A stretch of DNA of 64,000 nt from Arthrobacter subterraneus (lineage in GTDB: Bacteria; Actinomycetota; Actinomycetes; Actinomycetales; Micrococcaceae). The stretch lies in contig NZ_FNDT01000005.1 in the NCBI RefSeq assembly GCF_900099735.1, positions 1 through 64,000 of the forward strand. Direction: 5' to 3'. Position numbers and translations under genes: made by a program. Below the pieces are notes generated by a model. The model did no database searches, was not told the origin of the DNA, and saw only the letters and a list, made by a program, of their open reading frames with translations. Positions within the stretch are counted from its first letter, which is position 1. Every line of letters starts with the position of its first letter. Shown one piece after another: positions 1-64,000 of this stretch.

Positions 1-24
1 CTCTTCGGGAAAGGCCTTGGGCAT
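1..24 (-). mobile_element. Start of an IS3-type transposase OrfA (partial, runs off window)
   Basis: Read on the minus strand from position 24, the first eight codons give MPKAFPEE, a beginning I recognise from actinobacterial IS3-family OrfA (HTH) transposases. A GGAAGG Shine-Dalgarno lies about nine bases upstream. The rest of the gene is outside the window, so neither its integrity nor the insertion-sequence ends can be judged. It fits the mobile character of the next 2.3 kb. Only eight residues support the call, so it remains tentative. Confidence 0.5.
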
Positions 25-161
25 GATGAACATCCTTCCACCCGCGAGGTTAATCCTCACAGGTCAGGAGTCAACCAAACCTTCAGCAGTCCCTTGATCC
101 CGATTACATGTAGTTCGAGTTGAGCATCAGGAGGCACCGTGCAGGTCTATAGGACCGTGCG

Positions 162-677
162 ATGACCTCGGACGAAGCGTGGATCATCGTCGAGCGTGCA
201 GGCTTGATGGTGGGTTTTGTGGGTCTAGCCATTGCGATATGGCAGATAATCAAGACCAGGGGTGCGGTCGAAACAGCAAAGACAACAATCGAAGAATCGG
301 TTTCGGGTCTGAGGGCCGGCTCTTTGCTTCTGTTGACTCAGCAACTCGGTGCCTGCGAAGCAGAGTTGGTGCAAGCGATGCGCGCCTCCAATGGCAGTCT
401 CTTTGTCAAGCTTTGCAGTCAGTGGAAGTCTGAGGCTAGTCAGCTGAGAGGACTGCTCAGCTCAGATGAAACGATCGAGAGCGATTACCTTCGGGATATT
501 CAGCACTCAATCGGCTGCGCTGGCACCGTCGGCATTCATTACGCTGAGACCCCTGAGACTGAATCGTTCGAACTGCAGGACCAAGCCCACGCCGTTCTCC
601 TCGCCGTTGACAAAGTGACTGGTGAGTTTGGTTTCATCGCACAAAGAGCACTTGAGAGGTCAGTTGGCAATGTTTGA
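162..677 (+). CDS. Hypothetical protein with one N-terminal membrane segment
   Basis: 171 residues. One hydrophobic segment lies near residues 13-29 (GLMVGFVGLAIAIWQI), followed by a soluble, helix-rich domain; this suggests a membrane-anchored protein with a cytoplasmic tail. I recognise no catalytic motif or family. An AGGA element seven bases upstream supports this ATG. The gene overlaps the next one by eight bases, so the two are probably translationally coupled and may act together. Base composition looks clearly lower in GC than the PTS operon and later genes, consistent with acquired DNA next to the transposase start and the tRNA fragment. Confidence 0.6.
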   Translation: MTSDEAWIIVERAGLMVGFVGLAIAIWQIIKTRGAVETAKTTIEESVSGLRAGSLLLLTQQLGACEAELVQAMRASNGSLFVKLCSQWKSEASQLRGLLSSDETIESDYLRDIQHSIGCAGTVGIHYAETPETESFELQDQAHAVLLAVDKVTGEFGFIAQRALERSVGNV

Positions 678-1002
678 AGTGAACGACTACGTCGAACGAA
701 CCATCCGAAAGCTTATTCATCTCACGAAAGCTGAGCGGGTCAAATGGAAGAAGACAGGAGAGAACAGCTACTCCTATTCGACGAGCAACGCAACGGTCAC
801 CATGTCTAAGAACTTGTTTGTGGGAAGCCCTGTTTTCACCATGCTCGATTCCGAAGGCGAGGAAATTGAGCGCATTGATCGACCAAGGATTGGCCTCTCG
901 TCCGGAGTCGAGATTGAAATGCTCTGGGACGCGATCATGTCGCAGGAAAGCGCCTCACAGGACGCAGTAAAACGATTCCTCAATGATCTCGACAGCCTCT
1001 GA
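670..1002 (+). CDS. Hypothetical small protein coupled to the preceding gene
   Basis: 110 residues starting MFEVNDYVER. I chose the ATG at 670, which overlaps the end of the upstream gene by eight bases, because GAGAGG lies about ten bases ahead; an upstream in-frame start at 622 lies deep in the previous gene. The protein is charged and soluble, with no signal or membrane segment and no recognised motif. It most likely works with the membrane-anchored protein encoded just upstream. Low GC matches the rest of this end of the window. Confidence 0.55.
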   Translation: MFEVNDYVERTIRKLIHLTKAERVKWKKTGENSYSYSTSNATVTMSKNLFVGSPVFTMLDSEGEEIERIDRPRIGLSSGVEIEMLWDAIMSQESASQDAVKRFLNDLDSL

Positions 1003-1063
1003 CCTCTCCCTTGGCGTTTCTTGACACATTCGCAAAGCGATCACCCTGCGCCCGTCCAGGCCG

Positions 1064-2026
1064 CTAAACGAAAATCGCCATAGGCAGTATCTGCACGGCT
1101 GGTCCAGCAACGATTACAGGTTCGGGGCTCCCCTCAGACTGCATCTGACTGAAGCCATCGATAACGCCCTGCGCGAGTTCGGCATTCACTGCGCCGAGGA
1201 CGGTTCGTCGAGAAAGGTTGATGGACTCGTCCGCTGTGAATACGCGGGTAACCTTCCCCACTACTGTGAAATCGCCAGACTTCAAGTACTCGTTCGTCGC
1301 GGATGTGTAAAAATCGGACGAAACCGTCAGAACTGAGGAAAGACCTTCATCAGTCCTCATCAGCAGATCGTGGACATGGGCAGATCGTATGTCTTCGGCC
1401 ATCTTGGCCACGAGGGCAACACCTTCCGATTCCAGTCCTGAATTGTTCTCAGGTTCTTTCGTATCGGTCGTTGCTGCTGATCTTACAGCTGGGTTGCCTG
1501 AGCGCTTCGCTTTGGCCCGGGTGGGCTGCGCAGGTCCAGGGGAAGCGTCTTGCTGCGTTTTCAAGTACCCAACCAGCGAGTCGACAAAAATCAGCATGTC
1601 CTCTAAGGGATTGCCGAGATAACGTCCATTGATCTCGACGAGACGGCCACTCGTGATACCGGCCAACTCTGAATTGTTTGTGACCGACGTTAGCTGACCA
1701 TCTTCCCGCAAATACTTGTATAGCGCGTTGAACAAGCTCGCGGATGTGTGGTGGCGGTTGGTGGTGACCTCGCTGTTGGATTCATCTCTACTTTGAGTTG
1801 ACCCATCACCACCCACGTTGACATCAGCAACAAGGGGGAGGTTGAACCGGAAGCCGGTCCGAGCGGCTAAAAGACGGTCTCGAAAGCCACCTTGGCGTGT
1901 GACTTCCTCTTCATCTGTGGATATGCCACCCTCAAGGTGGGCCAAAAAGCTAGTCATCATAGGCGTGTCCAGATACACAGGATGGTGCAGAAAGTATGGC
2001 GGTTCCTCAATAGCGTCAGCGGTCAC
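1064..2026 (-). CDS. Hypothetical protein, possibly DUF6414-like
   Basis: About 320 residues. The N-terminal pattern (PVYLDTPMMTSFLAHLEGG) recalls uncharacterised DUF6414-type proteins, which open with a similar YLD...L.GG segment; this is a memory-based resemblance and unverified. A Ser/Pro/Lys-rich low-complexity linker occupies roughly residues 160-200. Two GTG codons compete for the start: the one at 2032 sits only two bases from GGAG, whereas the GTG at 2026 has an eight-base spacing and is preferred. The gene is convergent with the two hypothetical genes to its left and shares their lower GC. Function unknown. Confidence 0.5.
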   Translation of the reverse strand: MTADAIEEPPYFLHHPVYLDTPMMTSFLAHLEGGISTDEEEVTRQGGFRDRLLAARTGFRFNLPLVADVNVGGDGSTQSRDESNSEVTTNRHHTSASLFNALYKYLREDGQLTSVTNNSELAGITSGRLVEINGRYLGNPLEDMLIFVDSLVGYLKTQQDASPGPAQPTRAKAKRSGNPAVRSAATTDTKEPENNSGLESEGVALVAKMAEDIRSAHVHDLLMRTDEGLSSVLTVSSDFYTSATNEYLKSGDFTVVGKVTRVFTADESINLSRRTVLGAVNAELAQGVIDGFSQMQSEGSPEPVIVAGPAVQILPMAIFV

Positions 2027-2268
2027 TAGCACTTCTCCATTCCGTCCGTGTATGAGCCGTTGACCATGGTATCGACGCGTGGCCTGGCCAAGGCCTCCGA
2101 CACCCCGAGAATGCCTGAGCCTAAGCTAAGACGAGGTACAAATGTCTGTTCATGCCCGGCACGGTTTCCGACTTTCGTCGGAGGGGATTTGGAGGGGATG
2201 CCCCGTTCTCGGGCAAAAGAAAACCGCCCAGCGACTGAGCTACTTCCCAGTGCTTGAGCGGTTCTTGA

Positions 2269-2313
2269 TGGAGCCCCCTGTCGGATTCGAACCGACGACC
2301 CCCGCTTTACAAG
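2269..2313 (-). tRNA. Severed 3' half of a tRNA-Thr(TGT), likely attachment-site scar
   Basis: On the minus strand this stretch reads as anticodon loop CTTGTAA (anticodon TGT), the 3' anticodon-stem strand, variable loop, a perfect T arm (GTCGG-TTCGAAT-CCGAC) and AGGGGGC-T-CCA. The 5' half is absent: no CCCCCT acceptor strand or D arm occurs in the next 100 bases, and the sequence just 5' cannot pair with the anticodon-stem remnant. Homology to a tRNA thus starts at the anticodon loop, the usual crossover place for tyrosine integrases. It is not a functional tRNA. Confidence 0.8.
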
Positions 2314-2708
2314 ACAAGAGTAGCTCCAAGAGTGCTGTGGTTCGCGGGACATTGTCGATCAGCATTCGCTGACCCGTTCACACGGATGGGACCGTGGCCG
2401 TCCATCATCGACAAACTGAGCACCTTCGAGTGCAGCTAATGTCGAAGAACTTCCCCTACATCTCCTGCTGGGGAATGATGAACGGGTGCGGCACGCCCTG
2501 CGCGATCGGGTCTGCCGGTTCTCGGTCCACACGATCTACCGGTCCCACTCGGACCGGCACCGCAGCGCGCACCAGGTGCCCAATCAGTTTCCCGAAGACC
2601 TTCGATCCGTGGCGAGTAGCATCGCGATCTCCATAGCCACATCCCCGCAGAGCGGTAGTGGCTGACGCCGTCGTCGTCGTTCAATCCATCAGTCTCTAGG
2701 GCAGAAAA
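2314..2708. other. Gene-free stretch beside the tRNA fragment; possible gene remnant
   Basis: About 400 bases with no convincing complete gene. One plus-strand frame is open from about 2422 to 2663 and reads like the C-terminal end of a real protein (HTIYRSHSDRHRSAHQVPNQ is a piece), but it has no start codon or ribosome-binding site after the upstream in-frame stop. It may be the tail of a decayed gene. Nothing else is seen until the PTS-operon terminator. Confidence 0.3.
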
Positions 2709-2732
2709 GGCGGCACCGCCTTCGGTGCCGCC
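2709..2732 (-). terminator. Intrinsic terminator of the PTS operon
   Basis: A perfect nine-base-pair stem GGCGGCACC/GGTGCCGCC with a six-base loop, followed in minus-strand direction by TTTTCTG. It lies about 20 bases past the stop codon of the IIC gene. Confidence 0.8.
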
Positions 2733-2750
2733 CTTCCCTGCCTCTAGCTC

Positions 2751-4286
2751 CTACTCAGCCTTCTGAGCCACGCTCGCCGACTTCCGCTCCTCAGCCTTGC
2801 GGGCCTTCTCCGCATCGAGGCGTGCCTTCTCCTCAGCCTTCAAACCATCCAGCCATTCCTGGCGGTTCGAGCCCGGCACCCAGCCCGTATCCACGAACTT
2901 CCGCTGGAAGAAGATGGCCGCGGTCACCAGTGCCACCGCAATCAGGATGGTCATGATGACGCTCAGCGTGGTTCCGCCCAGCAGGCTGACACCGATCAGG
3001 GTGCCGAACCAGCCGAAGTCGGCATCGCCGAACGTGCTGTTGGAGAACCCGAGCTCGCCGAGCACCAGCAGGAGGATCGCCGGCAGGATGGTGATGATCA
3101 CGCCGTTCACAAAACCGCCGATCACAGCGCCCTTGCGGCCGCCCGTCGCGTTCCCGTACACGCCGGCACCGCCGCCGGTGAAGAAGTGCGGAACCATGCC
3201 GGGCAGAATCAGCGCCAGCCCAAACATCGGGTTCAGCCACAGTGCAAGGATTCCGAGGCTGATCAGGCCGCCGGCGAACGAGCTGAGGAACCCGATCAGC
3301 ACAGCGTTGGCACCGAAAGGGAACACGATCGGGATATCCAGCGCCGGCTTCGCACCGGGCACAACCTTCTCGGCGATGCCCTGGAACGCGGGAACCAGCT
3401 CGCCCAGGACCGTGCGGACGCCATACAGGATGACCGCTACACCAACACCGAACTGAAGCGCCAGGCCAAAGCCTTCCATAATGAATGCGCCGGCGTCTGC
3501 CACACCGAAGATCGCCAAGGCCTCATCCAGCGGAAGGGCAATCAATCCCCAGACGGCGAAGACAAGGTAGATCAGGACCATGGACAGCGAGGTAGCAACC
3601 ATGGAGTCACGCAGGAACTTGAGGCCCTGCGGGAACTGGATGTCCTCGGTGGACTTGCTCCGCCGGCCGACAACCTGGCCCGAGGCGCCTGCGGCGATGT
3701 AGCCCAGGGTGCCGAAGTGGCCGATCGCGATGGTGTCATTCCCCGTGATCTTCTTCGTCCAGGGATGGGCGAACGCCGGCATGACCACCATGATGACGCC
3801 GAGCAGCACCGCTCCGATGAGCACCACCAGCCAGCTCAGGCCGTCCCCGAATCCGACCGATAGCACCACAGTAAGCATGGTCGCCATGAACACCATGTGG
3901 TGCCCGGTCAGGAACACGTACTTCAGCGGCGTGAAACGTGCCAGCAAAAGCATCACGATGAACCCGAGCGTCAGGACGTAAGCGCTCTGCGCACCGAACT
4001 CTTCCTGGGCAAGCGCGGTAATGACCTCATTGGTAGGGATCACACCCTGCGCACCGGTCACGGCGAGGATCAGGACGCCCAGCGGATCCAGCGAACCGAC
4101 CACCACCGTTGCGCCGGCACCTAGGATGAGGAACCCCAGCGCTGCTTTCAGTGCGCCTCCGATGACCTGCCCGGAATTGCGCCTCATGGCCATCAAACCA
4201 ATGGCGGTGATGATGCCGATCAGGTAGGCCGGCACATTGAGGATCTGCTGACCAATAAAGTTCAGTACTACGACGAGCCACTCCAT
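2751..4286 (-). CDS. ulaA: PTS ascorbate-type permease, IIC component
   Basis: 511 residues, highly hydrophobic with roughly eleven membrane segments. It is recognisable as a UlaA/SgaT-family IIC (N-terminal NFIGQQILNVPAYLIGIITA; internal NEVITALAQEEFGAQ and GNDTIAIGHFGTLGY). The family imports L-ascorbate or a related sugar acid with phosphorylation by the partner IIB. Beyond the usual length is a charged, probably cytoplasmic C-terminal tail from about residue 470, rich in Lys, Glu and Ala. It is the last gene of the minus-strand order ROK, IIA, IIB, IIC, 39 bases after IIB. Substrate is inferred from the family only; no lactonase or UlaD/E/F genes accompany it here. Confidence 0.85.
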   Translation of the reverse strand: MEWLVVVLNFIGQQILNVPAYLIGIITAIGLMAMRRNSGQVIGGALKAALGFLILGAGATVVVGSLDPLGVLILAVTGAQGVIPTNEVITALAQEEFGAQSAYVLTLGFIVMLLLARFTPLKYVFLTGHHMVFMATMLTVVLSVGFGDGLSWLVVLIGAVLLGVIMVVMPAFAHPWTKKITGNDTIAIGHFGTLGYIAAGASGQVVGRRSKSTEDIQFPQGLKFLRDSMVATSLSMVLIYLVFAVWGLIALPLDEALAIFGVADAGAFIMEGFGLALQFGVGVAVILYGVRTVLGELVPAFQGIAEKVVPGAKPALDIPIVFPFGANAVLIGFLSSFAGGLISLGILALWLNPMFGLALILPGMVPHFFTGGGAGVYGNATGGRKGAVIGGFVNGVIITILPAILLLVLGELGFSNSTFGDADFGWFGTLIGVSLLGGTTLSVIMTILIAVALVTAAIFFQRKFVDTGWVPGSNRQEWLDGLKAEEKARLDAEKARKAEERKSASVAQKAE

Positions 4287-4325
4287 TGTGGGTGCTCCTT
4301 TTCTTCTAATTCGGGAGGTGAGGTC

Positions 4326-4598
4326 TTACTGGACGGCCGGAGTGAGTTTTTCGGTGATCTCATCAAGGTCAAAGAAGTTTTCGATGATGATGACCTCGGC
4401 GGGAACGTCGCCGATCTCCGGTGCCAGCTCGTCAGAGGTGAGGACAATGTCCGCGGTCTGCGCTGCGCCTCGGGCCACCCCAATATCCGCGGCCTCAACA
4501 TCTGCGTCGATGCCCAGTGCTGCGAGAACTTTCTCTGCGTTCATCTTGAGAAGCACTGAGGTACCAATGCCCATTCCGCATACGGCGACGATCTTCAT
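4326..4598 (-). CDS. ulaB: PTS ascorbate-type IIB component
   Basis: 90 residues, the normal length of a stand-alone SgaB/UlaB. The phosphocysteine loop is VCGMGIGTS with Cys7 as the predicted phospho-acceptor. It takes phosphate from the IIA histidine and passes it to the sugar during transport through IIC. It lies between IIA (38 bases upstream) and IIC (39 bases downstream), so the three form one transcription unit ending at the terminator at 2709-2732. Confidence 0.9.
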   Translation of the reverse strand: MKIVAVCGMGIGTSVLLKMNAEKVLAALGIDADVEAADIGVARGAAQTADIVLTSDELAPEIGDVPAEVIIIENFFDLDEITEKLTPAVQ

Positions 4599-4636
4599 GA
4601 GATGCCTTTCAGGTCCAGGTTGAGTAGGGAGAACAT

Positions 4637-5092
4637 CTATTTGGTGGCGAGACTGCTGAGGACGTCGCGGACCTCGTCCGGGGTGTCCGCTGCTTCGAGC
4701 CGTCCGCGAATCTCCTTGTTGGAGAGGACACCGGCGACTGCCTTGAGGACGTCAATGTGCGCGGACTTATCCAGCGCTGCCAACCCGATGACCAGGGTCA
4801 CCGGATCATTCGACGCGTGGCCGAACTCGACGGGTGTTTCCAGGCTCACCCAGCTCAGGCCGCTCTTGAGAACCGAGTCCGCCGGGCGTGAGTGAGCCAG
4901 CGCGATACCCGGGGCGATCACAATGTAAGGTCCGTGTTCCTCGACAGCAGTGATCATTTCTTCGGTGTACGCTTCCGTGGTTACACCGCCGGCCACCAGG
5001 CCGTCTCCGGCGAGCCGGATCGCCGCCCTCCAGTCCGAGGCCGCCGCTTTGGTAGTGATCGACGACAGCTCCTGGGCAAGATTCAAGGTCAC
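4637..5092 (-). CDS. ulaC: PTS ascorbate-type IIA component
   Basis: 151 residues of the PTS EIIA type-2 (mannitol/fructose-like) fold. The active-site histidine is His67 in PGIALAHSRP; it accepts phosphate from HPr. First gene of the PTS operon. The 119 bases up to the ROK gene contain a plausible minus-strand promoter (TAGACA, 18 bases, TAGAGT) with two similar TTTGT-GA-A elements nearby that could be regulator sites; this is tentative. The family places it in L-ascorbate or related sugar-acid uptake. Confidence 0.9.
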   Translation of the reverse strand: MTLNLAQELSSITTKAAASDWRAAIRLAGDGLVAGGVTTEAYTEEMITAVEEHGPYIVIAPGIALAHSRPADSVLKSGLSWVSLETPVEFGHASNDPVTLVIGLAALDKSAHIDVLKAVAGVLSNKEIRGRLEAADTPDEVRDVLSSLATK

Positions 5093-5211
5093 AGCAAATT
5101 CCTTTGGTAGGTGAGGGGTGCGTGGTGGCGCACGTCACACTCTATCGACAAAACGGGGCTTATGTCTACAAATATCCCAAAGTGCCTTAAATCACGACGA
5201 CGGCGGGAGGC

Positions 5212-6372
5212 TCAGCCAGTTGGTCCAGTCCGGGTCAGCTTGCTGATCCGTTCGGCGTCGAACAGGGCGTCCTGGGCAAGCAGGGACGCTCCGGTGATTC
5301 CCGCTGCCAGGCCCAGCCTGCTGGGCTCGACCACCAGATCCCGCGTGGCGAACTCCCTGGCCCCCTTGAGGATCGTCTGCCGGATCGGATCCAGGAAAGA
5401 GTCCCCAGCCTGCGCGAGATTGCCGCCAATGACCACGGCCTCCGGATTGAGCAGACCGACCACATCGGCGAGGGTCTGGCCGATCGCCACGGCGGTCTCT
5501 TCGAGGAGTTTCAGCGTGATGTCGTCTCCGCTGTCGGCGAGGGCCACGATGTCGGCACTCGTGCGGACTTTGTAGCCCCGCTCCCTCAGCTCCCGCCGGA
5601 TGACCGCACCGCTAGCCACCGACTCGAGCCGCTGAAGGCTCCCGCCGTACGGCGATGGTCTGCTCAGATCACCCGATCCACCCCGCGCACCACGGTAAAC
5701 GCGCCCATCGAGGACAAAGGCGATGCCGAGGCCGATCCCGGCTTTCACCACCAGGAGGTTCTGGCGGTGGTTGCCGCCCTGCCGCGCCTCCGCGAGCGCC
5801 ATGATGTTCACGTCCCGGTCCACTGCGAAGACCGCATGGTCGTAGCGGTTGTTGAAGTATTCGCGTGCCAGCACGCCGTCCCACTGGGGATCGATCTGCG
5901 GGCTGGCCAGTCGTCCGGTGGCAACGTCCACCGGCCCGGGCACGCCCACGCCGATTCCGACGACGTCCTGCCGCCCCTTGCCCATGGCCGGGAGCATGTA
6001 GTCGAACACCTGCCCGGCCCACTCGAAGATTTCGGCGGGACCTTCATTCAAGCCGATGTCGGCCTCGTCCACACTCAGCACCTTGGACACCAGGTCCGTG
6101 ATGGCGAGGCGGGTGTGTGAACCGCCGATGTCCACCGCGAGGAGCAGCCCCGCATCCGCGTTCACTGCGAATGTTTCGGGCGGTCTGCCGCCGCTTGAGT
6201 CCAGCTGGCCTACGCTGACGATGATCGACGCTTCAAGCAATTCGTCGAGCCTTCGCGCCAGGGTGATGCGGGACCACCCCAGAGCCTCGACGAGCTCATT
6301 CCGGGTGGTGGCGCGACCCGACCGGATCAGGTCCAGCGCGACTCCGGACCCCGTTGCCAATCCCTTACCCAT
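5212..6372 (-). CDS. ROK-family transcriptional regulator lacking the zinc-site residues
   Basis: 386 residues. An N-terminal winged HTH (about 1-70, TRNELVEALGWSRITLARRL) precedes a ROK sugar-kinase-like domain with the phosphate-binding DIGGSHTRLAI motif and VGVPGPVD. The usual ROK zinc motif (His plus CxCGxxGC) is replaced by SGDLSRPSPYGGSLQRLES, so neither the histidine nor the cysteines remain. I chose the ATG at 6372 because AAGGGGAG sits three bases before it; an in-frame upstream ATG at 6420 lacks such a site. It is divergent from the transketolase gene and upstream of the PTS genes, so it probably represses one or both in response to a sugar or sugar phosphate. Confidence 0.85.
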   Translation of the reverse strand: MGKGLATGSGVALDLIRSGRATTRNELVEALGWSRITLARRLDELLEASIIVSVGQLDSSGGRPPETFAVNADAGLLLAVDIGGSHTRLAITDLVSKVLSVDEADIGLNEGPAEIFEWAGQVFDYMLPAMGKGRQDVVGIGVGVPGPVDVATGRLASPQIDPQWDGVLAREYFNNRYDHAVFAVDRDVNIMALAEARQGGNHRQNLLVVKAGIGLGIAFVLDGRVYRGARGGSGDLSRPSPYGGSLQRLESVASGAVIRRELRERGYKVRTSADIVALADSGDDITLKLLEETAVAIGQTLADVVGLLNPEAVVIGGNLAQAGDSFLDPIRQTILKGAREFATRDLVVEPSRLGLAAGITGASLLAQDALFDAERISKLTRTGPTG

Positions 6373-6434
6373 GTGCTCCCCTTCGCTCAGTCGATCCGCG
6401 ACCGCACGCCACGCAACCATTGACTTAAGTACAT

Positions 6435-8477
6435 GTGTATACCAAAGTGACGTCCGTGACTAGAGAACTTTCTACCGCCGTCGTCTTCCCCGCTGCACTT
6501 GATGCTCGCGCAGTCGCGGCCGCTCAGGCGATTCCACCCTTCCTTGTGCAGCAGAAAGGGCATGGGCACGCCGGGACCGCAATGGCATTGGCGCCATTGT
6601 CCCATGTCCTTTTCTCCAGGGTCCTGCGGCACTCTCCCCGGCATCCCCAGTGGCCGGCAAGGGACCGGTTTGTCCTGTCCGCCGGGCATGCGAGCCTGCT
6701 GCTCTACATCCAGCTGTACTTCACCGGGTATGGCCTGACGCTGGAGGACCTCGCGGCCAGCCGTTCGCTGGGGTCACGGACGCCGGGTCATCCCGAGGTG
6801 CACCACACGGTCGGTGTTGAAATGAGCACGGGACCATTGGGGCAGGGTGTGGCATCCGCCGTCGGCATGGCTATGGCGGCCAGGCGGGAGTCGGCTGTTC
6901 TCACGCCGGGCTCGGATCATCTGGAGCACACCATCTGGGCGCTGGCCGGTGACGGCTGCCTGCAGGAGGGGGTGTCCTCCGAGGCCTCCAGTCTCGCGGG
7001 CAGCCTGGGTCTGGATAACCTCGTGCTCATCTGGGATGACAACGGGATCACCATCGACGCCGACACCAGCGGCACCTTCGCCGAGGACGTCCGCGCCCGG
7101 TACCGGGCCTACGGGTGGCGGGTCCTCGAAATTGACGACGCCACTGACCTCGACGGAATCGAGTCCGTCCTTCGCACTGCCGCCGAGCGGACCGGTCAGC
7201 CCACGCTTGTTGCGGTGAAGACCGTCATCGGAACGCCGTCGGCCAGGTTCGGCGGTACGCCGGCAGCCCACTCCGGCGGGTTCGGTGCGGACGAGCTCGC
7301 GCGCGTGCTGGAATCGCTGGGCTATGCGCCCGACGCCTCCCTGGAGGAATTCGCCGACGCTGAGGTTCTTCGCCACACCCGCGCGGCCGCCGACCGCGGG
7401 GATGAGCTGTACTCCGCCTGGCAGGACCGGCACAATGCGTGGGCTTCGGAGCAGCCCGATGCTGCTGCGCGCTGGGAAAGCTTCCGTGCCGGCCATCTCG
7501 ACTCCTCGACCCTGTCCCGAGTGCCTACCGGTTCGCCCGGAGACCTGGTGGCTACGCGCAAGACCAACGGTGCGGTCCTCACTGCCCTGCAGGACACCGT
7601 CCAGCTCTGGGGCGGCTCGGCGGATTTGAGCGGCTCGACCAATGTCAGCGTGGCAGGCAAGCCGTTCTCGGCGTCGAACCCTGCCGGAGAGTTCATCCGA
7701 TTCGGCATTCGCGAGCACGCCATGGCCGCAATCCTCAGCGGCATCGCGCTGCATGGACCGTGGCGTCCGTTCGGATCGACGTACCTCGTGTTCAGCGACT
7801 ACATGCGGCCGAGCATCCGGCTGGCTGCGCTCATGAAACTCGGCGTGATCTACGTGTTCACCCATGACTCCGTCGCCGTGGGCGAGGACGGGCCCACGCA
7901 TCAGCCGGTGGAGCAGATTGCCTCCCTGCGTACGGTCCCGGGGCTCGACGTCGTCCGGCCTGCCGACGCGGTGGAGGTCGCGGCGGTGTGGCAGCGGATC
8001 ATTGCCTCGCCGGATCGTCCGGTGGCGCTGGTGCTGAGCCGGCAGGATGTGCCGGTACTAACGTCCGACGACGCCACCGCCGACGGTGCCAGACGAGGCG
8101 GCTTTGTCCGCTGGCAGAGCGGCGAGGGGAACGAAGTCGCGCTGCTTGCCACCGGCAGCGAAGTGTCCCTGGCGATCGAGGCGGCAAGCGTACTCGAGGC
8201 CGACGGCATCGCGGCGAGAGTGATCTCGATACCGTGTGTTGAGTGGTTCAGCGAAGCGGACGGTGACTATCGGGAGTCGGTGCTTCCGGCGTCGTTGACG
8301 GCGCGGGTGGTGATCGAAGCCGGCAGGGGTGACGCCTGGTACCGGTGGGCAGGGTCCGCCCGCGAGGTGGTCTCCATCGAGGAGTTCGGTGAGTCCGGTT
8401 CCGGCGCGGAAATCATGCGCCTGCGCGGTATCCACCTCGAGGCGGTGCTGGAGGCCGCGCGGCGGGTTCTGCGCTGA
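6435..8477 (+). CDS. Transketolase-like thiamine-diphosphate enzyme (full length)
   Basis: Up to 680 residues, normal for a one-chain transketolase. It transfers two-carbon ketol units between sugar phosphates with ThDP and Mg2+. Visible: VLSAGHASLLLY, GPLGQGVASAVGMA, the ThDP/Mg site GDGCLQEGVSSEASSLAG, and in the pyrimidine domain FGIREHAMAAI, YLVFSDYMRPS and HDSVAVGEDGPTHQPVE. The first substrate-binding loop is unusual (GHGHAGTAMAL instead of SGHPG-like). The start is uncertain: GTGs at 6435, 6447 and 6456 are all possible and none has a clear ribosome-binding site. Divergent from the ROK gene and next to an ascorbate-type PTS, so perhaps a dedicated isozyme for pentose phosphates from that route. 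Confidence 0.85.
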   Translation: MYTKVTSVTRELSTAVVFPAALDARAVAAAQAIPPFLVQQKGHGHAGTAMALAPLSHVLFSRVLRHSPRHPQWPARDRFVLSAGHASLLLYIQLYFTGYGLTLEDLAASRSLGSRTPGHPEVHHTVGVEMSTGPLGQGVASAVGMAMAARRESAVLTPGSDHLEHTIWALAGDGCLQEGVSSEASSLAGSLGLDNLVLIWDDNGITIDADTSGTFAEDVRARYRAYGWRVLEIDDATDLDGIESVLRTAAERTGQPTLVAVKTVIGTPSARFGGTPAAHSGGFGADELARVLESLGYAPDASLEEFADAEVLRHTRAAADRGDELYSAWQDRHNAWASEQPDAAARWESFRAGHLDSSTLSRVPTGSPGDLVATRKTNGAVLTALQDTVQLWGGSADLSGSTNVSVAGKPFSASNPAGEFIRFGIREHAMAAILSGIALHGPWRPFGSTYLVFSDYMRPSIRLAALMKLGVIYVFTHDSVAVGEDGPTHQPVEQIASLRTVPGLDVVRPADAVEVAAVWQRIIASPDRPVALVLSRQDVPVLTSDDATADGARRGGFVRWQSGEGNEVALLATGSEVSLAIEAASVLEADGIAARVISIPCVEWFSEADGDYRESVLPASLTARVVIEAGRGDAWYRWAGSAREVVSIEEFGESGSGAEIMRLRGIHLEAVLEAARRVLR

Positions 8478-8487
8478 TTCGCGTCCG

Positions 8488-9411
8488 CTACCCGACGGCG
8501 TCGTGATCCAGCACCGCGTGGACGCCCCAGGTCTCGTTCGCGATCTGAGTGATCCGCAGGTCCACCACCGTGCTCGCGAGCGCCAGCGCCCTGGTGCGGT
8601 CCATGCCGAACAGGCTCTCCATCCAGGTCAGCATGGCCTTCAGGGCCTCCGCCGTGGCCAGGTTCAGGTCGGCATTGAAACCGAACGTGATTCGCGACGT
8701 CGGCGTCACGGCATGGATCGAGCGCAGCGGCGGATTGGCGACCAGATCGAGCACCAGTTCCGACGTCATACCGCACTCGATCGCGGTGCCGCCCACCTCG
8801 CCGTCACCCTGCGCGGCATGCCCATCCCCCACACAGAGGAGCGCATCGGGAACCGTGACCGGCAGGTACAGGGTGGACCCGGTGGTCAGCTCCCGGCAGT
8901 CGATGTTCCCGCCGCTATCGGCACGCGGCGGGGTAGTAGTTACCTCACCATGGGCGGCGGGCGGAAGTCCGACGACGCCGAGGAACGGTCCCAGCCGCAC
9001 CTTCTGTCCGAGGTCATTGATTGCAATCCCCCGCTCGGCGTCCACCTCCCACAGCAGCCACTGCGGAACTCCGCGCTCAACGTCGAGCAGCCGGGTGAGC
9101 TCATCAGCCTTGCGCCCGGCGTTGGTGAAGCCCCAGCTGTCCGGCGTCAGCGACGCGAAGGTGACGGCCAGCATGTCGCCCGGCTGCGCTCCGGCGACGG
9201 CGATCGGCCCGGTGAGGCAATGCCCCTTCCGATCGGCGAACAGCTGAGGCTGCACCTCGCCTGGGAAGGTCTGGCGCTGCCGGTGGCCCCACGCATCGAG
9301 GGAACGGACGCGTACGGTGTCTCCGGGGTTGACCGTGAGGGCCGCCGGAATATCGCGGGAGAAGACCTGGACCGTCGTCTCGGGTCCCGGTTCCAGATGG
9401 TGAAGTGTCAC
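8488..9411 (-). CDS. Acetamidase/formamidase family hydrolase
   Basis: 307 residues of the FmdA/AmdA family, zinc or metal-dependent hydrolases that release ammonia from short amides such as formamide or acetamide. The diagnostic GDGHAAQGDGEVGGTAIE segment is present near residue 195, and SLDAWGHR and GPFLGVVG match the family scaffold. The length is near the short end for the family. Convergent with the transketolase gene (ten bases apart) and divergent from the hydrolase gene. No transporter or regulator is adjacent; the in vivo amide is unknown. Confidence 0.85.
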   Translation of the reverse strand: MTLHHLEPGPETTVQVFSRDIPAALTVNPGDTVRVRSLDAWGHRQRQTFPGEVQPQLFADRKGHCLTGPIAVAGAQPGDMLAVTFASLTPDSWGFTNAGRKADELTRLLDVERGVPQWLLWEVDAERGIAINDLGQKVRLGPFLGVVGLPPAAHGEVTTTPPRADSGGNIDCRELTTGSTLYLPVTVPDALLCVGDGHAAQGDGEVGGTAIECGMTSELVLDLVANPPLRSIHAVTPTSRITFGFNADLNLATAEALKAMLTWMESLFGMDRTRALALASTVVDLRITQIANETWGVHAVLDHDAVG

Positions 9412-9495
9412 GGCTGCCCCTTGCTGGTCGGAATGTTCAGCCTATCGGGCAAGCGCCGCGCCGCAGTTGCACGGAAACACCGGCGTGCGCGGTAC

Positions 9496-9501
9496 TAGGC
9501 T
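9496..9501 (+). promoter_or_regulatory. Likely -10 element for the alpha/beta hydrolase gene
   Basis: TAGGCT matches the actinobacterial TAnnnT -10 pattern and lies about 55 bases before the ATG at 9556, so the transcript would have a leader of roughly 45-50 bases containing AGGA five bases before the start. No convincing -35 is seen. Confidence 0.4.
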
Positions 9502-9555
9502 GGATCATCTCAGCTCATCCCAGCACCCGCGTGGCCACCGAAGGACAGGATTCGC

Positions 9556-10335
9556 ATGTTGAACACCGAACGAACCGGCTCCGGCAAACCACTCGTCCTG
9601 GTCCACGGACTCGGATCCAGCATCCGCAACTGGGACCCCGTCCTCCCGATGCTCCAGCCACAGCGCGAGGTCATCGCCATCGACCTCCCCGGTTTTGGGA
9701 AAAGTTCGCCCCTCACCGGTGAGGTGAGCATCGCAACCCTGACTGACGCCGTCGAACGCTTCCTCCGCGAGGAAAATCTGGAGGGCGCTGACATTGTGGG
9801 TAGCTCGATGGGCGCGCGAATGGTCGTCGAGATGGCACGGAGGGGACATACGGGCAACGCGGTCGCGCTCGACCCGGGCGGATTCTGGAACGACACCCAG
9901 GTGCGCATCTTCAACAGCACCATCAAGGCGTCCATCGCGCTGGTACGCCGGATCCAGCCCACCCTCCCATCACTGGTGAAGCAAGCGGCCGGCCGGACGG
10001 CGCTTCTTGCCCAGTTCTCGGCGGCTCCCTGGAAGCTCGACCCGGACCTGGTGCTCACGGAGCTGCGCGGGTTCGCGGATTCGCCCAGCCTGAACGCAGC
10101 GCGCCGGTCACTCGCGCACGGACCCCGGCAGGAGGGCGCGCCTCAGGGCAGCCTGAAGGGCAAACTCGCGTTCGGGTGGGGACAGCAGGACAGGGTCACG
10201 CCGCTGAGCGAAGCGGCCGTCGCGATGTCGCTCTACCCGGACGCCACGCTCCATGTGTTCGAGAACTGCGGACACTTCCCACACTGGGACCAGCCGGAGG
10301 AAACCGCGCGCTTCATTCTTGAGGCGACGGGCTGA
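9556..10335 (+). CDS. Alpha/beta-fold hydrolase
   Basis: 259 residues. Oxyanion-hole HGLG near residue 18 (LVLVHGLGSS), nucleophile elbow GSSMGA near residue 80, and a late histidine in NCGHFPHWDQPEE near residue 242 form the usual Ser-Asp-His arrangement; DRVTPL probably contributes the acid. The family covers esterases, lipases and C-C hydrolases, and the sequence does not decide between them. No signal peptide, so cytoplasmic. It is flanked by an amidase on the opposite strand and by hipA, with no operon partner. Confidence 0.8.
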   Translation: MLNTERTGSGKPLVLVHGLGSSIRNWDPVLPMLQPQREVIAIDLPGFGKSSPLTGEVSIATLTDAVERFLREENLEGADIVGSSMGARMVVEMARRGHTGNAVALDPGGFWNDTQVRIFNSTIKASIALVRRIQPTLPSLVKQAAGRTALLAQFSAAPWKLDPDLVLTELRGFADSPSLNAARRSLAHGPRQEGAPQGSLKGKLAFGWGQQDRVTPLSEAAVAMSLYPDATLHVFENCGHFPHWDQPEETARFILEATG

Positions 10336-10374
10336 GGCTGGCTCTTTGTACGGAACACAGGAACGGTTACTGGA

Positions 10375-11571
10375 TCAGTCCGCAAGTTCCCGGCGCCGGA
10401 ACCTCAGTTCCCGCTTCGCTCCGTTGAGCGGTGAACCGCTGAATGGGAGCTGGTCCAAATCGATCGATTTGGCCGCGGTAAGCGCGAGCCCGATTGCTGT
10501 TTTCACGGCCCGTTCCGGCAGCCCGAGAGTATCCGCAAATTCCGCCCAATGCTTCGCTTTCAGGTTCCTGATTCTGCCCGCAATCGGCAGCGCCATCGTG
10601 TTGTCGCCATAGAGCAACGTGCATGGGATGTCGTAGACCGGCGCCACCACGAAATCTCCACGTGTACTACCCAGTACCGACACATTCTTCGCGTGAAGGT
10701 CACCGTTCCCTGTAAGCCACGCGAAAAGGAACTGAAGGTAGAGGTTGCGGCGAGCGATGGCGCCGGCTTTGCAGACTCCTGCCAGAGCCAGGACAACTTC
10801 CTCGGCATCGACCCCGTATTTTGCACCCGGAGGCAGGTTCAGCACTTGAGTGGCGTCCTCCTGCGGCAGACGCTGAAGCGCGCCGGCTTCCCAGCGCCTG
10901 TCGAACCGTTCGACCAGCAGCCCGGGCAACATGTTCCGGTCTGCTACGAGAGAACTTCGCGTTACCGGAATCTTCAAAGCCTTCGCGCCTGCCAAATGCA
11001 TAGCCTCGTTGTGAATCAAGTGCGGGTACTCCGGAGGATTCAACTTGAGGATGTACCGACGCCTCTGAATTGCCAGCGGCACGGTAAGCATGGAGGCACT
11101 GGCCTTGGCTTGAACACCCGGCAGAGCGTGCAGATCTACGGCGTCGAATAACGAGGCGAAGTCGGTTTCTTCGGGCGAAGTTGCGTTGGCAGCCGCCTTT
11201 GGTTCAGCCGGCGCTTCACCGTGAGGGACAACTTGCACATCGCCTGGAACATCTGCGCCGACCGCCAGCAGGAGAGTCAACTCGTCATCAAGGCTGGTCT
11301 TCACAGCCCTGCGCAGCAGGCTCAGCCTGTACCCTTCCGGCAACAGGCCCGCGAAAAACGCGGGCAGGGAGCCGGCAGGTGTCTCGACCGCGCTTTCGGT
11401 CAACGGCAACGTGGTGGCAATAGGACGTGAGCCGCTCCCCAGGAAGTCCGTGGTGTAGGAAAAGCGTGTTCCGGCGGAGGATGTCCGCTCCAAATGTCCG
11501 GCGAGCACTCCGTTCTGATAGACGTCGGATTTGCGGATGAACCGCAGATCCTGCAGGTCCGAGCCCCTCAC
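10375..11571 (-). CDS. hipA: HipA-type toxin, serine/threonine kinase
   Basis: 398 residues, normal full-length HipA: an N-terminal beta-barrel domain (about 1-110, with SLPAFFAGLLPEGYRL) and a kinase core with KLNPPEYPHLIHNEAMHL, the catalytic loop GNGDLHAKN and the metal-binding segment APVYDIPCTLLYGD. Known HipA toxins phosphorylate aminoacyl-tRNA synthetases (GltX in E. coli) and cause growth arrest and persistence. The start overlaps the end of hipB by four bases (ATGA), so the pair is coupled. All key catalytic residues are visible, so the toxin is probably active. Control is likely by HipB-HipA binding to three upstream operators. Confidence 0.9.
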   Translation of the reverse strand: MRGSDLQDLRFIRKSDVYQNGVLAGHLERTSSAGTRFSYTTDFLGSGSRPIATTLPLTESAVETPAGSLPAFFAGLLPEGYRLSLLRRAVKTSLDDELTLLLAVGADVPGDVQVVPHGEAPAEPKAAANATSPEETDFASLFDAVDLHALPGVQAKASASMLTVPLAIQRRRYILKLNPPEYPHLIHNEAMHLAGAKALKIPVTRSSLVADRNMLPGLLVERFDRRWEAGALQRLPQEDATQVLNLPPGAKYGVDAEEVVLALAGVCKAGAIARRNLYLQFLFAWLTGNGDLHAKNVSVLGSTRGDFVVAPVYDIPCTLLYGDNTMALPIAGRIRNLKAKHWAEFADTLGLPERAVKTAIGLALTAAKSIDLDQLPFSGSPLNGAKRELRFRRRELAD

Positions 11572-11774
11572 CGGACCTCCACCCGCAGGCCCAGCACCCT
11601 TGCAGCGGCAATCACTGCAGCCATCGAAGGGTTGCCCGTACCGGTTTCGATCGCTCGGATCGTTCGCTCCGACACCCCTGATAAATCGGCTAGGTCCCTC
11701 TGCGTGATCCCTGCCTGCTTTCGCGCGTCACGCACGCTTTTGGCGATCTCGTCGACGCCCTCAGAGCCATCCAT
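11568..11774 (-). CDS. hipB: HipB-type antitoxin, XRE DNA-binding protein
   Basis: 68 residues from the ATG at 11774 (MDGSEGVDEIAK). An XRE helix-turn-helix covers about residues 20-65 (GITQRDLADLSGVSERTIRAIE). I prefer this ATG to an in-frame GTG at 11816 because TATACT lies seven bases upstream, a classic leaderless arrangement, and there is no Shine-Dalgarno for either start. The first operator covers that -10 and the start codon, so bound HipB would block its own transcription. It is the first gene of the hipBA operon with a four-base overlap to hipA. Confidence 0.88.
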   Translation of the reverse strand: MDGSEGVDEIAKSVRDARKQAGITQRDLADLSGVSERTIRAIETGTGNPSMAAVIAAARVLGLRVEVR

Positions 11775-11804
11775 AATCGGCAGTATAGTGCCGATTATGG
11801 ATGG
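11767..11804. promoter_or_regulatory. hipBA operator 1, perfect 16-bp inverted repeat
   Basis: Two perfect 16-base arms separated by GTATAG, with core ATAATCGGCA and TGCCGATTAT. It covers the presumed -10 (TATACT on the minus strand) and the hipB start codon. The same core recurs twice upstream. Confidence 0.85.
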
Positions 11805-11835
11805 GTTTATAAGCACCGCACACCCTTTCCTACCT

Positions 11836-11859
11836 AAATCGGCATTATCGTGCCGGTTT
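11836..11859. promoter_or_regulatory. hipBA operator 2
   Basis: AAATCGGCA, six bases, TGCCGGTTT: the operator 1 core with one mismatch between the arms. Its centre lies 62 bases from the centre of operator 1. Confidence 0.75.
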
Positions 11860-11897
11860 TTGCTGATTTACCGAATTTGAGCTCTCAAGGAGACCTC

Positions 11898-11919
11898 AAC
11901 CGGCAAAATACTGCCGACT
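11898..11919. promoter_or_regulatory. hipBA operator 3
   Basis: AACCGGCA, six bases, TGCCGACT: a weaker third copy of the core, centred 61 bases from operator 2. The nearly constant spacing of about six helical turns suggests that bound dimers lie on one face of the DNA. Between here and 12054 no other feature is seen. Confidence 0.6.
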
Positions 11920-12054
11920 CACCAAGTATGAGCATCCAGTCGATTCACGGAACCTGACGACGTCTGGCTGGCTTTGGCACGCCGGCGACTCGGTCAAGAC
12001 CCACACCGTGGGCACCGCTGATTTCCCCGACCTGAAACGACGACGCCGGCAAGC

Positions 12055-12276
12055 TCACGGCTCATGCACCAGCACCTCCCCCACCTCACAGTCGAGGACG
12101 TCGCAGATTGCCGACAGGGTGGAGAACCGGATCGCTCTCGCGCGGTCGTTCTTCAGGACTGACAGGTTCACCAGGCTCACCCCGACGCGCTTGCTCAGTT
12201 CCGTGAGGGTCATCCCGCTTTCCTCGAGGAGCTCATCGAGCCGGCAGTGGATCCCGGTATCCTCCTCGGCCGGCAT
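12055..12276 (-). CDS. Small XRE-family regulator (YozG-like)
   Basis: 73 residues, nearly all one XRE helix-turn-helix (CRLDELLEESGMTLTELSKR; VSLVNLSVLKNDRARAIRFS). Such short regulators typically pair with DUF2975 membrane proteins, as here: its ATG overlaps the stop of the upstream gene by one base (TGATG). It probably autoregulates the pair from the dyad at 12919-12953. The downstream end is about 135 bases from hipBA operator 3. The signal it responds to is unknown. Confidence 0.85.
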   Translation of the reverse strand: MPAEEDTGIHCRLDELLEESGMTLTELSKRVGVSLVNLSVLKNDRARAIRFSTLSAICDVLDCEVGEVLVHEP

Positions 12277-12905
12277 CAGACCAGCCCCTCGGCGTCCTTC
12301 TGCAGGCGAAGGCCGAACTGGAAGACGCCGGCCACCAGCACTAGGACTATCCCGGCCATCACCGGTCCGATGTTGAAGTCCGCCATGAAGATGATGCTCT
12401 CGTCCGGGGTGCGCTGATTGGCCCCGACCAGTTCGGCCAGCCGGTTCCGGGCGACCGAGTCGATCACCTGTCCAACGGTGCCGGCGATGGCGAGCACCGC
12501 TCCGCAGGCTCCCACGATCCAGACGGATCCCGGTGTGAACAGGTTTTCGCCCCGCAGACGGAACGCCAGCAGGAACAGCAGCACCAGGACAGCAAGGATG
12601 CCCACCTGGCTCAGCACGCCGGCCCAGGCCAGGAGCGCTGCTTCGCCGGAGGGAACTGCCGGAAGAGTCACCTCGACGGCGGTGAAGCGCCCCTCTGCTC
12701 CGAGCTGCAGACCGGCCGGCTGCTGCTGCGTTGAGGCCACCGGCAGGGTAAGGGTCGCCGGACCGGTGAAGGTCTCGATGATGCCTGTGACGGTGAGGGC
12801 TGTCGTCGCGATTGCGGCAACGGCGGACGCGACCATCAGCGCAGTCGCGTCCACCCTGGAGACGACCTTCTTCGTTTTAGGCGATGCGCCCCTGGACCGT
12901 TCCAT
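12276..12905 (-). CDS. DUF2975-type membrane protein
   Basis: 209 residues from the ATG at 12905, chosen because GGGGGA lies five bases upstream. Four membrane segments are visible: about 17-37 (VDATALMVASAVAAIATTAL), a pair in the middle (VGILAVLVLLFLLAF; VWIVGACGAVLAIAGTVG) and one near the end (GPVMAGIVLVLVAGVFQFGL). This layout and the coupled small XRE regulator match the DUF2975/YozG-like pairs of Firmicutes and Actinomycetota, whose role is unknown. The larger first loop, extracellular by prediction, may sense something. Confidence 0.8.
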   Translation of the reverse strand: MERSRGASPKTKKVVSRVDATALMVASAVAAIATTALTVTGIIETFTGPATLTLPVASTQQQPAGLQLGAEGRFTAVEVTLPAVPSGEAALLAWAGVLSQVGILAVLVLLFLLAFRLRGENLFTPGSVWIVGACGAVLAIAGTVGQVIDSVARNRLAELVGANQRTPDESIIFMADFNIGPVMAGIVLVLVAGVFQFGLRLQKDAEGLV

Positions 12906-12918
12906 GAAATCCCCCTGA

Positions 12919-12953
12919 ATTATCGACAGTCGATAATAACGACTATCGATAAT
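12919..12953. promoter_or_regulatory. Operator dyad of the DUF2975-XRE pair
   Basis: Two 14-base arms, ATTATCGACAGTCG and CGACTATCGATAAT, with a seven-base AT-only spacer and one mismatch. The left arm plus spacer start also form a smaller palindrome (ATTATCG, five bases, CGATAAT). It ends two bases upstream of the ribosome-binding site of the DUF2975 gene and is a good binding site for the XRE protein. Confidence 0.65.
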
Positions 12954-13067
12954 GTAGTGGTCACTGCGCGCAGCCGTCAACAGCCCCGCGCCACCGTGGA
13001 AGCAGTGCGCCACTGTGGAAAACCAGTGCGCCACTCCTCCTCCACATTGGCGATTAACCGTCGCGCT

Positions 13068-13083
13068 TCGAACCTTTGTTCGA
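13068..13083. promoter_or_regulatory. SOS (LexA) box upstream of the DUF222-HNH gene
   Basis: TCGAACCTTTGTTCGA is a perfect palindrome of the TCGAAC-N4-GTTCGA type bound by LexA in mycobacteria and other Gram-positives. It directly abuts the -10 element of the downstream gene, so bound LexA would block transcription. Confidence 0.85.
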
Positions 13084-13089
13084 TAACTT
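13084..13089 (+). promoter_or_regulatory. -10 element for a leaderless HNH transcript
   Basis: TAACTT lies six bases before the ATG at 13096. This is the TAnnnT-N6/7-ATG arrangement of actinobacterial leaderless mRNAs; no Shine-Dalgarno is present. Confidence 0.6.
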
Positions 13090-13095
13090 TTATCC

Positions 13096-14538
13096 ATGGC
13101 CACCGCACTCCACGAGCACCAGCTGCAGGAACCCTCGCAGCTGCAATCATTGCGGACGGACCTTCAAGCGTTCAGCGAAGAGTTCGCTGACGGCTTTCTC
13201 CTCAGCACACGCGGGAAAACCGCGGCAACGCTGGTGGACATCGAGCACCTTGCGAAGCTCATCGATCATTTGCAGGTACTTGCCGTTTCCGCAGTCGTCG
13301 GCCATGACATCGCTGCTCTCGGCGAGCGCGATTACCAGCAATCCACGCCTTCACAGGACTGGAATGTAGAGGCCTCGGCACCGGAGCGCACCGTGCAACC
13401 TCTGTCGGTCCACCGGAACACCGCAGAGTACTTGCGCGCAAAGCTTGGGATCAGCCGGAGCGAGGCGAACCGCCGTTTGCGCCTCGCTGCGAACATCATG
13501 CCTCCAGGTTCGGGACCCGGTGTGCTCGCTGAACCGAAGCTGGCTGTACTCGCGGCCGCGTTCCGTGCAGGGTCCCTGAGCATGCGGGCGTCCACCGTCA
13601 TTTGTGACGCGGTTGAGCGTGTGCGGCCCGTCGCCGATCACAACCAGCTGGATGCAATGGAACGGCATCTCACCACGCAGGCTGTCGAATCGGATGAAGA
13701 CACATTGCGGGTACTCGCCCGCCGCTGGGAGAACACGCTCGATCAAGACGGTCAGGAACCCACCGACAAAGTGCTCGAGGCACGGCAGGGGGTATTCCTG
13801 CACGGACGGCGCAACGGCCTGCACTTTCTGGAGATCGGCGCCACGGATGAACAGTTTGAACACCTCTCCACCGTGATGAACACGGCAGCCAATCCGCGGG
13901 TTGTGGCTGAGGCTGAGAAGGGCGTCGGGGCGGACACCCTGGAACCCCAACCGACCCGGGCACAGAACCTGCTGATCGGCCTGGTTTCGGCCTGCCGTAT
14001 TGCTCTGGCCGGTGATGGCCTCCCTGCCTCGGGCGGACACCGGCCGCAGGTCATGGTGACCATCAACTACCGCGATCTCCAGGCTGACCTCAGCAACGCC
14101 GGTCACGCCGTCTTTGCCCACCAGTTGAGCAACCGCAGCATCCGAAAACTGGCCTGCGATGCAGACATCATCCCGGTGATCCTCGGCGGCGAAGGCCAGA
14201 TTCTTGACCTTGGGCGTGCCAAACGCCTTTTTCCGGCCTATCTGCGGCGGGCACTCGTTGCACGTGACAAGGGCTGCGCGTTTCCGGACTGCACCGTCCC
14301 GGCAACCTGGTGCGAAGCCCACCACATCATCCCGTGGGCAGCCGGGGGGACAACGTCCCTCAGGGAGGGCGTCCTGGTGTGTTCACGGCATCACCACGTC
14401 CTCCACGACGGGGAGTGGACTGTGGAATCCATTCACGGGGTTCCGTGGTTCAGACCACCCAAGTACCTGGACCCAAACCGCACCCCGCGAAGGAACTCGT
14501 ACTGGCGCGTGGAGGAACTGGTTCAGCAGCAACTGTAG
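13096..14538 (+). CDS. DUF222/HNH endonuclease-like protein (13E12-type), SOS-controlled
   Basis: 480 residues. A helical DUF222 domain fills about residues 20-330 (YLRAKLGISRSEANRRLRLA is typical), and a C-terminal HNH domain spans about 390-445 with zinc cysteines (CAFPDC), catalytic EAHHIIPWAAGGTT and VCSRHHHVLHDGEW. The family is widespread and multi-copy in Actinomycetota (13E12 repeat proteins of M. tuberculosis); several members are known LexA targets, and a perfect SOS box lies here just before the start. Predicted DNA nuclease induced by DNA damage, exact role unknown; sometimes considered selfish. The start rests on the leaderless arrangement. No partner gene overlaps it. Confidence 0.88.
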   Translation: MATALHEHQLQEPSQLQSLRTDLQAFSEEFADGFLLSTRGKTAATLVDIEHLAKLIDHLQVLAVSAVVGHDIAALGERDYQQSTPSQDWNVEASAPERTVQPLSVHRNTAEYLRAKLGISRSEANRRLRLAANIMPPGSGPGVLAEPKLAVLAAAFRAGSLSMRASTVICDAVERVRPVADHNQLDAMERHLTTQAVESDEDTLRVLARRWENTLDQDGQEPTDKVLEARQGVFLHGRRNGLHFLEIGATDEQFEHLSTVMNTAANPRVVAEAEKGVGADTLEPQPTRAQNLLIGLVSACRIALAGDGLPASGGHRPQVMVTINYRDLQADLSNAGHAVFAHQLSNRSIRKLACDADIIPVILGGEGQILDLGRAKRLFPAYLRRALVARDKGCAFPDCTVPATWCEAHHIIPWAAGGTTSLREGVLVCSRHHHVLHDGEWTVESIHGVPWFRPPKYLDPNRTPRRNSYWRVEELVQQQL

Positions 14539-14569
14539 GGGTAAACCCAGCGGAAAATCATTACTGTCA

Positions 14570-14612
14570 GTGCCCCCTGTTATGTTGAGAATCACAGAAA
14601 TCCAGGGGGCAC
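14570..14612. promoter_or_regulatory. Inverted repeat enclosing the ribosome-binding site of the nuclease operon
   Basis: GTGCCCCCTG and CAGGGGGCAC are perfect ten-base arms 23 bases apart. The right arm holds the Shine-Dalgarno of the ATG at 14614. If both arms are transcribed the hairpin would hide the ribosome-binding site; if transcription starts from the TATGTT at 14581-14586, only the right arm is in the mRNA and the repeat would be a DNA operator. Confidence 0.5.
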
Positions 14613-14613
14613 C

Positions 14614-17472
14614 ATGACCATTCAAACCACCGGATCCGTAAGCGAAGCTCTCGGTCTCCTCGAAACGCGGATTGCAGAGGCAAAAGCTGCAGATCCACTT
14701 GCGCCCATCACCATCATCGTGCCCTCCCACGCTGCGGGGTTGGACGTCACCCGCTACCTCGGACGGACACTGAATTCAGGGGCTGGCAGCGTCGGCGTCC
14801 GTGCCTTCACCCTCAAAGACCTCGCCACTGAGCTGGTCGCCGCGGATCCCTCGCTCATCGAACGGTCGCCCCTGACTCCGTCCATTCGCCAAGCCGCGAT
14901 TAGCCGCGCGCTCTCTGAAGCCCCCGGAGACTTTGAACAGGTCGCTGACCAGCCCGCAACAGCGCGAGCCATCACACGCACGGCGCCGCTGCTGGACTCC
15001 ATTGCAACGCATCACGACGCCGATATGCCTGGCCTCGTGCGTGAAGTGCTCCGCATCCACCGCACAGCAATGGCCGGCCTCGAAGATCGTTGGTTCACCG
15101 ACCACTACATGTTCGAGTGCGCGGGCCGCCGTCTCCGCGACCCGGGTACCGCCCGGCGGCTGGGCACCCTCATCGGTTTCATGCTCGGAGCACAGCTGCA
15201 GCCCGCGGTAGCGGCTTTCCGGCGGCAGGTCGAAGAGGCTGGGCTGCACCACATCCAGGCCACCGGCACGTTCAATGAAAATACCTCTCTGCTCAGCGCG
15301 TCCGACGCCGACGACGAGGTGCGCACGGTGGTACGCCTCGTCATCGAGCGCCTCCGCGCAGGCGTCCCCGGCCACCGCATCGGCGTTTTCCACTCCACCG
15401 CCCACCCCTACCGTGCGCTCCTTACGCAACGGCTGGATCAGGCGGGCATCACCTTCGTGGGTCCTGCAGCCCAGCGGCTGGCCGACGCTCCGCTTGCACG
15501 CGGGCTCCTTCAACTGCTCACGCTTGACCCGGACGAGCCGGACGTCCGCACCATACTGAACGTGCTCGCCGAAGGAACACTGGTCTGGCACGGCCACGAT
15601 TTGCCGAGCAGCACCGTGTGCGAGCGCCTCCACACCAACCCTCCCTCGGAAGAAGATGACGACGACGAGCCGGACGAGCGCCTCGCCGCGAAGCTCGAGC
15701 AACTCGCACTGTTCCGCACATTTGTGGATGCTTTGGGGGCCGGCGTCCGTCGCGTCTCTGAGGCTGCCTCCTGGCGTACTGCAAGACTCGCGCTCGGCGC
15801 TCTGCTGAGCGACTTCATGGGACCGCGCAGCACGAACGAACTACCGGCCAAAGCGGCAGCCCGGGCCGCACTCCTCGACATCATCCACTCTCTCGGAAAC
15901 CTTGACGGCATCGGACCGGCACCCCGTCCCGCATTCATCCGAAGCACCCTGGAAGACAACATCACCGCCAAAGGAGGCTGGACCGGAAAAAGCGGCACCG
16001 GCGTGGTCATCGGCGGATATGCGGACGCGGTCGCGCGTGATCTCGACGCCGTCTTCCTCATCGGTGCCGCCGAAGGACTGGCACCGGCACGCATCCGTGA
16101 GAATCCGCTGCTCCCGGACTCGGTCAGTGAGGCCATCGGCGGTGACCTGCTGACGGTTGACCAGCGTGCCAGGGTTGCCAAAGACCAGTTCCTCTCCGCA
16201 CTCGCCGCGGGCAGGTTGCGGGTGATCCTCACACCGCGGGGGGACCTGCGCGGCTCAGGCGACAAGTTGCCCTCTCGTTGGCTTCCTCCTGAACCGACAA
16301 GCATGAAGTCGTTTGCCTACGGCATCGAACACGGCTCTCCCACCATCGCCAGTGCAGGCAGCTCCGCTGTCGCAGCCACGGGCCAGGAGTGGCGGCTACG
16401 CCACCTCCTCACCCCCGGGCACGGCATCCGTGCGCTTGGTGAGGATGACGTCCTGCATCGCGCTGTCACGGCCACCCGTGACCGGCGCACCGGGGTGTTC
16501 TCCCGATACACCGGGAATCTCAGCGCCTACGCCGGGGAGATTATTGAGGAGTCGAAAGCCCTTTCACCCACCCGGTTGGAAGATTGGGTTCACAGCCCCT
16601 TCAGCTTCTACCTCAAGCATGTGCTGAAAGTGAGCATCTTCGAGGACGTCGAACTCGAAGTACAGATCAACGCCATGCAGCGGGGCAATCTCGTGCACAA
16701 GGTCATGGAGGACTACGTCCGGGAGATTACCGTGCAGCAGCGTGGGCGCTCTCTCGACCGGCTGATGGAATTGGCTGAGGCAGCGTTCGCTGAGTTCGCC
16801 AACCCGGCATGGCTGCCGCACGTCTGGGAACAGAACCAGGCACGGCTGCGCCAGGACTTCCGGCGACTGTTCGAGAAAGACGGCGAGACGGCACTTGACG
16901 GTTGGGACTACCGGGATGCTGAAGCGCCGTTCGGCATGGATGAAGTCACGCTTCCGGTTGAACTTGAGCTCGAAGACGGCACCGTCTTCCGCTTCCGGGG
17001 CAAGGTGGACCGCATCGACCTGCATCGGGACGGCCGGATCCGCGTCGTCGATTACAAGACCGGCAAGCTGGACAAGTACAAGGATCTGAGGAAGCACCCC
17101 ACAGCCTACGGAACCAAGTTCCAGCTGCCCGTCTACGGCCTGTTCGCGCGGTCATTGGCGGAACACACATCCGCGGATGTGAAGGCAAGCTACTGGTTCA
17201 CCTCCCGGGCAGGCAATTTCGAGGAGATCGGCTACTCGGTCACCGAGGAGGTCGTCGACCAGCTGAGGAAAGACGCCGGGCTCATCATCTCAGCGATTCG
17301 GGATGGAGTCTTCCCCTCCAAGCCCGAACCCGAACAGCACATCACCCGCGACCGTACGGCGGTGACCTTCACCTCGCTGGCCGGCCAACTGGGTATGGAT
17401 CAGCACTGGGTCGAGCTGCAGAACGCCCCAGAGCTTGTCCGTTACGCACAACTCTTGAAGGGTGAAAAATGA
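14614..17472 (+). CDS. AddB-like PD-(D/E)XK nuclease subunit
   Basis: 952 residues. The first two thirds resemble the helicase-like but inactive part of AddB (TIIVPSHAAGLDVTRYL, with no GxGKT Walker A), and the last third is a PD-(D/E)XK nuclease (SPTRLEDWVHSPFSFYLKH; FRGKVDRIDL...VVDYKTGK; FQLPVYGLFAR). The four cysteines that hold the Fe-S cluster of AddB nucleases are not seen. An acidic run (EEDDDDEPDE) sits near residue 350. It overlaps the AddA-like gene by four bases and probably forms a two-nuclease helicase complex with it. The usual actinobacterial end-processing enzyme is AdnAB, so this may be an additional, perhaps defensive, complex. Confidence 0.85.
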   Translation: MTIQTTGSVSEALGLLETRIAEAKAADPLAPITIIVPSHAAGLDVTRYLGRTLNSGAGSVGVRAFTLKDLATELVAADPSLIERSPLTPSIRQAAISRALSEAPGDFEQVADQPATARAITRTAPLLDSIATHHDADMPGLVREVLRIHRTAMAGLEDRWFTDHYMFECAGRRLRDPGTARRLGTLIGFMLGAQLQPAVAAFRRQVEEAGLHHIQATGTFNENTSLLSASDADDEVRTVVRLVIERLRAGVPGHRIGVFHSTAHPYRALLTQRLDQAGITFVGPAAQRLADAPLARGLLQLLTLDPDEPDVRTILNVLAEGTLVWHGHDLPSSTVCERLHTNPPSEEDDDDEPDERLAAKLEQLALFRTFVDALGAGVRRVSEAASWRTARLALGALLSDFMGPRSTNELPAKAAARAALLDIIHSLGNLDGIGPAPRPAFIRSTLEDNITAKGGWTGKSGTGVVIGGYADAVARDLDAVFLIGAAEGLAPARIRENPLLPDSVSEAIGGDLLTVDQRARVAKDQFLSALAAGRLRVILTPRGDLRGSGDKLPSRWLPPEPTSMKSFAYGIEHGSPTIASAGSSAVAATGQEWRLRHLLTPGHGIRALGEDDVLHRAVTATRDRRTGVFSRYTGNLSAYAGEIIEESKALSPTRLEDWVHSPFSFYLKHVLKVSIFEDVELEVQINAMQRGNLVHKVMEDYVREITVQQRGRSLDRLMELAEAAFAEFANPAWLPHVWEQNQARLRQDFRRLFEKDGETALDGWDYRDAEAPFGMDEVTLPVELELEDGTVFRFRGKVDRIDLHRDGRIRVVDYKTGKLDKYKDLRKHPTAYGTKFQLPVYGLFARSLAEHTSADVKASYWFTSRAGNFEEIGYSVTEEVVDQLRKDAGLIISAIRDGVFPSKPEPEQHITRDRTAVTFTSLAGQLGMDQHWVELQNAPELVRYAQLLKGEK

Positions 17473-20400
17473 GCGCCGATGTCCTCGAACTCTCCGATCA
17501 GGCGGACCGTCTGCTCATTGAGGAAAAACTGGACGCGAATGTCTTTGTGGAGGCCGGAGCAGGCAGCGGTAAAACTCACGAGCTGGTCGAGCGAATCTGT
17601 GCAATGGTCGACGACGGCACCGAGCTGAAATCCATCGCCGCCATCACCTTCACGGAGAAGGCCGCCGGTGAACTGCGAGATCGGGTGCGCCGGAAACTCG
17701 CAGCAGACAAGACAGACCTGCGCGTCCGTGCCCTGGACCAGCTGGACACCGCGCCCATCGGGACCATCCATTCCTTCGCGGCACGGGTGATCAGCGAACA
17801 TCCGATCGAGGCCGGCGTTCCGCCCCTCATCACGGTCGTTGATGAGCTCCGTTCCCAGATCGCGTTCACCCGGCGCTGGGAAACCATCCGGCAGAAACTG
17901 TTCAGCGACCCTGGCCTCGACGCTGCGTTGCGCATCCTGCTCGCCGTCGGCGCGAAGCTGGACCAACTGGAGAGTGTCGCAGCAGCTCTGGACGCCAACT
18001 GGGACCGCCTGGAGATCCACCCGCCGCAGCCGCGCCCGATCCCCGCGGTGGACCTCGGTCCGCTATTGCGCCAGACAGCGGAAGTCCTGGAGCAGGCCAC
18101 ACACTGCAAAGACCCGAAGGACAAACTCGTTGCTGCTTTTGAAAGCATCAAGTCCTGGCACGGTCAGCTCGAGAACGTCAGCACCGCTGAGTTGGCGGCA
18201 GTGCTGGACATCCTGGATTCCGTTCCGCAAAAGGGCTTCAGCTACGGGGCTGCAGGCAACTGGGGAGTCCCCCTCGCCGGCGTCCGTGAGTCCTGCAAGG
18301 ATCTCGCTGAACAGGCCCTCGCCCTGCGCAACAGTTTCGTGGCACCGGCGGTGGATACCGTCACCGCTGCCATGGCCGGGTTGATCGTGGAGGCGGCCAG
18401 GGAACGTCAACGCACCGGTGAGCTTGAGTACAACGATCTCCTCATCCATGCGCGGGACCTGCTGGTCGGCACCGACCAGCGCACCGTCGACGTGCACCGC
18501 GCGCTGCATGAGCGCTACCGCTGCATCATGCTCGACGAGTTCCAGGACACCGACCCCGTTCAGGCTGAGATCGCCACCCGAATCGCAGCCAGGGAGGTCT
18601 GCGGGAACGACGGGTGGAAACAGCTGGAGGTGCCGCCCGGACGGCTGTTCACGGTGGGGGATCCCAAGCAGTCGATCTACCGCTTCCGCAGGGCCGACAT
18701 CGCCACCTACCTCGACACCCAGCACCGCTTCACACATTCGGAACACTCACGCGTCGCCACGCTCCGGACCAACTTCCGCTCGACGGGCCGGCTCCTCGAA
18801 TGGATCAACTCGACCTTCAGCACCCTCATCCAGGAAGACGGCCACATCCAGCCGCCCTACCAGGCCCTCACTCCAGATCCACTGCGGCCTGAATGGGACA
18901 GCGCCGCCGGTCATCCGGTGTCGATTCTTGGACGCAACGGCGCAGTCGCAGGAGAATCCGGAAAGGTGACCGCGGAGCAGATGCGACAGCAGGAAGCCGC
19001 AGATGTGGCAAAGGCAATCCTGTTGGCCACCGGACAGTCGGGACAGACCGCCTGGCAGAAGCAATCCAAGCGGTCAGACAAGCCGAGCGAGAACTTTGCG
19101 CCGAGTCGGATCCGATTGAAAGACATTTGCATCCTTTTGCCCACCCGAACCGCGCTCGCCGCGCTGGAAGACGCGCTCGACGACGCCGGTATTGAGTACC
19201 GCGCGGAAGCTTCCTCCCTGGTGTATTCAACGCAGGAAGTAAACGACCTGCTGCTGGCACTGAAAGCCATCGCCAACACTGCCGACGAAGCCGCGCTGGT
19301 CCTCTGCCTGCGCTCCGCTCCGTTCGGTTGCGGTGACGACGAATTGTTCGAATGGAAGCGGGCCGGAGGCCACTGGAACCTCCTGGCGCCGGCTCCGGAA
19401 GATCTTGCCGAATCAACGGTCGCTCACGGAATGCAGTACCTGAAGCAGTTGTGCCGGGAAATTAGCATCCTCACCCCCGCAGAGCTCATGGACCGCATTG
19501 TCACGGAACGCCGGATGATGGAGACCGCCATCGCATCCCCCCGATACCGGGATGTGTGGCGCCGGCTCCGTTTCGTCATCGACCAGGCGCGGGCCTGGAC
19601 CGAAGCAACCCATGGCAGCCTTCGGGATTACCTGGTGTGGGCAGGAACGCAGCAGGAAGAGAACACCCGGGTACGTGAATCCGTAGTGCCGGAAACCGAC
19701 GTGGACGCTGTCCGCATCATGACAATCCATGCCTCCAAGGGCCTGGAGTTCCCGATGGTCATCCTCGCCGGAACCGGTTCCAGCCCACGCCCGGCTAACG
19801 ACGCCGCACTGTGGGACGCTGACGGCCAGCTGCACGTTTCTCTCGTCAAAGCGATCAGATCCGGCGGCTATGCAGACGCCCAAATGGTTGAGAAACGGTT
19901 CGACGAGGCAGAACGGTGCCGTCTGCTGTACGTGGCCTGTACGCGCGCGGAGAGCCATCTGGTGGTCTCCCACTACGTCCATCCCAGTGCAAAGGACAGC
20001 CTCGGACAACACCTCAAGAACGCCGATTGCCCCTCCGTGCCGTCTCTTGAGCTGCCTGCGGAGCCAGGTGCCCATGAGAAGCCCTACAACTCCGTGGAAC
20101 CTGTCGGATCGTGGGCGGAGTGGCAGCAGGAAAGCGAGCGCTGGCAGGAACAATCGGCAGTCGTCTCCACTACGTCGGTCACCGCGATAGCGAAGGGTAA
20201 GGGCGGGCCTGTCACCGGCCCACCGGCTGAGCCGCTCCTCCGGTTCATCCCACTCGATGACGAGACTCTGCCCGCGCCCGCCGCTCCGGATGCCGAACAC
20301 GGCGCTGTGTACGGCACAGCGATGCACCGTGTCCTGGAGCTCAGCGACCTGCAGGAATCCGCTGACGTGGAGGCGATTGCAGACAGTGTTGCCCGGCTCT

Positions 20401-20762
20401 CACTGGGGGTCGCTCCGGTGGCACTGGCCGCCAACGCCCGCGCTGCACTTGCCAGTGAACCGGTCCGGCGCGCGGCGCAGCGGGAACGGTGGCTTGAGCT
20501 CCCCGTCGTAGCGCCGTCCGGCGGGGTGACCGTCGAGGGCGTCATCGACCTGATGTACCGCGAGGATGACGGCACCCTGGTCATCGCCGACTTCAAGACG
20601 GACAAACAGCCGCAGGAGGAAACCATCGCGGCCTACTGGCGCCAGCTTGAAACCTATGCCGCGATGATCCAGCGGATCACCGGGCAGACCGTCGGCGAGC
20701 TCGTGCTGATCTTCTGCCGGGAATCGGGAGCCGAAGCGCGCCGCCGGGGAGCAGCGTCATGA
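17469..20762 (+). CDS. AddA-like UvrD/RecB helicase-nuclease
   Basis: 1097 residues with a complete superfamily 1A motor: Walker A GAGSGKT (30-36), Ia AAITFTEKAAGELRDRV, II MLDEFQDTDPVQ, III FTVGDPKQSIYRFRRA, IV LRTNFRSTGRLLEW, V IMTIHASKGLEFPMVI and VI LLYVACTRAESHLVVS. A C-terminal nuclease follows (VTVEGVIDLMY...VIADFKTDK, QLETYAAMI). It should unwind and degrade DNA ends with its AddB-like partner, whose stop codon it overlaps (ATGA). Its own stop is overlapped by an out-of-frame ATG opening a 29-codon ORF, while the next true gene starts 51 bases later. No defect is visible. Confidence 0.88.
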   Translation: MSADVLELSDQADRLLIEEKLDANVFVEAGAGSGKTHELVERICAMVDDGTELKSIAAITFTEKAAGELRDRVRRKLAADKTDLRVRALDQLDTAPIGTIHSFAARVISEHPIEAGVPPLITVVDELRSQIAFTRRWETIRQKLFSDPGLDAALRILLAVGAKLDQLESVAAALDANWDRLEIHPPQPRPIPAVDLGPLLRQTAEVLEQATHCKDPKDKLVAAFESIKSWHGQLENVSTAELAAVLDILDSVPQKGFSYGAAGNWGVPLAGVRESCKDLAEQALALRNSFVAPAVDTVTAAMAGLIVEAARERQRTGELEYNDLLIHARDLLVGTDQRTVDVHRALHERYRCIMLDEFQDTDPVQAEIATRIAAREVCGNDGWKQLEVPPGRLFTVGDPKQSIYRFRRADIATYLDTQHRFTHSEHSRVATLRTNFRSTGRLLEWINSTFSTLIQEDGHIQPPYQALTPDPLRPEWDSAAGHPVSILGRNGAVAGESGKVTAEQMRQQEAADVAKAILLATGQSGQTAWQKQSKRSDKPSENFAPSRIRLKDICILLPTRTALAALEDALDDAGIEYRAEASSLVYSTQEVNDLLLALKAIANTADEAALVLCLRSAPFGCGDDELFEWKRAGGHWNLLAPAPEDLAESTVAHGMQYLKQLCREISILTPAELMDRIVTERRMMETAIASPRYRDVWRRLRFVIDQARAWTEATHGSLRDYLVWAGTQQEENTRVRESVVPETDVDAVRIMTIHASKGLEFPMVILAGTGSSPRPANDAALWDADGQLHVSLVKAIRSGGYADAQMVEKRFDEAERCRLLYVACTRAESHLVVSHYVHPSAKDSLGQHLKNADCPSVPSLELPAEPGAHEKPYNSVEPVGSWAEWQQESERWQEQSAVVSTTSVTAIAKGKGGPVTGPPAEPLLRFIPLDDETLPAPAAPDAEHGAVYGTAMHRVLELSDLQESADVEAIADSVARLSLGVAPVALAANARAALASEPVRRAAQRERWLELPVVAPSGGVTVEGVIDLMYREDDGTLVIADFKTDKQPQEETIAAYWRQLETYAAMIQRITGQTVGELVLIFCRESGAEARRRGAAS

Positions 20763-20813
20763 GCCCGACCGCTACCCCGACCCCGCGACATGAGCGGCGG
20801 GAGGCGAGAAACG

Positions 20814-22484
20814 ATGCGCTGCATACCGGAACAGCCGGCGTTCAGTGACGGACAGGCTGCCGAGCGGGCAGTGTGGCTGAAGCTTCGTGCGAGCCTGCCT
20901 GACGACGTCGTGCTGGCGCATTCCGTGCAGGTGCGCCACGGGCGCGCCGAACATGAGATCGACATCCTCGTGTTGTGGCCCGGGGTCGGATTGGCCGCTA
21001 TTGAAATCAAGGGCGGGCTTGTCGGCGTGGAGCGTGGCCAGTGGTGGCAGTCAGGCGGAAAGAATGGCAAACACAACATCCAAAGTCCGATCGCCCAGTC
21101 CCAGAGCTCCGCTCATGCGTTCAGAAAATGGATCTCGGACGAGCTCGGAAGTCCGCTGACCAGCCGGCTTGTCTACATGGCGTGTTTCCCGTACACGGCT
21201 GTGGCAGAGGCCTGGAGCATGGCCGGCTGTCCTCGCGAACTGATCCTCGATCAACAGGACCTGCTATCGCCCGCCGAGAAGATCCGCCATGCCATCGAGG
21301 TGGAGGGTGCTGGAGCTGTTTCCCTGGCTAGCACTTATCTGGAGCGCATTGCCCGCCGTCTGGAGGGCACGCTCGAGCCGGCGGGCACTCCCGAAGGAGA
21401 AGGAGAAGACTTCCAGAACCTCCTGACCGAACGGCAGTCGACGCTGCTGCAGGCAACCCGCGATCTTCCGCGCATCCGGTTCACCGGAGGTGCCGGAAGC
21501 GGGAAAACCTGGCTCGCACTCGCCAAGGCGCAGGCACTGTGCAGCCAGCGCAAGCGGGTCGGCGTTTTCTGCTACAACAAAGGGCTCGGCCGGTACCTGC
21601 AGAATGAGGTGGAGAGCTGGCGTTCAGCAAAGCCGGCGTTTACCGGCGAATTCCACGAGTACGTCCGTTCGCTGGGCATACCGGACGGCAGCGGCCAGGC
21701 TTATTTCGATGAGGATATGCCGCGCATGCTCAAGAAACGCGCCGCCCTGCTTTCACCCGACCAGAAGTTCGACGCCATTGTCATCGACGAAGCACAGGAC
21801 TTCGCTCCGCTCTGGTGGGAGGCTCTCCTTGCATGCACCAAAGAGCCGGACCGGTCAGAGGTGTATGCCTTCATGGACGACCGCCAGGACGTCTATCGAC
21901 GCTGGGGCGGTTCACATGATGGGGTGCACGGACCAGCTGCAGAACTGACCCCCATCCACGTCGATGACAACCTGCGGAATACCCGCCGCATCGCGGAAAC
22001 CTTCAAAGGGTTCGCGGGAGAGCACTTCACGCCGCGCGCGGGCACCGGGCTGCCGGTGCGGCGGGTCGAGTGTTCAACCGAGGATGCACTCGGGGTTGCC
22101 GAAGACTGCGTGGACGCCCTCATTGCGGAAGGTTGGGCGAACAACCAGATAGCGCTCCTGACCACCCGCCACCGCCATTCCATCCATCAAGACCACTTCG
22201 ACAGCGGCACCCTCGAAGAATATTGGCGGGAATTTCACGCAAACGAGGGGGAATTCTACGGACACGTACTTGGGTTCAAAGGGCTCGAGCGCTCCGTGGT
22301 GATTCTGTGTGTCGACGGGTTCAAAGAGATGGACCGCGCTCAGGAACATCTCTATGTGGGTCTATCGCGGGCGCGAAGCCTTCTCGTTGTCGTCGGAGAT
22401 CCCGCGCTGCTCGCTGAGATCGGCGGCCGCAGGCTGGAGCGAGCGCTCTCACAAACGGTGAAGTGGGAGCTTCCTTCCCCCTAA
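20814..22484 (+). CDS. NERD-domain superfamily 1 helicase
   Basis: About 556 residues. The N-terminal NERD (nuclease-related) domain is seen near residues 10-120 with EHEIDILVLWPGVGLAAIEIKG, an E-x-D...E-x-K pattern like restriction-type nucleases. A UvrD-like motor follows: GGAGSGKTWLALAKA, FDAIVIDEAQDFAPLWW, DDNLRNTRRIAETF, LGFKGLERSVVILCVDG and HLYVGLSRARSLLVVVG. I prefer the ATG at 20814, which has GGGAGG nine bases upstream; the in-frame ATG at 20790 has no such site. Third gene of the nuclease operon. NERD-helicases turn up in anti-phage contexts, but no described system with exactly these three genes is known to me. Confidence 0.82.
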   Translation: MRCIPEQPAFSDGQAAERAVWLKLRASLPDDVVLAHSVQVRHGRAEHEIDILVLWPGVGLAAIEIKGGLVGVERGQWWQSGGKNGKHNIQSPIAQSQSSAHAFRKWISDELGSPLTSRLVYMACFPYTAVAEAWSMAGCPRELILDQQDLLSPAEKIRHAIEVEGAGAVSLASTYLERIARRLEGTLEPAGTPEGEGEDFQNLLTERQSTLLQATRDLPRIRFTGGAGSGKTWLALAKAQALCSQRKRVGVFCYNKGLGRYLQNEVESWRSAKPAFTGEFHEYVRSLGIPDGSGQAYFDEDMPRMLKKRAALLSPDQKFDAIVIDEAQDFAPLWWEALLACTKEPDRSEVYAFMDDRQDVYRRWGGSHDGVHGPAAELTPIHVDDNLRNTRRIAETFKGFAGEHFTPRAGTGLPVRRVECSTEDALGVAEDCVDALIAEGWANNQIALLTTRHRHSIHQDHFDSGTLEEYWREFHANEGEFYGHVLGFKGLERSVVILCVDGFKEMDRAQEHLYVGLSRARSLLVVVGDPALLAEIGGRRLERALSQTVKWELPSP

Positions 22485-22487
22485 GCT
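22482..22487 (+). promoter_or_regulatory. -10 element for a leaderless membrane-protein gene
   Basis: TAAGCT, six bases before the ATG at 22494, sits on the stop codon of the NERD-helicase gene. This implies a separate leaderless transcript for the next gene. Confidence 0.5.
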
Positions 22488-22493
22488 GGTGCC

Positions 22494-22850
22494 ATGGAAT
22501 TCCTGCGCAACCTGCTCCTCGTCCTGCACTTCGTCGGTCTCGCCGCGATCCTCGGCGGTGTCATTGCCCAGATCCGCAGCATGCGTACCGGCGGGGCCGT
22601 GGTCACCCCGGGCATCATGCACGGCAGCTGGCTACAGCTGATCACCGGGCTGGGACTGGTCGGCGTTCTTGAAGCCGGTGACCTGGCGGAAGTCGACAAC
22701 ATCAAGATCGGAGTGAAGCTCCTGGTGATGATCGCCGTCGTCGTACTGGCCTTTCTCAACCGGAGGAAGGACGCGGTGCCGTCGGGCATCCTCGGTGCGA
22801 TTGGCGGGCTGACGCTGCTCAACATCATTGTGGCGGTGTTCTGGGGGTAG
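22494..22850 (+). CDS. Small integral membrane protein
   Basis: 118 residues with four predicted membrane helices (about 4-25, 45-60, 71-88 and 98-117) and very short loops. It resembles small actinobacterial membrane proteins of unknown function; the FLRNLLLVLHFVGLAAILGG opening recalls copper-resistance or DUF-type families but no motif decides. It starts nine bases after the NERD-helicase stop without a Shine-Dalgarno, and the TAAGCT ahead suggests leaderless initiation. Whether it belongs to the nuclease operon is uncertain. Confidence 0.7.
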   Translation: MEFLRNLLLVLHFVGLAAILGGVIAQIRSMRTGGAVVTPGIMHGSWLQLITGLGLVGVLEAGDLAEVDNIKIGVKLLVMIAVVVLAFLNRRKDAVPSGILGAIGGLTLLNIIVAVFWG

Positions 22851-22882
22851 GCTCCTGGGCCGTTGCCCGCAAGGAGGTAGCG

Positions 22883-22904
22883 GACGTACAATAATACGTA
22901 CGTA
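22883..22904. promoter_or_regulatory. yefM-yoeB promoter/operator
   Basis: GACGTACAATAATACGTACG contains repeated GTAC elements in dyad arrangement (CGTAC, AATAATA, CGTACG) just before the AAGGAG ribosome-binding site. E. coli YefM-YoeB binds a GTACA-containing palindrome, so this is the likely autoregulatory site and also holds the -10 (TACAAT). Confidence 0.6.
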
Positions 22905-22914
22905 AGGAGACGCA

Positions 22915-23166
22915 ATGAAGACAATGACCTACTCGGAATCCCGGGCCAACTACGCGGCAACGCTCGACTCGGTGCTGGACGACCGCGAAGAAATTGTCAT
23001 CACCCGTGCCGGCAAGGATCCCGTGGTGATTGTTTCGTTGGACGATTACCAGTCGCTGAAGGAGACTGCGTACCTGCTCCGCAGCCCTGAGAACGCCCGG
23101 CGGCTTCTGGGTGCTATCGAGAACCTCGAACGCGGTGAGGGCACCGAACATGATCTTGTCGAATGA
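22915..23166 (+). CDS. yefM: YefM-type antitoxin
   Basis: 83 residues, typical Phd/YefM length. The N-terminal DNA-binding part MTYSESRANYAATLDSVLDD and VITRAGKDPVVIVSLDDYQSLKETAYLLRSPENARRLL are hallmarks of the family. The flexible C-terminus neutralises the YoeB toxin. AAGGAG precedes the ATG by five bases. It overlaps the toxin gene by four bases. With the toxin it should repress its own promoter at 22883-22904. Confidence 0.93.
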   Translation: MKTMTYSESRANYAATLDSVLDDREEIVITRAGKDPVVIVSLDDYQSLKETAYLLRSPENARRLLGAIENLERGEGTEHDLVE

Positions 23167-23423
23167 AGCTGCTCTGGGATGAAGCCGCCTGGGAGGACTA
23201 CCTCTGGTGGCAGACCGAGGATCGTAAGATCCTCAAACGCATCAACAGCCTGATTCATGACGTGCAGCGGAATGGAAACGAGAGAATCGGAAAGCCGGAG
23301 CCCCTGAAGCACGGCTTCCAGGGTTACTGGTCGCGGCGAATCAATGACGAGCACCGGCTGGTCTACAAAGTTGCGGAAGGTGAAATCCGTATCGCGCAAT
23401 GCCGCTACCACTACAGCCGGTGA
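23163..23423 (+). CDS. yoeB: YoeB-type mRNA interferase toxin
   Basis: 86 residues of the RelE/YoeB fold. Glu46, Arg65 and the C-terminal His83-Tyr84 fall exactly at the catalytic positions known for E. coli YoeB, so the toxin should be active: it binds the ribosomal A site and cuts mRNA. Translation is coupled to yefM by an ATGA overlap. The C-terminus YHYSR and KHGFQGYWSRRINDEHRLVY are strongly conserved in the family. Confidence 0.94.
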   Translation: MKLLWDEAAWEDYLWWQTEDRKILKRINSLIHDVQRNGNERIGKPEPLKHGFQGYWSRRINDEHRLVYKVAEGEIRIAQCRYHYSR

Positions 23424-23451
23424 CGGCTTTCGGCGGCACGTAATCCTCCGC

Positions 23452-24936
23452 CTACGTCTCGAGAATCCGCAGAGCCATCAGGCACGTAGCCTGACCCTCC
23501 AGCGTGTTTAGCCGAAGATTGAGCAGCCGCTCAAGTTTCGCCAGACGCTGGGCCAAAGTGTTGCGGTGAATGAAGAGGTTCGCACAAGCGCGTGAGGGCT
23601 GACCGTCATGCGCCAGGTAGGTCCGAAGCGTATGCATCATGTGCCCCGTGTGCTCATGATCGTAGGCAATGACCGGCGCCAGCAGCTTCTGGGCGCTCGT
23701 CCGTGCACCCCGCGTCACGCTGGAAGCCACCAGTGCGCCGATCGCGAGTTCAGGAGCCAGCGTGGGCTGCGACACGGCGGTCACCATCTCACCGGCCTGG
23801 TGGACTCCCAACCGAAACTCGTCCACGCTGTTGCACGGCCCTTTCACCACCAGCGGCTGCCTCGGCATTTCCTGCCGGAGGCGGCGAAGCAGCGGTTTCA
23901 GAACGCCGCCGGAGGAGTCAGCGCTTGGTATTGGAACCTGCGCAAAGGAGTATAGAGTTCCCGCTCTGACCACCAGCCTCACGTCCTCGAACAGCTCATG
24001 GAGGATCAACCGTAGCCGCCACGCGTGGGAGAGGTTCGCGTGTCCCGCCGTCGCCGTGACCACATAGGTGTCCCCCGCTGGATCAAGCCCGGTGGCCGCA
24101 AAACCACGGCTGAACTCTTCCAGGGCAACACCGTTCCAGTCCGGAACCATATCCAGAAGCCGCTCCAGTTCCTGCTCCCGTTGGGACGCCGAGTTGAGTG
24201 CGGTCTGGAGTTGCACTGCAATGATCGACGCCGCCGGGCCCAGGAGCGTGGCCACCGGGTGCTCAGCCGAACTGCCCCTGGCCACCAGATGGAACGAGTC
24301 ACCTCCACCCATGGGCAGTGGAACAACTCCTTCGCGACGCCCGGCAGCCACCCCCTCCAGATCGGAGTGCGTCCAGACTCCGCTCGCAGGGAAACTGGCA
24401 ATGACGGCTCCGCTCACGTCGAAGATCGCCAATTCCGCCCCGGTCTCTTCCGCGAGCGCGCCGAGGATCTCGCCGAGGCTTGCTCCGGATGCCGCCAGAC
24501 CCGCACACATTTCGGCGAGCTCCCACGAACGGGTGGTCGACGCGAAGTATTCGCTCTGCAGCACGTTGGTGACGTGCCGGTGCACCTGCAGGAACGGCAC
24601 CACCCTCGGTATCTCGAGTAACGGCATCTCCTGTTCCGTGGACGCGCGCACCAGCCCACGCGGAACCAGCCGGTGCGCTGTGCCCGTTCCGAACGCAATG
24701 GCCGACACACGCGCAGCAACAAGCCGCTCCACATAAGCGGCCCACGTGCGCTCATCCTCCACATTGAGCCCGATCCCGTTGGTCAAAAGCAGGACGTTCG
24801 GGCTGAGGAACGGCGTGGGATCCATGATCTCGGTCGGGGCACACCAACTGATCTCCTGGGCCAGCCGCTCCACGCTCGACGGCGTGTGTAGACGCAGTTG
24901 CAGGGAGTCAGCTGCGAGAAGGTCTGCGACGATCAT
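23452..24936 (-). CDS. PucR-family transcriptional regulator
   Basis: 494 residues: an N-terminal PucR ligand domain starting IVADLLAADSLQLRL, a central domain, and a C-terminal PucR HTH (YLAHDGQPSRACANLFIHRNTLAQRLAKLERLL). PucR proteins usually activate purine or amino-acid catabolic genes. I set the start at 24936 because the domain begins there. No Shine-Dalgarno is present, but a seven-codon ORF ends on this ATG (see 24933-24956). A longer start at 25005 (GTG) is possible. Divergent from the 5-oxoprolinase operon, so it most likely controls that operon in response to 5-oxoproline or a relative. Confidence 0.85.
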   Translation of the reverse strand: MIVADLLAADSLQLRLHTPSSVERLAQEISWCAPTEIMDPTPFLSPNVLLLTNGIGLNVEDERTWAAYVERLVAARVSAIAFGTGTAHRLVPRGLVRASTEQEMPLLEIPRVVPFLQVHRHVTNVLQSEYFASTTRSWELAEMCAGLAASGASLGEILGALAEETGAELAIFDVSGAVIASFPASGVWTHSDLEGVAAGRREGVVPLPMGGGDSFHLVARGSSAEHPVATLLGPAASIIAVQLQTALNSASQREQELERLLDMVPDWNGVALEEFSRGFAATGLDPAGDTYVVTATAGHANLSHAWRLRLILHELFEDVRLVVRAGTLYSFAQVPIPSADSSGGVLKPLLRRLRQEMPRQPLVVKGPCNSVDEFRLGVHQAGEMVTAVSQPTLAPELAIGALVASSVTRGARTSAQKLLAPVIAYDHEHTGHMMHTLRTYLAHDGQPSRACANLFIHRNTLAQRLAKLERLLNLRLNTLEGQATCLMALRILET

Positions 24937-24956
24937 GGAACACAGCAGGTAGGCAT
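24933..24956 (-). CDS. Putative leaderless upstream ORF (seven codons, Cys-Cys)
   Basis: ATG at 24956 lies six bases after a strong -10 (TAGAAT, 24968-24963), so the transcript can start at this codon. It encodes MPTCCVP and its TGA overlaps the PucR ATG (ATGA). Such tiny leaderless ORFs with consecutive Cys codons are known in mycobacteria as cysteine-responsive leaders. Here it may supply ribosomes to a start codon that has no Shine-Dalgarno. Chance cannot be excluded for so short a reading frame. Confidence 0.4.
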   Translation of the reverse strand: MPTCCVP

Positions 24957-25018
24957 CTGCACATTCTACGGCGAATGAGACAGCCGGTTGCCCACTATCC
25001 TGCACCGCGCTGCAGCCC

Positions 25019-25024
25019 TAGGCT
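25019..25024 (+). promoter_or_regulatory. -10 element for leaderless pxpA transcript
   Basis: TAGGCT, seven bases before the ATG at 25032, in the leaderless spacing. It lies between the two divergent genes, so a regulator bound here could affect both. Confidence 0.55.
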
Positions 25025-25031
25025 GAACCGC

Positions 25032-25787
25032 ATGACTGAAACCGTGACCGGCACCACACGTGCCACCACCCTCACTCTCAACTCGGACATGGGCGAATCC
25101 CTGGGCCTGCACTCCTTCGGCAATGACGCCGAGCTGATGGACATCATCGATGTCGCCAACGTCGCCTGCGGATTCCACTCCGGAGACCCGGACACCATGG
25201 CGGCAACAGTGGCGGCTGCCCGCGACCACGGCGTCCGGGTCGGGGCGCATCCAGGCCTGCCCGACGTCGTCGGCTTCGGCCGCCGCGAAATGAAACTAAC
25301 CCCCGAAGAGGTTGAAAACCTGCTGCTGTACCAGGTCGGAGCGTTGAGTGCCTACCTGCGGCAGGCGGACGTGGAATTGAACCACATCAAGCCCCATGGC
25401 TCGCTCTACGGCATGCTGGCCCGGGACGCTTCGCTGATGGAAGCGGCGGCACGGGTAGCCACCCTGTATGACGTTCCCTTCTATGGTCTGGCCGGCACCG
25501 AGCACCAGAAGGTGTGCGAGCGCGCAGGCGTCCCGTTTGTCGCCGAACTCTACGTGGACCTGAACTACGACCCTGCCGGTGAACTGCTCATCCAGCGGCG
25601 CCCCGAGCCCACCGACCCTGCAGCTGCCGGAGAACGGGTGCGGCGGGTTCTTGACGATGGGAAGGTCGAAGCTTCCGACGGCACGCTCCTTGATATCGAG
25701 TTCCAGAGCATCTGCGTCCACTCCGACGCTCCGAATTCGGTCGCCGTCGCTCAGGCAGTCCGCGACGAGCTGTCCGGCACCAACTGA
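25032..25787 (+). CDS. pxpA: 5-oxoprolinase subunit A (LamB/YcsF family)
   Basis: 251 residues, normal for PxpA. NSDMGES near residue 17, DVANVACGFHSGDP, VGAHPGLPD, NHIKPHGSLYG and FVAELYVDLNYDP are family hallmarks. PxpA works with PxpB and PxpC to open 5-oxo-L-proline to glutamate using ATP, and thus salvages a damage product of glutamine/glutamate. The start ATG is supported by leaderless spacing and by the beginning of the conserved domain; the in-frame ORF further upstream is non-coding. First gene of a five-gene operon divergent from the PucR regulator. Confidence 0.92.
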   Translation: MTETVTGTTRATTLTLNSDMGESLGLHSFGNDAELMDIIDVANVACGFHSGDPDTMAATVAAARDHGVRVGAHPGLPDVVGFGRREMKLTPEEVENLLLYQVGALSAYLRQADVELNHIKPHGSLYGMLARDASLMEAAARVATLYDVPFYGLAGTEHQKVCERAGVPFVAELYVDLNYDPAGELLIQRRPEPTDPAAAGERVRRVLDDGKVEASDGTLLDIEFQSICVHSDAPNSVAVAQAVRDELSGTN

Positions 25788-25823
25788 TTTCCGCAACTCC
25801 AGCACCGTCCAGAAAGGACAAAC

Positions 25824-26063
25824 ATGTCTGACATCATTTCTCCCCTGCCGGGAATCTTCTACCGCAAGCCCGGTCCCGACAAGGAGCCCTACGCGGAGGA
25901 GGGCGAGCGGATTGAAGCGGGCCAGACCATCGGCGTCGTCGAAATCATGAAGCAGTTCTCGGAGATCCGCAGCGACGTTTCCGGAGTCCTTGAGAAGTTC
26001 CTCGTCGAGGATGCCGGCACCGTGAACCCGGGCGCCGTGATCGCGACTGTGACCGCCGAATGA
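25824..26063 (+). CDS. Biotin carboxyl carrier protein (biotinyl domain only)
   Basis: 79 residues, just the biotinyl/lipoyl domain. The biotin-acceptor Lys43 lies in EIMKQF, differing from the common E-A-M-K-M. It lacks the long N-terminal part of acetyl-CoA carboxylase AccB, so it is a stand-alone carrier. AGAAAGGA precedes the ATG. It overlaps the biotin carboxylase gene by four bases. In this operon it probably ferries carboxyl groups between that enzyme and the PxpB/PxpC pair, whose relatives act as carboxyltransferases in urea carboxylase. Confidence 0.88.
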   Translation: MSDIISPLPGIFYRKPGPDKEPYAEEGERIEAGQTIGVVEIMKQFSEIRSDVSGVLEKFLVEDAGTVNPGAVIATVTAE

Positions 26064-27418
26064 TACAGAAAATACTGGTAGCTAACCGCGGGGAGATTGC
26101 AGTCCGCATCATCCGCTCAGCCCGCGGACTCGGCATCCGCACCGTTCTGGCGGCCAGCGAGGCGGATGCGGAATCGTACGCTGCGCAACTTGCTGACGAG
26201 GTGCGCATCATCGGCCCCGCACCCGCGAGCAAGAGCTACCTTGACGTCGCGGCGGTGCTGCGCGCCGCCACGGAGAGCGGGTGCGACGCCGTCCACCCCG
26301 GCTACGGATTCCTGTCCGAGAACGCCTCCTTCGCGAAGGCGGCGACTGACAGCGGACTGACCTGGATTGGACCTCCCGCCTCCGCAATCGAGCTGATGGG
26401 CAACAAGGCCCAGGCACGGCAGGCCGCCAAAAAGGCAGGAGTGCCGACTTTGCGCGGCAGTGACGGCCCTGTAACGGAGGGCGCAGATGCGCTCGCCATC
26501 GCCGCCGAGGTGGGTTACCCCCTCGTGGTGAAGGCCTCCGCCGGTGGCGGCGGCCGCGGCATCCGGCTGGTGACGGAGGAAGGCGACCTCGAATCGACCA
26601 TCAGCATCGCCCGCGCAGAGGCGCAGGCAGCATTCGGTGACCCGGCGGTGTACCTTGAGCAATTCGTCGCGAAGGCACGGCACGTCGAAGTGCAGATCCT
26701 TGGCGATGGACAACGCGTGATCCACATCGGTGACCGGGACTGCTCTCTGCAGCGCAGGCAGCAAAAAATCGTTGAGGAGGCACCAGCTCCGGGCCTGCCG
26801 GACCACGTCCGGAATACGATCCTCCAATCCTCGATCGATCTCGGACTGCAGTGCGGCTACGAAGGTCTCGGAACCATCGAATTCCTCTACGACCAGGACG
26901 CCGAGGAAGCCGCCTTCATCGAGATGAATACCCGCCTGCAGGTTGAGCACCCCGTCACGGAGATGATCACCGGCCTGGACCTGGTCCGCGAGCAAATTCT
27001 GGTGACCAGGGACAAGTCGCTCCGCCTGCAGCAGGAAGACATCCGGTTCAGCGGCCACGCCTTCGAATTCCGCATCAACGCGGAAGATGCCGACAACGGC
27101 TTTATGCCCAGCCCCGGCACGCTCCAGCGTCTGGACTGGCCCGGCGGACCGGGCGTCCGGGTCGACTCGGGGGTGGTCTCCGGCTCAGTCGTCGCCCCCT
27201 TCTATGACTCCCTGCTTGCCAAGCTCATCGTGTGGGACAGCAGCCGGGAGGAAGTGATCGCACGCTCAGCCCACGCCCTGCGGGAAGTGCACATAGAGGG
27301 AGTGAAAACCACGCTGCCGCTGCTGAAATCCCTGCTCGAACGCGAGGAAGTGCTTTCAGCCCAACACCATTCAAAGTTCATCGAATCAACGCCCGAACTG
27401 TTAGGAGCGCTCACATGA
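26060..27418 (+). CDS. Biotin carboxylase subunit
   Basis: 452 residues, the standard size of AccC. KILVANRGEIAVRIIRSARG at the N-terminus, HPGYGFLSENASFA, the glycine-rich ATP loop KASAGGGGRGI, GDRDCSLQRRQQKIVEEAP and FIEMNTRLQVEHPVTE (catalytic Glu-Asn and Arg) are all present. It carboxylates biotin on the carrier with ATP and bicarbonate. It overlaps both neighbours by four bases. Placement inside pxp genes rather than beside acetyl-CoA carboxyltransferase genes suggests a role in lactam degradation, not fatty acid synthesis. Confidence 0.9.
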   Translation: MIQKILVANRGEIAVRIIRSARGLGIRTVLAASEADAESYAAQLADEVRIIGPAPASKSYLDVAAVLRAATESGCDAVHPGYGFLSENASFAKAATDSGLTWIGPPASAIELMGNKAQARQAAKKAGVPTLRGSDGPVTEGADALAIAAEVGYPLVVKASAGGGGRGIRLVTEEGDLESTISIARAEAQAAFGDPAVYLEQFVAKARHVEVQILGDGQRVIHIGDRDCSLQRRQQKIVEEAPAPGLPDHVRNTILQSSIDLGLQCGYEGLGTIEFLYDQDAEEAAFIEMNTRLQVEHPVTEMITGLDLVREQILVTRDKSLRLQQEDIRFSGHAFEFRINAEDADNGFMPSPGTLQRLDWPGGPGVRVDSGVVSGSVVAPFYDSLLAKLIVWDSSREEVIARSAHALREVHIEGVKTTLPLLKSLLEREEVLSAQHHSKFIESTPELLGALT

Positions 27419-28317
27419 CAAGTGCCCCAGCTGTCCCCCAGACAGCCCGCTACACCTGGGGAGGCGATGAGTTCCTGTTCGTCGAAATCGCCGAAGACAT
27501 GAGCCTTGCGGCCAACTTCAAGGCCAACGCGATGGCAACCCTGCTCGGAGAGGAGGACATCGCGGGCGTCACCGACATCTGCCCCGCGAATGCCTCGCTC
27601 CTCATCCGCTTCGACCCCGACGTCGTACCACCGTCAGAACTGGAGTCTGCCGTCCGGGCCCTGGAAGACCAGGTGGTACATGCCTCTTCGCGCGTGCTGG
27701 AAACGCGGGTCATTGAGGTTCCGGTCTGGTATGACGATCCCTACACCAATGAAACCGGTGCACGCTTCCGCAAGGGCCACCAGCGGCCCGAGGGCAACGA
27801 CCTCGATTTCGCCGCCGAGGAGAACAACCTCGAGTCCGCCGCGGAGTTCATCCGCCGCCACCATGAATCGGCATGGCTCGTGTCCATGGTCGGCTTTGTG
27901 GCGGGTCTGCCTTTCATGTTCCAGATCGTTCCGCAGGAGGAGCAGCTGGAAGTCCCCAAGTACCTCAGCCCCCGCACCGATACGCCCGCCCTCACCGTGG
28001 GGCATGGAGGATGCTTCGCCTGCATCTACTCGGTCCGCGGAGCAGGCGGCTACCAGATGTTCGGCATCGCGGCGGCCCCGATCTTCGACCCGGCACAGCG
28101 TCTTGAGGACTTCAGGGACTTCATGATCTTTTTCCGCCCCGGAGACATTGTGAAGTTCCGCCCCGTCGAGGAAGCGGAATACCTCGATATCCAGGCGCAG
28201 GTGGAAGCCGGTGCCTACCGTTACCGCCAGGCACCGGTCACCTTCGATCTTGAGCGTGCTCTGGATAACCCCGCCCAGTACAACAAGGACATCATGGAGC
28301 AGCTCAATGGCGTTTAA
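27415..28317 (+). CDS. pxpB: 5-oxoprolinase subunit B (KipI family)
   Basis: 300 residues from the ATG at 27415, which overlaps the biotin carboxylase stop (ATGA). A roughly 60-residue N-terminal segment precedes the usual core; VPVWYDDP, ESAWLVSMVGFVAGLPFMF and the cyclophilin-like C-terminus with VGHGGCFACIYSVRGAGGYQMFG belong to the KipI/AHS1 domain. B. subtilis KipI also inhibits sporulation kinase KinA, but PxpB action as oxoprolinase is the general role. It overlaps PxpC by eleven bases. Confidence 0.88.
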   Translation: MTSAPAVPQTARYTWGGDEFLFVEIAEDMSLAANFKANAMATLLGEEDIAGVTDICPANASLLIRFDPDVVPPSELESAVRALEDQVVHASSRVLETRVIEVPVWYDDPYTNETGARFRKGHQRPEGNDLDFAAEENNLESAAEFIRRHHESAWLVSMVGFVAGLPFMFQIVPQEEQLEVPKYLSPRTDTPALTVGHGGCFACIYSVRGAGGYQMFGIAAAPIFDPAQRLEDFRDFMIFFRPGDIVKFRPVEEAEYLDIQAQVEAGAYRYRQAPVTFDLERALDNPAQYNKDIMEQLNGV

Positions 28318-29287
28318 CATCCTCGAACCGGGCCTCGCGACCACCGTCCAGGACAGAGGCCGTCCCGGCTACTACAACGTCGGCATCCCACAGGGCGGAG
28401 CCATGGACCAGCTCTCGGCGGAAATGGCCAACTCCCTGGTCGGCAACACGGGGACGGAAGCGGTGCTGGAATGCACCTACATCGGACCGAAGCTGGTCAG
28501 CGATGAAGACGCCGTTGTCGCCGTCACCGGGGCGCCGGTGGAAGTGAAGATCAACGATGTGGTGCAGGAGCAGTGGGCGCGCCTGCAGCTTCGGGCAGGC
28601 GATCAACTGTCCTTCGGCATGCTGAGTGGCGGCACCCGCTACTACATCGCCGTCCAGGGCGGCATCGACGTCCCCTCGGTGTTGGGCAGCCGCTCGACGT
28701 ACACGCTGGGCGCCATGGGAGGCTTCAACGGCCGGGCCCTGCAGGCCGGGGACACAGTCCCCGTCGGTGCACAACACACACCGTACGACGACGTCCCCTC
28801 GCCCGCCCGCGTTGATGAAGCGGAGCGTCCGGCCTTCGACAGGGAAGTCACCGTCCGTGTGCTGCCCGGCCTCTACGACCACCGGCTGACGGAGGACGGT
28901 CTGTCCACTTTGCTCAGCGCCGAGTGGACCCTGACCCCGGTCGCCGACCGCATGGGGCTGCGCTACGCCGGACCGGAGCTGTCCTGGAAACCGCGGCAGC
29001 AACCGTTCGGCGCGGGATCGGATCCCTCAAACATTGTCGACGCCGGTTACGCCGTCGGGTCCATCCAGGTTCCCGGCGGAAAGGAGCCGATCATCCTGCA
29101 CCGGGATGCCGTCTCCGGCGGCGGTTACGCCATGGTGGCTACCGTCATCAGCGCGGACATGGATCTACTTGCCAGAAGCGCACCGGGCACGACGACGGCT
29201 TTCCGCTCCGTCTCGATGGACGAGGCGCTGCAGGCCCGGCGGGAGATGAACGAGCGCCGGGCGAGGATTTGGGAGTGGGCCCGGTGA
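28307..29287 (+). CDS. pxpC: 5-oxoprolinase subunit C (KipA/AHS2 family)
   Basis: 326 residues. NILEPGLATTVQDRGRPGY at the start, GVPQGGAMD-like (here GIPQGGAMD), AVQGGIDVPSVLGSRSTYTLGAMGG and DRMGLRYAGPEL are classic AHS2/KipA motifs. With PxpB it forms the catalytic pair of 5-oxoprolinase and is homologous to the carboxyltransferase half of urea carboxylase. The ATG at 28307 lies inside the end of pxpB. Last gene of the operon; it is convergent with the LacI-type gene, 48 bases apart. Confidence 0.9.
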   Translation: MAFNILEPGLATTVQDRGRPGYYNVGIPQGGAMDQLSAEMANSLVGNTGTEAVLECTYIGPKLVSDEDAVVAVTGAPVEVKINDVVQEQWARLQLRAGDQLSFGMLSGGTRYYIAVQGGIDVPSVLGSRSTYTLGAMGGFNGRALQAGDTVPVGAQHTPYDDVPSPARVDEAERPAFDREVTVRVLPGLYDHRLTEDGLSTLLSAEWTLTPVADRMGLRYAGPELSWKPRQQPFGAGSDPSNIVDAGYAVGSIQVPGGKEPIILHRDAVSGGGYAMVATVISADMDLLARSAPGTTTAFRSVSMDEALQARREMNERRARIWEWAR

Positions 29288-29335
29288 GAGCCGGCGGTGC
29301 GAGGGAAACCGTAACTGTCGGCGTCCGCCGACCCG

Positions 29336-30400
29336 TCAGCTGCCTTCGACGCCGAAGTCACTGCTTTCACGGACCATCAGCTGCGGCTCCAAGAGTTGGG
29401 ACTCAGCCGAATGGTGGTCCAGCACGTTCAGCAACAGGCCGACCGCTCTCCGCCCGATCTCCATCATGGGTGAGCGCACCGAAGAGAGCGGGATGGGCAA
29501 CTGCGCAGCCAGTGACGTGTCGTTGAAGCCAACAACGGCGATGTCCTTTCCCACGGTGAGGCCGGCAGCACGCAGCGCGCCCATCGCGCCGATGGCGGCG
29601 AAGTCGTTCACCGCGAAGATGGCGGTAGGAACCGGGCCCGGCGCGAGCATGATCTGCTCGGCGGCCTCCCGTCCGCCCTCGGTGTCGAAGTGGGACCATA
29701 CCACCGACTCGTCGGGAAGGGTTCCACCGAGCGCTTCCCAGCGCTTGCGGAAGCCTCCCGTTCGGTCCAGCGCAGTACTGGCGTAGGTTTCACCGGCGAT
29801 CACGGCGACCCGGCGGTGACCCTGCGCCCACAGGTGATCGGCCACCAATTCACCGCCGACAACGTCGTCGCACGTGGATGACGGGTACTGCGGATGACGG
29901 CGATTCATGAGAACAAATGGGACTCCGCGTGATGAGAGCTCGTGGACGAGGTCACTGTCAGCATGAACATCCCCGAGGATCAGTCCGTCGACACGCCTGG
30001 CGAGCATGATTCCGGCCTTGCGACGCTGCTCGTCCTGGTCGTCGTGGGAGTTCATGACAAACGTCGAATAGTTGTTCGCCGCCGCGGTCTCTTCGACACC
30101 CTCATACATTGTTGCGAGGACGATGTCGGAGAGCCTCGGCACGATCACGCCGATCGCCCTGGTTCTTCTGGTTCTCAGGCTGGTGGCCTGCGGATCAGGC
30201 GAGTAGCCGCGCAACTGCGCCAGTTCCCGGACTTTTTGGGCGGTTGCGGAGGAGGCGGCCCGGCGCGCTACGTCGTCCCGGGAATGAAGGACACGGGAGA
30301 CGGTCGAGAGATGAAGCCCCAGCTCGTCGGCGAGGTCCTTCAACGTAACCGCCGGTTGGTTCCGTTGTCCCTGGTTCACCCCGCGGTCCTTTCCATTCAC
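29336..30400 (-). CDS. LacI-family transcriptional regulator
   Basis: 354 residues. LacI HTH at about residues 11-36 (VTLKDLADELGLHLSTVSRVL), with an inserted stretch in the hinge region (HSRDDVARRAASSATAQKV), then a periplasmic-binding-protein-like sensor (AIGVIVPRLSDIV; FAVNDFAAIGAMGALRAAG). I chose the GTG at 30400: TAGGGT lies seven bases upstream, giving a leaderless start; a later GTG at 30379 with weaker support is possible. It is divergent from the asparaginase operon, and two LacI-type palindromes in that promoter are its likely targets. Confidence 0.85.
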   Translation of the reverse strand: MNGKDRGVNQGQRNQPAVTLKDLADELGLHLSTVSRVLHSRDDVARRAASSATAQKVRELAQLRGYSPDPQATSLRTRRTRAIGVIVPRLSDIVLATMYEGVEETAAANNYSTFVMNSHDDQDEQRRKAGIMLARRVDGLILGDVHADSDLVHELSSRGVPFVLMNRRHPQYPSSTCDDVVGGELVADHLWAQGHRRVAVIAGETYASTALDRTGGFRKRWEALGGTLPDESVVWSHFDTEGGREAAEQIMLAPGPVPTAIFAVNDFAAIGAMGALRAAGLTVGKDIAVVGFNDTSLAAQLPIPLSSVRSPMMEIGRRAVGLLLNVLDHHSAESQLLEPQLMVRESSDFGVEGS

Positions 30401-30442
30401 GTGTAGCACCCTACGGTACGGATAAATTTTCCGGCGCACCTC

Positions 30443-30471
30443 TTGACGTGGTCCAAGTCACACCATAGGGT
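30443..30471 (+). promoter_or_regulatory. Promoter of the asparaginase operon
   Basis: TTGACG (30443-30448), 17 bases, TAGGGT (30466-30471): a near-ideal primary sigma factor promoter. Start of transcription is expected near 30478, just ahead of the first operator. Confidence 0.75.
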
Positions 30472-30487
30472 CTCATCTTGAACCCAC

Positions 30488-30534
30488 CCAAACGTTTGGT
30501 CAAGCCTTTCGTAAAGCGAACCCAAACGATTGGG
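30488..30534. promoter_or_regulatory. Two LacI-type operators
   Basis: CCAAACGTTTGG (30488-30499) is a perfect palindrome with the central CG typical of LacI-family sites, and CCCAAACGATTGGG (30521-30534) is a close second copy, centres 34 bases apart. Both lie downstream of the promoter, so bound repressor would act as a roadblock. Confidence 0.8.
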
Positions 30535-30559
30535 CAAACAACCTCGAACAGGAGTTTTC

Positions 30560-31585
30560 GTGGACACGAACGTCACCACTCCCCATGTCGTACTCCTCGC
30601 GACAGGCGGCACCATCGTGTCCCGCAACACCCCGGAGTCCGGCGCTACCCTAGCCGCGGACGGCGGCAGCGATCTGCTGGCCAGCGCAGGGCTGGACCCT
30701 GAGCTGGCCGTCAGGGTCGTGGATGTGATGCGCACCGGGTCGTATGCGCTCAGCTTTGCGGACATGCTGGAGATCTGTTCCTCCATCAGGGAGGCGCTGG
30801 CCGATGAGAACGCGGTAGGCGCGGTGGTGACCCACGGCACGGACACGATGGAAGAATCCGCTTACCTTGCAGACCTCCTCCACAATGACGAGCGACCCGT
30901 CGTGTTCACCGGAGCACAGCGTCCGGCCGACCACCCTGATCCGGACGGGCCGGGAAACCTGAAGCAGGCGGTCGCCGTCGCCGCGTCGGCCGGCGCCCGG
31001 AACCAGGGCGCACTCATCGTCTTCAACGGCAGGATCTTCCGCGCCGCAGGAGTCCGCAAGATTCACACGTCAGACCTGCAGGCATTCGGTGACCCGGACG
31101 CCGGTCCGGCTGGACGGGTGTCCCCTGCCGGCGAGGTTGAGCTGGGCACAGCAACCAGGCGCCTGGCTCCCCTTCCCTGGGCGGGTCCTGCCGCATCCCC
31201 TGCACCGCGGGTCGACGTCATCGCCTGCCATCCGGGTGCTGACGGCTCGCTCCTGGCTGCGGCGTTGGAGGCCGGATCCCGCGGAGTCGTCCTGCAGGCT
31301 ACCGGGAACGGTAACGCCAATCGCAGTTTCGTTGCCGTGGTCGGTCAGGCCGTGGCCGCCGGGGTCCCGGTGATCGTCAGCACCCGGGTCCAGGCCGGTC
31401 CAGTGATGGCCGTGTACGGCGGCGGAGGCGGAAAGGACCTGGAAGCAGCCGGAGCCATCTCCGCCGGCATGCTCAAACCTTCCCAGGCGCTTGCCCTGCT
31501 CCAGTTGCTCATTTGGCTGGGCACCCCCCTTGCCCGCATTGCAGAAGTGTTTGCCGAACGCGGAAACCTACATCAAACCAACTGA
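30560..31585 (+). CDS. L-asparaginase (type I/II family)
   Basis: 341 residues from the GTG at 30560, chosen for the AGGAG about seven bases upstream. First catalytic threonine in LLATGGTIVSR and the second set in VVTHGTDTMEESAYL; FTGAQRP and QATGNGNAN are further family motifs. It hydrolyses asparagine or a similar amide to aspartate plus ammonia. No signal peptide, so cytoplasmic. First gene of a plus-strand operon with a deacetylase-fold enzyme, an MFS carrier and two SDRs, which suggests that the real substrate may be a special amide rather than free asparagine. Confidence 0.9.
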   Translation: MDTNVTTPHVVLLATGGTIVSRNTPESGATLAADGGSDLLASAGLDPELAVRVVDVMRTGSYALSFADMLEICSSIREALADENAVGAVVTHGTDTMEESAYLADLLHNDERPVVFTGAQRPADHPDPDGPGNLKQAVAVAASAGARNQGALIVFNGRIFRAAGVRKIHTSDLQAFGDPDAGPAGRVSPAGEVELGTATRRLAPLPWAGPAASPAPRVDVIACHPGADGSLLAAALEAGSRGVVLQATGNGNANRSFVAVVGQAVAAGVPVIVSTRVQAGPVMAVYGGGGGKDLEAAGAISAGMLKPSQALALLQLLIWLGTPLARIAEVFAERGNLHQTN

Positions 31586-31618
31586 AAGACAGCAGTAACC
31601 GTCCATGAGAGGTGGATT

Positions 31619-32503
31619 ATGAGTAAGGAAATTCAGGTAGCCTTCGGGGTCGACGTGGATGCCGTTGCCGGCATGCTCGGTTCTTATGGAGGCGAGGACT
31701 CGCCGTGCGATATCTCCAGAGGCCTCTTCAGCGGCGAGGTAGGCGGCCCGCGGCTGCTGCGCCTCTTCGAAAAGTACAGCCTTCCTTCAACCTGGTTTGT
31801 ACCGGGCCATTCGATCGAGACGTTCCCGGACCTCACCCGGATGATCGTTGATGCCGGCCAGGAGATCGGCGTGCACGGATACTCCCACGAGAACCCGATC
31901 GCCATGACCCGCGAGCAGGAAACGGCCATTCTCGACCGCTCCATCGAGCTGATCGACAAGGTCTCCGGCAAGCGGCCCACCGGTTACGTAGCGCCCTGGT
32001 GGGAGTTCTCCAACGTCACCAACGAGATCCTCCTGGAGCGGGGCATCAAGTATGACCACTCGCTTATGCACCGCGACTTCGAGCCCTACTACGTCCGCGT
32101 CGGCGACAGCTGGACCAAAATCGACTACACCCAGCCCGCCGAGTCCTGGATGAAGCCCCTGGTGCGCGGTGAAGAGACCGACCTCGTGGAGATACCCGCC
32201 AACTGGTACCTCGATGATCTCCCTCCCATGATGTTCATCAAGGCCGCGCCCAACTCCCACGGGTTTGTGAGCCCGCGTGACATCGAGCAGATGTGGCGGG
32301 ACCAGTTCGACTGGGTCTACCGCGAAATGGATCAGGCGACCTTCACCATGACCATCCACCCCGATGTGTCCGGCCGCCCGCAGGTTCTCCTCATGCTGGA
32401 GCGCCTCATCGAGCACATCAACAGCCACGACGGCGTGAGCTGGATGAACTTCGACCAGATCGCCGACTCTTTCCTCGCCCGCAATCCCCGAAAGGCAAGC
32501 TAG
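31619..32503 (+). CDS. Polysaccharide deacetylase-fold (CE4) hydrolase, HpPgdA/PuuE-like
   Basis: 294 residues of the NodB/CE4 fold. Asp motif FGVDVDAV, metal-binding [15 protein letters not shown] and the late histidine in [10 protein letters not shown] are visible. No signal peptide or membrane anchor, so unlike wall deacetylases it is probably cytoplasmic. Cytoplasmic relatives such as HpPgdA and PuuE act on small amides (PuuE on allantoin). Between the asparaginase gene (33 bases) and the MFS gene (two bases), so probably an amidohydrolase step in the same catabolic route. GAGAGGTGG serves as ribosome-binding site. Confidence 0.82.
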
Positions 32504-32505
32504 AC

Positions 32506-33888
32506 ATGAGCATCTCAACTGATCAGATCAATCTCTCAACGCCGAGGGATGGCGAGCAGCGGAAGCTGCCGGTCTTCAGCAAGAAGAACACCACGATTGC
32601 CACCTGGCTCGCTCTGCTGGCGTGGACTATCGCCGTCTTCGACTACGGCCTGTTCGGCACCCTGCTTCCGGCCATGCAGGAGGAGTTCGGGTGGACTGAA
32701 ACCGAGGCCTACGCGGTCAACACCTGGATTGCCGTCGGCACGGCCATCGTCTGCTTCGGTGTGGGACCCGTGATCGACCGGCTTGGACGCCGCAAGGGCA
32801 TGATGGTGACGGTCGGCGGCACGGCGCTCGTTTCTGCTGTGACCGCAGCCATTCCCGCGACGCTCGGCTTCTTCAGCAACGCACTCCTGGTTTTCGTCCG
32901 CTCCTTCGGCGGGCTTGGATTCTCTGAGCAGGCTGTCAACGCCACCTACATGAACGAGGTCTACCAGGTCACCGAGGACACCAAGAAGCGCAAGCGTCCC
33001 GGCTTCTACTACTCGTTCATCCAGGGTGGCTGGCCGCTCGGCTTCCTGCTCGCCAGCGCGCTCGCCTTCGCCTTCCTGCCCTCACTGGGATGGCGCGCGC
33101 TGTACATCATGGCAGCCATCCCGGCCGCCATCACCGTCTGGCTGATTTCCAAGAAGCTCAAGGAAACACCCCAGTTCGAGCTTCACGAGAAGCTGACTGC
33201 GCTGGAAAAGAGCGGCCGCGTCGATGAAGCGCACGCTCTCGCCGGTTCCTTTGGAGTGCAGCACTCCTCGACGGCGCCCCTGAAGCGCATCTGGGAACCG
33301 GGACTTCGCCGGAACACCATCGTTTTCTCACTCGCCTGGATCGTCAACTTCTTCGGCATTATGGTGTTCAGCATCCTGGGCTCGTCGGTGCTGGTGAACT
33401 CTCGTGGTGTTGAACTCGCCGACGCGTTCTGGATGCTGATCGTGATCAACGCACTGGCCTACTTCGGCTATGTGTTCCACGGCTGGTTCGGTGACGTCAT
33501 CGGACGCAAGAAGACCATCATCATCGGCTGGATCATCTCGGGCATCTCCTTCGCCGTCATGCTCAGCCCTATCGCATCGACCCCCACCCTGATCATCCTG
33601 AGCTACGGAACCGGGCTGTTCTTCCTCGTCGGCCCCTACGCCGCGATCCAGTACTTCATGGCCGAGTGCTACCCCGTCAGTTGCCGCGCCACGGGCCTGG
33701 CCTTCATCGGAGCCATGAGCCAGCCCGGCATCATCCTGGGCGGAGCGCTCTTCACGCTGGTGACGGCCGCGGCTGGGACCACTGCCGCTGCCCTCTGGGT
33801 GGGCGCATTGGGAACACTGGTTTCCGGCCTCCTCATGATGGCTGCGAAGCCCATCCCCCGCGAACTCCTCGAGGATCCCAATGCCTGA
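32506..33888 (+). CDS. MFS transporter, sugar/organic-acid symporter type
   Basis: 460 residues with about twelve membrane segments and a central cytoplasmic loop near residues 210-255. DRLGRRKG between helices 2 and 3 and GDVIGRKKT between helices 8 and 9 are MFS signatures. Helix 1 [16 protein letters not shown] and the layout fit the metabolite/H+ symporter group (aromatic acid, sugar or organic acid carriers). I set the start at the ATG 32506, two bases after the deacetylase stop. It presumably imports the compound handled by the asparaginase and deacetylase-fold enzymes. Confidence 0.85.
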
Positions 33889-34645
33889 CGCCAGAGCCGC
33901 AATCATCACCGGCGCCGCAAGCGGCATAGGCCGGGCACTCAGCGCACACTACGCAGCGCGGGGCGTGCACGTAGTCATCGGAACATTCCCCGGTGACCCG
34001 CATGATCCGGAAGAAACCCTCAAGCTGGTTGAGGACGCGGGCGGCAAGGCGGTCATCAAGGAAGTCGATGTCCGCAGCACCGACTCGGTGGAATCCTTCG
34101 CCGAGGAATCGCTGTCATCATTCGGACGGCTGGACTACGCCATCGCCAACGCCGGCATTCTCCGCAACGCGGCCCTGGATTCACTCACCGATGAGAAGTG
34201 GACCGACATGCTCGACGTCGACCTCACCGGCGTGCTGCGCACCTTGCGGTCCGGCGCCGCCCGGATGAGCGACGGCGGTGCCATGGTGGCGGTGTCCTCG
34301 ATCGCCGGCGGCGTGTATGGCTGGGAGGAACACGCCCACTACGCGGCCGCGAAGGCCGGCGTGCTGGGCCTGGTCCGGAGCGTGGCCGTAGAGCTCGGTC
34401 CCCGGAAGATCCGCGCGAATGCGGTCATTCCGGGGCTCATCGAAACGCCGCAGTCGCTCGACCCGGTCAATTCCCTGGGGCCGGAGGGCCTCAAGCGGGC
34501 GGGACAGGACATCCCCTGGGGTCGTGTCGGCCGACCGGAAGAGGTTGCCAGCGTCATCGGCTTCCTCACCTCCGAGGACTCCGTGTACATCACCGGCCAG
34601 TCCCTGATTGTCGACGGTGGACTCACTGTCAAGATGCGGGCCTGA
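33881..34645 (+). CDS. Short-chain dehydrogenase/reductase
   Basis: 254 residues, classical SDR. Cofactor loop [10 protein letters not shown] near residue 10, NAG (IANAGIL), catalytic Ser in VSSIAGG and Tyr-x3-Lys in HYAAAKAG. The N-terminal TFPGD after the second strand does not show the acidic residue in the common place, so cofactor preference is unclear. It overlaps the MFS gene by eight bases. It most likely oxidises an alcohol group of the imported compound. Confidence 0.88.
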
Positions 34646-34682
34646 CCATGGCGATCAAAGCGGCTGAACGAAAGGACAGAAT

Positions 34683-35399
34683 ATGAGCGGAGGGCCAGCA
34701 GGCTCAGGCGGGCGCGCCGTCGTCGTCACCGGTGGCGGCAGCGGGATCGGCGCGGCTATTGTCGAAGCCTTCGCGGCAAACGGGGATCGCGTAGTGGTGC
34801 TGGACCGGGCACCGGGACCGGACACAATCGCCGTCGACGTCTCGGATGAATCGAGCGTCCGCGCCGCCTTCGCTGAAGCACGGGAGAAGCTCGGCCCCAT
34901 CGACATCCTCGTCAACAGCGCCGGCCTGCTCACGGAGTCGCCGCTGCGCGACATGTCGCTGGCGATGTGGAACGAGACTCTCGCCGTCGATCTCACCGGC
35001 ATCTTCCTGTGCTGCCGTGAGGTGGTGCCGGACATGCAGCAGGCGGGGTGGGGAAGGATCATCAACATTTCCTCACAGCTGGGCATCAAGGGAGGCACCG
35101 GGCTGAGCCATTACAGCGCTGCCAAGGCCGGAGTGATCGGATTGACCAAGTCGCTTGCGTTGGAGCTCGCTCCGCACAATGTCCTGGTCAATTCGATCGC
35201 GCCGGGTCCAATCGAGACTCCCCTGGTCGAGGGGATTTCAGCTGATTGGAAGCGCGCGAAAATGCAGGAGCTGCCGTTGGGCCGCTTCGGCACACCGGCG
35301 GAGGTGGCGCCGACGGCGCTCCTCCTGGCAAGTGACCCGGGAGGGAACCTCTACGTCGGCCAGACGCTGGGACCCAATTCCGGCGACGTGATGCCTTAG
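34683..35399 (+). CDS. Short-chain dehydrogenase/reductase (FabG-like)
   Basis: 238 residues, classical SDR. TGGGSGIGAAI for the cofactor, Asp in VVLDRA suggesting NAD(H), NSAG, catalytic ISSQLG and Tyr-x3-Lys in HYSAAKAG; PGPIETPL is also family typical. It lies 37 bases after the first SDR with AAAGGACAG as ribosome-binding site. Two consecutive SDRs of modest similarity may catalyse successive redox steps or an inversion at a carbon. Confidence 0.88.
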   Translation: MSGGPAGSGGRAVVVTGGGSGIGAAIVEAFAANGDRVVVLDRAPGPDTIAVDVSDESSVRAAFAEAREKLGPIDILVNSAGLLTESPLRDMSLAMWNETLAVDLTGIFLCCREVVPDMQQAGWGRIINISSQLGIKGGTGLSHYSAAKAGVIGLTKSLALELAPHNVLVNSIAPGPIETPLVEGISADWKRAKMQELPLGRFGTPAEVAPTALLLASDPGGNLYVGQTLGPNSGDVMP

Positions 35400-35409
35400 G
35401 AAGCCCGGC

Positions 35410-35757
35410 ATGTGTGGTGCATGCGGCCGGACTGTGGTCGCCGACGATGTGCTGGGACCGGTGCGTACCCTGCGTTCCCAGCACATCGTCGCACAGACAA
35501 TCAATGCCCTCTGCACAGCTGTTCCCGGGCTGCCAACCATCCAGGTGGCCGGGGACGCCTGGACTCTTCGCTCTGCAACGGGCGCAGTCCAGAGCTGCAG
35601 CACCGTACGGGACCTATGGGCTGCATTAGTAGCCCGGGTCGGAGCCGCCGCTGTACCGCTGCTTCGGCAAAATATCGAACTCGCACTGACGGATGCCGTC
35701 GGACTGGACCGGGACGTTCTCCTGGCCGGGAAAAAAGCGCTGGTGACCGAACGCTAA
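35410..35757 (+). CDS. Hypothetical protein with N-terminal Cys pair
   Basis: 115 residues beginning MCGACGRTVVADDVLG. The CxxC at positions 2-5 looks like half of a metal knuckle and only two further cysteines occur (near 35 and 63). I recall similar small actinobacterial proteins but no known function. It starts ten bases after the second SDR and may be the last gene of that operon; AGGAAG overlaps the SDR stop and serves as ribosome-binding site. Confidence 0.65.
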   Translation: MCGACGRTVVADDVLGPVRTLRSQHIVAQTINALCTAVPGLPTIQVAGDAWTLRSATGAVQSCSTVRDLWAALVARVGAAAVPLLRQNIELALTDAVGLDRDVLLAGKKALVTER

Positions 35758-35763
35758 ACCTCG

Positions 35764-36126
35764 TTAAACCGGAATCCCGTTCTCGAACGCCGTCGACAGA
35801 CCCGCCGCAAACATCAGGAAGAAGCCGATCACCATCAGGATGCTCAGCACCCCGAGGATGATAGCCACCCAGCCCAGCAGACGGCCTCCGGCGGCTGATT
35901 CGCCCATCCGTTCGGCCTTGTTTGCGGAGCTGATGGCCATGGGACCGAAGACGAACCAGAACAGGAACATCCCGAGCACACCGTAAGCGAGTGAAAGCTG
36001 CGCAGCACGCTTCCCCTCATGGCCGGGCCCGGCAAAACTCATGGCCGGCGACTTCCGGGAAGGGGTCGCGGCGAAGGGCTGTTCGCTGGGATAAGGGGTA
36101 CGTGACTGGCTGGAGTAACTCGACAT
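35764..36126 (-). CDS. Small membrane protein, DUF4190-like
   Basis: 120 residues. A hydrophilic Ser/Pro-rich N-terminus (about 1-40) is followed by two membrane helices, SLAYGVLGMFLFWFVFGPMA and LLGWVAIILGVLSILMVIGF. The short loop between them (SSANKAERMG) is like that of DUF4190 proteins. No function can be given. It is convergent with the small protein gene six bases away and divergent from the HAD gene. Confidence 0.7.
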   Translation of the reverse strand: MSSYSSQSRTPYPSEQPFAATPSRKSPAMSFAGPGHEGKRAAQLSLAYGVLGMFLFWFVFGPMAISSANKAERMGESAAGGRLLGWVAIILGVLSILMVIGFFLMFAAGLSTAFENGIPV

Positions 36127-36238
36127 GGGTTTCCTTCTGAGACAAGGTGGATAGTCCGGGATCCTGTTGGTGAGTTACCGCCGATACCCCCGTGATGCAG
36201 CACATCCTATTCCACAACGGACCCACCGAGGCGGCACC

Positions 36239-36937
36239 ATGACAGAAAAGTACGACGGCGGGGCGCGCGGCGTCCTTTTCGACGTTGACGGCACACTCGT
36301 GGACACCAATTACCTGCACACCCTGGCGTGGTGGCAGGCCTTCCGCCGCTACGGCCACGACGTCCCCATGGCGTCCATCCACCGCACCATCGGCATGGGC
36401 GGCAGCACCCTGATCGAGCACCTCCTCGGCGAGGACCGGGACAAGGACCAGGACGAGTCGCTTGAGGACACCCACGGCGCACTCTTCTCCGCCCAATGGC
36501 CCGCGCTCCGCCCGTTCGACGGCGCCCGCGACCTGCTCCAGCACTGCGCCGACGCCGGCCTCGCCGTCGTGCTCGCCACCTCCGCGTCCGAAGAAGAGCT
36601 CGCCGTCCTGCGAAAAGTAATCGACGCGGACAGCGCCATCTCCGGCGCCACCAATGCCACCGACACGGGCATCAGCAAACCTGCCCCGGACATCCTCGAA
36701 GCGGCCCTAAAGGCAGCCGATCTCAAGGCCGAGGACGCCGTATTTGTCGGTGACGCCGTCTGGGACGTCGTCACCGCGAACAAGCTCGGCATCCCCACCA
36801 TCGCGGTCACCACGGGCGGCACCAGCGAAGCTGAACTGCGCGACGCCGGCGCCAGGTACGTGTTCGCAAACGTCCGGGAACTGCTGGACGCCGTCCTCGC
36901 CGGTGAGGTAAAGGAACTGGCGAAAGGAGCCCGATGA
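36239..36937 (+). CDS. HAD-family phosphatase
   Basis: 232 residues. Motif I DVDGTLVDT (nucleophile Asp), motif II VVLATSAS, motif III Lys near KPAPDI and motif IV VGDAVWDV. The helical cap after motif I places it with phosphoglycolate-phosphatase or beta-phosphoglucomutase types; substrate unknown. Start ATG 36239 preceded by GAGGCGG. It overlaps the next gene by four bases. Confidence 0.85.
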   Translation: MTEKYDGGARGVLFDVDGTLVDTNYLHTLAWWQAFRRYGHDVPMASIHRTIGMGGSTLIEHLLGEDRDKDQDESLEDTHGALFSAQWPALRPFDGARDLLQHCADAGLAVVLATSASEEELAVLRKVIDADSAISGATNATDTGISKPAPDILEAALKAADLKAEDAVFVGDAVWDVVTANKLGIPTIAVTTGGTSEAELRDAGARYVFANVRELLDAVLAGEVKELAKGAR

Positions 36938-37711
36938 AACCCGACTACCCCTACGCACTCCCCTATGACCGCTACCGGGAGCTGATGGCCCAGGACTTCG
37001 CGCGGTTGCTGAAGCTGACCACGACCGCGGATCCGGGCACCCGTGTTCCGGCCTGCCCGGAGTGGGACATCGAACAGCTGGCACGGCACACCGCACTGGT
37101 CTACCTGCAGAAGGCCGAGACCATCCGCACCGGCGTCAAACCACAGGGACTGGGTTCCAGAGGAAGTCCGGCAGCTCGGTCCGGCCCGGATGCTGGAAAC
37201 CTGCTACCGGCGGCTGACCAGCGAGTTCAACTCGCACGAGTCCTCGGACCCGGCAGAGTCCTGGGTTGCAGAGGACCAGACTGTCGGGTTCTGGATCCGC
37301 CGCCTCACCCATGAGACCGCAATCCACCGCTACGACATCGAAGCGGCCCTCGCTGATCCGCAGCCCATCGACCCAGAGCTCGCGGTCGACGGCATCGATG
37401 AGATCCTCACCGTCATGTTTGAGCGCGGACGGGCCGCCCGGGGAACGGATACTGCGCCGGAGGGCACCACGGGAGACCTGGTCCTCGAAAGCGGCGGACA
37501 CACCTGGTTCGTCCGTCTGCTGCCGACCGACGTCGAAATTTCCCGCGAAGTTTCCCGCGAGGCACGCAGCGCAGCCAGTACCATCATCTCCGGAGAGCCG
37601 CACGATCTGCTGCTGTGGTTGTGGGGGCGCGGACCTCTACCCGCACCGAATAACGACGACGACGGCGGTGCTGCCGCAGAGCTGCGCCGGCGCCTTGCTG
37701 CCAGCACCTGA
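36934..37711 (+). pseudogene. TIGR03083/maleylpyruvate-isomerase-like protein, frameshifted
   Basis: Two reading frames together make one protein of about 258 residues. The first gives the N-terminal DinB-like part (ALPYDRYRELMAQDFARLLK; VPACPEWDIEQLARHTALVY) and breaks after VKPQ. The second carries on with DWVPEEVRQLGPARMLETCY and a complete C-terminus (LRRRLAAST). Skipping one G in the GGG run at 37146-37148 restores the frame. Homologues are mycothiol-related actinobacterial proteins of mostly unknown function. It may be a true mutation or a sequencing error; nothing suggests programmed slippage. Confidence 0.75.
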
Positions 37712-37782
37712 AACACCCCTGAAAAACCCCGCCTGAACCGCAACCTCAGCAACCACCAGCGGTCCACAGAACGAAGGCCTAC

Positions 37783-38919
37783 ATGAAGATCACCGGAGCA
37801 GTCCTCGAGGAAATCGGCCGGCAACGCCCCTACGCGGATTCCCGGCCCATCAGCATCGGTGAAGTGGAGCTGGACGGGCCCGGCCCCGGTGAAATCCTCG
37901 TCCGGATCGAGGCCGCTGGGCTCTGCCACTCGGACCTCTCCGTAGTGGACGGCAACCGGATCCGGCCCGTCCCCATGCTTTTGGGCCACGAGGCGGCCGG
38001 CCGCGTGGAGCAGTTGGGGGACGGCGTCGTCGGGCTCTCCATCGGCGACCGGGTGGTCATGGCGTTCCTGCCGCGCTGCGGCGAGTGCAGGAACTGCGGG
38101 ACCGACGGGCTGCTACCCTGCACCGTGGGTTCGGCCGCCAACAATGAGGGCGTGCTGCTCGACGGCGGTCAGCGCCTCCACCGCAATGGTGAGGACATCC
38201 GGCACCACCTCGGCGTCTCCGGGTTCGCCACCCACGCGGTGGTCAACCGCAAGTCCGTGGTGAGGATCGACGACGACGTCCCACCGGAAATCGCCGCCGT
38301 CCTGGGCTGCGCTGTCCTCACCGGCGGCGGCGCCGTCATCAACACCGGCAAGCCGCAGGATGGTGATGCTGTGGTGGTGGTCGGGCTGGGCGGCGTTGGC
38401 ATGGCTGCGCTGATCACGGCTCTGTCGCTCGGGAAGGGCGACGTGATCGGAGTGGACGCCGTACCCGCCAAGCTGGAAGCAGCGAAGGAGTTGGGCGCCA
38501 CCGCCGTCTACACCCCGCAGGAAGCACTCGACCAGGGCGTCAAGGCGCCGGTGGTCATCGAGGCCGCCGGGAATGCCCGGGCTTTCGAAACCGCCGTGCA
38601 GCTCACCGGGGTCGGCGGAACCACGGTAACGGTCGGGCTGCCGTCACCGGATGCCCGGGCGTCGATCGCACCGCTCGGTCTCACCGCTGAGGCGCGGACC
38701 ATCGTGGGCAGCTACCTCGGCTCGGCGGTCCCGGAGCGGGACATCCCGCGGTATGCGCAGCTGTGGCGGGAAGGGAAACTGCCCGTCGAGGCGCTGATCT
38801 CCTCCCATATTTCACTCGATGACATCAACGAGGCGATGGACCAGCTCGCGGAAGGGAATGCCATCCGGCAGGTCATCCTCTTCGACTCATCCTCCGCTTC
38901 CCTGCGCAGGAGTGTCTAA
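37783..38919 (+). CDS. Zinc-dependent alcohol dehydrogenase (class III-like)
   Basis: 378 residues of the MDR superfamily. Catalytic zinc ligands in GLCHSDL and GHEAAG, four structural cysteines in PRCGECRNCGTDGLLPC, and the nucleotide loop VVVGLGGVGMAALI followed by an acidic residue (VDA) that favours NAD+. It resembles the mycothiol or formaldehyde-type dehydrogenases in overall length and in the long central loop. No close partner; the next gene follows after 42 bases. Confidence 0.88.
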   Translation: MKITGAVLEEIGRQRPYADSRPISIGEVELDGPGPGEILVRIEAAGLCHSDLSVVDGNRIRPVPMLLGHEAAGRVEQLGDGVVGLSIGDRVVMAFLPRCGECRNCGTDGLLPCTVGSAANNEGVLLDGGQRLHRNGEDIRHHLGVSGFATHAVVNRKSVVRIDDDVPPEIAAVLGCAVLTGGGAVINTGKPQDGDAVVVVGLGGVGMAALITALSLGKGDVIGVDAVPAKLEAAKELGATAVYTPQEALDQGVKAPVVIEAAGNARAFETAVQLTGVGGTTVTVGLPSPDARASIAPLGLTAEARTIVGSYLGSAVPERDIPRYAQLWREGKLPVEALISSHISLDDINEAMDQLAEGNAIRQVILFDSSSASLRRSV

Positions 38920-38961
38920 ACTGAACGTGCTTCTGCCCTCCATCGCCAAAGGAGTACGGCC

Positions 38962-39672
38962 CTGATACGCACAATCAGCTACAACCTTCGCGAGCACAAA
39001 GCCAGTGGAGAGCTGGAATCCCTGGTGCAGTACTACAAGGTGGATCTGCTGTGCCTGCAGGAGTGCGATGCGTCTGACCTTCCCGACGTCGTCGGTAACC
39101 TCCAGATGGCCACCGTCACCAAGGAAAACCGGCTGGGACTGGCGATGTACTACAGCCGCGAGCGGTTCGACATGGTCCGGGCCGACGCGTTCTCGCTCAA
39201 GAAGTCGCTCCATGACCGTGTGCTCTCGCCCGCGCACGAGCGGTTGATCGGCGTGAAGTTCCTCGATCTCGAGACTGAGCGCACGCTGGTGGCCGGTTCC
39301 TTCCACGCCGCTCCCCTGACGGCGTCGAACTCGCTGCGACGGCATCAGATCGACGCCGCGCACGCCGAACTGCTGAGCATGGGCGACGGCCTCGCAACCC
39401 TCATGGTCGGCGATTTCAACTACCCGTTCTTCACGCAGAAGCTCACCGCGCACATGACCGAATCCGGCTACGATCTCTCGCTGAGCGACCGCCGGACCTA
39501 CACGCGTGGAATGGTGTTCCGCGGGCACTTCGACTTTGCCACCTCGCGTGGGCTGGAAATCGACCGGGTGGAGACCCTGCCGCGCGGTGCATCGGACCAC
39601 CTCCCGATCCTCGTGCTGGCGGACTACCGGAACGACAACGGGAACGGGGAGGAAACCGCACCCGCCGAATAG
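38962..39672 (+). CDS. Endonuclease/exonuclease/phosphatase family protein, apparent CTG start
   Basis: About 236 residues. The opening (M)IRTISYNLREHKASGELE carries the first conserved Asn of the EEP fold, DLLCLQECD supplies the metal-binding Glu, LMVGDFNY the Asp-x-Asn pair, and SDHLPILV the final Asp-His. The only possible start before this is CTG at 38962, with AAAGGAG seven bases ahead; no ATG, GTG or TTG lies between it and the preceding in-frame stop (the TAA of the dehydrogenase). An internal GTG at 39025 would remove the catalytic Asn. Substrate (DNA, phosphoester) unknown. Confidence 0.78.
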   Translation: MIRTISYNLREHKASGELESLVQYYKVDLLCLQECDASDLPDVVGNLQMATVTKENRLGLAMYYSRERFDMVRADAFSLKKSLHDRVLSPAHERLIGVKFLDLETERTLVAGSFHAAPLTASNSLRRHQIDAAHAELLSMGDGLATLMVGDFNYPFFTQKLTAHMTESGYDLSLSDRRTYTRGMVFRGHFDFATSRGLEIDRVETLPRGASDHLPILVLADYRNDNGNGEETAPAE

Positions 39673-39718
39673 CTATCACCGATGCCGAGAGAACGCGCCC
39701 GCCCACTGGGTCTATTCG

Positions 39719-39751
39719 CTCGGTGGGCAGGAACGTATCCTGCCCACCGAG
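39719..39751. terminator. Strong hairpin between convergent genes
   Basis: Perfect 14-bp stem (CTCGGTGGGCAGGA/TCCTGCCCACCGAG) with five-base loop ACGTA, between the EEP gene and the convergent NAD(P)-binding gene. There is no T tract, so it may act as a weak terminator or an mRNA 3' end stabiliser. Confidence 0.6.
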
Positions 39752-39792
39752 TTCCACGAGCCGCTGGGCAGATTCCGTCTCGGGTGTAGGCG

Positions 39793-40443
39793 TTACACCA
39801 CCTCGACGGCCTCCGCGATCGGCGTCTCGCCGCTGTTGAACTGGATGAACTTCCCCACCGTCCCCGGGTTGCTCAGCACTGCAGCCGCCACCTGTGCCAC
39901 GTCTTCACGGGCCACCGAATCCTGCTGCGGCTCCGGCGATACCTCGATTGCACCGATGCCCGGATCCGTGGTGAGTGCGCCCGGTCCGAGGATGGTCCAC
40001 GCAAGATCGGTGCCGCGCAGGTACTCGTCCGCTGCAGCCTTCGCCTCGGCGTAGTGGAAGAACCCGGTCTCCGGTGAGACACCGTGGTCCTTCCGGGCAC
40101 CGATGTAGGAGACCATCACGTAGCGGTCCACGCCCGCCTCCTTCGCGGCGTCCATGGACCGGATCGCCGCGTCCCTGTCGATCGCGTACGTGTCCTCCGG
40201 GCTGCTTCCCGCCGCGCCGGCCGACCACACCACCGCGTCATGCCCGCGCACGACGTCGGCCAACTCGCCAACCGACAGCTTCGTTACATCCGCGACAACC
40301 GGCTGCGCACCCGCGCTCTCGACGTCCGCCGCATGGTCGGGATTGCGGATGATCGAACTCACCTGGTGTCCGGCGCCGGACAGCATCCGGGACAGGTGCA
40401 GCGCCACTTTTCCGTGGCCTCCAATAATGGCAACTCGCGACAT
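39793..40443 (-). CDS. NAD(P)-binding protein, atypical SDR (NmrA/SDR5-like)
   Basis: 216 residues with an N-terminal Rossmann motif VAIIGGHGKVALHL and DAVVWSAGAAGSS; HYAEAKAAADEYLRGTDLAWTILGPGALT is characteristic of the YwnB/SDR5 group. The usual Tyr-x3-Lys is present as Tyr-Ala-Glu-Ala-Lys. Such proteins bind NADP and often act as redox sensors or reductases of unknown substrate. It stands alone, convergent with the EEP gene; the ATG is preceded by GGAG in the minus strand. Confidence 0.82.
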   Translation of the reverse strand: MSRVAIIGGHGKVALHLSRMLSGAGHQVSSIIRNPDHAADVESAGAQPVVADVTKLSVGELADVVRGHDAVVWSAGAAGSSPEDTYAIDRDAAIRSMDAAKEAGVDRYVMVSYIGARKDHGVSPETGFFHYAEAKAAADEYLRGTDLAWTILGPGALTTDPGIGAIEVSPEPQQDSVAREDVAQVAAAVLSNPGTVGKFIQFNSGETPIAEAVEVV

Positions 40444-40660
40444 GACCGCTCCTTCTCATGGGGTTCTCGTTCACTGGGTGTGCTGCCCGCAACGCTACGA
40501 GGACGACGACGGCAGTGGCTACCTATTCAGCGTCCGGCGAATACCGGTGGTGCCGCCTTCCTGAAACTTTTCGGCAGGTTTGGCACAAATCGGCAGCTCC
40601 CGGGCACGCATGAGCGATGCTGTTCCGAGAACATCTGCGCGAGAGGACTAGCTGGACACC

Positions 40661-41734
40661 ATGGGGGTACTGGACCGCGAGTGGTTCCAACGGGATGACA
40701 ACCCGTCCGGAGGTTCTCAGCCGCCGGTGGGACAGCCGCCCGGTATGAGGCAATCCGGCTCGGGACGCGTCCCGCAGTGGGCACTGGAGGAAGCACTCAA
40801 CGAACAACTGCGCGCCTACCGGACCGAAACCGGCGGCCGATGGCCCGGAGACAACCGGGCAGGCAGCAACCGGGCGGGCGGTCTCCGGGGAGGCGGCAAT
40901 CCGGCGGGAGGAGGGCGCCGTCGTCGTCGTGGGCAGTCAGCGGTGCGAAAACTGCGAGTCCGCACCGCTGCGTTGGTTGTGTTCGTCGTCGCGCTGTATC
41001 TCACGCCGACCGTCTTTGAACGGGACATCTTCCCCGACGTTCTCCCGCTCCTCCCCTGGTCCAACGTTCCCCCGCGCGGAGTGGAAGCATCCACGGTCCC
41101 GCTGGGCACTCCGCCGCCGTCAACCGGTTCAGCCCAATACGCGCTGTTCGACTACCCCAACCTGCAGCAGGAATTCGTGGCGTATGACCCGTGCCGTCCG
41201 GTCCACTACGTCGTGCGGCCGGACAACGCACCCGCGGGTACGGAGGGCATCGTGCAGGAGGCTGTCGCCGAGGTGTCTGCGGCAACCGGGCTCACCTTCG
41301 TTTTCGACGGGCCCACCAGCGAACCACCGAGCCCCGGGGAACGGGACTCCTACCAGCCAGACCGCTACGGCAAACGCTGGGCACCGGTCCTGATCACCTG
41401 GACCAGCCCGTCCGAAATTCCCGAACTGGCCGGAGACACCGCAGGCCTCGGCGGCAGCGAGATCGCGCAGCGGCCCGACAAACCCCTTGTCCTGGTGGCC
41501 GGGCAGGTCATGCTGGATGCACCGGCCATGGTCCAGATCCTCGAATTCGAGGGCGGGCGGGAACATGTCAGGGCCATCGTGATCCACGAGCTCGCCCACG
41601 TGCTGGGGCTGGACCACGTGCAGGACCCAACGCAGCTGATGCATGAGGAGAACACCGGACAGATCCACCTCGCCGAGGGAGACCTGGCAGGCCTCGCAAA
41701 GCTCGGCGCGGGACCCTGCGTGCCGGAGCTCTAA
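40661..41734 (+). CDS. Membrane-anchored matrixin-like metalloprotease
   Basis: 357 residues: a Gly/Arg-rich cytoplasmic N-terminus (about 1-95, RRRRR near 85), one membrane helix at about 102-120 (LVVFVVALYLTP), then an extracytoplasmic domain with HELAHVLGLDH near residue 310, the HExxHxxGxxH zinc signature of metzincins, and the Met-turn region QLMHEE. In position and length it fits the M10-like (matrixin) actinobacterial family. Two cysteines (DPCRP and GPCVPEL) may form a disulfide. Likely processes a surface or wall protein; target unknown. Confidence 0.82.
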   Translation: MGVLDREWFQRDDNPSGGSQPPVGQPPGMRQSGSGRVPQWALEEALNEQLRAYRTETGGRWPGDNRAGSNRAGGLRGGGNPAGGGRRRRRGQSAVRKLRVRTAALVVFVVALYLTPTVFERDIFPDVLPLLPWSNVPPRGVEASTVPLGTPPPSTGSAQYALFDYPNLQQEFVAYDPCRPVHYVVRPDNAPAGTEGIVQEAVAEVSAATGLTFVFDGPTSEPPSPGERDSYQPDRYGKRWAPVLITWTSPSEIPELAGDTAGLGGSEIAQRPDKPLVLVAGQVMLDAPAMVQILEFEGGREHVRAIVIHELAHVLGLDHVQDPTQLMHEENTGQIHLAEGDLAGLAKLGAGPCVPEL

Positions 41735-41892
41735 GAGGGTTCCGCGACCGCCGAAGCGACGCCGGCCCGAATGAAGTCCAGCACAAAACCCGCCGCCGGG
41801 CCTGGGCATTCGCACAGCGACTGGACAGACCCGGCGTCCTAGAATTTCAGTAGTTCCACCCCGCCCGAACCGACAACGGAGTCAGATCAGCG

Positions 41893-42156
41893 ATGAAGAA
41901 GCACCACCCGCACCATCACGTGCAGGGCACCGGCACGCACAAGACCCGCGAGGCCCGAACCGGCGAACACTGCCCCGTGGACGGCTGGTGGGCGCCCGCC
42001 GGCAGGGAAGCCGACCGGCGCTACATTGCCCAGGGCAGCGTCCTGCCCGCCCACGACGGCGACACCGTCACCTGGATCTTCGTCGCCAGACGGTCCGACT
42101 CACGCCAGCCGAAATATGCCCTGCCCGCAGCCGGCGCTTTCATTGACAACTTCTAG
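41893..42156 (+). CDS. Hypothetical His-rich N-terminus protein
   Basis: 87 residues with an initial KKHHPHHHVQGTGTHKTREAR stretch and the sentence-like core TGEHCPVDGWWAPAG, then a soluble part ending GAFIDNF. It recalls small actinobacterial proteins that accompany regulatory or metal functions, but nothing firm. The ATG follows GGAG by about eleven bases; a TAGAAT -10 lies at 41839-41844. The stop codon is 21 bases before the methyltransferase start. Confidence 0.6.
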   Translation: MKKHHPHHHVQGTGTHKTREARTGEHCPVDGWWAPAGREADRRYIAQGSVLPAHDGDTVTWIFVARRSDSRQPKYALPAAGAFIDNF

Positions 42157-42177
42157 CGTCCAGGGCTGTTTGCGCCC

Positions 42178-42843
42178 GTGACCGATCCCGATCCCGACCG
42201 GGGACCTGCAGACCTCCAGCATCCCCGCTTTGCCCGCGCGTATGCGCGTGCCGTGGAGGGAATGAACATCAGGGGCGCCACCGAACACCGCCGTGCACTG
42301 CTTCACGGGCTGAACGGCAGGGTGGTCGAGATCGGAGCCGGTGACGGATCGAATTTTAGCCACTACCCGGCTATGGTCACCGAGGTCCTGGCAGTCGAGC
42401 CCGATGACCACCTCAGGTCCCTCGCCCGGAGCCGGGCTTCCTCCGCGCCGGTTCCCGTTCGGGTGGTCGCCGGAACGGCCGAGGAGATTCCAGCCGCTGA
42501 CGGGAGCGCCGATGCTGTGGTCGCGAGCCTCGTGCTGTGCAGCGTTTCAGATCAGTCCGTGGCGCTGGCCGAGGCCCGCAGGGTGTTGCGCCCGGGCGGC
42601 GTTCTGGCCTTCTACGAGCACGTCCGCTCCGACCGCACGGTGCTTGCCGCCCTCGAGGATCTGCTGACACCCCTGTGGCACCGTGCGGCAGGGGGCTGCC
42701 ACCCGAACCGGGACACGCTGGAATCAATCGTGGCGGCCGGCTTCGAAGTCCGCGACACCAAGCGTTTCGGTTTCTCGGTCCAGCCGCTGGTGCCGCCGGT
42801 TGCGCATATCCTCGGCCACGCGGTGTCGCCCGCCTCCAGCTGA
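42178..42843 (+). CDS. Class I SAM-dependent methyltransferase (UbiE-like)
   Basis: 221 residues. Motif I VVEIGAGDGSNFSHY near residue 48, the acidic end of the second strand VLAVEPDDHL, motif II DAVVASLVLCSV, and motif III RVLRPGGVLAFYEHV are typical for UbiE-like small-molecule methyltransferases. The start is a GTG with no good ribosome-binding site nearby, so the exact N-terminus is uncertain. Substrate unknown. The GNAT gene follows after 64 bases on its own promoter. Confidence 0.82.
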   Translation: MTDPDPDRGPADLQHPRFARAYARAVEGMNIRGATEHRRALLHGLNGRVVEIGAGDGSNFSHYPAMVTEVLAVEPDDHLRSLARSRASSAPVPVRVVAGTAEEIPAADGSADAVVASLVLCSVSDQSVALAEARRVLRPGGVLAFYEHVRSDRTVLAALEDLLTPLWHRAAGGCHPNRDTLESIVAAGFEVRDTKRFGFSVQPLVPPVAHILGHAVSPASS

Positions 42844-42894
42844 ACGGCACCGCTTATTACGCACCAGCCGGTGCCCGAAGAGGCGAATCGGCGC

Positions 42895-42900
42895 TAACCT
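42895..42900 (+). promoter_or_regulatory. -10 element for leaderless GNAT gene
   Basis: TAACCT, seven bases ahead of the GTG at 42908; no Shine-Dalgarno occurs before this GTG, so a leaderless mRNA is likely. Confidence 0.55.
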
Positions 42901-42907
42901 GACTTCC

Positions 42908-43444
42908 GTGACCGTTGTTATTGACCATGCCACCGCGAACGACGCCGGCCCCCTTGCCTCCCTGGCGGCCGTCACCTTCCCGCTCGCCTGCCCGCCGACT
43001 TCCCATCCGGACGACATTGCGCACTTCGTCGCCACCGAGTTGTCCGAGGAGCGGTTCACCCAGCACATCGCAGATCTGGACAAGATCCTGCTGTGCCTGC
43101 GGGAAAACGGGCACCTCCTCGCCTGGAGCATGCTCGCCAAAGGATTCCCGAAGGACGAACAGGTCCGCTCCACGCTGTCCATCTTCCCCACAATCGAACT
43201 CAGCAAGTTCTACGTCCATCCGTCACAGCATGGGCAGGGCTCGTCCTCGCACCTGATGGAGGCGTCCCTGGAGATCGCCGCCCAGGGCACTGAGGCAGCG
43301 GGTATCTGGTTGGGCACCAATGACCGGAACGCCCGCGCCGTCCGCTTCTACGAGAAGCACGGATTCACCCGCGTCGGCGCCAAGACCTTCCAGCTGGGAC
43401 GCAACGTCGAGACTGACTTCGTCATGGAGCGTCCGCTGGGCTGA
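42908..43444 (+). CDS. GNAT-family N-acetyltransferase
   Basis: 178 residues. The acetyl-CoA site is FYVHPSQHGQGSSSHLMEA, near residues 101-119, with the last helix of the fold ARAVRFYEKHGFTRVG. The GTG at 42908 was chosen from leaderless spacing and because the fold begins there (VVIDHATANDAGPL). An ORF starting in the previous gene is rejected. Substrate not deducible. Confidence 0.85.
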   Translation: MTVVIDHATANDAGPLASLAAVTFPLACPPTSHPDDIAHFVATELSEERFTQHIADLDKILLCLRENGHLLAWSMLAKGFPKDEQVRSTLSIFPTIELSKFYVHPSQHGQGSSSHLMEASLEIAAQGTEAAGIWLGTNDRNARAVRFYEKHGFTRVGAKTFQLGRNVETDFVMERPLG

Positions 43445-43502
43445 CCGGCCCATATCAGAAGGCTGACGCCGCAGGCTAAGAAAAACCGCAGTCACGTAGC
43501 GC

Positions 43503-43569
43503 TTGAGTGTGACGCACATTACTGTGTACTATTCAAACCACATCATGAAGAACAACCCACAATGTGGTT
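43503..43569 (+). promoter_or_regulatory. Promoter and dyad of the ABC-transporter operon
   Basis: TTGAGT (43503-43508), 18 bases, TACTAT (43527-43532) form a plausible promoter. Just downstream, AACCACA (43536-43542) and TGTGGTT (43563-43569) are perfect seven-base inverted arms 20 bases apart, a candidate operator for a GntR- or IclR-type regulator that is not encoded next to it. Confidence 0.5.
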
Positions 43570-43606
43570 CCGCGGAATGAGCGTTGTGGCTTTCAGGAGA
43601 TGAGCA

Positions 43607-44443
43607 ATGACGCATCCTGCACAGACCGAGTACGCCGTTGAACTGAACGGCTGCACCAAGGAGTTCGTCACCCCGGGCGGCGGGTCCTACTTCGCCGTGC
43701 GGGATATCGACCTCAAGGTGGAGCCCGGGCGGTTCGTCTCAATCGTCGGCCCTACCGGCTCCGGCAAGTCCACCATCCTGAACATGGCAGCGGGACTGCT
43801 CAATCCGTCGTCGGGCACTGTCCATAGTTTTGGCCAGCCCGTTGACGGCGTGAACCGGCGGGCCTCCTACATGTTCCAGCAGGACGCGCTGCTGCCCTGG
43901 AAGTCGGTCATCGACAACGTCAGCCTGGGCCTCACCATGGCCGGCGTCTCCAAGGCCGAGGCCTATGACGAGTCCCGCCGCTGGCTCGAGAAGGTGGGCC
44001 TGAAGAACTTCGCCGACCGGTATCCGCACCAGCTTTCCGGCGGCATGCGCAAGCGCACCGCCGTGGCGCAGGCCTGGATCGTCAACCCGGACATCCTGCT
44101 CATGGACGAGCCGTTCTCCGCCCTCGACGTCCAGACCCGGCAGATCATGGAGAACGAACTCCTTGAGCTCTGGCAGGAATCGAACAAGGCAGTCGTCTTC
44201 ATCACCCATGACCTGGATGAGGCCATTGCCCTCTCCGACGAGGTGATCATCCTCGGTGCGGGACCGGGCAGCACCGTCGTCGGCAGCTACGACATCGACA
44301 TTCCGCGCCCCCGCGACCTCCTCGACATCCGCGACGACCCCAAGTTCGTGGACCTCCACCGCGAGATCTGGGGCCGCCTGAAGGTTGAAGTCTCCAGAAC
44401 CTATGAATCCGCCCGGGAAGAAGAAGAGAGCGACGCAGCATGA
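43607..44443 (+). CDS. ABC transporter ATP-binding protein, nitrate/sulfonate/taurine class
   Basis: 278 residues. Walker A GPTGSGKST near residue 47, Q-loop MFQQDALLPW, ABC signature LSGGMRKRTAVAQA, Walker B ILLMDEPFSALD and the H-loop FITHDLDEAI. DALLPWKSVIDNV is characteristic of the SsuB/TauB/NrtD group. It drives the permease downstream, which it overlaps by four bases. The class is known for small anions (nitrate, sulfonates, taurine, thiamine precursors). Confidence 0.92.
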   Translation: MTHPAQTEYAVELNGCTKEFVTPGGGSYFAVRDIDLKVEPGRFVSIVGPTGSGKSTILNMAAGLLNPSSGTVHSFGQPVDGVNRRASYMFQQDALLPWKSVIDNVSLGLTMAGVSKAEAYDESRRWLEKVGLKNFADRYPHQLSGGMRKRTAVAQAWIVNPDILLMDEPFSALDVQTRQIMENELLELWQESNKAVVFITHDLDEAIALSDEVIILGAGPGSTVVGSYDIDIPRPRDLLDIRDDPKFVDLHREIWGRLKVEVSRTYESAREEEESDAA

Positions 44444-45291
44444 CCGTGGCACCAGCATCGAAAAACGTTGAGAAGAACATCAGCCCCGCCGCGGCGCAGA
44501 AGCCCCGGCGCAAGCGGGCCGAGACGTCGAACTTCTCCATCCGGATGGGACAGCTGGCGCTCGCCGTGGGCGTGCTGGGATCCTGGGAGCTCCTGTGCCG
44601 GATCGGTGTCATTGACCCGTTCTTCTTCCCGCTCCCCTCCGACATCCTGGACACCGTGTGGGTCTGGATCTCCACCGGCTTTGTGTTCCCGCACCTGTGG
44701 GTCACCCTGCAGGAGGCCATCCTCGCATTCATCACCGGCGCCGCAGCCGGCCTGATCCTCGGCTTCCTCCTTGCCCGGGTACGCCTTCTCGAACGGCTCT
44801 TCGACCCGTTCCTGCAGATGTTCAACGCGCTCCCCCGCGTTGTGCTGGCGCCTATCTTCCTGCTCTGGTTCGGTCTCGGCATCTGGTCGAAGGTGGCCTT
44901 CGGCTTCACCCTGGTGTTCTTCATTGTCTTCTTCAACACCCTCGAAGGCGTCAAGAGCGTGGACCGAGTCCTGGTGGACAACGCCAAGATGCTCGGAGCC
45001 TCCGAAAAGCAGCTCCTCCGCCACGTCTTCATCCCCAGCGCCCTGACGTGGATTTTCTCCAGCCTCCACATCAGCGTCGGTTTCGCCATCACCGGTGCGG
45101 TGGTCGGTGAATACCTCGGCGCGTCCGCCGGTGTCGGCTACGCCATCGCCCAGGCCCAGGGCGTGTTCGACACCGAAGGCGTCTTCGCCGGCATGTTCAT
45201 CCTCATGTTCGTGGTGCTCATCATCGATCTGGGCGTCAACCGCGTTGAACGCCACCTCCTGCGCTGGCGCCCGCCGCAGCAGGCCTCCTAA
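44440..45291 (+). CDS. ABC transporter permease, SsuC/TauC class
   Basis: 283 residues with about six membrane helices. EAA-loop segment with KMLGASEKQLLRHVFIPSALTWIFSSLHISVG is typical of the class; the N-terminal 25 residues are Lys/Arg/Ala-rich and cytoplasmic. It partners the ATP-binding protein and the lipoprotein that follows 41 bases later. Confidence 0.92.
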   Translation: MTVAPASKNVEKNISPAAAQKPRRKRAETSNFSIRMGQLALAVGVLGSWELLCRIGVIDPFFFPLPSDILDTVWVWISTGFVFPHLWVTLQEAILAFITGAAAGLILGFLLARVRLLERLFDPFLQMFNALPRVVLAPIFLLWFGLGIWSKVAFGFTLVFFIVFFNTLEGVKSVDRVLVDNAKMLGASEKQLLRHVFIPSALTWIFSSLHISVGFAITGAVVGEYLGASAGVGYAIAQAQGVFDTEGVFAGMFILMFVVLIIDLGVNRVERHLLRWRPPQQAS

Positions 45292-45332
45292 CCTCCTTCC
45301 TCACCCAGCCCATCCGTCCGAAAGGGACTTCC

Positions 45333-46415
45333 ATGTTCAGCTCCACCCGCCGGCAAGGTCGCCGCACATCCCTCACCAAGCCCCTCGCCGTCGTCGCCGG
45401 TCTTGCCCTTGCCCTGTCTGCGTGCGGCGCCCCACAGTCCGCACCTCCGGGGCAGGAAGGGAACGACGGCGGCGGCGAGGCCGGCGGCGAGACCGTCACC
45501 ATCGGCGTCGGAGGCCAGACCCTGCTCACCTACCTGCCCACCACGCTTGCCCAGGAACTGGGCTACTACGAGGAAGAGGGCCTCGACGTCGATCTCCAGG
45601 ACCTCCAGGGCGGCTCGAAGGCGCTGACGGCGATGATCGGCGGCAGCACCGACGTCACCAGCGGCTACTACGAGCACACCATCCAGATGCAGGCCAAAAA
45701 CCAGCCGATCAAGGGGTTCGTCAACATGAACCTCTCCTCCGGGCTGGTCCTCGTGGTTGCTGAGAAGAACAAGGACACCATCAAGTCCGTGGCTGACCTC
45801 AAGGGCAAGAACGTGGGCGTGACCTCCCCGGGCTCCTCCACGGACATGTTCGTGAAGTACCTGCTCTCCGAGAACGGAATGGCGCTCGACGACGCCGCGG
45901 TGTCCGCTATCGGAGCCGGCTCCTCCGCCGTCGCCGCCGTCGAGCAGGGCCAGGTGGACGCCGCCGTCATGCTCGAGCCGGACGTCACCGTCCTCGGCAA
46001 GCGCCTGGGCACGGAACCGACCATCATCGAGGATGTCCGCACCCCGGAGGGACTGCAGGAAGTCTTCGGTACCGACGCCTGGCCGTCGTCGAGCCTGTAC
46101 GCCACGTCCGCATGGCTTGAGGAGAACCCTGAGTCCGCGCAGAAGCTGGCCAACGCCATCAAGAAGACGCTGCAGTTCATCGCCGACCACTCCGGTGAGG
46201 AGATCGCCGCAGAAATGCCCGAATCGTTCGCCGGCGGCGATCCCGAACAGTACGCCAAGGTCATCGAGGAAATGAAGCCGGCTCTCAGCACGGACGGCGT
46301 CTTCACCGAGGCAGGCGTGGAAGCGGTCCTGAAGACCCAGCGGGTGGCGAACCCCGAGGTCGGCGATGCCGAGATCAACCTCGAGGAAACCTACACCAAC
46401 GAGTTCGTCGAATAG
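45333..46415 (+). CDS. ABC transporter substrate-binding lipoprotein, SsuA/NMT1-like
   Basis: 360 residues. The signal peptide has RRQGRRTS, a hydrophobic core AVVAGLALALS and lipobox LSAC with Cys31 as lipid-bearing residue, so the protein sits on the outer face of the membrane. The mature part begins with a Gly/Glu-rich spacer; TIGVGGQTLLTYLPTTLAQELGYYEEEGLDVDL and DLKGKNVGVTSPGSSTDMFVKYLL match the NMT1/SsuA group. It decides the transported compound, which cannot be named from sequence. Confidence 0.9.
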   Translation: MFSSTRRQGRRTSLTKPLAVVAGLALALSACGAPQSAPPGQEGNDGGGEAGGETVTIGVGGQTLLTYLPTTLAQELGYYEEEGLDVDLQDLQGGSKALTAMIGGSTDVTSGYYEHTIQMQAKNQPIKGFVNMNLSSGLVLVVAEKNKDTIKSVADLKGKNVGVTSPGSSTDMFVKYLLSENGMALDDAAVSAIGAGSSAVAAVEQGQVDAAVMLEPDVTVLGKRLGTEPTIIEDVRTPEGLQEVFGTDAWPSSSLYATSAWLEENPESAQKLANAIKKTLQFIADHSGEEIAAEMPESFAGGDPEQYAKVIEEMKPALSTDGVFTEAGVEAVLKTQRVANPEVGDAEINLEETYTNEFVE

Positions 46416-46425
46416 TCCACCACCG

Positions 46426-46457
46426 CTGCGGCCCGTTCTGAAAAGGACGGGCCGCAG
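46426..46457 (+). terminator. Hairpin between binding protein and aconitase-like gene
   Basis: Perfect eleven-bp stem CTGCGGCCCGT/ACGGGCCGCAG with a ten-base loop, ten bases after the lipoprotein stop. No T run follows, so it more likely attenuates or protects the transporter mRNA than fully terminates. Confidence 0.6.
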
Positions 46458-46484
46458 TTGTCTGTCCAGCCCCGGAGGATTCCC

Positions 46485-48446
46485 ATGACCCAGAACCTGA
46501 CCCAGAAGCTCCTCGCGAGCCACCTTGTTTCGGGTGAGCTGACACCCGGCACCGACATCACTATCGCCGTGGACCAGATCCTCATCGAAGACGCCACGGG
46601 GACGATGACCGCAATGCAGTTCGAGATGCTCGGTGTCGAGTCCGTGGCCGTTCCGCTGGCCGTCATGTACGTCGACCACAACGTCCTGCAGATCGATGAC
46701 AAGAACATGCAGGACCATCACTACCTGCGGACCTTCTCGGCGCGTTACGGCCTGCGGTACTCTCCCGCCGGGCACGGGATCTCGCACTACATCCATCTTG
46801 AGCACTTCGCCCGGCCCGGCGGGGTGCTGGTCGGCGCCGACTCCCACACCTCAACAGCCGGAGCGCTCGGCATGTTCGCGCTGGGAGCCGGTGGTCTGGA
46901 GGTGGCCGTTGCCATGGCCGGCTACGGCTTCGACTTCGTGTGCCCCGCCGTCGTCGGTGTGGAACTGACCGGGGAACTGGGCTCCATCACCGAGGCGAAG
47001 GACGTGGTGCTGGAGCTCCTGCGCCGCCACGACGTGCGCGGCGGGCGCGGGAAGGTGTTCGAGTTCCACGGCGACGGAGTGGCGTCCCTGACCGTCTCGG
47101 CGCGGGCGACGATCTGCAACATGATCATCGAAACCGGTGCCGCCACGGCCGTCTTCCCCTCCGACGAGCAGACGCGTGGCTGGCTGCGCGCACAGCAGCG
47201 GGAGGACGAGTTCACGCCGCTGGCCGCAGATGACGGCGCCGCGTACGACGACGTCGAACAAATTGACCTCTCATCGCTGGTGCCGCTGGTGGCCGTGCCG
47301 CACTCCCCCGGGAACGTCGTCGCCGTCTCGGAACTGCCGCGGACCGAGGTGGTCCAGGTCTGCGTCGGCTCCTCGGTCAACAGCTCGTATGAGGATCTCG
47401 CGACGGTCGCCGCCATCCTCAAGGGCCACACCGTCCACCCCGCCGTTCAGCTCACGGTCACGCCGGGTTCCCGGCAGATCCTCCAGACCATCATCGCGTC
47501 CGGTGTCTACGGTGACCTGATGGAGGCCGGTGCCCGCATGCTGGAGCCGGTCTGCGGACCCTGTGTCGGCATCGGACAGGCGCCGACCGCGGGGCAGGCG
47601 TCCCTGCGCACGTTCAACCGCAACTTTCCCGGCCGCAGCGGCACGGCGGCGGACAGCGTCTACCTGTGTTCGCCGTCGACGGCGGCGGCCAGCGCGCTGG
47701 AAGGCGCCATCGTCGATGCCTCCACGGTCAGCCTCGGTGAGCTGCGCCCTGCCGCCGCCCCGAATCCCGGAGTCCACGACGTGCACATCGCGGGGGTGCT
47801 GCCCGCCTCCGTGCGCAGCGGCATCGAGATCGAGCGCGGCCCAAACCTCGTCCCGCCGCCCCAGCCGGAACCCCTCCCGGCCGATCTCGACGCTCCGGTG
47901 CTCATCGTCGTCGGGGACGACATCTCCACCGGTGACATGGCACCCGACGGGGCCATCGCCATGTCAGTCTGGTCCAACATCGAGGCCTGCGCCCGGTTCA
48001 TGTTCAATCGGCTGGATCCGCAGTTCCACGACCGCGCCCGCACAGAGGGCGGCGGCGTCATCGTCGGCGGCGAAAATTACGGGCAAGGTTCCTCACGCGA
48101 ACATGCGGCGCTGATCCCGCTCTTTCTGGGCATCCGCCTGGTGGCGGCGCGCAGCTATGCGCGGATCCACCGCCGGAACCTGATCGCCGCCGGCATTGTG
48201 CCGGCCCTGATTGCCGCGGACGCCGACGCTGCCGTCGGGCAGCGCTGGATGATCGAGGGACTGCGTGAGGCCGTGGCGAACGGTGCCACCTCCGTCACAG
48301 CCACGGCCGACGGCGGCACACCGGTGACGCTCACGCTGGACTTCTCGCCGGGCGAGCGTGCCGTCCTCGCCGCCGGTGGTCTGCTGTCTCATGTCCGCAG
48401 CGGCGGCCGCCCGCTCCCGGCACAAACCGATGCGCACGCGTCCTAA
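46485..48446 (+). CDS. Aconitase-family hydro-lyase, single chain
   Basis: 653 residues. Fe-S cysteines are expected in CVGSSVNSS and CGPCVGIGQAP; the large domain also shows LVGADSHTSTAGALGMFALG. After about residue 485 the swivel domain follows with DDISTGDMAPDG and GGENYGQGSSREHAALIP. Length matches the shorter bacterial aconitate-hydratase group, about 250 residues less than main-cycle AcnA. ATG 46485 chosen for GGAGG seven bases ahead. It may convert an imported tricarboxylate or alkyl-malate rather than citrate. Confidence 0.87.
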   Translation: MTQNLTQKLLASHLVSGELTPGTDITIAVDQILIEDATGTMTAMQFEMLGVESVAVPLAVMYVDHNVLQIDDKNMQDHHYLRTFSARYGLRYSPAGHGISHYIHLEHFARPGGVLVGADSHTSTAGALGMFALGAGGLEVAVAMAGYGFDFVCPAVVGVELTGELGSITEAKDVVLELLRRHDVRGGRGKVFEFHGDGVASLTVSARATICNMIIETGAATAVFPSDEQTRGWLRAQQREDEFTPLAADDGAAYDDVEQIDLSSLVPLVAVPHSPGNVVAVSELPRTEVVQVCVGSSVNSSYEDLATVAAILKGHTVHPAVQLTVTPGSRQILQTIIASGVYGDLMEAGARMLEPVCGPCVGIGQAPTAGQASLRTFNRNFPGRSGTAADSVYLCSPSTAAASALEGAIVDASTVSLGELRPAAAPNPGVHDVHIAGVLPASVRSGIEIERGPNLVPPPQPEPLPADLDAPVLIVVGDDISTGDMAPDGAIAMSVWSNIEACARFMFNRLDPQFHDRARTEGGGVIVGGENYGQGSSREHAALIPLFLGIRLVAARSYARIHRRNLIAAGIVPALIAADADAAVGQRWMIEGLREAVANGATSVTATADGGTPVTLTLDFSPGERAVLAAGGLLSHVRSGGRPLPAQTDAHAS

Positions 48447-48484
48447 ACTCGTTCAGTGAGGCAATCAACGACGGCGGCGAACCA

Positions 48485-49666
48485 GTGAACCAGAAACACC
48501 CAGGCCAGCGGGCCACCGGCATCGCGGCCCTGACCACCGTGGTGGCCGTCCTCCCCGCGTTCCTGGTGGGCGGACTCGCCGTCCAGCTCGAGGGTGACCT
48601 CGGGATGACGGCCGCGGCCCTTGGCCTGTGCGTTGCGTCCTTCTGGGCGGTGTCCGCGCTCCTGTCGGCGCCCGCCGGCTTCATCGCCAGCGCGCTGGGG
48701 CTCCGCCGCGGCATGCTGCTCACCGTCGGCCTCGGCTTCACGGCCATGGTCGGCATCGCGGTCTTCACGCCGCATTGGCCGTTCCTCATTCTCTGGCTCA
48801 GCATCGCCGGCGCCGCCAACGCACTGAGCCATCCGCTCTCCAACGGCCTCATTGTGGACCAGGTGGGCCCCCGTAACCGCGCCTTCTCATTCGGGCTGAA
48901 GCAGGCCGCCATCCCCACCGCCACGCTCACCGCCGGTCTCTCGGTGCCCATCTTCGCGCTCACCATCGGCTGGCAGTGGACCTTCGCAGCGACCGCGCTT
49001 CTCGCCGTCGCACTGGTTCCCATCCTCCTCCGCGGCCTGCCGCGCCGGGCACCCACGACGGCGACGAAAGCCGGCCGCGCGCCCCGCGCCCCACTGCCCA
49101 AACGGCTTCGCCCGTTCCTCTTCGCCACCGCCGTCGCCGGCGCCCTGGGCTCCGGTCAGGCGAACGTGGTCGGCGCGTTCACCGTGGCTTCCGCCGTCGA
49201 AACCGGATTCAATCCCGCCGCCGCCGGCCTGCTGCTGGGTGGCGCAAGCGCCGCCGGCATCCTCGCCCGGCCGCTGGTGGGCGTCCTCGCCGACCGCGGG
49301 ATCGGCGGATCCATGGCCACCGTCGCCCTGATGATCGGCGCCGGCTGCCTGGGCCTGATCGGCATGGCGTCCGGTAATCCGCTCGCGTATGGAATCGGCG
49401 CCGTCGTTGCCTTCGGCCTCGGGTGGGGCTGGAACGGCCTGGTGCACTACGTGGTCTCCCATACCGCGCACCCCTTCACCGCACAGGCCACCGGCATTAC
49501 CCAGACGGGAACGTACGTGGGCGGAACCGTGGCTCCGCTGGTGTTCGGCCTGTTGTTTGCCGCCTACGACGACAGCGTGGGCTGGGCGATTGCCGCCGGC
49601 GTCGCTGCGGCCGGGGCCATTGCGGCCGCCGTCGCCTTCAGGCTGGAAAAGGGTCTTCGCACCTAA
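48485..49666 (+). CDS. MFS transporter
   Basis: 393 residues with twelve predicted helices of short loops (CynX/NIMT-like arrangement); motif A is weak (ASALGLRRGML), and PRNRAFSFGLKQAAIP and GITQTGTYVGGTVAPLVFG are visible. Start GTG at 48485, 38 bases after the aconitase-like gene; no strong ribosome-binding site. It may export a product or be a second importer for the same compound class. Confidence 0.82.
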   Translation: MNQKHPGQRATGIAALTTVVAVLPAFLVGGLAVQLEGDLGMTAAALGLCVASFWAVSALLSAPAGFIASALGLRRGMLLTVGLGFTAMVGIAVFTPHWPFLILWLSIAGAANALSHPLSNGLIVDQVGPRNRAFSFGLKQAAIPTATLTAGLSVPIFALTIGWQWTFAATALLAVALVPILLRGLPRRAPTTATKAGRAPRAPLPKRLRPFLFATAVAGALGSGQANVVGAFTVASAVETGFNPAAAGLLLGGASAAGILARPLVGVLADRGIGGSMATVALMIGAGCLGLIGMASGNPLAYGIGAVVAFGLGWGWNGLVHYVVSHTAHPFTAQATGITQTGTYVGGTVAPLVFGLLFAAYDDSVGWAIAAGVAAAGAIAAAVAFRLEKGLRT

Positions 49667-49738
49667 CCGCACAGCCGACCCCCTCGGGCTCCTTCCGGGA
49701 CGGACATCTGGCCCGTTGGCGGCGTCAGGGTAAGAAGG

Positions 49739-50971
49739 CTAGAGGGAGCGCAGAGCGCGTTCGGGGTCCGCGAGGGCTTTCCGGTCCACTGTCCTTTCGC
49801 TCCGGATGAGCTCCTGGATGTCCTCCTGGACGTCCCACACATTCACGTTCATGCCGGCCACCACCCGTTCCTTCAGAAGCCAGAACGCGATGAACTCGCG
49901 GCTCTCAAGACTGCCGCGCACCACCAGGTCGGCGTCTGCGGTAAGTGCGCCGTACCCGGAGTACTCCATCCCGAGGTCAAACTGGTCGGTGTAGAAGTAG
50001 GGGATGTCGTCCAGCGCGGCGTCCTGTCCGAGCATCGACCTGGCGGCCACCTTGCCGCCGGCAATGGCGTTGGCCCAGTGCTCGCTGCGGGTGTACCGGC
50101 GGGTGACCGGATGCAGCACGTTGGCTACATCGCCGGCCGCGAAGATGTCCTCGGCGCTGGTGCGCAGGGCCGAATCAACCTGGATTCCGTTGGTGACGGT
50201 CAGCCCGGCCGACTCTGCCAGGGCCGTCTGCGGCAGCACACCCACCGCGATGACCACGAGGTCCGCGGGCAGCGTCTCCCCGGTATCGGTGACGACGGCG
50301 GTGACGCGCCCTGCGCCGTCGCCCCGGATTTCCGCAGCCTCAGACGGGAGCCTGAACCGGACGCCGGCTTCCAGATGGCGGTCAAGGAAAACCTCCCCGA
50401 GGTCGCGTCCGATGGCTGCACTGAGCGGAATGTCCTCGCGTCCCAGCAGGGTGACCTCGTTTCCCAGTTCCCGTGCTGTTGCCGCGATCTCCATGCCGAT
50501 CCACCCCGAGCCAATGAGCACCAGCTTTTTCCCGCCGCCGGCGAGCTCGGAATGCAGCCACTGGCTATCGGTCTTTGTGCGGAAATAGTGCACTCCCTCG
50601 ACCTCCGCGCCGGGAATGTCCAGCCGCCGGGGAACGGCCCCGGTGGCGAGGAGCAGCTTGCCGTACCGAAACGAGCGGCCGCCGGCGAGGGCAACGGTGT
50701 GCGAGGCCGGATCGATGCTGACCGCGGCATCCGAGGTGAGGAGTTCGACGTCGTTCTCCCGGAACCACTGCTCCGGGTAGGGCAGGAGCGATTCCTCGCT
50801 CTCCTTGCCCGCGAGGAATCCTTTCGACAGCGGCGGGCGCAGGTAGGGCACCTGGCCTTCCGCCCCCAGCAGGACCACGGGACCGGCGTAGCCTTCCTCC
50901 CTCAGGGTGGCCGCCGCCGTCGCTCCCGCCAGCCCCGCGCCGACGATCACCATTGCCTGGTTGCTGTCCAT
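49739..50971 (-). CDS. FAD-dependent ferredoxin/rubredoxin-type reductase
   Basis: 410 residues from ATG 50971. FAD-binding MVIVGAGLAGATAAATLREEG, NAD(P)-binding KLVLIGSGWIGMEIAATARE near residue 150, second FAD motif DIFAAGDVANV, and the reductase C-terminal domain with DIPYFYTDQFDLGMEYSGY. Such enzymes pass electrons from NAD(P)H to ferredoxin for P450s or Fe-S proteins. The longer frame extending into folE is not real. It follows folE on the same strand after 29 bases. Confidence 0.88.
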   Translation of the reverse strand: MDSNQAMVIVGAGLAGATAAATLREEGYAGPVVLLGAEGQVPYLRPPLSKGFLAGKESEESLLPYPEQWFRENDVELLTSDAAVSIDPASHTVALAGGRSFRYGKLLLATGAVPRRLDIPGAEVEGVHYFRTKTDSQWLHSELAGGGKKLVLIGSGWIGMEIAATARELGNEVTLLGREDIPLSAAIGRDLGEVFLDRHLEAGVRFRLPSEAAEIRGDGAGRVTAVVTDTGETLPADLVVIAVGVLPQTALAESAGLTVTNGIQVDSALRTSAEDIFAAGDVANVLHPVTRRYTRSEHWANAIAGGKVAARSMLGQDAALDDIPYFYTDQFDLGMEYSGYGALTADADLVVRGSLESREFIAFWLLKERVVAGMNVNVWDVQEDIQELIRSERTVDRKALADPERALRSL

Positions 50972-51000
50972 GAGAAGTTCTCTCTTCCTCGGGAGGGTTT

Positions 51001-51603
51001 TCAGTTGGGGAACTGGTCCCGCAGCGGGCCGGCAACGGCAAGCTCGCCGTAGAACGTTGAGGTCCGGGTAGTGGTGCCCGCGCTCTGGACGCCGCGCAGG
51101 GACATGCACAGGTGCTCGGCTTCGAGCACCACGCCGACGCCGCGCGGATTCAGCAGGTCTGAGAGCCAGTCCGCAACCTGCTTGGTGAGCCGTTCCTGGA
51201 CCTGGAGATCGCGGGAGAACTGCTCCAGGGCGCGGGCCAGCTTGGACAGCCCGAGCAACCGCGCACCCGGCAGGTACCCGATATGTGCGATTCCCCGGAA
51301 CGGCAGCAGGTGGTGCTGGCACAGCGAGTTGAACGGGATGTTCCGTACGAGCACCAGGTCGCTGTACCCCTCGTCGTTGGGAAAGGTGGTCCATGACGTG
51401 GCGCGCGGGGTGAGCATCTCCTCGAAGGCGCCCGCCACCCTGCGCGGGGTGTCGCTGAGGTGCGGATCATTCACATCGCGGCCGAGTGCGCGGAGCAGGT
51501 CAGCCACCGCGGACCGGGCGGCCGGCAGGTCGATGGCACCAGCGACGTCGGGCTCGATGTCCTCCTCCAACAGGCGGAGGGCAACCTCTGAATGCGATGA
51601 CAT
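51001..51603 (-). CDS. folE: GTP cyclohydrolase I
   Basis: 200 residues. Zinc ligands and active site: SLCQHHLLPFRG and EAEHLCMSLRGVQ; GYLPGARLLGLSKLARALEQFSRDLQVQERLT is the family signature. It makes dihydroneopterin triphosphate from GTP, the first step of folate/pterin synthesis. No other folate gene is near; partner is a flavoprotein. A good promoter (TTGACT, 17 bases, TAAAGT) lies at 51663-51635. A separate folE would be expected in the folate cluster, so this may be a second, conditionally expressed copy. Confidence 0.9.
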   Translation of the reverse strand: MSSHSEVALRLLEEDIEPDVAGAIDLPAARSAVADLLRALGRDVNDPHLSDTPRRVAGAFEEMLTPRATSWTTFPNDEGYSDLVLVRNIPFNSLCQHHLLPFRGIAHIGYLPGARLLGLSKLARALEQFSRDLQVQERLTKQVADWLSDLLNPRGVGVVLEAEHLCMSLRGVQSAGTTTRTSTFYGELAVAGPLRDQFPN

Positions 51604-51631
51604 GGCAACCCTCTTTCTAAATGTTGTAATC

Positions 51632-51663
51632 TTGACTTTAGAAGCGCACACTGAAGAAGTCAA
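51632..51663 (-). promoter_or_regulatory. folE promoter with overlapping inverted repeat
   Basis: Minus strand: TTGACT (51663-51658), 17 bases, TAAAGT (51640-51635). The same stretch carries the arms TTGACTT (51632-51638) and AAGTCAA (51657-51663), and TTCTAAA/TTTAGAA flank the transcription start. These dyads may be operators for the divergent regulator. Confidence 0.6.
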
Positions 51664-51694
51664 TGGTGTGCAGGACGGGAGATAGGCTCGGCAT

Positions 51695-52441
51695 ATGTCC
51701 GACGTTGAAGGCGATTCGGCCCGGTCCGCCGGCACCGGTACCGGGAGCTCAGGCGCACCGTCCCAGCTCAGCGCGAACCTCACCGAGCGGCTGGAGTCGG
51801 TGGCGGCACTGGGTGATCCCGTGCGCCGCGTCGTGTACCAGGCGCTCCAGCGCAGCGGGGACGCGCTGACCCGGAACCGGCTGGCGGAAGTCACGGGCAT
51901 TGCGGCCAGCACGCTGCTGTTCCATTTGGAGAAGCTCGTGGACGCGGGCCTCCTCACCGTGGAGTTCCGCAAGCTTGGCGAACGCAGTGGTCCGGGATCC
52001 GGCCGCCCGGCGAAGCTATACCGGCTCGCCCAGGCGGAAGTGGCGGCGTCTATCCCTGACCGGCGCTATGACCTTGCTGCTGAGTTGATGGCGGCCGCGA
52101 TTGATACATCCATCCGGGACAACACCGCTATCGAGCAGGCGCTGACACAAACCGCCTACGACGCCGGACACCGCCTGGGACTGAAAGCCGGCAGCATGGA
52201 GGGGGTCCTCGACGGGACCGGGTACGAACCTTATCCGGATGGAGAGGGCGGCTTCCTGCTGCACAACTGCCCGTTCCACCGCCTGTCTCGCAGCCATGCC
52301 GAGGTGGTGTGCGGGCTGAACGGAGCCCTGCTGACCGGTGCGCTCGAGGGCAGCGGCGATGCGGAGTACGCGGTGACTCCTGATCCCGACGGACCCTACT
52401 GCTGCGCCCGCATTACCCGGCTGGCGCAGCCTTCCATCTAG
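51695..52441 (+). CDS. ArsR-type regulator with Cys-rich C-terminus (SufR-like)
   Basis: 248 residues. Winged HTH at about 30-95 (ALGDPVRRVVYQALQRSGDALTRNRLAEVTGIAASTLLFHLEKL). The C-terminal sensor has HNCPFHRLSRSHAEVVCGLNGALL and YCCARI, a Cys spacing like that of SufR-type Fe-S cluster regulators. Leaderless start: TAGGCT at 51683-51688, six bases before the ATG. Divergent from folE and the ferredoxin-type reductase, so likely their regulator; the signal may be iron-sulfur status, redox stress or NO. Confidence 0.78.
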   Translation: MSDVEGDSARSAGTGTGSSGAPSQLSANLTERLESVAALGDPVRRVVYQALQRSGDALTRNRLAEVTGIAASTLLFHLEKLVDAGLLTVEFRKLGERSGPGSGRPAKLYRLAQAEVAASIPDRRYDLAAELMAAAIDTSIRDNTAIEQALTQTAYDAGHRLGLKAGSMEGVLDGTGYEPYPDGEGGFLLHNCPFHRLSRSHAEVVCGLNGALLTGALEGSGDAEYAVTPDPDGPYCCARITRLAQPSI

Positions 52442-52575
52442 CGGGGCGTCAGGCTTCCGCCTGGCGACTCACCCGGCCCGCGGATTGGCGGGGCGTCAGC
52501 CTCCCTGCCTCGCGGGGCGTCAGCCCGCCGCCTGCTGGGCATCAGGTTGTCCGCCTGATGGGCGTCAGGTTGTCC
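52441..52575. repeat. Cluster of short GGGCGTCAG repeats
   Basis: Five copies: GCGGGGCGTCAG at 52441-52452, 52488-52499 and 52512-52523; then GGGC(A/G)TCAGGTTGTCC at 52537-52552 and 52560-52575, spaced 23 bases. The last includes the stop codon of the XRE-cupin gene, so the array seems to have grown from the 3' end of that gene. No terminator-like structure is obvious. Confidence 0.6.
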
Positions 52576-53152
52576 GGGCCCGAAGGTGCATCCGTTCACC
52601 CTGGCGCCCGAACAGGCTGAGGAACTCCACAGCGGCACGGTCCGCTTTCCCGAACCAGTGCGGTACGCGCGTGTCGAACTCCACCACCTCACCGGCGGGC
52701 AGCACCAGGTCGAGGTCACCCAGCACCATTCGCAGGTTCCCATTCAGCACGTACAGCCACTCGTACCCCTCGTGGACCTTGAGGTCCGGTTCCTCGAGCG
52801 GCATGTCCGCGTGCAGCACGTGCTTGTAGGCCTGAATGCCGCCGGGACGGCGGGTAAGCGGCACCACGGTTCCCCGCCCCATGTCGATGGGGCGGAGATG
52901 CACGCGGGGATCACCCGTCGTCGGAGCTCCCACGAGTTCATCCAGTGGCACCTGATGCGCCTTGGCGAGCGGCAGGAGCAGCTCGAGGTTCGGTTTCCGC
53001 TGCCCGGATTCCAGGCGGGACAGCGTGCTCACCGAAATTCCCGTCGCCTCGGACAGCGACTGCAGCGTCACGTCCCGCTTCACCCTCAGCGCCTTCAGAC
53101 GGGGTCCCACGCTCGCGAGTGCTTCGCCGATTTCATGTGTCATGCTGTCCAT
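52565..53152 (-). CDS. XRE-family regulator with cupin domain
   Basis: 195 residues. HTH at about 17-70 (LKALRVKRDVTLQSLSEATGISVSTLSRLESGQRKPNLELL), then a cupin near 120-190 (HEGYEWLYVLNGNLRMVLGD; LPAGEVVEFDTRVPHWFG). Such proteins sense small molecules through the cupin. The start is ATG 53152 or the one nine bases later at 53143. Divergent from a flavoprotein/methyltransferase pair; TTTGC-N7-GCAAA at 53153-53169 sits right at its start and is a probable operator. Confidence 0.85.
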   Translation of the reverse strand: MDSMTHEIGEALASVGPRLKALRVKRDVTLQSLSEATGISVSTLSRLESGQRKPNLELLLPLAKAHQVPLDELVGAPTTGDPRVHLRPIDMGRGTVVPLTRRPGGIQAYKHVLHADMPLEEPDLKVHEGYEWLYVLNGNLRMVLGDLDLVLPAGEVVEFDTRVPHWFGKADRAAVEFLSLFGRQGERMHLRARTT

Positions 53153-53169
53153 TTTGCCAGATCAGCAAA
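53153..53169. promoter_or_regulatory. Dyad between XRE-cupin and flavoprotein genes
   Basis: TTTGC, seven bases, GCAAA directly next to the ATG of the XRE-cupin gene and 41 bases before the flavoprotein ATG. Likely binding site for the XRE protein. Confidence 0.5.
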
Positions 53170-53209
53170 CTTTGTTGCCGACGTCGAGTCTGGCTTCCAT
53201 GCTGGGACG

Positions 53210-54229
53210 ATGAAACCTGAATCTTCCTCTTTCGACGTCGTCGTCATCGGCGGCGGAGCTGCCGGCCTCAGCGCTGCGCTCATGCTGGGGCGTACCCGCC
53301 GTAGTGTCGCCGTGATCGATGCGGGCGCTCCCCGCAACGCCCCAGCCGCAGGCGTGCACGGCTTCCTCACCCGCGAGGGCATGGACCCGCCGGAGTTGGC
53401 GGCCGCCGGACGCCTGGACGTCCAGTCCTACGGCGGGGTCATCATTCCCGGCACCGCCGTCAATGCTGTTCCTGCCGGTGAACCGCGGTACCGCTTCCGC
53501 ACCACGCTCGCTGACGGTACAGCGCTCCGCTCGCGCCGACTCCTGCTGGCCACCGGGCTCACGGACGTACTGCCGGACATCCCCGGCCTTCGCGAGCGGT
53601 GGGGCAAGGAGGTGCTGCACTGCCCGTTCTGCCACGGCTGGGAGGTCCGCGACCGGCACATCGGCATCCTCGGCACCAGCGCCATGTCGGTGCATCAGGC
53701 CCTGCTCTTCCGCCAGTGGAGCACCCGCATCACGCTCTTCCTGAACAACACGGTCAACCCGGGCCACGATGAGCGCGAGCAGCTGGCCGCCCGGGGTGTC
53801 ACCGTCCTGGAGGGGGCGGTAACGCGGGTACTGACCCGCAACGACGACGACGGGAGACTGAGCGGCGTGCAGCTCACCGGCGGCGGGGTGGTTCCGGTGG
53901 ATGCCCTCGCCGTTGCGCCCCGCTTCGTCGCCAACACCGGGATCTTCGCGGGCCTGGGGCTTGAACCGGTCCAGCATCCGATGGGAGTCGGTGAGCACCT
54001 TGCCGTGGATGAGATGGGCGCCACCGCGGTGGACGGGGTCTGGGCTGCCGGCAATGTCGCGAACCTGATGCTGCAGGTCCTGCCGTCTGCGGCTTCCGGG
54101 TCGACCGCCGCCGTGGCGATCAACAACCACCTGATGGCCGAGGAACTTCAGGAAGACCTCGCGGTATATCGCCGTTCCTCTTCCCACGCCTCCGGCCCGG
54201 AGAGCAGGATAGGAGCGGAGGTTTCCTGA
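53210..54229 (+). CDS. Thioredoxin-reductase-like FAD/NAD(P) oxidoreductase
   Basis: 339 residues. FAD motif VVVIGGGAAGLSAALMLGR, redox-active CxxC in LHCPFCHGWEVRD (near residue 140), NAD(P) loop IGILGTSAMSVHQALLF with a degenerate glycine pattern, and VDGVWAAGNVAN for the second FAD site. It differs from standard TrxB in the dinucleotide loop, so the partner may not be thioredoxin. A long frame in the track of the XRE gene's antisense strand is not part of it. It overlaps the methyltransferase start by one base (TGATG). Confidence 0.87.
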   Translation: MKPESSSFDVVVIGGGAAGLSAALMLGRTRRSVAVIDAGAPRNAPAAGVHGFLTREGMDPPELAAAGRLDVQSYGGVIIPGTAVNAVPAGEPRYRFRTTLADGTALRSRRLLLATGLTDVLPDIPGLRERWGKEVLHCPFCHGWEVRDRHIGILGTSAMSVHQALLFRQWSTRITLFLNNTVNPGHDEREQLAARGVTVLEGAVTRVLTRNDDDGRLSGVQLTGGGVVPVDALAVAPRFVANTGIFAGLGLEPVQHPMGVGEHLAVDEMGATAVDGVWAAGNVANLMLQVLPSAASGSTAAVAINNHLMAEELQEDLAVYRRSSSHASGPESRIGAEVS

Positions 54230-54888
54230 TGCACACCCAGCACCAACACCACGGGCACGAACCACGCGCCTTTGACGAGGCCTTCTGGAACGCCCGCTAC
54301 GGCGGGAAGCGGATCTGGAGCGGGCGGTCGAACCCGCAACTGGTCGCGGAGATCGATGGTCTGCCGCCCGGCAGGGCGCTTGACGTCGGCTGCGGCGAAG
54401 GCGCCGACGCGCTCTGGCTTGCCGCGCGCGGCTGGGAGGTCACCGGCGTCGACATTTCCTCGGTGGCCCTCGAACGGGCCGCTGAGCACGAGCGCGAGCA
54501 TCGGCCAGGCAATGAAGGCGTTCACCCGGTCCGGTGGGAACATCACGACCTCACGGTGTGGGAGCCGCCGTCGGGGTTCTACGACCTGGTAAGCGCCCAG
54601 TACATGCACCTGCCCACGACGCAACGGGAGCCGTTGTTCCGGAACCTGGCACGCGCCGTCGCGCCGGGCGGGACGCTGCTGATTGTCGGGCACCACCCGT
54701 CGGACCTGCACGGCCCGGCACCACGGCCGGACCTGCCGGACCTGTACTTCACGGCGGAGGACATTGCGGCGTTGCTCGACGACGGTTGGGAGCATGGTGT
54801 GATCGAGGCGCGTTCGCGGGAGGCCAGCGGACCCGACGGCGCGACCCTACCCGTGGCCGACACCGTGTACCGCGGGCGCCGTCTCTGA
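54229..54888 (+). CDS. Class I SAM-dependent methyltransferase (tellurite-resistance/thiopurine-like)
   Basis: 219 residues. N-terminal HTQHQHHGHEPRAFDEAFWNARYGG, motif I ALDVGCGEGADALWLAARGW, acidic VTGVDISSVAL, and FYDLVSAQYMHLP. A tryptophan-containing RIWSGRSNPQL segment is typical for the TehB/TPMT-like group. Coupled to the flavoprotein and under the same XRE-cupin regulator, so perhaps detoxification of a metalloid or thiol compound. Ends before a very strong terminator. Confidence 0.85.
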   Translation: MHTQHQHHGHEPRAFDEAFWNARYGGKRIWSGRSNPQLVAEIDGLPPGRALDVGCGEGADALWLAARGWEVTGVDISSVALERAAEHEREHRPGNEGVHPVRWEHHDLTVWEPPSGFYDLVSAQYMHLPTTQREPLFRNLARAVAPGGTLLIVGHHPSDLHGPAPRPDLPDLYFTAEDIAALLDDGWEHGVIEARSREASGPDGATLPVADTVYRGRRL

Positions 54889-54915
54889 GACACAGGGGCA
54901 GCTGCACCTTTCCCG

Positions 54916-54969
54916 AAAAGTGACTGCACTGCACTCGTTGCATGCAATGAGTGCAGTGCAGTCACTTTT
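54916..54969. terminator. Bidirectional terminator, 54-base near-perfect palindrome
   Basis: Arms of 27 bases with one G-T wobble (AAAAGTGACTGCACTGCACT... on the left; right end GTGCAGTGCAGTCACTTTTT). T runs follow on both strands. It separates the methyltransferase gene from the convergent SRPBCC gene. Confidence 0.92.
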
Positions 54970-55025
54970 TTAAAGCACCACCGCTCCCCCTCGACAAGAA
55001 AGATGCGGCAAGCCGGTGTCCCCGC

Positions 55026-55460
55026 TCAGGAGACCACCAGCGCCTCCATGTCGTCGAAGAACGCCTGGTAGCCTGCGGCGGTCTGTTCCCGCTGGTCCTC
55101 GGTGAACTCCGGGGCGTCCTGCACGAGGGTCATCTGCGTGCCTCCCTCGACCTCCGCGAACGTAACGCTGATCGGTGCTCCGGGCTCTGTGCCGGGCTGG
55201 TCGGTGATGGTGAGGCCCAGCCGTTCGGGCGGGGTGACCTCGGTGTACCGGCCTTCCCAGTTGATGGTGTTGCCATCGGGCAGTTCCATCACGGCCTGCC
55301 AGCTGCCGCCGGGGCGGACGTCCAGGACAAGCGAATCGCGCGGTACGGTTACCTGCGAACTCCCGAACCAGACGGCGAAATCCGCCGGATCGGTCCACGC
55401 CGCGAAGACGCGTTCCCTCGGCGCGGCAAAGGTGCGGGTGACGGTGATCTGGTTGGACAT
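55026..55460 (-). CDS. SRPBCC (AHSA1-like) domain protein
   Basis: 144 residues, one START/AHSA1-type domain: TVTRTFAAPRERVFAAWTDP at the start and AAGYQAFFDDMEALV at the end. PGGSWQAVMELPDG and YTEVTPPERL are also typical. Proteins of this fold bind small hydrophobic ligands; no function can be assigned. ATG 55460 is preceded by GAGAGGACCAGC. Its transcript ends at the terminator 54916-54969. Confidence 0.85.
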   Translation of the reverse strand: MSNQITVTRTFAAPRERVFAAWTDPADFAVWFGSSQVTVPRDSLVLDVRPGGSWQAVMELPDGNTINWEGRYTEVTPPERLGLTITDQPGTEPGAPISVTFAEVEGGTQMTLVQDAPEFTEDQREQTAAGYQAFFDDMEALVVS

Positions 55461-55518
55461 GCTGGTCCTCTCTGGCTCTGGGGCTCTGTGAGTTGGTACT
55501 CAGAAGTGGGAGGTAAGC

Positions 55519-56739
55519 CTACGCCCGGCCCTTCAGGATGGCGTACCAGTACAGCCGGATGAACCCGTACCGCTCCACCAGCCAGGTGAGGCGCTTCTCC
55601 TTCGCCAGGCCCTTCCAACCGGGGACGGAGGGCTTGGGCGTGAGGGTGTCATCGAACTCGGCAAGCACCACTGTAGAACGGCTGACAGTGAAGGGACAGG
55701 CCCCGTAACCGTTGTACTTCCGGCTCGGCCCGCCGCCCTTGAGGACCGCTTTGATGTTCTTCGCCAGAACCTTGGTCTGCTGACGCAGAGCCGCACCGGA
55801 CTTCGAGTTCGGTGTACCTGCGGCGTCACCGAGTGACCATACGGTCTGGTGGGTGATGTGTCGGAGAGTCTTCTTATCCACGGCGACGAAACCGTCGTCG
55901 TCGGCCAGTCCGGTGGCACTGATCCAGTCCGGAGCGGACTGCGGCGGTGCGGCGTGGAGGACGTCATACCGGAGTTGTTCTTCCGTGCCGTGCGCGTTGT
56001 TGCGGAGAGTGGCCGTGCGGTTGTCGGCGTCGACGGCGGTGAGCTCGGTGCTGCAGCGCAGCTCGATCCCATACTCGGCGATTTTCCGGTTCAGTTCCTG
56101 GTCAACGACGTCGACGCCGTAGACGGTCTGTGTAGGCACGGCGAGGATCACCCGGATGTTGTCGAGGACGCCCTGCGAGCGCCAGTAGTCGCACGCGAGG
56201 TACATCGGTTTCTGCGCTGCTCCGCCGCAGGTGATGGGCCCGTCCGGCATGGTGAAGATCGCCGTTCCGGAACGCAGGTTGCTTAGCAGCCGCCATGCTT
56301 TGACCGCGAGGTCGAGGCTGTAGTTCGTCGCGCCGTAGGGGGAATCATAGGCATCCTGCAGGCCGGGGATGCCGTCCCAGTTCTTCTGGATCCCGGGACA
56401 CACCACGAGGTGTTCATACGTGAGGCTGCGGCCCGAGGCGAGGGCGACGGTCTTCGCGGCCGGGTCAATGGCCGTTGCCGAATCCCGGTGCCAGGTGACG
56501 CCTTTGGGCATCACGGATTCCTGCGCACGGACCGCAGACTCCGCCTTGGCGGTACCCCCGGCGATGTGGGAGAAGAACGGCTGGTACTGGTGCTGCTCCG
56601 ATGGGTCAACGACGGCGATTCCCGTCACCCGGTAACGCTTCAAACGCGCCGCGAGAGAGATTCCCGCGTTTCCGCCGCCGATAATGAGGACCTGCGAGTG
56701 GGAGCTTCCCTGCCGCGGGTTGTCGTTGCTGCTGTGCAT
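55519..56739 (-). CDS. Sulfide:quinone oxidoreductase-like flavoprotein
   Basis: 406 residues. FAD motif VLIIGGGNAGISLAARLKR, second motif region VWSLGDAAGTPNSKSG. Conserved cysteines of SQRs are suggested by VVCPGIQKNWDGIPG near residue 115, TCGGAAQKPMYLACDYW and GYGACPFTVSRS near 350. It most likely oxidises sulfide or a persulfide with quinone at the inner membrane face (the C-terminal helices RLYWYAILK may attach). No rhodanese or persulfide dioxygenase is adjacent. Confidence 0.83.
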   Translation of the reverse strand: MHSSNDNPRQGSSHSQVLIIGGGNAGISLAARLKRYRVTGIAVVDPSEQHQYQPFFSHIAGGTAKAESAVRAQESVMPKGVTWHRDSATAIDPAAKTVALASGRSLTYEHLVVCPGIQKNWDGIPGLQDAYDSPYGATNYSLDLAVKAWRLLSNLRSGTAIFTMPDGPITCGGAAQKPMYLACDYWRSQGVLDNIRVILAVPTQTVYGVDVVDQELNRKIAEYGIELRCSTELTAVDADNRTATLRNNAHGTEEQLRYDVLHAAPPQSAPDWISATGLADDDGFVAVDKKTLRHITHQTVWSLGDAAGTPNSKSGAALRQQTKVLAKNIKAVLKGGGPSRKYNGYGACPFTVSRSTVVLAEFDDTLTPKPSVPGWKGLAKEKRLTWLVERYGFIRLYWYAILKGRA

Positions 56740-56884
56740 CAGGCACTCCTGTGTCCAACCGTTGCCGAACAGACCGAATGCCTCGACCCTACCGGCTTTC
56801 TCACCACGCGATAACGCTTCTTTGAATGCTCCGTGACCCGCCTCACACTCGAAGTCAGCACCGCTTCACTGTCGAGGGAGGACC

Positions 56885-57928
56885 ATGAGAGCTGTCCGCG
56901 TGCACCAGTATCGGGAAGATCCACATCTCGATGACGTCGACGAGCCCACGGTCGTCGGCCCCTGGGACGTGATCGTGGAGGTCGGTGCCGCGGGGCTGTG
57001 CCGGACAGACCTCCACGTCATTGAAGGCCAGTGGGATCACATTCAGCACCCATCGCTTCCTTACATCCTCGGGCACGAGAACGCCGGCTGGGTACGGGAG
57101 GTCGGTAGCGCCGTCAGTAACGTCAGCGCCGGCGATACCGTGATCATGCACCCGCTGGTCACGTGCGGGCTGTGTCTGGCCTGCCGTGAAGGCCAGGACT
57201 CCCACTGCGGGAATGCGACCTTTCCAGGCCTCAACGTCGACGGCGGTATGGCGGAATTCATGCGGACCAACGCCCGCTCAGTGGTCAAGCTCGATTCCTC
57301 GCTCCAGCCGGCCGACATCGCCGCCCTTGCCGACGCCGGCCTCACCGCCTACCACGCGGTACGCAAGGCGGTGCAGCAGCTGCCTCCCGGATCCCATGCC
57401 GTGGTCATCGGCAGCGGCGGCCTCGGCCACATTGGAATCCAGTCCCTGAAGGCCCTCACTGCGGCGACCGTTACCGTCGTCGACCGCTCACCCGATGCGC
57501 TCGAACTGGCCGTCTCGCTGGGCGCGGACCATACCGTCAATGCCTCCTCCGACGGCAACGGCGACGCCGGCCGGCTGCTCGACATCACGGACGGCGGCGC
57601 ACACGTGGTGTTTGACTTCGTCGGCGAGCACGGCACGGAATCGCTCGGCGTCACAGCGCTGCGCAACCGCGGCAGCTACTACAGCATCGGGTACGGCGGA
57701 GCGGTGAACATCGACACGATCGAGATCATCTCGCGGGAGATCAACGTCGTCGGAAATCTGGTGGGCACCTACACCGACCTCGTTGAGCTGATGACACTCA
57801 CAGCCCAGGGCAAGGTGACGCTCCACACCCGGAAATACGACCTCGAGGATGCGGTCCAGGCCATGCACGATCTCGACAGCGGCGCCCTGGTGGGTCGCGG
57901 CATTCTCGTCCCCCATCTCAACAAGTAA
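56885..57928 (+). CDS. Zinc-dependent alcohol dehydrogenase (AdhT-like)
   Basis: 347 residues, MDR family. Catalytic zinc site GLCRTDL and GHENAGWV; structural cysteines in LVTCGLCLACREGQDSHC; coenzyme loop VVIGSGGLGHIGIQ then VDRS (acid for NAD+). ATG 56885 with GAGGGAGG upstream. First of a group with GMC oxidoreductase and subunit-3-like genes, spaced 41 bases; likely oxidises an alcohol in the same pathway. A divergent SQR-like gene starts 145 bases upstream. Confidence 0.88.
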   Translation: MRAVRVHQYREDPHLDDVDEPTVVGPWDVIVEVGAAGLCRTDLHVIEGQWDHIQHPSLPYILGHENAGWVREVGSAVSNVSAGDTVIMHPLVTCGLCLACREGQDSHCGNATFPGLNVDGGMAEFMRTNARSVVKLDSSLQPADIAALADAGLTAYHAVRKAVQQLPPGSHAVVIGSGGLGHIGIQSLKALTAATVTVVDRSPDALELAVSLGADHTVNASSDGNGDAGRLLDITDGGAHVVFDFVGEHGTESLGVTALRNRGSYYSIGYGGAVNIDTIEIISREINVVGNLVGTYTDLVELMTLTAQGKVTLHTRKYDLEDAVQAMHDLDSGALVGRGILVPHLNK

Positions 57929-57969
57929 CTGCCACCAAGTACCGCATCTGAACCCGAAGGGTGATTCCC

Positions 57970-58584
57970 ATGGCGTATCCCGCAAAGTATTCGGCGCTCA
58001 ACGAGCTGCAGCTATCGGAGGAGGCACGGCGAACTCTCACGCGCATCATCCGCGTGGCCTTTCCGCATCCTGCGGTTCCCGACGGGCCGTACGAACGCAT
58101 GACCGAGAAGATCGTGTCGGAGGCGCAGGCGTCCACGTGGTTCCGGGTGGCGCTGACTCAAGGCCTGCTCACCCTCGACTCGCTCACAGCGGAGCATTTC
58201 CTGGACCTTCCCGACGACCGCGCGCTAGCCGTGCTCAAGCGCATCAGCGACCTGGACTTCTTCGGCTTCATCCGGCGCACCACTGTCCTGAATTTCTACG
58301 ACGATCCGGAAGTCTGGGACGTCCTCGGTTACGAGGGCGAGTCCTTCTCCAAGGGCGGCTACATCAACCGCGGATTCAACGACCTCGACTGGCTGCCTGA
58401 GCCACGCATCGAGGAGAGCGACGAGGACCTGACCGAGGTCGGCCCGTTGCCCTACAACATTGCCCAGCAGGCACCCGACCGCGCGGAACCGGCGGGCCAG
58501 ACCGGGGGCGTGCCCTCCGATGAGCAGTTCTCGGACCTCTTCAAGGGCTCCGACACCGTCAACGAAGGGAACACAGCATCATGA
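57970..58584 (+). CDS. Gluconate 2-dehydrogenase subunit 3-like protein
   Basis: 204 residues, soluble and helical (AYPAKYSALNELQLSEEARRTLTRIIRVAFPH is near the start). The combination with a GMC oxidoreductase directly downstream (four-base overlap) fits the small subunit 3 of membrane-bound sugar/alcohol dehydrogenases. No Tat signal peptide is seen, unlike many homologues, so a cytoplasmic site is likely. No cytochrome c subunit gene is present, so the electron acceptor is unknown. Confidence 0.75.
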   Translation: MAYPAKYSALNELQLSEEARRTLTRIIRVAFPHPAVPDGPYERMTEKIVSEAQASTWFRVALTQGLLTLDSLTAEHFLDLPDDRALAVLKRISDLDFFGFIRRTTVLNFYDDPEVWDVLGYEGESFSKGGYINRGFNDLDWLPEPRIEESDEDLTEVGPLPYNIAQQAPDRAEPAGQTGGVPSDEQFSDLFKGSDTVNEGNTAS

Positions 58585-60164
58585 CCACGGCCGAATCCGC
58601 CCGTTTCGACCAGGACGAAGCCGACGTCGTCGTCATCATCGGTTCCGGCGCCGGTGGCGGCACGCTCGCCCATGAACTCACTGAGAAGGGTGTGAAGGTG
58701 GTCCTCCTGGAGGCAGGCGGCCACCTGACCAACGAGGATTACCACAACAACGAGTGGGAGGCCTTCAACCAGATGGCCTGGCTGGATCCGCGCACCACGT
58801 CCGGTTCGTGGCGGATTGCCCGCGATTTCCCGAACCTGCCCGCGTGGCTTGTGAAGGCGGTCGGCGGGACCACCACGCACTGGTCCGGCGCCACTCCTCG
58901 GTTCAAGGCCCACGAGTTCAAGACCCGCACCGCCTATGGGCGGATCGACGGCGCCAACCTGCTGGACTGGCCGATCACGCTGGGCGACCTCGCACCGTAT
59001 TACGACAGGGCAGAACAGAAGATCGGCAGCACACATCGCCATGGGCGTCGGGCACTGCCCGCGAACAACAACTACAAGGTGCTCGCCGCCGGCGCCGAGC
59101 GCATCGGCTACCGCCACTATGCCACCGGACCGTACGGCACCAACGCGGAACCCTATGACGGCCGGCCCGCATCAATCCAGGACGGCTTCAACTTCCAGGG
59201 CGACAAGAACAAGTCCAAGTGGTCCGTCCTGGTCTCCGAGATTCCCAAGGCGCTCAGGACCGGGAAACTCGACCTTCGGCCCAACAGCCACGCCGTTCAG
59301 ATCACGCACACCGCGGAGGGGCTGGTGGACAGCGTGCTCTATGTCGACGCCGAGGGGAACCTGCAGCGGCAGCGCGCCCGGATCGTCGCGGTAGCCGGCA
59401 ACGCGATTGAGACGCCGCGCCTGCTCATGCTTTCGGGTTCGCCGATGTTCCCGGACGGTCTCGCGAACTCCTCGGGACAGCTGGGCCGCAACTACATGCG
59501 CCACACCACCGGATCCGTCTATGCGAAGTTCGACAAGCCGGTACACATGTACCGGGGAGAGACCATGGCCGGCCTCGTCGCGGATGAATCCCGGCACGAC
59601 GTCGACCGGGGCTTTGCCGGAGGCTACTATCTGGAGACCATCGCGCTCGGTCCGGCGTTCCTCGCCAGCTTTGTGGATCCGGGAGCCTGGGGTCCCGGAT
59701 TCGCGTCGCTCCTCGATGACTACGAGAACACGGCCGGGCTCTGGATCGTGGGTGAGGACATGCCACAAGAGACCAATCGGGTGACGCTGAACACCGCGGT
59801 CACCGACAGGCTGGGGCTGCCGGTGCCGAACGTGCACTTCGACGATCACGAGAACGACACCGCGATGCGCAACCATGGGTACCAGCAGGCATCACTGCTG
59901 TACGAGGCGGTGGGCGCCCTGTCTTCGCACCACACGCCGCCCTACCCGGCGACCCACAACATGGGCACCGCGCGAATGAGTGCCCGGCCGGAAGACGGTG
60001 TGGTCAATGGGTTCGGCCAGACCCACGATGTGAAGAACCTGTTCGTCTCGGACGGCTCGCAGTTCACCACCGGAGCTGCTGCCAATCCGACGCTGACGAT
60101 CGTGGCGCTGGCGATCCGCCAGGCAGACTACATGGCACAGCAGATGGCCTCCGCCGCCATCTGA
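58581..60164 (+). CDS. GMC-family FAD oxidoreductase
   Basis: 527 residues. FAD motif VVVIIGSGAGGGTLAHELTEKG near residue 17, KAVGGTTTHWSGATPRF, and at the C-terminus catalytic HNMGTARMS, GQTHDVKNLFVSDGSQF and NPTLTIVALAIR. Belongs with gluconate/sorbitol or choline-type dehydrogenases acting on sugar alcohols or sugars. It overlaps its partner subunit by four bases. The unit ends at the hairpin 60183-60229. Regulated perhaps by the convergent IclR gene. Confidence 0.9.
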   Translation: MTTAESARFDQDEADVVVIIGSGAGGGTLAHELTEKGVKVVLLEAGGHLTNEDYHNNEWEAFNQMAWLDPRTTSGSWRIARDFPNLPAWLVKAVGGTTTHWSGATPRFKAHEFKTRTAYGRIDGANLLDWPITLGDLAPYYDRAEQKIGSTHRHGRRALPANNNYKVLAAGAERIGYRHYATGPYGTNAEPYDGRPASIQDGFNFQGDKNKSKWSVLVSEIPKALRTGKLDLRPNSHAVQITHTAEGLVDSVLYVDAEGNLQRQRARIVAVAGNAIETPRLLMLSGSPMFPDGLANSSGQLGRNYMRHTTGSVYAKFDKPVHMYRGETMAGLVADESRHDVDRGFAGGYYLETIALGPAFLASFVDPGAWGPGFASLLDDYENTAGLWIVGEDMPQETNRVTLNTAVTDRLGLPVPNVHFDDHENDTAMRNHGYQQASLLYEAVGALSSHHTPPYPATHNMGTARMSARPEDGVVNGFGQTHDVKNLFVSDGSQFTTGAAANPTLTIVALAIRQADYMAQQMASAAI

Positions 60165-60182
60165 CGTCCGGCCCCCTGAACC

Positions 60183-60229
60183 CTGGCGGTACGCTCCCCC
60201 GACCCCCCACCTGGGGAGCGTGCCGCCAG
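60183..60229. terminator. Hairpin between GMC and IclR genes
   Basis: A 17-base-pair stem with one G-T wobble (CTGGCGGTACGCTCCCC versus GGGGAGCGTGCCGCCAG) and a 13-base loop, located between convergent genes. No long T run; probable bidirectional terminator. Confidence 0.7.
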
Positions 60230-60255
60230 TTCCGGCTGTCAGGGTTGGGAGCCCC

Positions 60256-61050
60256 TCATTGGAGATGCGGCAACACTGATGTTGCACGCAACGCCCGACT
60301 GACCCGATCCGCTGTGTCCCGCAGCAGAACCGCGAGCTTCGCCGAGCGGGCGTCGAACTCACCGGCGTCCATCGATACGGCGACGGAGCCCACAATCTGG
60401 CCCGCCGCATTGCGCACGGGCGCCGCGATGCATGACGCCCCCTCGATGAATTCCTCACGTTCGACGGCGATGCCGCCTTCACGGACGCGCTCAAGTTCGG
60501 AATCGAGGTCGTCAAGGGTGCCGATCGTCTGGGACGTCATCGCAGGCAGGCCCTGCCGGCGCAAAAGCGTGGCGCGCTCTGCCGGTTCCATGCCGGCCAG
60601 GAGAATCTTCCCGAAGGCCGTCGCGTGGGCAGCATCATTGAAGCCAAAACCCATTGGTGTAATGCGTGGCCGCCTGGGCGAGTCGACAACATGCGCGACG
60701 ACGATGTGGTCTCCCCGGTGGACGGCGTAGTACGCGGCAGCGTCACCGCGCGCGTGAAGTTCGAGGATGAGCCGCGCGACCGCCGTTGGCGTACCGATCT
60801 GCCGCCGGAGAGAGGTGTCCAGGGCGTGCAGTTTATACCCGAGCGCGTATCGGCTTTCCTTCTTGAGATGAACGAGGTGCTCGGATCCGACCAGCAGCTT
60901 GAGGAGACGATAGACGGTCGGCAACGGCATATCCAGCTTCGCTGCGATCTCCTTGGCGGTCAGCCCGCGCCGATCCGAGGCAACAACGTCAAGCAGAGCA
61001 AACGCCTTCTGGACCGAAGCCATGCCTCCGAGTGCGTCATTGCGTCCCAT
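60256..61050 (-). CDS. IclR-family transcriptional regulator
   Basis: 264 residues. N-terminal winged HTH (about 11-70: VQKAFALLDVVASDRRGLTAKEIAAKLDMPLPTVYRLLKLL) and a C-terminal IclR effector domain (HATAFGKILLAGM; EREEFIEGASCIAAPV). It likely represses alcohol/polyol oxidation genes around it. A GCCGGTG-T-CACCGGC palindrome just upstream (61063-61077) could be its autoregulatory site. Confidence 0.88.
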   Translation of the reverse strand: MGRNDALGGMASVQKAFALLDVVASDRRGLTAKEIAAKLDMPLPTVYRLLKLLVGSEHLVHLKKESRYALGYKLHALDTSLRRQIGTPTAVARLILELHARGDAAAYYAVHRGDHIVVAHVVDSPRRPRITPMGFGFNDAAHATAFGKILLAGMEPAERATLLRRQGLPAMTSQTIGTLDDLDSELERVREGGIAVEREEFIEGASCIAAPVRNAAGQIVGSVAVSMDAGEFDARSAKLAVLLRDTADRVSRALRATSVLPHLQ

Positions 61051-61103
61051 AGGCCTATCTTGGCCGGTGTCACCGGCTTATGCCACCTGGAACACGGATA
61101 CAT

Positions 61104-61155
61104 GACGCGTCGAAGCGTGAGCCCCGAGCTTCGCCGGTGCTCACGCTTGCGCGTC
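61104..61155 (-). terminator. Hairpin after the monooxygenase-fold gene
   Basis: AAGCGTGAGC (61113-61122) and GCTCACGCTT (61139-61148) are perfect ten-base arms, extended outside by GACGCG/CGCGTC. Lies 8-60 bases past the stop of the minus-strand gene ending at 61163. No T run. Confidence 0.6.
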
Positions 61156-61162
61156 GTGCACG

Positions 61163-61486
61163 CTACTGGTTGACGCTGAGCTCGCCCATCCGGTTCCAGC
61201 CGTTTGCCGAAATCTTCTCGCTGATGATTTGCGGCGTTTCGACCAGCGCCTGCGGCATATCCTTCATCGCCTGCTGGAAGTGGTCGCTGTTGACGTGGTC
61301 GCCCGCGGCGTCGTCCTGAAAGGCTTCCACCAGCACAAACTCGTTCGGATTGTCCACGCTGCGCGACCAGTCGAACCACAGGTTGCCTGGCTCGGCGCGG
61401 GTGGCTTCCGTGAAGTCGCGGGTGAGGTCAAGCCAGCGGTCGCTCCAGTCCGGCCTGACGTTGAATTTGACGACGATGAAAATCAT
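61163..61486 (-). CDS. Antibiotic-biosynthesis-monooxygenase-fold protein (YgiN-like)
   Basis: 107 residues. ABM fold: FIVVKFNVRPDWSDRWLDLTRDFTEATRAEPG, then EFVLVEAFQDDAAGDHVNSDHFQQAM. Typical YgiN/quinol monooxygenase length. GAGAGG lies seven bases ahead of the ATG at 61486. It may oxidise quinols or act in a catabolic route. Divergent from the glycerol-dehydrogenase-like gene by 169 bases. Confidence 0.87.
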   Translation of the reverse strand: MIFIVVKFNVRPDWSDRWLDLTRDFTEATRAEPGNLWFDWSRSVDNPNEFVLVEAFQDDAAGDHVNSDHFQQAMKDMPQALVETPQIISEKISANGWNRMGELSVNQ

Positions 61487-61655
61487 GCTGCTGCCTCTCG
61501 CTCGGGTGTGGTGTTCGATGTGGTCCCAGTCTGCTGCCGCGTGCGGCAGCGCGAAAGTCCGCTTTTCACAGGGTGAGAATGCGGTGCATGCTCCTCCGCT
61601 GACCGGACCTAGTCTGGGCACGTGCGCAGCACGCTTGCAATCAAAGGAGATTGAA

Positions 61656-62810
61656 ATGACTGAGACCACACCGATCCGCACAGTAATCAGCCCCGCCCGG
61701 TACGTGCAGGGCAAAAATGCAATCACCCGGTTGGGTGAATTCCTCACACCGCTTGGCAACTCGCCGCTGCTGGTTGCTGATGACCTTGTCTGGGGCTTCG
61801 TAGGGCACGACGTCGAAGCTTCCCTCAGCGCGGCGGGTCTGCCGGTAATTCGGGAAGACTTCGGTGGTATTCCCAGTGCCCGCGAGGTGGACCGGCTGAC
61901 CGGGCTCATCACGCAGCACAGCGCTGATGTCGTAGTGGCCGTCGGCGGCGGCTCCACGATCGATGCAGTGAAAGCGGCCGGTTACGCGGCCGGCATCCGC
62001 TGGGTAAGTGTTCCCACTGTCGCCTCAACAGACGCACCGACGTCGGCACTCGCCGTGATTTACACGGATGAGGGCGTGTTCGAAGAGTACCGGTTCTTTC
62101 CGAAGAACCCCGATCTGGTCCTTGTAGACACCCAGCTGGTGGCAAACGCGCCGGCGTCATTCCTCGCCGCCGGTGTGGGTGATGCGCTGGCGACGTGGCT
62201 CGAGGCCCGCGCCACGCGCCAGTCGAACGCCACCACCATGGCCGGCGGCATGGCCACCCTCACCGGCACCGCACTCGCGCAGCTATCCTGGGACGTCCTA
62301 TGGGAAAACGCACTGCCCGCCATGGACGCTGTCCGGGACAACGTGGTGACTCCGGCCCTGGAAAAGGTCGTGGAAGCCAACACCCTGCTCTCCGGACTGG
62401 GCTTCGAATCCGGTGGGCTCGCCGCTGCACACGCCATCCACAACGGCCTGACCGCCTCAGACCAGACGCACGGGCTGGCGCACGGGCAGAAGGTCAACAT
62501 CGGTTCGCTGACGCAGCTGGTGCTAGAGGGCGCTCCCACCGCTGACATCACTGACTTTATCGAATTCACCACACGCGTCGGGCTGCCCACCACGCTCACC
62601 GAGGTGGGGCTGACCCCAGACGACACCGACGACCTCCGCCGCATCGCCGAGGCCGCGACGGTGGGAGGCGAGACGATCCACAACATGCCGTTTGAGGTGT
62701 CAGTCGGTGATCTGACAAGTGCGCTCGTATCCATCGAGCGCCTGTCCCGCCGAGTACGATCCAACGCAGGGCTGCCCGAACCGGAACTGTACCAACCCCG
62801 GCACCACTAG
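61656..62810 (+). CDS. Iron-containing alcohol dehydrogenase, glycerol-dehydrogenase-like
   Basis: 384 residues of the GldA group. NAD motif VVAVGGGSTIDAVKAAGY, VPTVASTDAPTSALAVIY, and metal ligands Asp in GVGDALATWLEA, His in AHAIHNGL and His in GLAHGQKV. It oxidises glycerol or a similar polyol with NAD+. AAAGGAG six bases before ATG 61656. The following FAD-oxidase gene starts 34 bases later, so probably same operon; ADH, GMC, GldA and FAD-oxidase together suggest polyol/hydroxyacid catabolism. Confidence 0.9.
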   Translation: MTETTPIRTVISPARYVQGKNAITRLGEFLTPLGNSPLLVADDLVWGFVGHDVEASLSAAGLPVIREDFGGIPSAREVDRLTGLITQHSADVVVAVGGGSTIDAVKAAGYAAGIRWVSVPTVASTDAPTSALAVIYTDEGVFEEYRFFPKNPDLVLVDTQLVANAPASFLAAGVGDALATWLEARATRQSNATTMAGGMATLTGTALAQLSWDVLWENALPAMDAVRDNVVTPALEKVVEANTLLSGLGFESGGLAAAHAIHNGLTASDQTHGLAHGQKVNIGSLTQLVLEGAPTADITDFIEFTTRVGLPTTLTEVGLTPDDTDDLRRIAEAATVGGETIHNMPFEVSVGDLTSALVSIERLSRRVRSNAGLPEPELYQPRHH

Positions 62811-62844
62811 CGCCGTCGTCGTCCATTGACCAAGGGAGGTACCC

Positions 62845-64000
62845 ATGCTGACCGATTTCCGCGCCGCGGTCGCCGATCCGTCCCGGATCAGCGACCGGGC
62901 TATCGACCGCCACGCCAAGGCGCACGACGCATCGCACTTCCTGCTGATTCCAGAGGCGGTGGCAACGCCGTCGGACGCCGCGGAGGTCGGTCAACTGCTC
63001 CGCGCCAGCGCCGCCGCGGGAATGCCGCTGACTCTGCGTTCCGGCGGAACGAGCCTCAGCGGACAAGCAGTAAGCGACGGACTGCTGGTTGATGTGCGGC
63101 GTAATTTTCGGAACATCGAAGTGCTCGACGACGGCGCACGGGTGCGCGTGCAGCCCGGCGTCACGGTGCGGATGCTCAACACCCGCCTACTGCGTTACGG
63201 ACGTAAATTCGGGCCGGACCCGGCAAGCGAATCCGCGTGCACCATCGGCGGCGTCATTGCCAACAATTCCTCCGGGATGCACTGCGGCATAGTGGACAAC
63301 GCCTACCGGACCCTGGAATCCCTGACGGTTGTCCTGAGCAGCGGGACCGTCATCAACACCGCGGCGCCGGATGCCGACAAACACCTTCACGCGGCGGAGC
63401 CCGACCTTCACGAAGGGCTTCGGCGGCTGGCCGCGCGCGTCCGGTCCGACGCCGTATCAGCCGCGACGGTGCGGCGGCAGTTCGCCATGAAGAACACCAT
63501 GGGCTACGGCCTGAACTCGCTTCTCGATTTCGAGCGTCCTGTGGATATCCTGGCGCATCTGATGGTCGGCAGTGAGGGAACGCTCGGTTTCGTGGCGGAT
63601 GCGGTGTTCCGCACCGTACCTATCAGGGCGCATACGGCGACGGCACTGCTGGTCTTCCCTGATCTGGCGACCGCCAATTCCGCGTTGCCGGCGCTCGTGG
63701 AATCAGGCGCGGCGACAGCGGAATTGATGGACGCGCTGTCCCTTCGGGTCGGCCAGTCAATTTTTGGCACTCCCCCGGCGGTACGCGGCCTGTCCGTCGA
63801 GGATCACGCGGCACTGCTCGTCGAATACTCGGCCGATTCTCCTGAACAGCTCAGCGATGCGGTTGCCGGGGGCGCGGATGGCCTGAAGCCCTTCGGACTG
63901 ACGATGCCGGCCAAGTTCAGCACCGACCCTGTTACACGGGCGGAACTGTGGCATCTGCGCAAGGGACTGTACGCGTCTGTCGCCGGTGCCCGTCCGCCGG
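62845..64000 (+). CDS. FAD-linked oxidase, GlcD/D-lactate-dehydrogenase type (3' end outside window)
   Basis: At least 385 residues, open to the window end. GGGAGG five bases before the ATG at 62845. PCMH-type FAD domain: RSGGTSLSGQAVSDGLLVD, GRKFGPDPASESACTIGGVIANNSSGMHCG, and MVGSEGTLGFVADAVFR. The family oxidises 2-hydroxy acids (D-lactate, glycolate, D-2-hydroxyglutarate); many members have a C-terminal Fe-S domain which would lie beyond the window. Follows the glycerol-dehydrogenase-like gene by 34 bases. Confidence 0.88.
   Translation, partial: MLTDFRAAVADPSRISDRAIDRHAKAHDASHFLLIPEAVATPSDAAEVGQLLRASAAAGMPLTLRSGGTSLSGQAVSDGLLVDVRRNFRNIEVLDDGARVRVQPGVTVRMLNTRLLRYGRKFGPDPASESACTIGGVIANNSSGMHCGIVDNAYRTLESLTVVLSSGTVINTAAPDADKHLHAAEPDLHEGLRRLAARVRSDAVSAATVRRQFAMKNTMGYGLNSLLDFERPVDILAHLMVGSEGTLGFVADAVFRTVPIRAHTATALLVFPDLATANSALPALVESGAATAELMDALSLRVGQSIFGTPPAVRGLSVEDHAALLVEYSADSPEQLSDAVAGGADGLKPFGLTMPAKFSTDPVTRAELWHLRKGLYASVAGARPP

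Follow-up and report, generated by a model that had tools for sequence, protein, structure and literature searches.

The window analysed here spans 64 kb from the start of C39, a contig of 231 kb in an Arthrobacter subterraneus assembly of 64 contigs. In the following, G000 stands for this genome, the other G numbers for related genomes, and L numbers for loci fetched for comparison.

The minus-strand sequence at 2266-2314 is identical over 49 of 49 bases to G000:C39:222181-222229 (own-genome sequence search, E 3.9e-19), part of which is enclosed by an intact tRNA-Thr(TGT) gene that ARAGORN places at C39:222184-222260 on the minus strand. This is the sole intact tRNA-Thr(TGT) found in the genome, and it lies 220 kb from the fragment on the same contig and strand, in the relative order expected for an attR site. 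The fragment consists of one stem base (2314), the gene from the 7-nt anticodon loop CTTGTAA (2307-2313, minus strand) through the encoded CCA (2269-2271), and three bases beyond the gene; its 5' edge falls one base outside the 7-nt loop in a gene of 77 nt. The original prediction had described 2269-2313 as the 3' half of a tRNA-Thr(TGT) from the anticodon loop to the CCA, which is accurate to within 1 to 3 bases, and the intact gene sharing the core that it proposed to look for is present. A chance match is ruled out by the identity and E value, and a second, cryptic tRNA gene by ARAGORN, which finds no tRNA gene in the window. The third of the three own-genome matches to the fragment (80%, C39:181779) is a tRNA-Arg(CCT) gene according to ARAGORN.

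The core of the tRNA-Thr gene follows the plan CCGCT-CTTGTAA-AGCGG, that is, 5-bp arms around a 7-bp spacer, and the anticodon loop is likely to be the crossover spacer of a tyrosine recombinase. The arm on the chromosomal side of our junction reads CTTGT, with 2 of 5 bases like the tRNA. The features around the fragment are listed below by window position.

1-95, no strand assigned: end of an IS3-family element at the contig start, with copies at the C59 start, the C46 end and the C24 end
162-677, plus strand: hypothetical gene in the low-GC stretch; one Pfam match far under the cut-off, none in PADLOC or PHROGs
622-1002, plus strand: hypothetical gene in the low-GC stretch; no Pfam, PADLOC or PHROGs match
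1064-2032, minus strand: gene for a DUF6414 protein of 322 aa, presumed element cargo (PF19952, E 6e-47)
2180-2199, minus strand: tandem repeat ATCCCCTCCAA/ATCCCCTCC with a period of 11 (9/9), presumed arm-type integrase binding sites of P'
2220-2265, minus strand: terminator-like hairpin just past the CCA, part of the presumed P' arm (folding; two overlapping terminator-like sites)
2266-2314, minus strand: tRNA-Thr(TGT) 3' part, an attachment core that begins at the anticodon loop and ends 3 bp past the CCA (49/49 identity to the intact gene)
2307-2313, minus strand: 7-nt anticodon loop CTTGTAA, presumed crossover spacer at the 5' edge of the fragment (from the sequence and its likeness to the ICEBs1 attB in the available portion of PMC3715440)
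2315-2348, no strand assigned: 34 bp between the core and recognisable chromosomal homology; not covered by any match listed for 38 genus and 395 family genomes
2349-2437, minus strand: remnant of an oxidoreductase gene 3' end, chromosomal (76% to G037:C1:2486523-2486610; 74% to G023 and G032)
2439-2648, minus strand: internal remnant of a thuA-like gene, chromosomal (82-87% to G037, G036, G012, G032, G018, G019 and G023)
2751-4286, minus strand: PTS EIIC-GAT, first gene of the intact chromosomal flank (PF03611, E 8.5e-124; matched in G012, G036, G037 and G017)

Genes and remnants on the two sides of the fragment

Over about 1-2.25 kb of the window the GC content is 52-56%; from 2.5 to 9 kb it is mostly 59-69%, falling to 57% near 4.5 kb. 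The step coincides with the fragment, and the arrangement first described for the locus, with low-GC genes on the left and a PTS operon on the right (EIIC-GAT at 2751-4286), holds. A DUF6414 match is found in 5 of 295 family genomes, namely our own, two at 46-47% identity and two weak ones. Both the GC step and the rarity of the DUF6414 gene are counted in favor of recombination at a secondary site, which is discussed below. Counted against it is that no gene for an integrase or excisionase, and none recognisable as a phage gene, is visible in the 2.2 kb to the left. The DUF6414 protein gave only two weak PHROG matches in the PADLOC and PHROGs searches, no tRNA was found in the stretches examined for its homologues in G032 and G224, and no literature mentioning DUF6414 was found.

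Contig C39 starts inside the IS3-family end, 2.2 kb from the fragment, where the name IS3 is based on the transposase annotation in plasmid matches. Contig C59 (L104, 7706 bp) begins at the same IS3 end, its last ~95 bp are the start of C62, and it carries genes that look, by eye, like a DNA cytosine methyltransferase and a GIY-YIG gene.

To the right of the fragment, the name oxidoreductase comes from reading the sequence and the name ThuA from the annotation of a plasmid match. The oxidoreductase, thuA and PTS genes of G037 have the same order and strand as here, with gaps of 1.2 kb and then of 4.3 kb between thuA and PTS, and the thuA piece lies 5.7 kb (G036) and 7.1 kb (G012) from the PTS match. 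The right side is therefore chromosome with losses compared to G037, G036 and G012. A look at the matching locus in relatives had also been suggested, and in the three that were read (G037, G023 and G032) the oxidoreductase 3' end is not adjoined by the fragment.

The 34 bp between the core and this homology have no covering match listed, our own genome apart, among 38 genus and 395 family genomes, where the best few candidates per genome were scored (the best two in the family set, with one genome per species), and against the comparison loci they give only chance-like matches of 12-14 bases. No empty secondary site was seen, the 34 bp right of the core aligning with no relative, and this is counted against recombination at such a site. 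The same holds for CGCGAACCACAG at 2335-2346, which is faintly like the P-arm motif CGGGAACCACCG of G014 and leaves room for an eroded attP. The stretch 2315-2348 also contains CCACAGCAC-TCTTG, resembling the tRNA-Thr 5' stretch CCAGAGCACCGCTCTTG with a 3-base gap, a likeness that could be chance or the trace of a degenerate site.

Further into the window, a HipA-like gene is located at 10375-11816 (PF07804, PF13657), its start overlapped by a small ORF that looks helix-turn-helix-like by eye. The two are a probable toxin-antitoxin pair of the HipBA type.

The 3' flank and its period-11 repeat

Directly past the CCA, the minus strand contains a hairpin followed by a T-rich tail, and the stretch 2213-2266 folds at -25.9 kcal/mol (z -4.55), with none of 200 shuffles being equally stable. 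The repeat stretch ATCCCCTCCAAATCCCCTCC, which has a period of 11, begins 72 bases from the first base of the CCA. A run of at least 8 at period 11 is seen in 0.1% of 20,000 base shuffles of the fragment's own flank, and a run of at least 9 at any period from 9 to 13 in 0.2% of such shuffles.

For 50 distinct sites bearing the core, among them the intact tRNA-Thr genes from 30 of 38 genus genomes, we took as the score the best 9-base repeat with a period of 11 found in the 3' flank; left unscored were sites that were not fetched, had too short a flank or had a core that the search pattern did not cover (the G014 attR fragment is one). The choice of 11 as the period came only after the sites had been seen, a point counted against recombination at a secondary site. 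Scores of at least 8 of 9 are reached by 11 of the 50 sites: our own fragment, sites in G018, G012, G014, G021 and G027, phage mu1/6, L132, L136, L137, and L028 from G025, which looks like a GC-rich chance case. The repeat starts 61-72 bases from the CCA in ten of these and at 50 bases in L137. Periods 9, 10 and 13 give no score of at least 8, and period 12 gives four.

Where the tRNA-Thr gene is followed by a second core copy at a distance of 14-26 kb downstream (G014, G012 and G027), it scores at least 8 in 3 of 3 cases, as do three of the five phage cores lacking the tRNA 5' half (mu1/6, L132 and L136); the remaining phage cores stay below (L130 at 7, L139 at 6), which is counted against recombination at a secondary site. 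Neither of the two scored attR fragments with chromosome on the 3' side reaches 8 (L099 at 4, L101 at 6), and the G012:C7 fragment (L102) scores 5. Among 25 intact tRNA-Thr genes of the genus for which no second copy is known, one reaches 8 (L028); G018 and G021, where the tRNA 5' half is intact, no second copy is known and the score is at least 8, were put in neither group. On phage contigs, the threshold is reached by one of nine tRNA-Thr genes with the same 5' half (L137) and by neither of the two with a diverged 5' half (L140 and L141). Where an element or phage adjoins the core, a hairpin (by eye) is followed by a period-11 repeat of differing sequence. Judged by this sequence layout, the 3' flank of the fragment has the anatomy of an element-side P' arm.

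No related element was found to carry the arm repeat of the fragment, which has one unrelated match in viral contigs and five in genome contigs of unrelated taxa, and this is counted against recombination at a secondary site. In four of these five genome loci ARAGORN detects no tRNA; in L144 there are two, about 2.8 kb off. In the loci L027 (G021) and L016/L103 (G018), which lie on short contigs, the period-11 arm repeat comes after an intact tRNA-Thr; these tRNA-Thr genes are probably occupied by elements whose far ends are unassembled.

The intact tRNA-Thr gene and the search for an integrase

The intact tRNA-Thr lies between a UDG-like gene (3' side) and DsbA (5' side), an arrangement that is alike in G036 and has a wider gap in G037, with most of the compared loci extending only 1.5 kb each way. 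Its 3' flank has a repeat score of 6 (L002), and the gene appears to carry no element. Other members of the genus do have elements there, with a further core copy at no less than 85% in three of the 37 other genus genomes (G014, G012 and G027), where the attR fragments beside the tRNA-Thr start within the same anticodon loop.

The PF00589 search of the 64-contig assembly gave four matches and no tyrosine integrase fitting a tRNA-Thr element. Two of the four proteins resemble XerC and XerD by sequence. Two of the matches lie on contig C62, beside what we take to be mercuric-reductase-like and MerR-like genes, and because of these neighbours the C62 pair was rejected as the missing integrase. 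On C62 (L113, 7359 bp), the two PF00589 genes are in tandem, with matches of similar open-frame lengths in G012:C11 and G027:C108; the locus looks like a recombinase-type transposon carrying mercury resistance.

The far flank, or second junction, was searched for in our own genome with the DNA of G037, G023 and G032, which gave the two known remnants and weak matches on C28 and C38, in an assembly of 64 contigs where C39 starts at an IS3 copy. The other end of the presumed element did not turn up in these searches, and this is counted against recombination at a secondary site. In G012, the stretch C7:346779-346820 (L102 6779-6820) is a tRNA-Thr 3' half without a 5' half, with an integrase gene (PF00589) at 5057-6220 of L102 on its 5' side, and is possibly an embedded attP. 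On the 3' side of this core, the ORF at 7209-7829 looks like an integrase N-terminus by eye and has no PF00589 match.

Possible origins of the fragment and comparison with known elements

Normal integration rebuilds the tRNA gene as 5' half-core-P' and leaves a far fragment that reads P-core-chromosome. The order here is chromosome-core-P', and the fragment is therefore not a usual displaced attR; a crossover between the core and a non-tRNA site yields such an order. We consider it probable that the fragment is the core and P' arm of a tyrosine-recombinase element, joined to non-tRNA chromosome by the integrase at a secondary site. The break lies at the crossover spacer of the core, one base beyond the 7-nt loop, with the element arm on one side and non-target chromosome on the other, save the 34 bp beside the core (2315-2348). 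The original prediction is partly supported: there is backing for an integration scar at a tRNA core, and it rightly saw the polarity as wrong for a displaced attR. Of the two ways out that it offered, loss of the element fits poorly with a P'-like arm and some cargo apparently still on the left, and arrival of the fragment as an attP copy fits poorly with a right side that lacks both an integrase and a clear P arm and has eroded chromosomal genes within 34 bp.

The element (prophage, island or ICE) would have had tRNA-Thr(TGT) as its normal target, and window positions 1-2265 would be its remainder beside the P' arm. A crossover by the integrase at the anticodon-loop spacer would have joined the core to a non-tRNA site near the oxidoreductase 3' end, creating a junction of chromosome-core-P' instead of tRNA 5' half-core-P'. 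The route may have been an off-target integration, or a deletion via the same reaction in which the integrated element recombined with a nearby chromosomal site and its integrase end was removed; the data do not separate the two. The integrase end may later have been lost or may lie beyond the contig break. What is observed is the copy, its 5' edge, the P'-like arm, a right flank of chromosome, a tRNA gene that looks unoccupied and a lack of any unassigned tyrosine integrase in the search; the crossover, its timing and the choice between integration and deletion are what we infer. The more specific idea that the integrase recombined the tRNA-Thr core with a secondary site close by, thereby deleting the integrase end of its own element along with flanking chromosomal genes and permanently stranding the DUF6414 gene and its neighbours as cargo, seems quite unlikely to us; if it were true, the locus would be a case of natural domestication by integrase-mediated self-deletion and not by gradual decay.

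An ordinary attR, with the tRNA 3' half displaced by an element at the intact tRNA-Thr and the element lying right of the fragment, would explain why the fragment is identical (49/49) to the 3' part of the intact gene in the same genome and why both are on one contig and strand in the right relative order, and three relatives show exactly such a layout with cores 14-26 kb apart. Its arms are on the wrong sides, however: 5' of the core there is no clear P arm and chromosomal homology begins 34 bp on, the 3' side scores as P' and unlike chromosome, the neighbours of the intact gene are plain chromosomal, and the fragment and the intact tRNA do not bound an element. In G037, whose genome is a single contig, 185 kb separate the PTS genes (near 2,479 kb) from tRNA-Thr (near 2,293 kb); their relative orientation is that of our own genome, and in both genomes thuA and oxidoreductase lie beyond the PTS genes as seen from tRNA-Thr. 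In addition, nine relatives have a 79-83% counterpart of the tRNA-Arg(CCT) site, whose tRNA identity was confirmed in our own genome alone, on the contig of their tRNA-Thr and at 33-73 kb from it. We regard an ordinary attR as highly improbable. A 220-kb island between the two copies is unlikely, since the intervening stretch is chromosome by the layout of G037.

A complete attP (P-core-P') could have entered otherwise, with an element or plasmid via an IS or homologous recombination, and then have lost its P arm and integrase by a deletion to within 34 bp of the core. The G012:C7:346779 core, with an integrase 5', a terminator-like flank 3' and no tRNA 5' half, gives a model for this, the stretch at 2335-2346 is faintly P-arm-like and IS3 copies are present; it is nevertheless unlikely, as the deletion would have to end near the crossover spacer, and the right-hand sequence that was read has neither an integrase nor P-arm repeats, with chromosomal homology starting 34 bp from the core. 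A chance rearrangement, mediated by an IS or repeats, that moved half of an occupied tRNA-Thr locus with no integrase involved would suit the eroded state of the locus, where the oxidoreductase and thuA pieces and the stretch between them have suffered losses compared to G037, and the IS3 end at 1-95. Against such a rearrangement, which we consider very unlikely, the break is at most one base from the spacer edge in a gene of 77 nt, and the intact tRNA-Thr is whole with its neighbourhood as in G036.

The attachment-core relic is real and well preserved, and an off-target, integrase-mediated origin is most likely. An element arm found 3' of a tRNA fragment would identify the junction as off-target and show on which side the foreign DNA lies, where a search assuming tRNA-bounded attR fragments would misplace it. 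The effect on general knowledge is small: the fragment is a fresh example of a known phenomenon, as secondary-site integration has already been described for ICEBs1. Another case is reportedly SGI1 (PMC2297512).

The available portion of PMC3715440 describes the attB of ICEBs1 from Bacillus subtilis as a 17-bp site whose 5-bp arms flank the 7-bp spacer in which the crossover takes place. It also describes integration at secondary sites that have 2 to 12 mismatches; from those tested, excision was reduced or undetectable. ICEBs1, as described there, resembles our case in its tRNA primary site, the same core plan and off-target junctions against non-tRNA genes; it differs in that whole-element insertions were isolated experimentally, whereas here there is one junction with 2.2 kb of presumed element in a natural genome. 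The tRNA-Thr elements of G014, G012 and G027, from the same genus, share the target gene, the core region and the P' plan with the fragment, but sit at the tRNA gene and have an attR fragment with chromosome on the 3' side.

The Streptomyces phage mu1/6 (DQ372923) matches 44 bp of the tRNA-Thr core at 97.7%. It has the same core, a period-11 repeat on the 3' side (8/9) and a hairpin by eye, whereas its integrase is 5' of the core (none here) and its arm repeat is unlike our own in sequence. None of the papers listed in a literature search was on mu1/6 by its title, and from the sequence match we take its core to be a probable attP with tRNA-Thr specificity.

Partial tRNA genes derived from mobile elements occur widely, according to the accessible part of PMC9897764, and the fragment resembles the cases in that part in being a partial tRNA gene left as a relic of integration. 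Those cases flank an island beside a complete tRNA gene, whereas our fragment has the opposite polarity and lies off-site.
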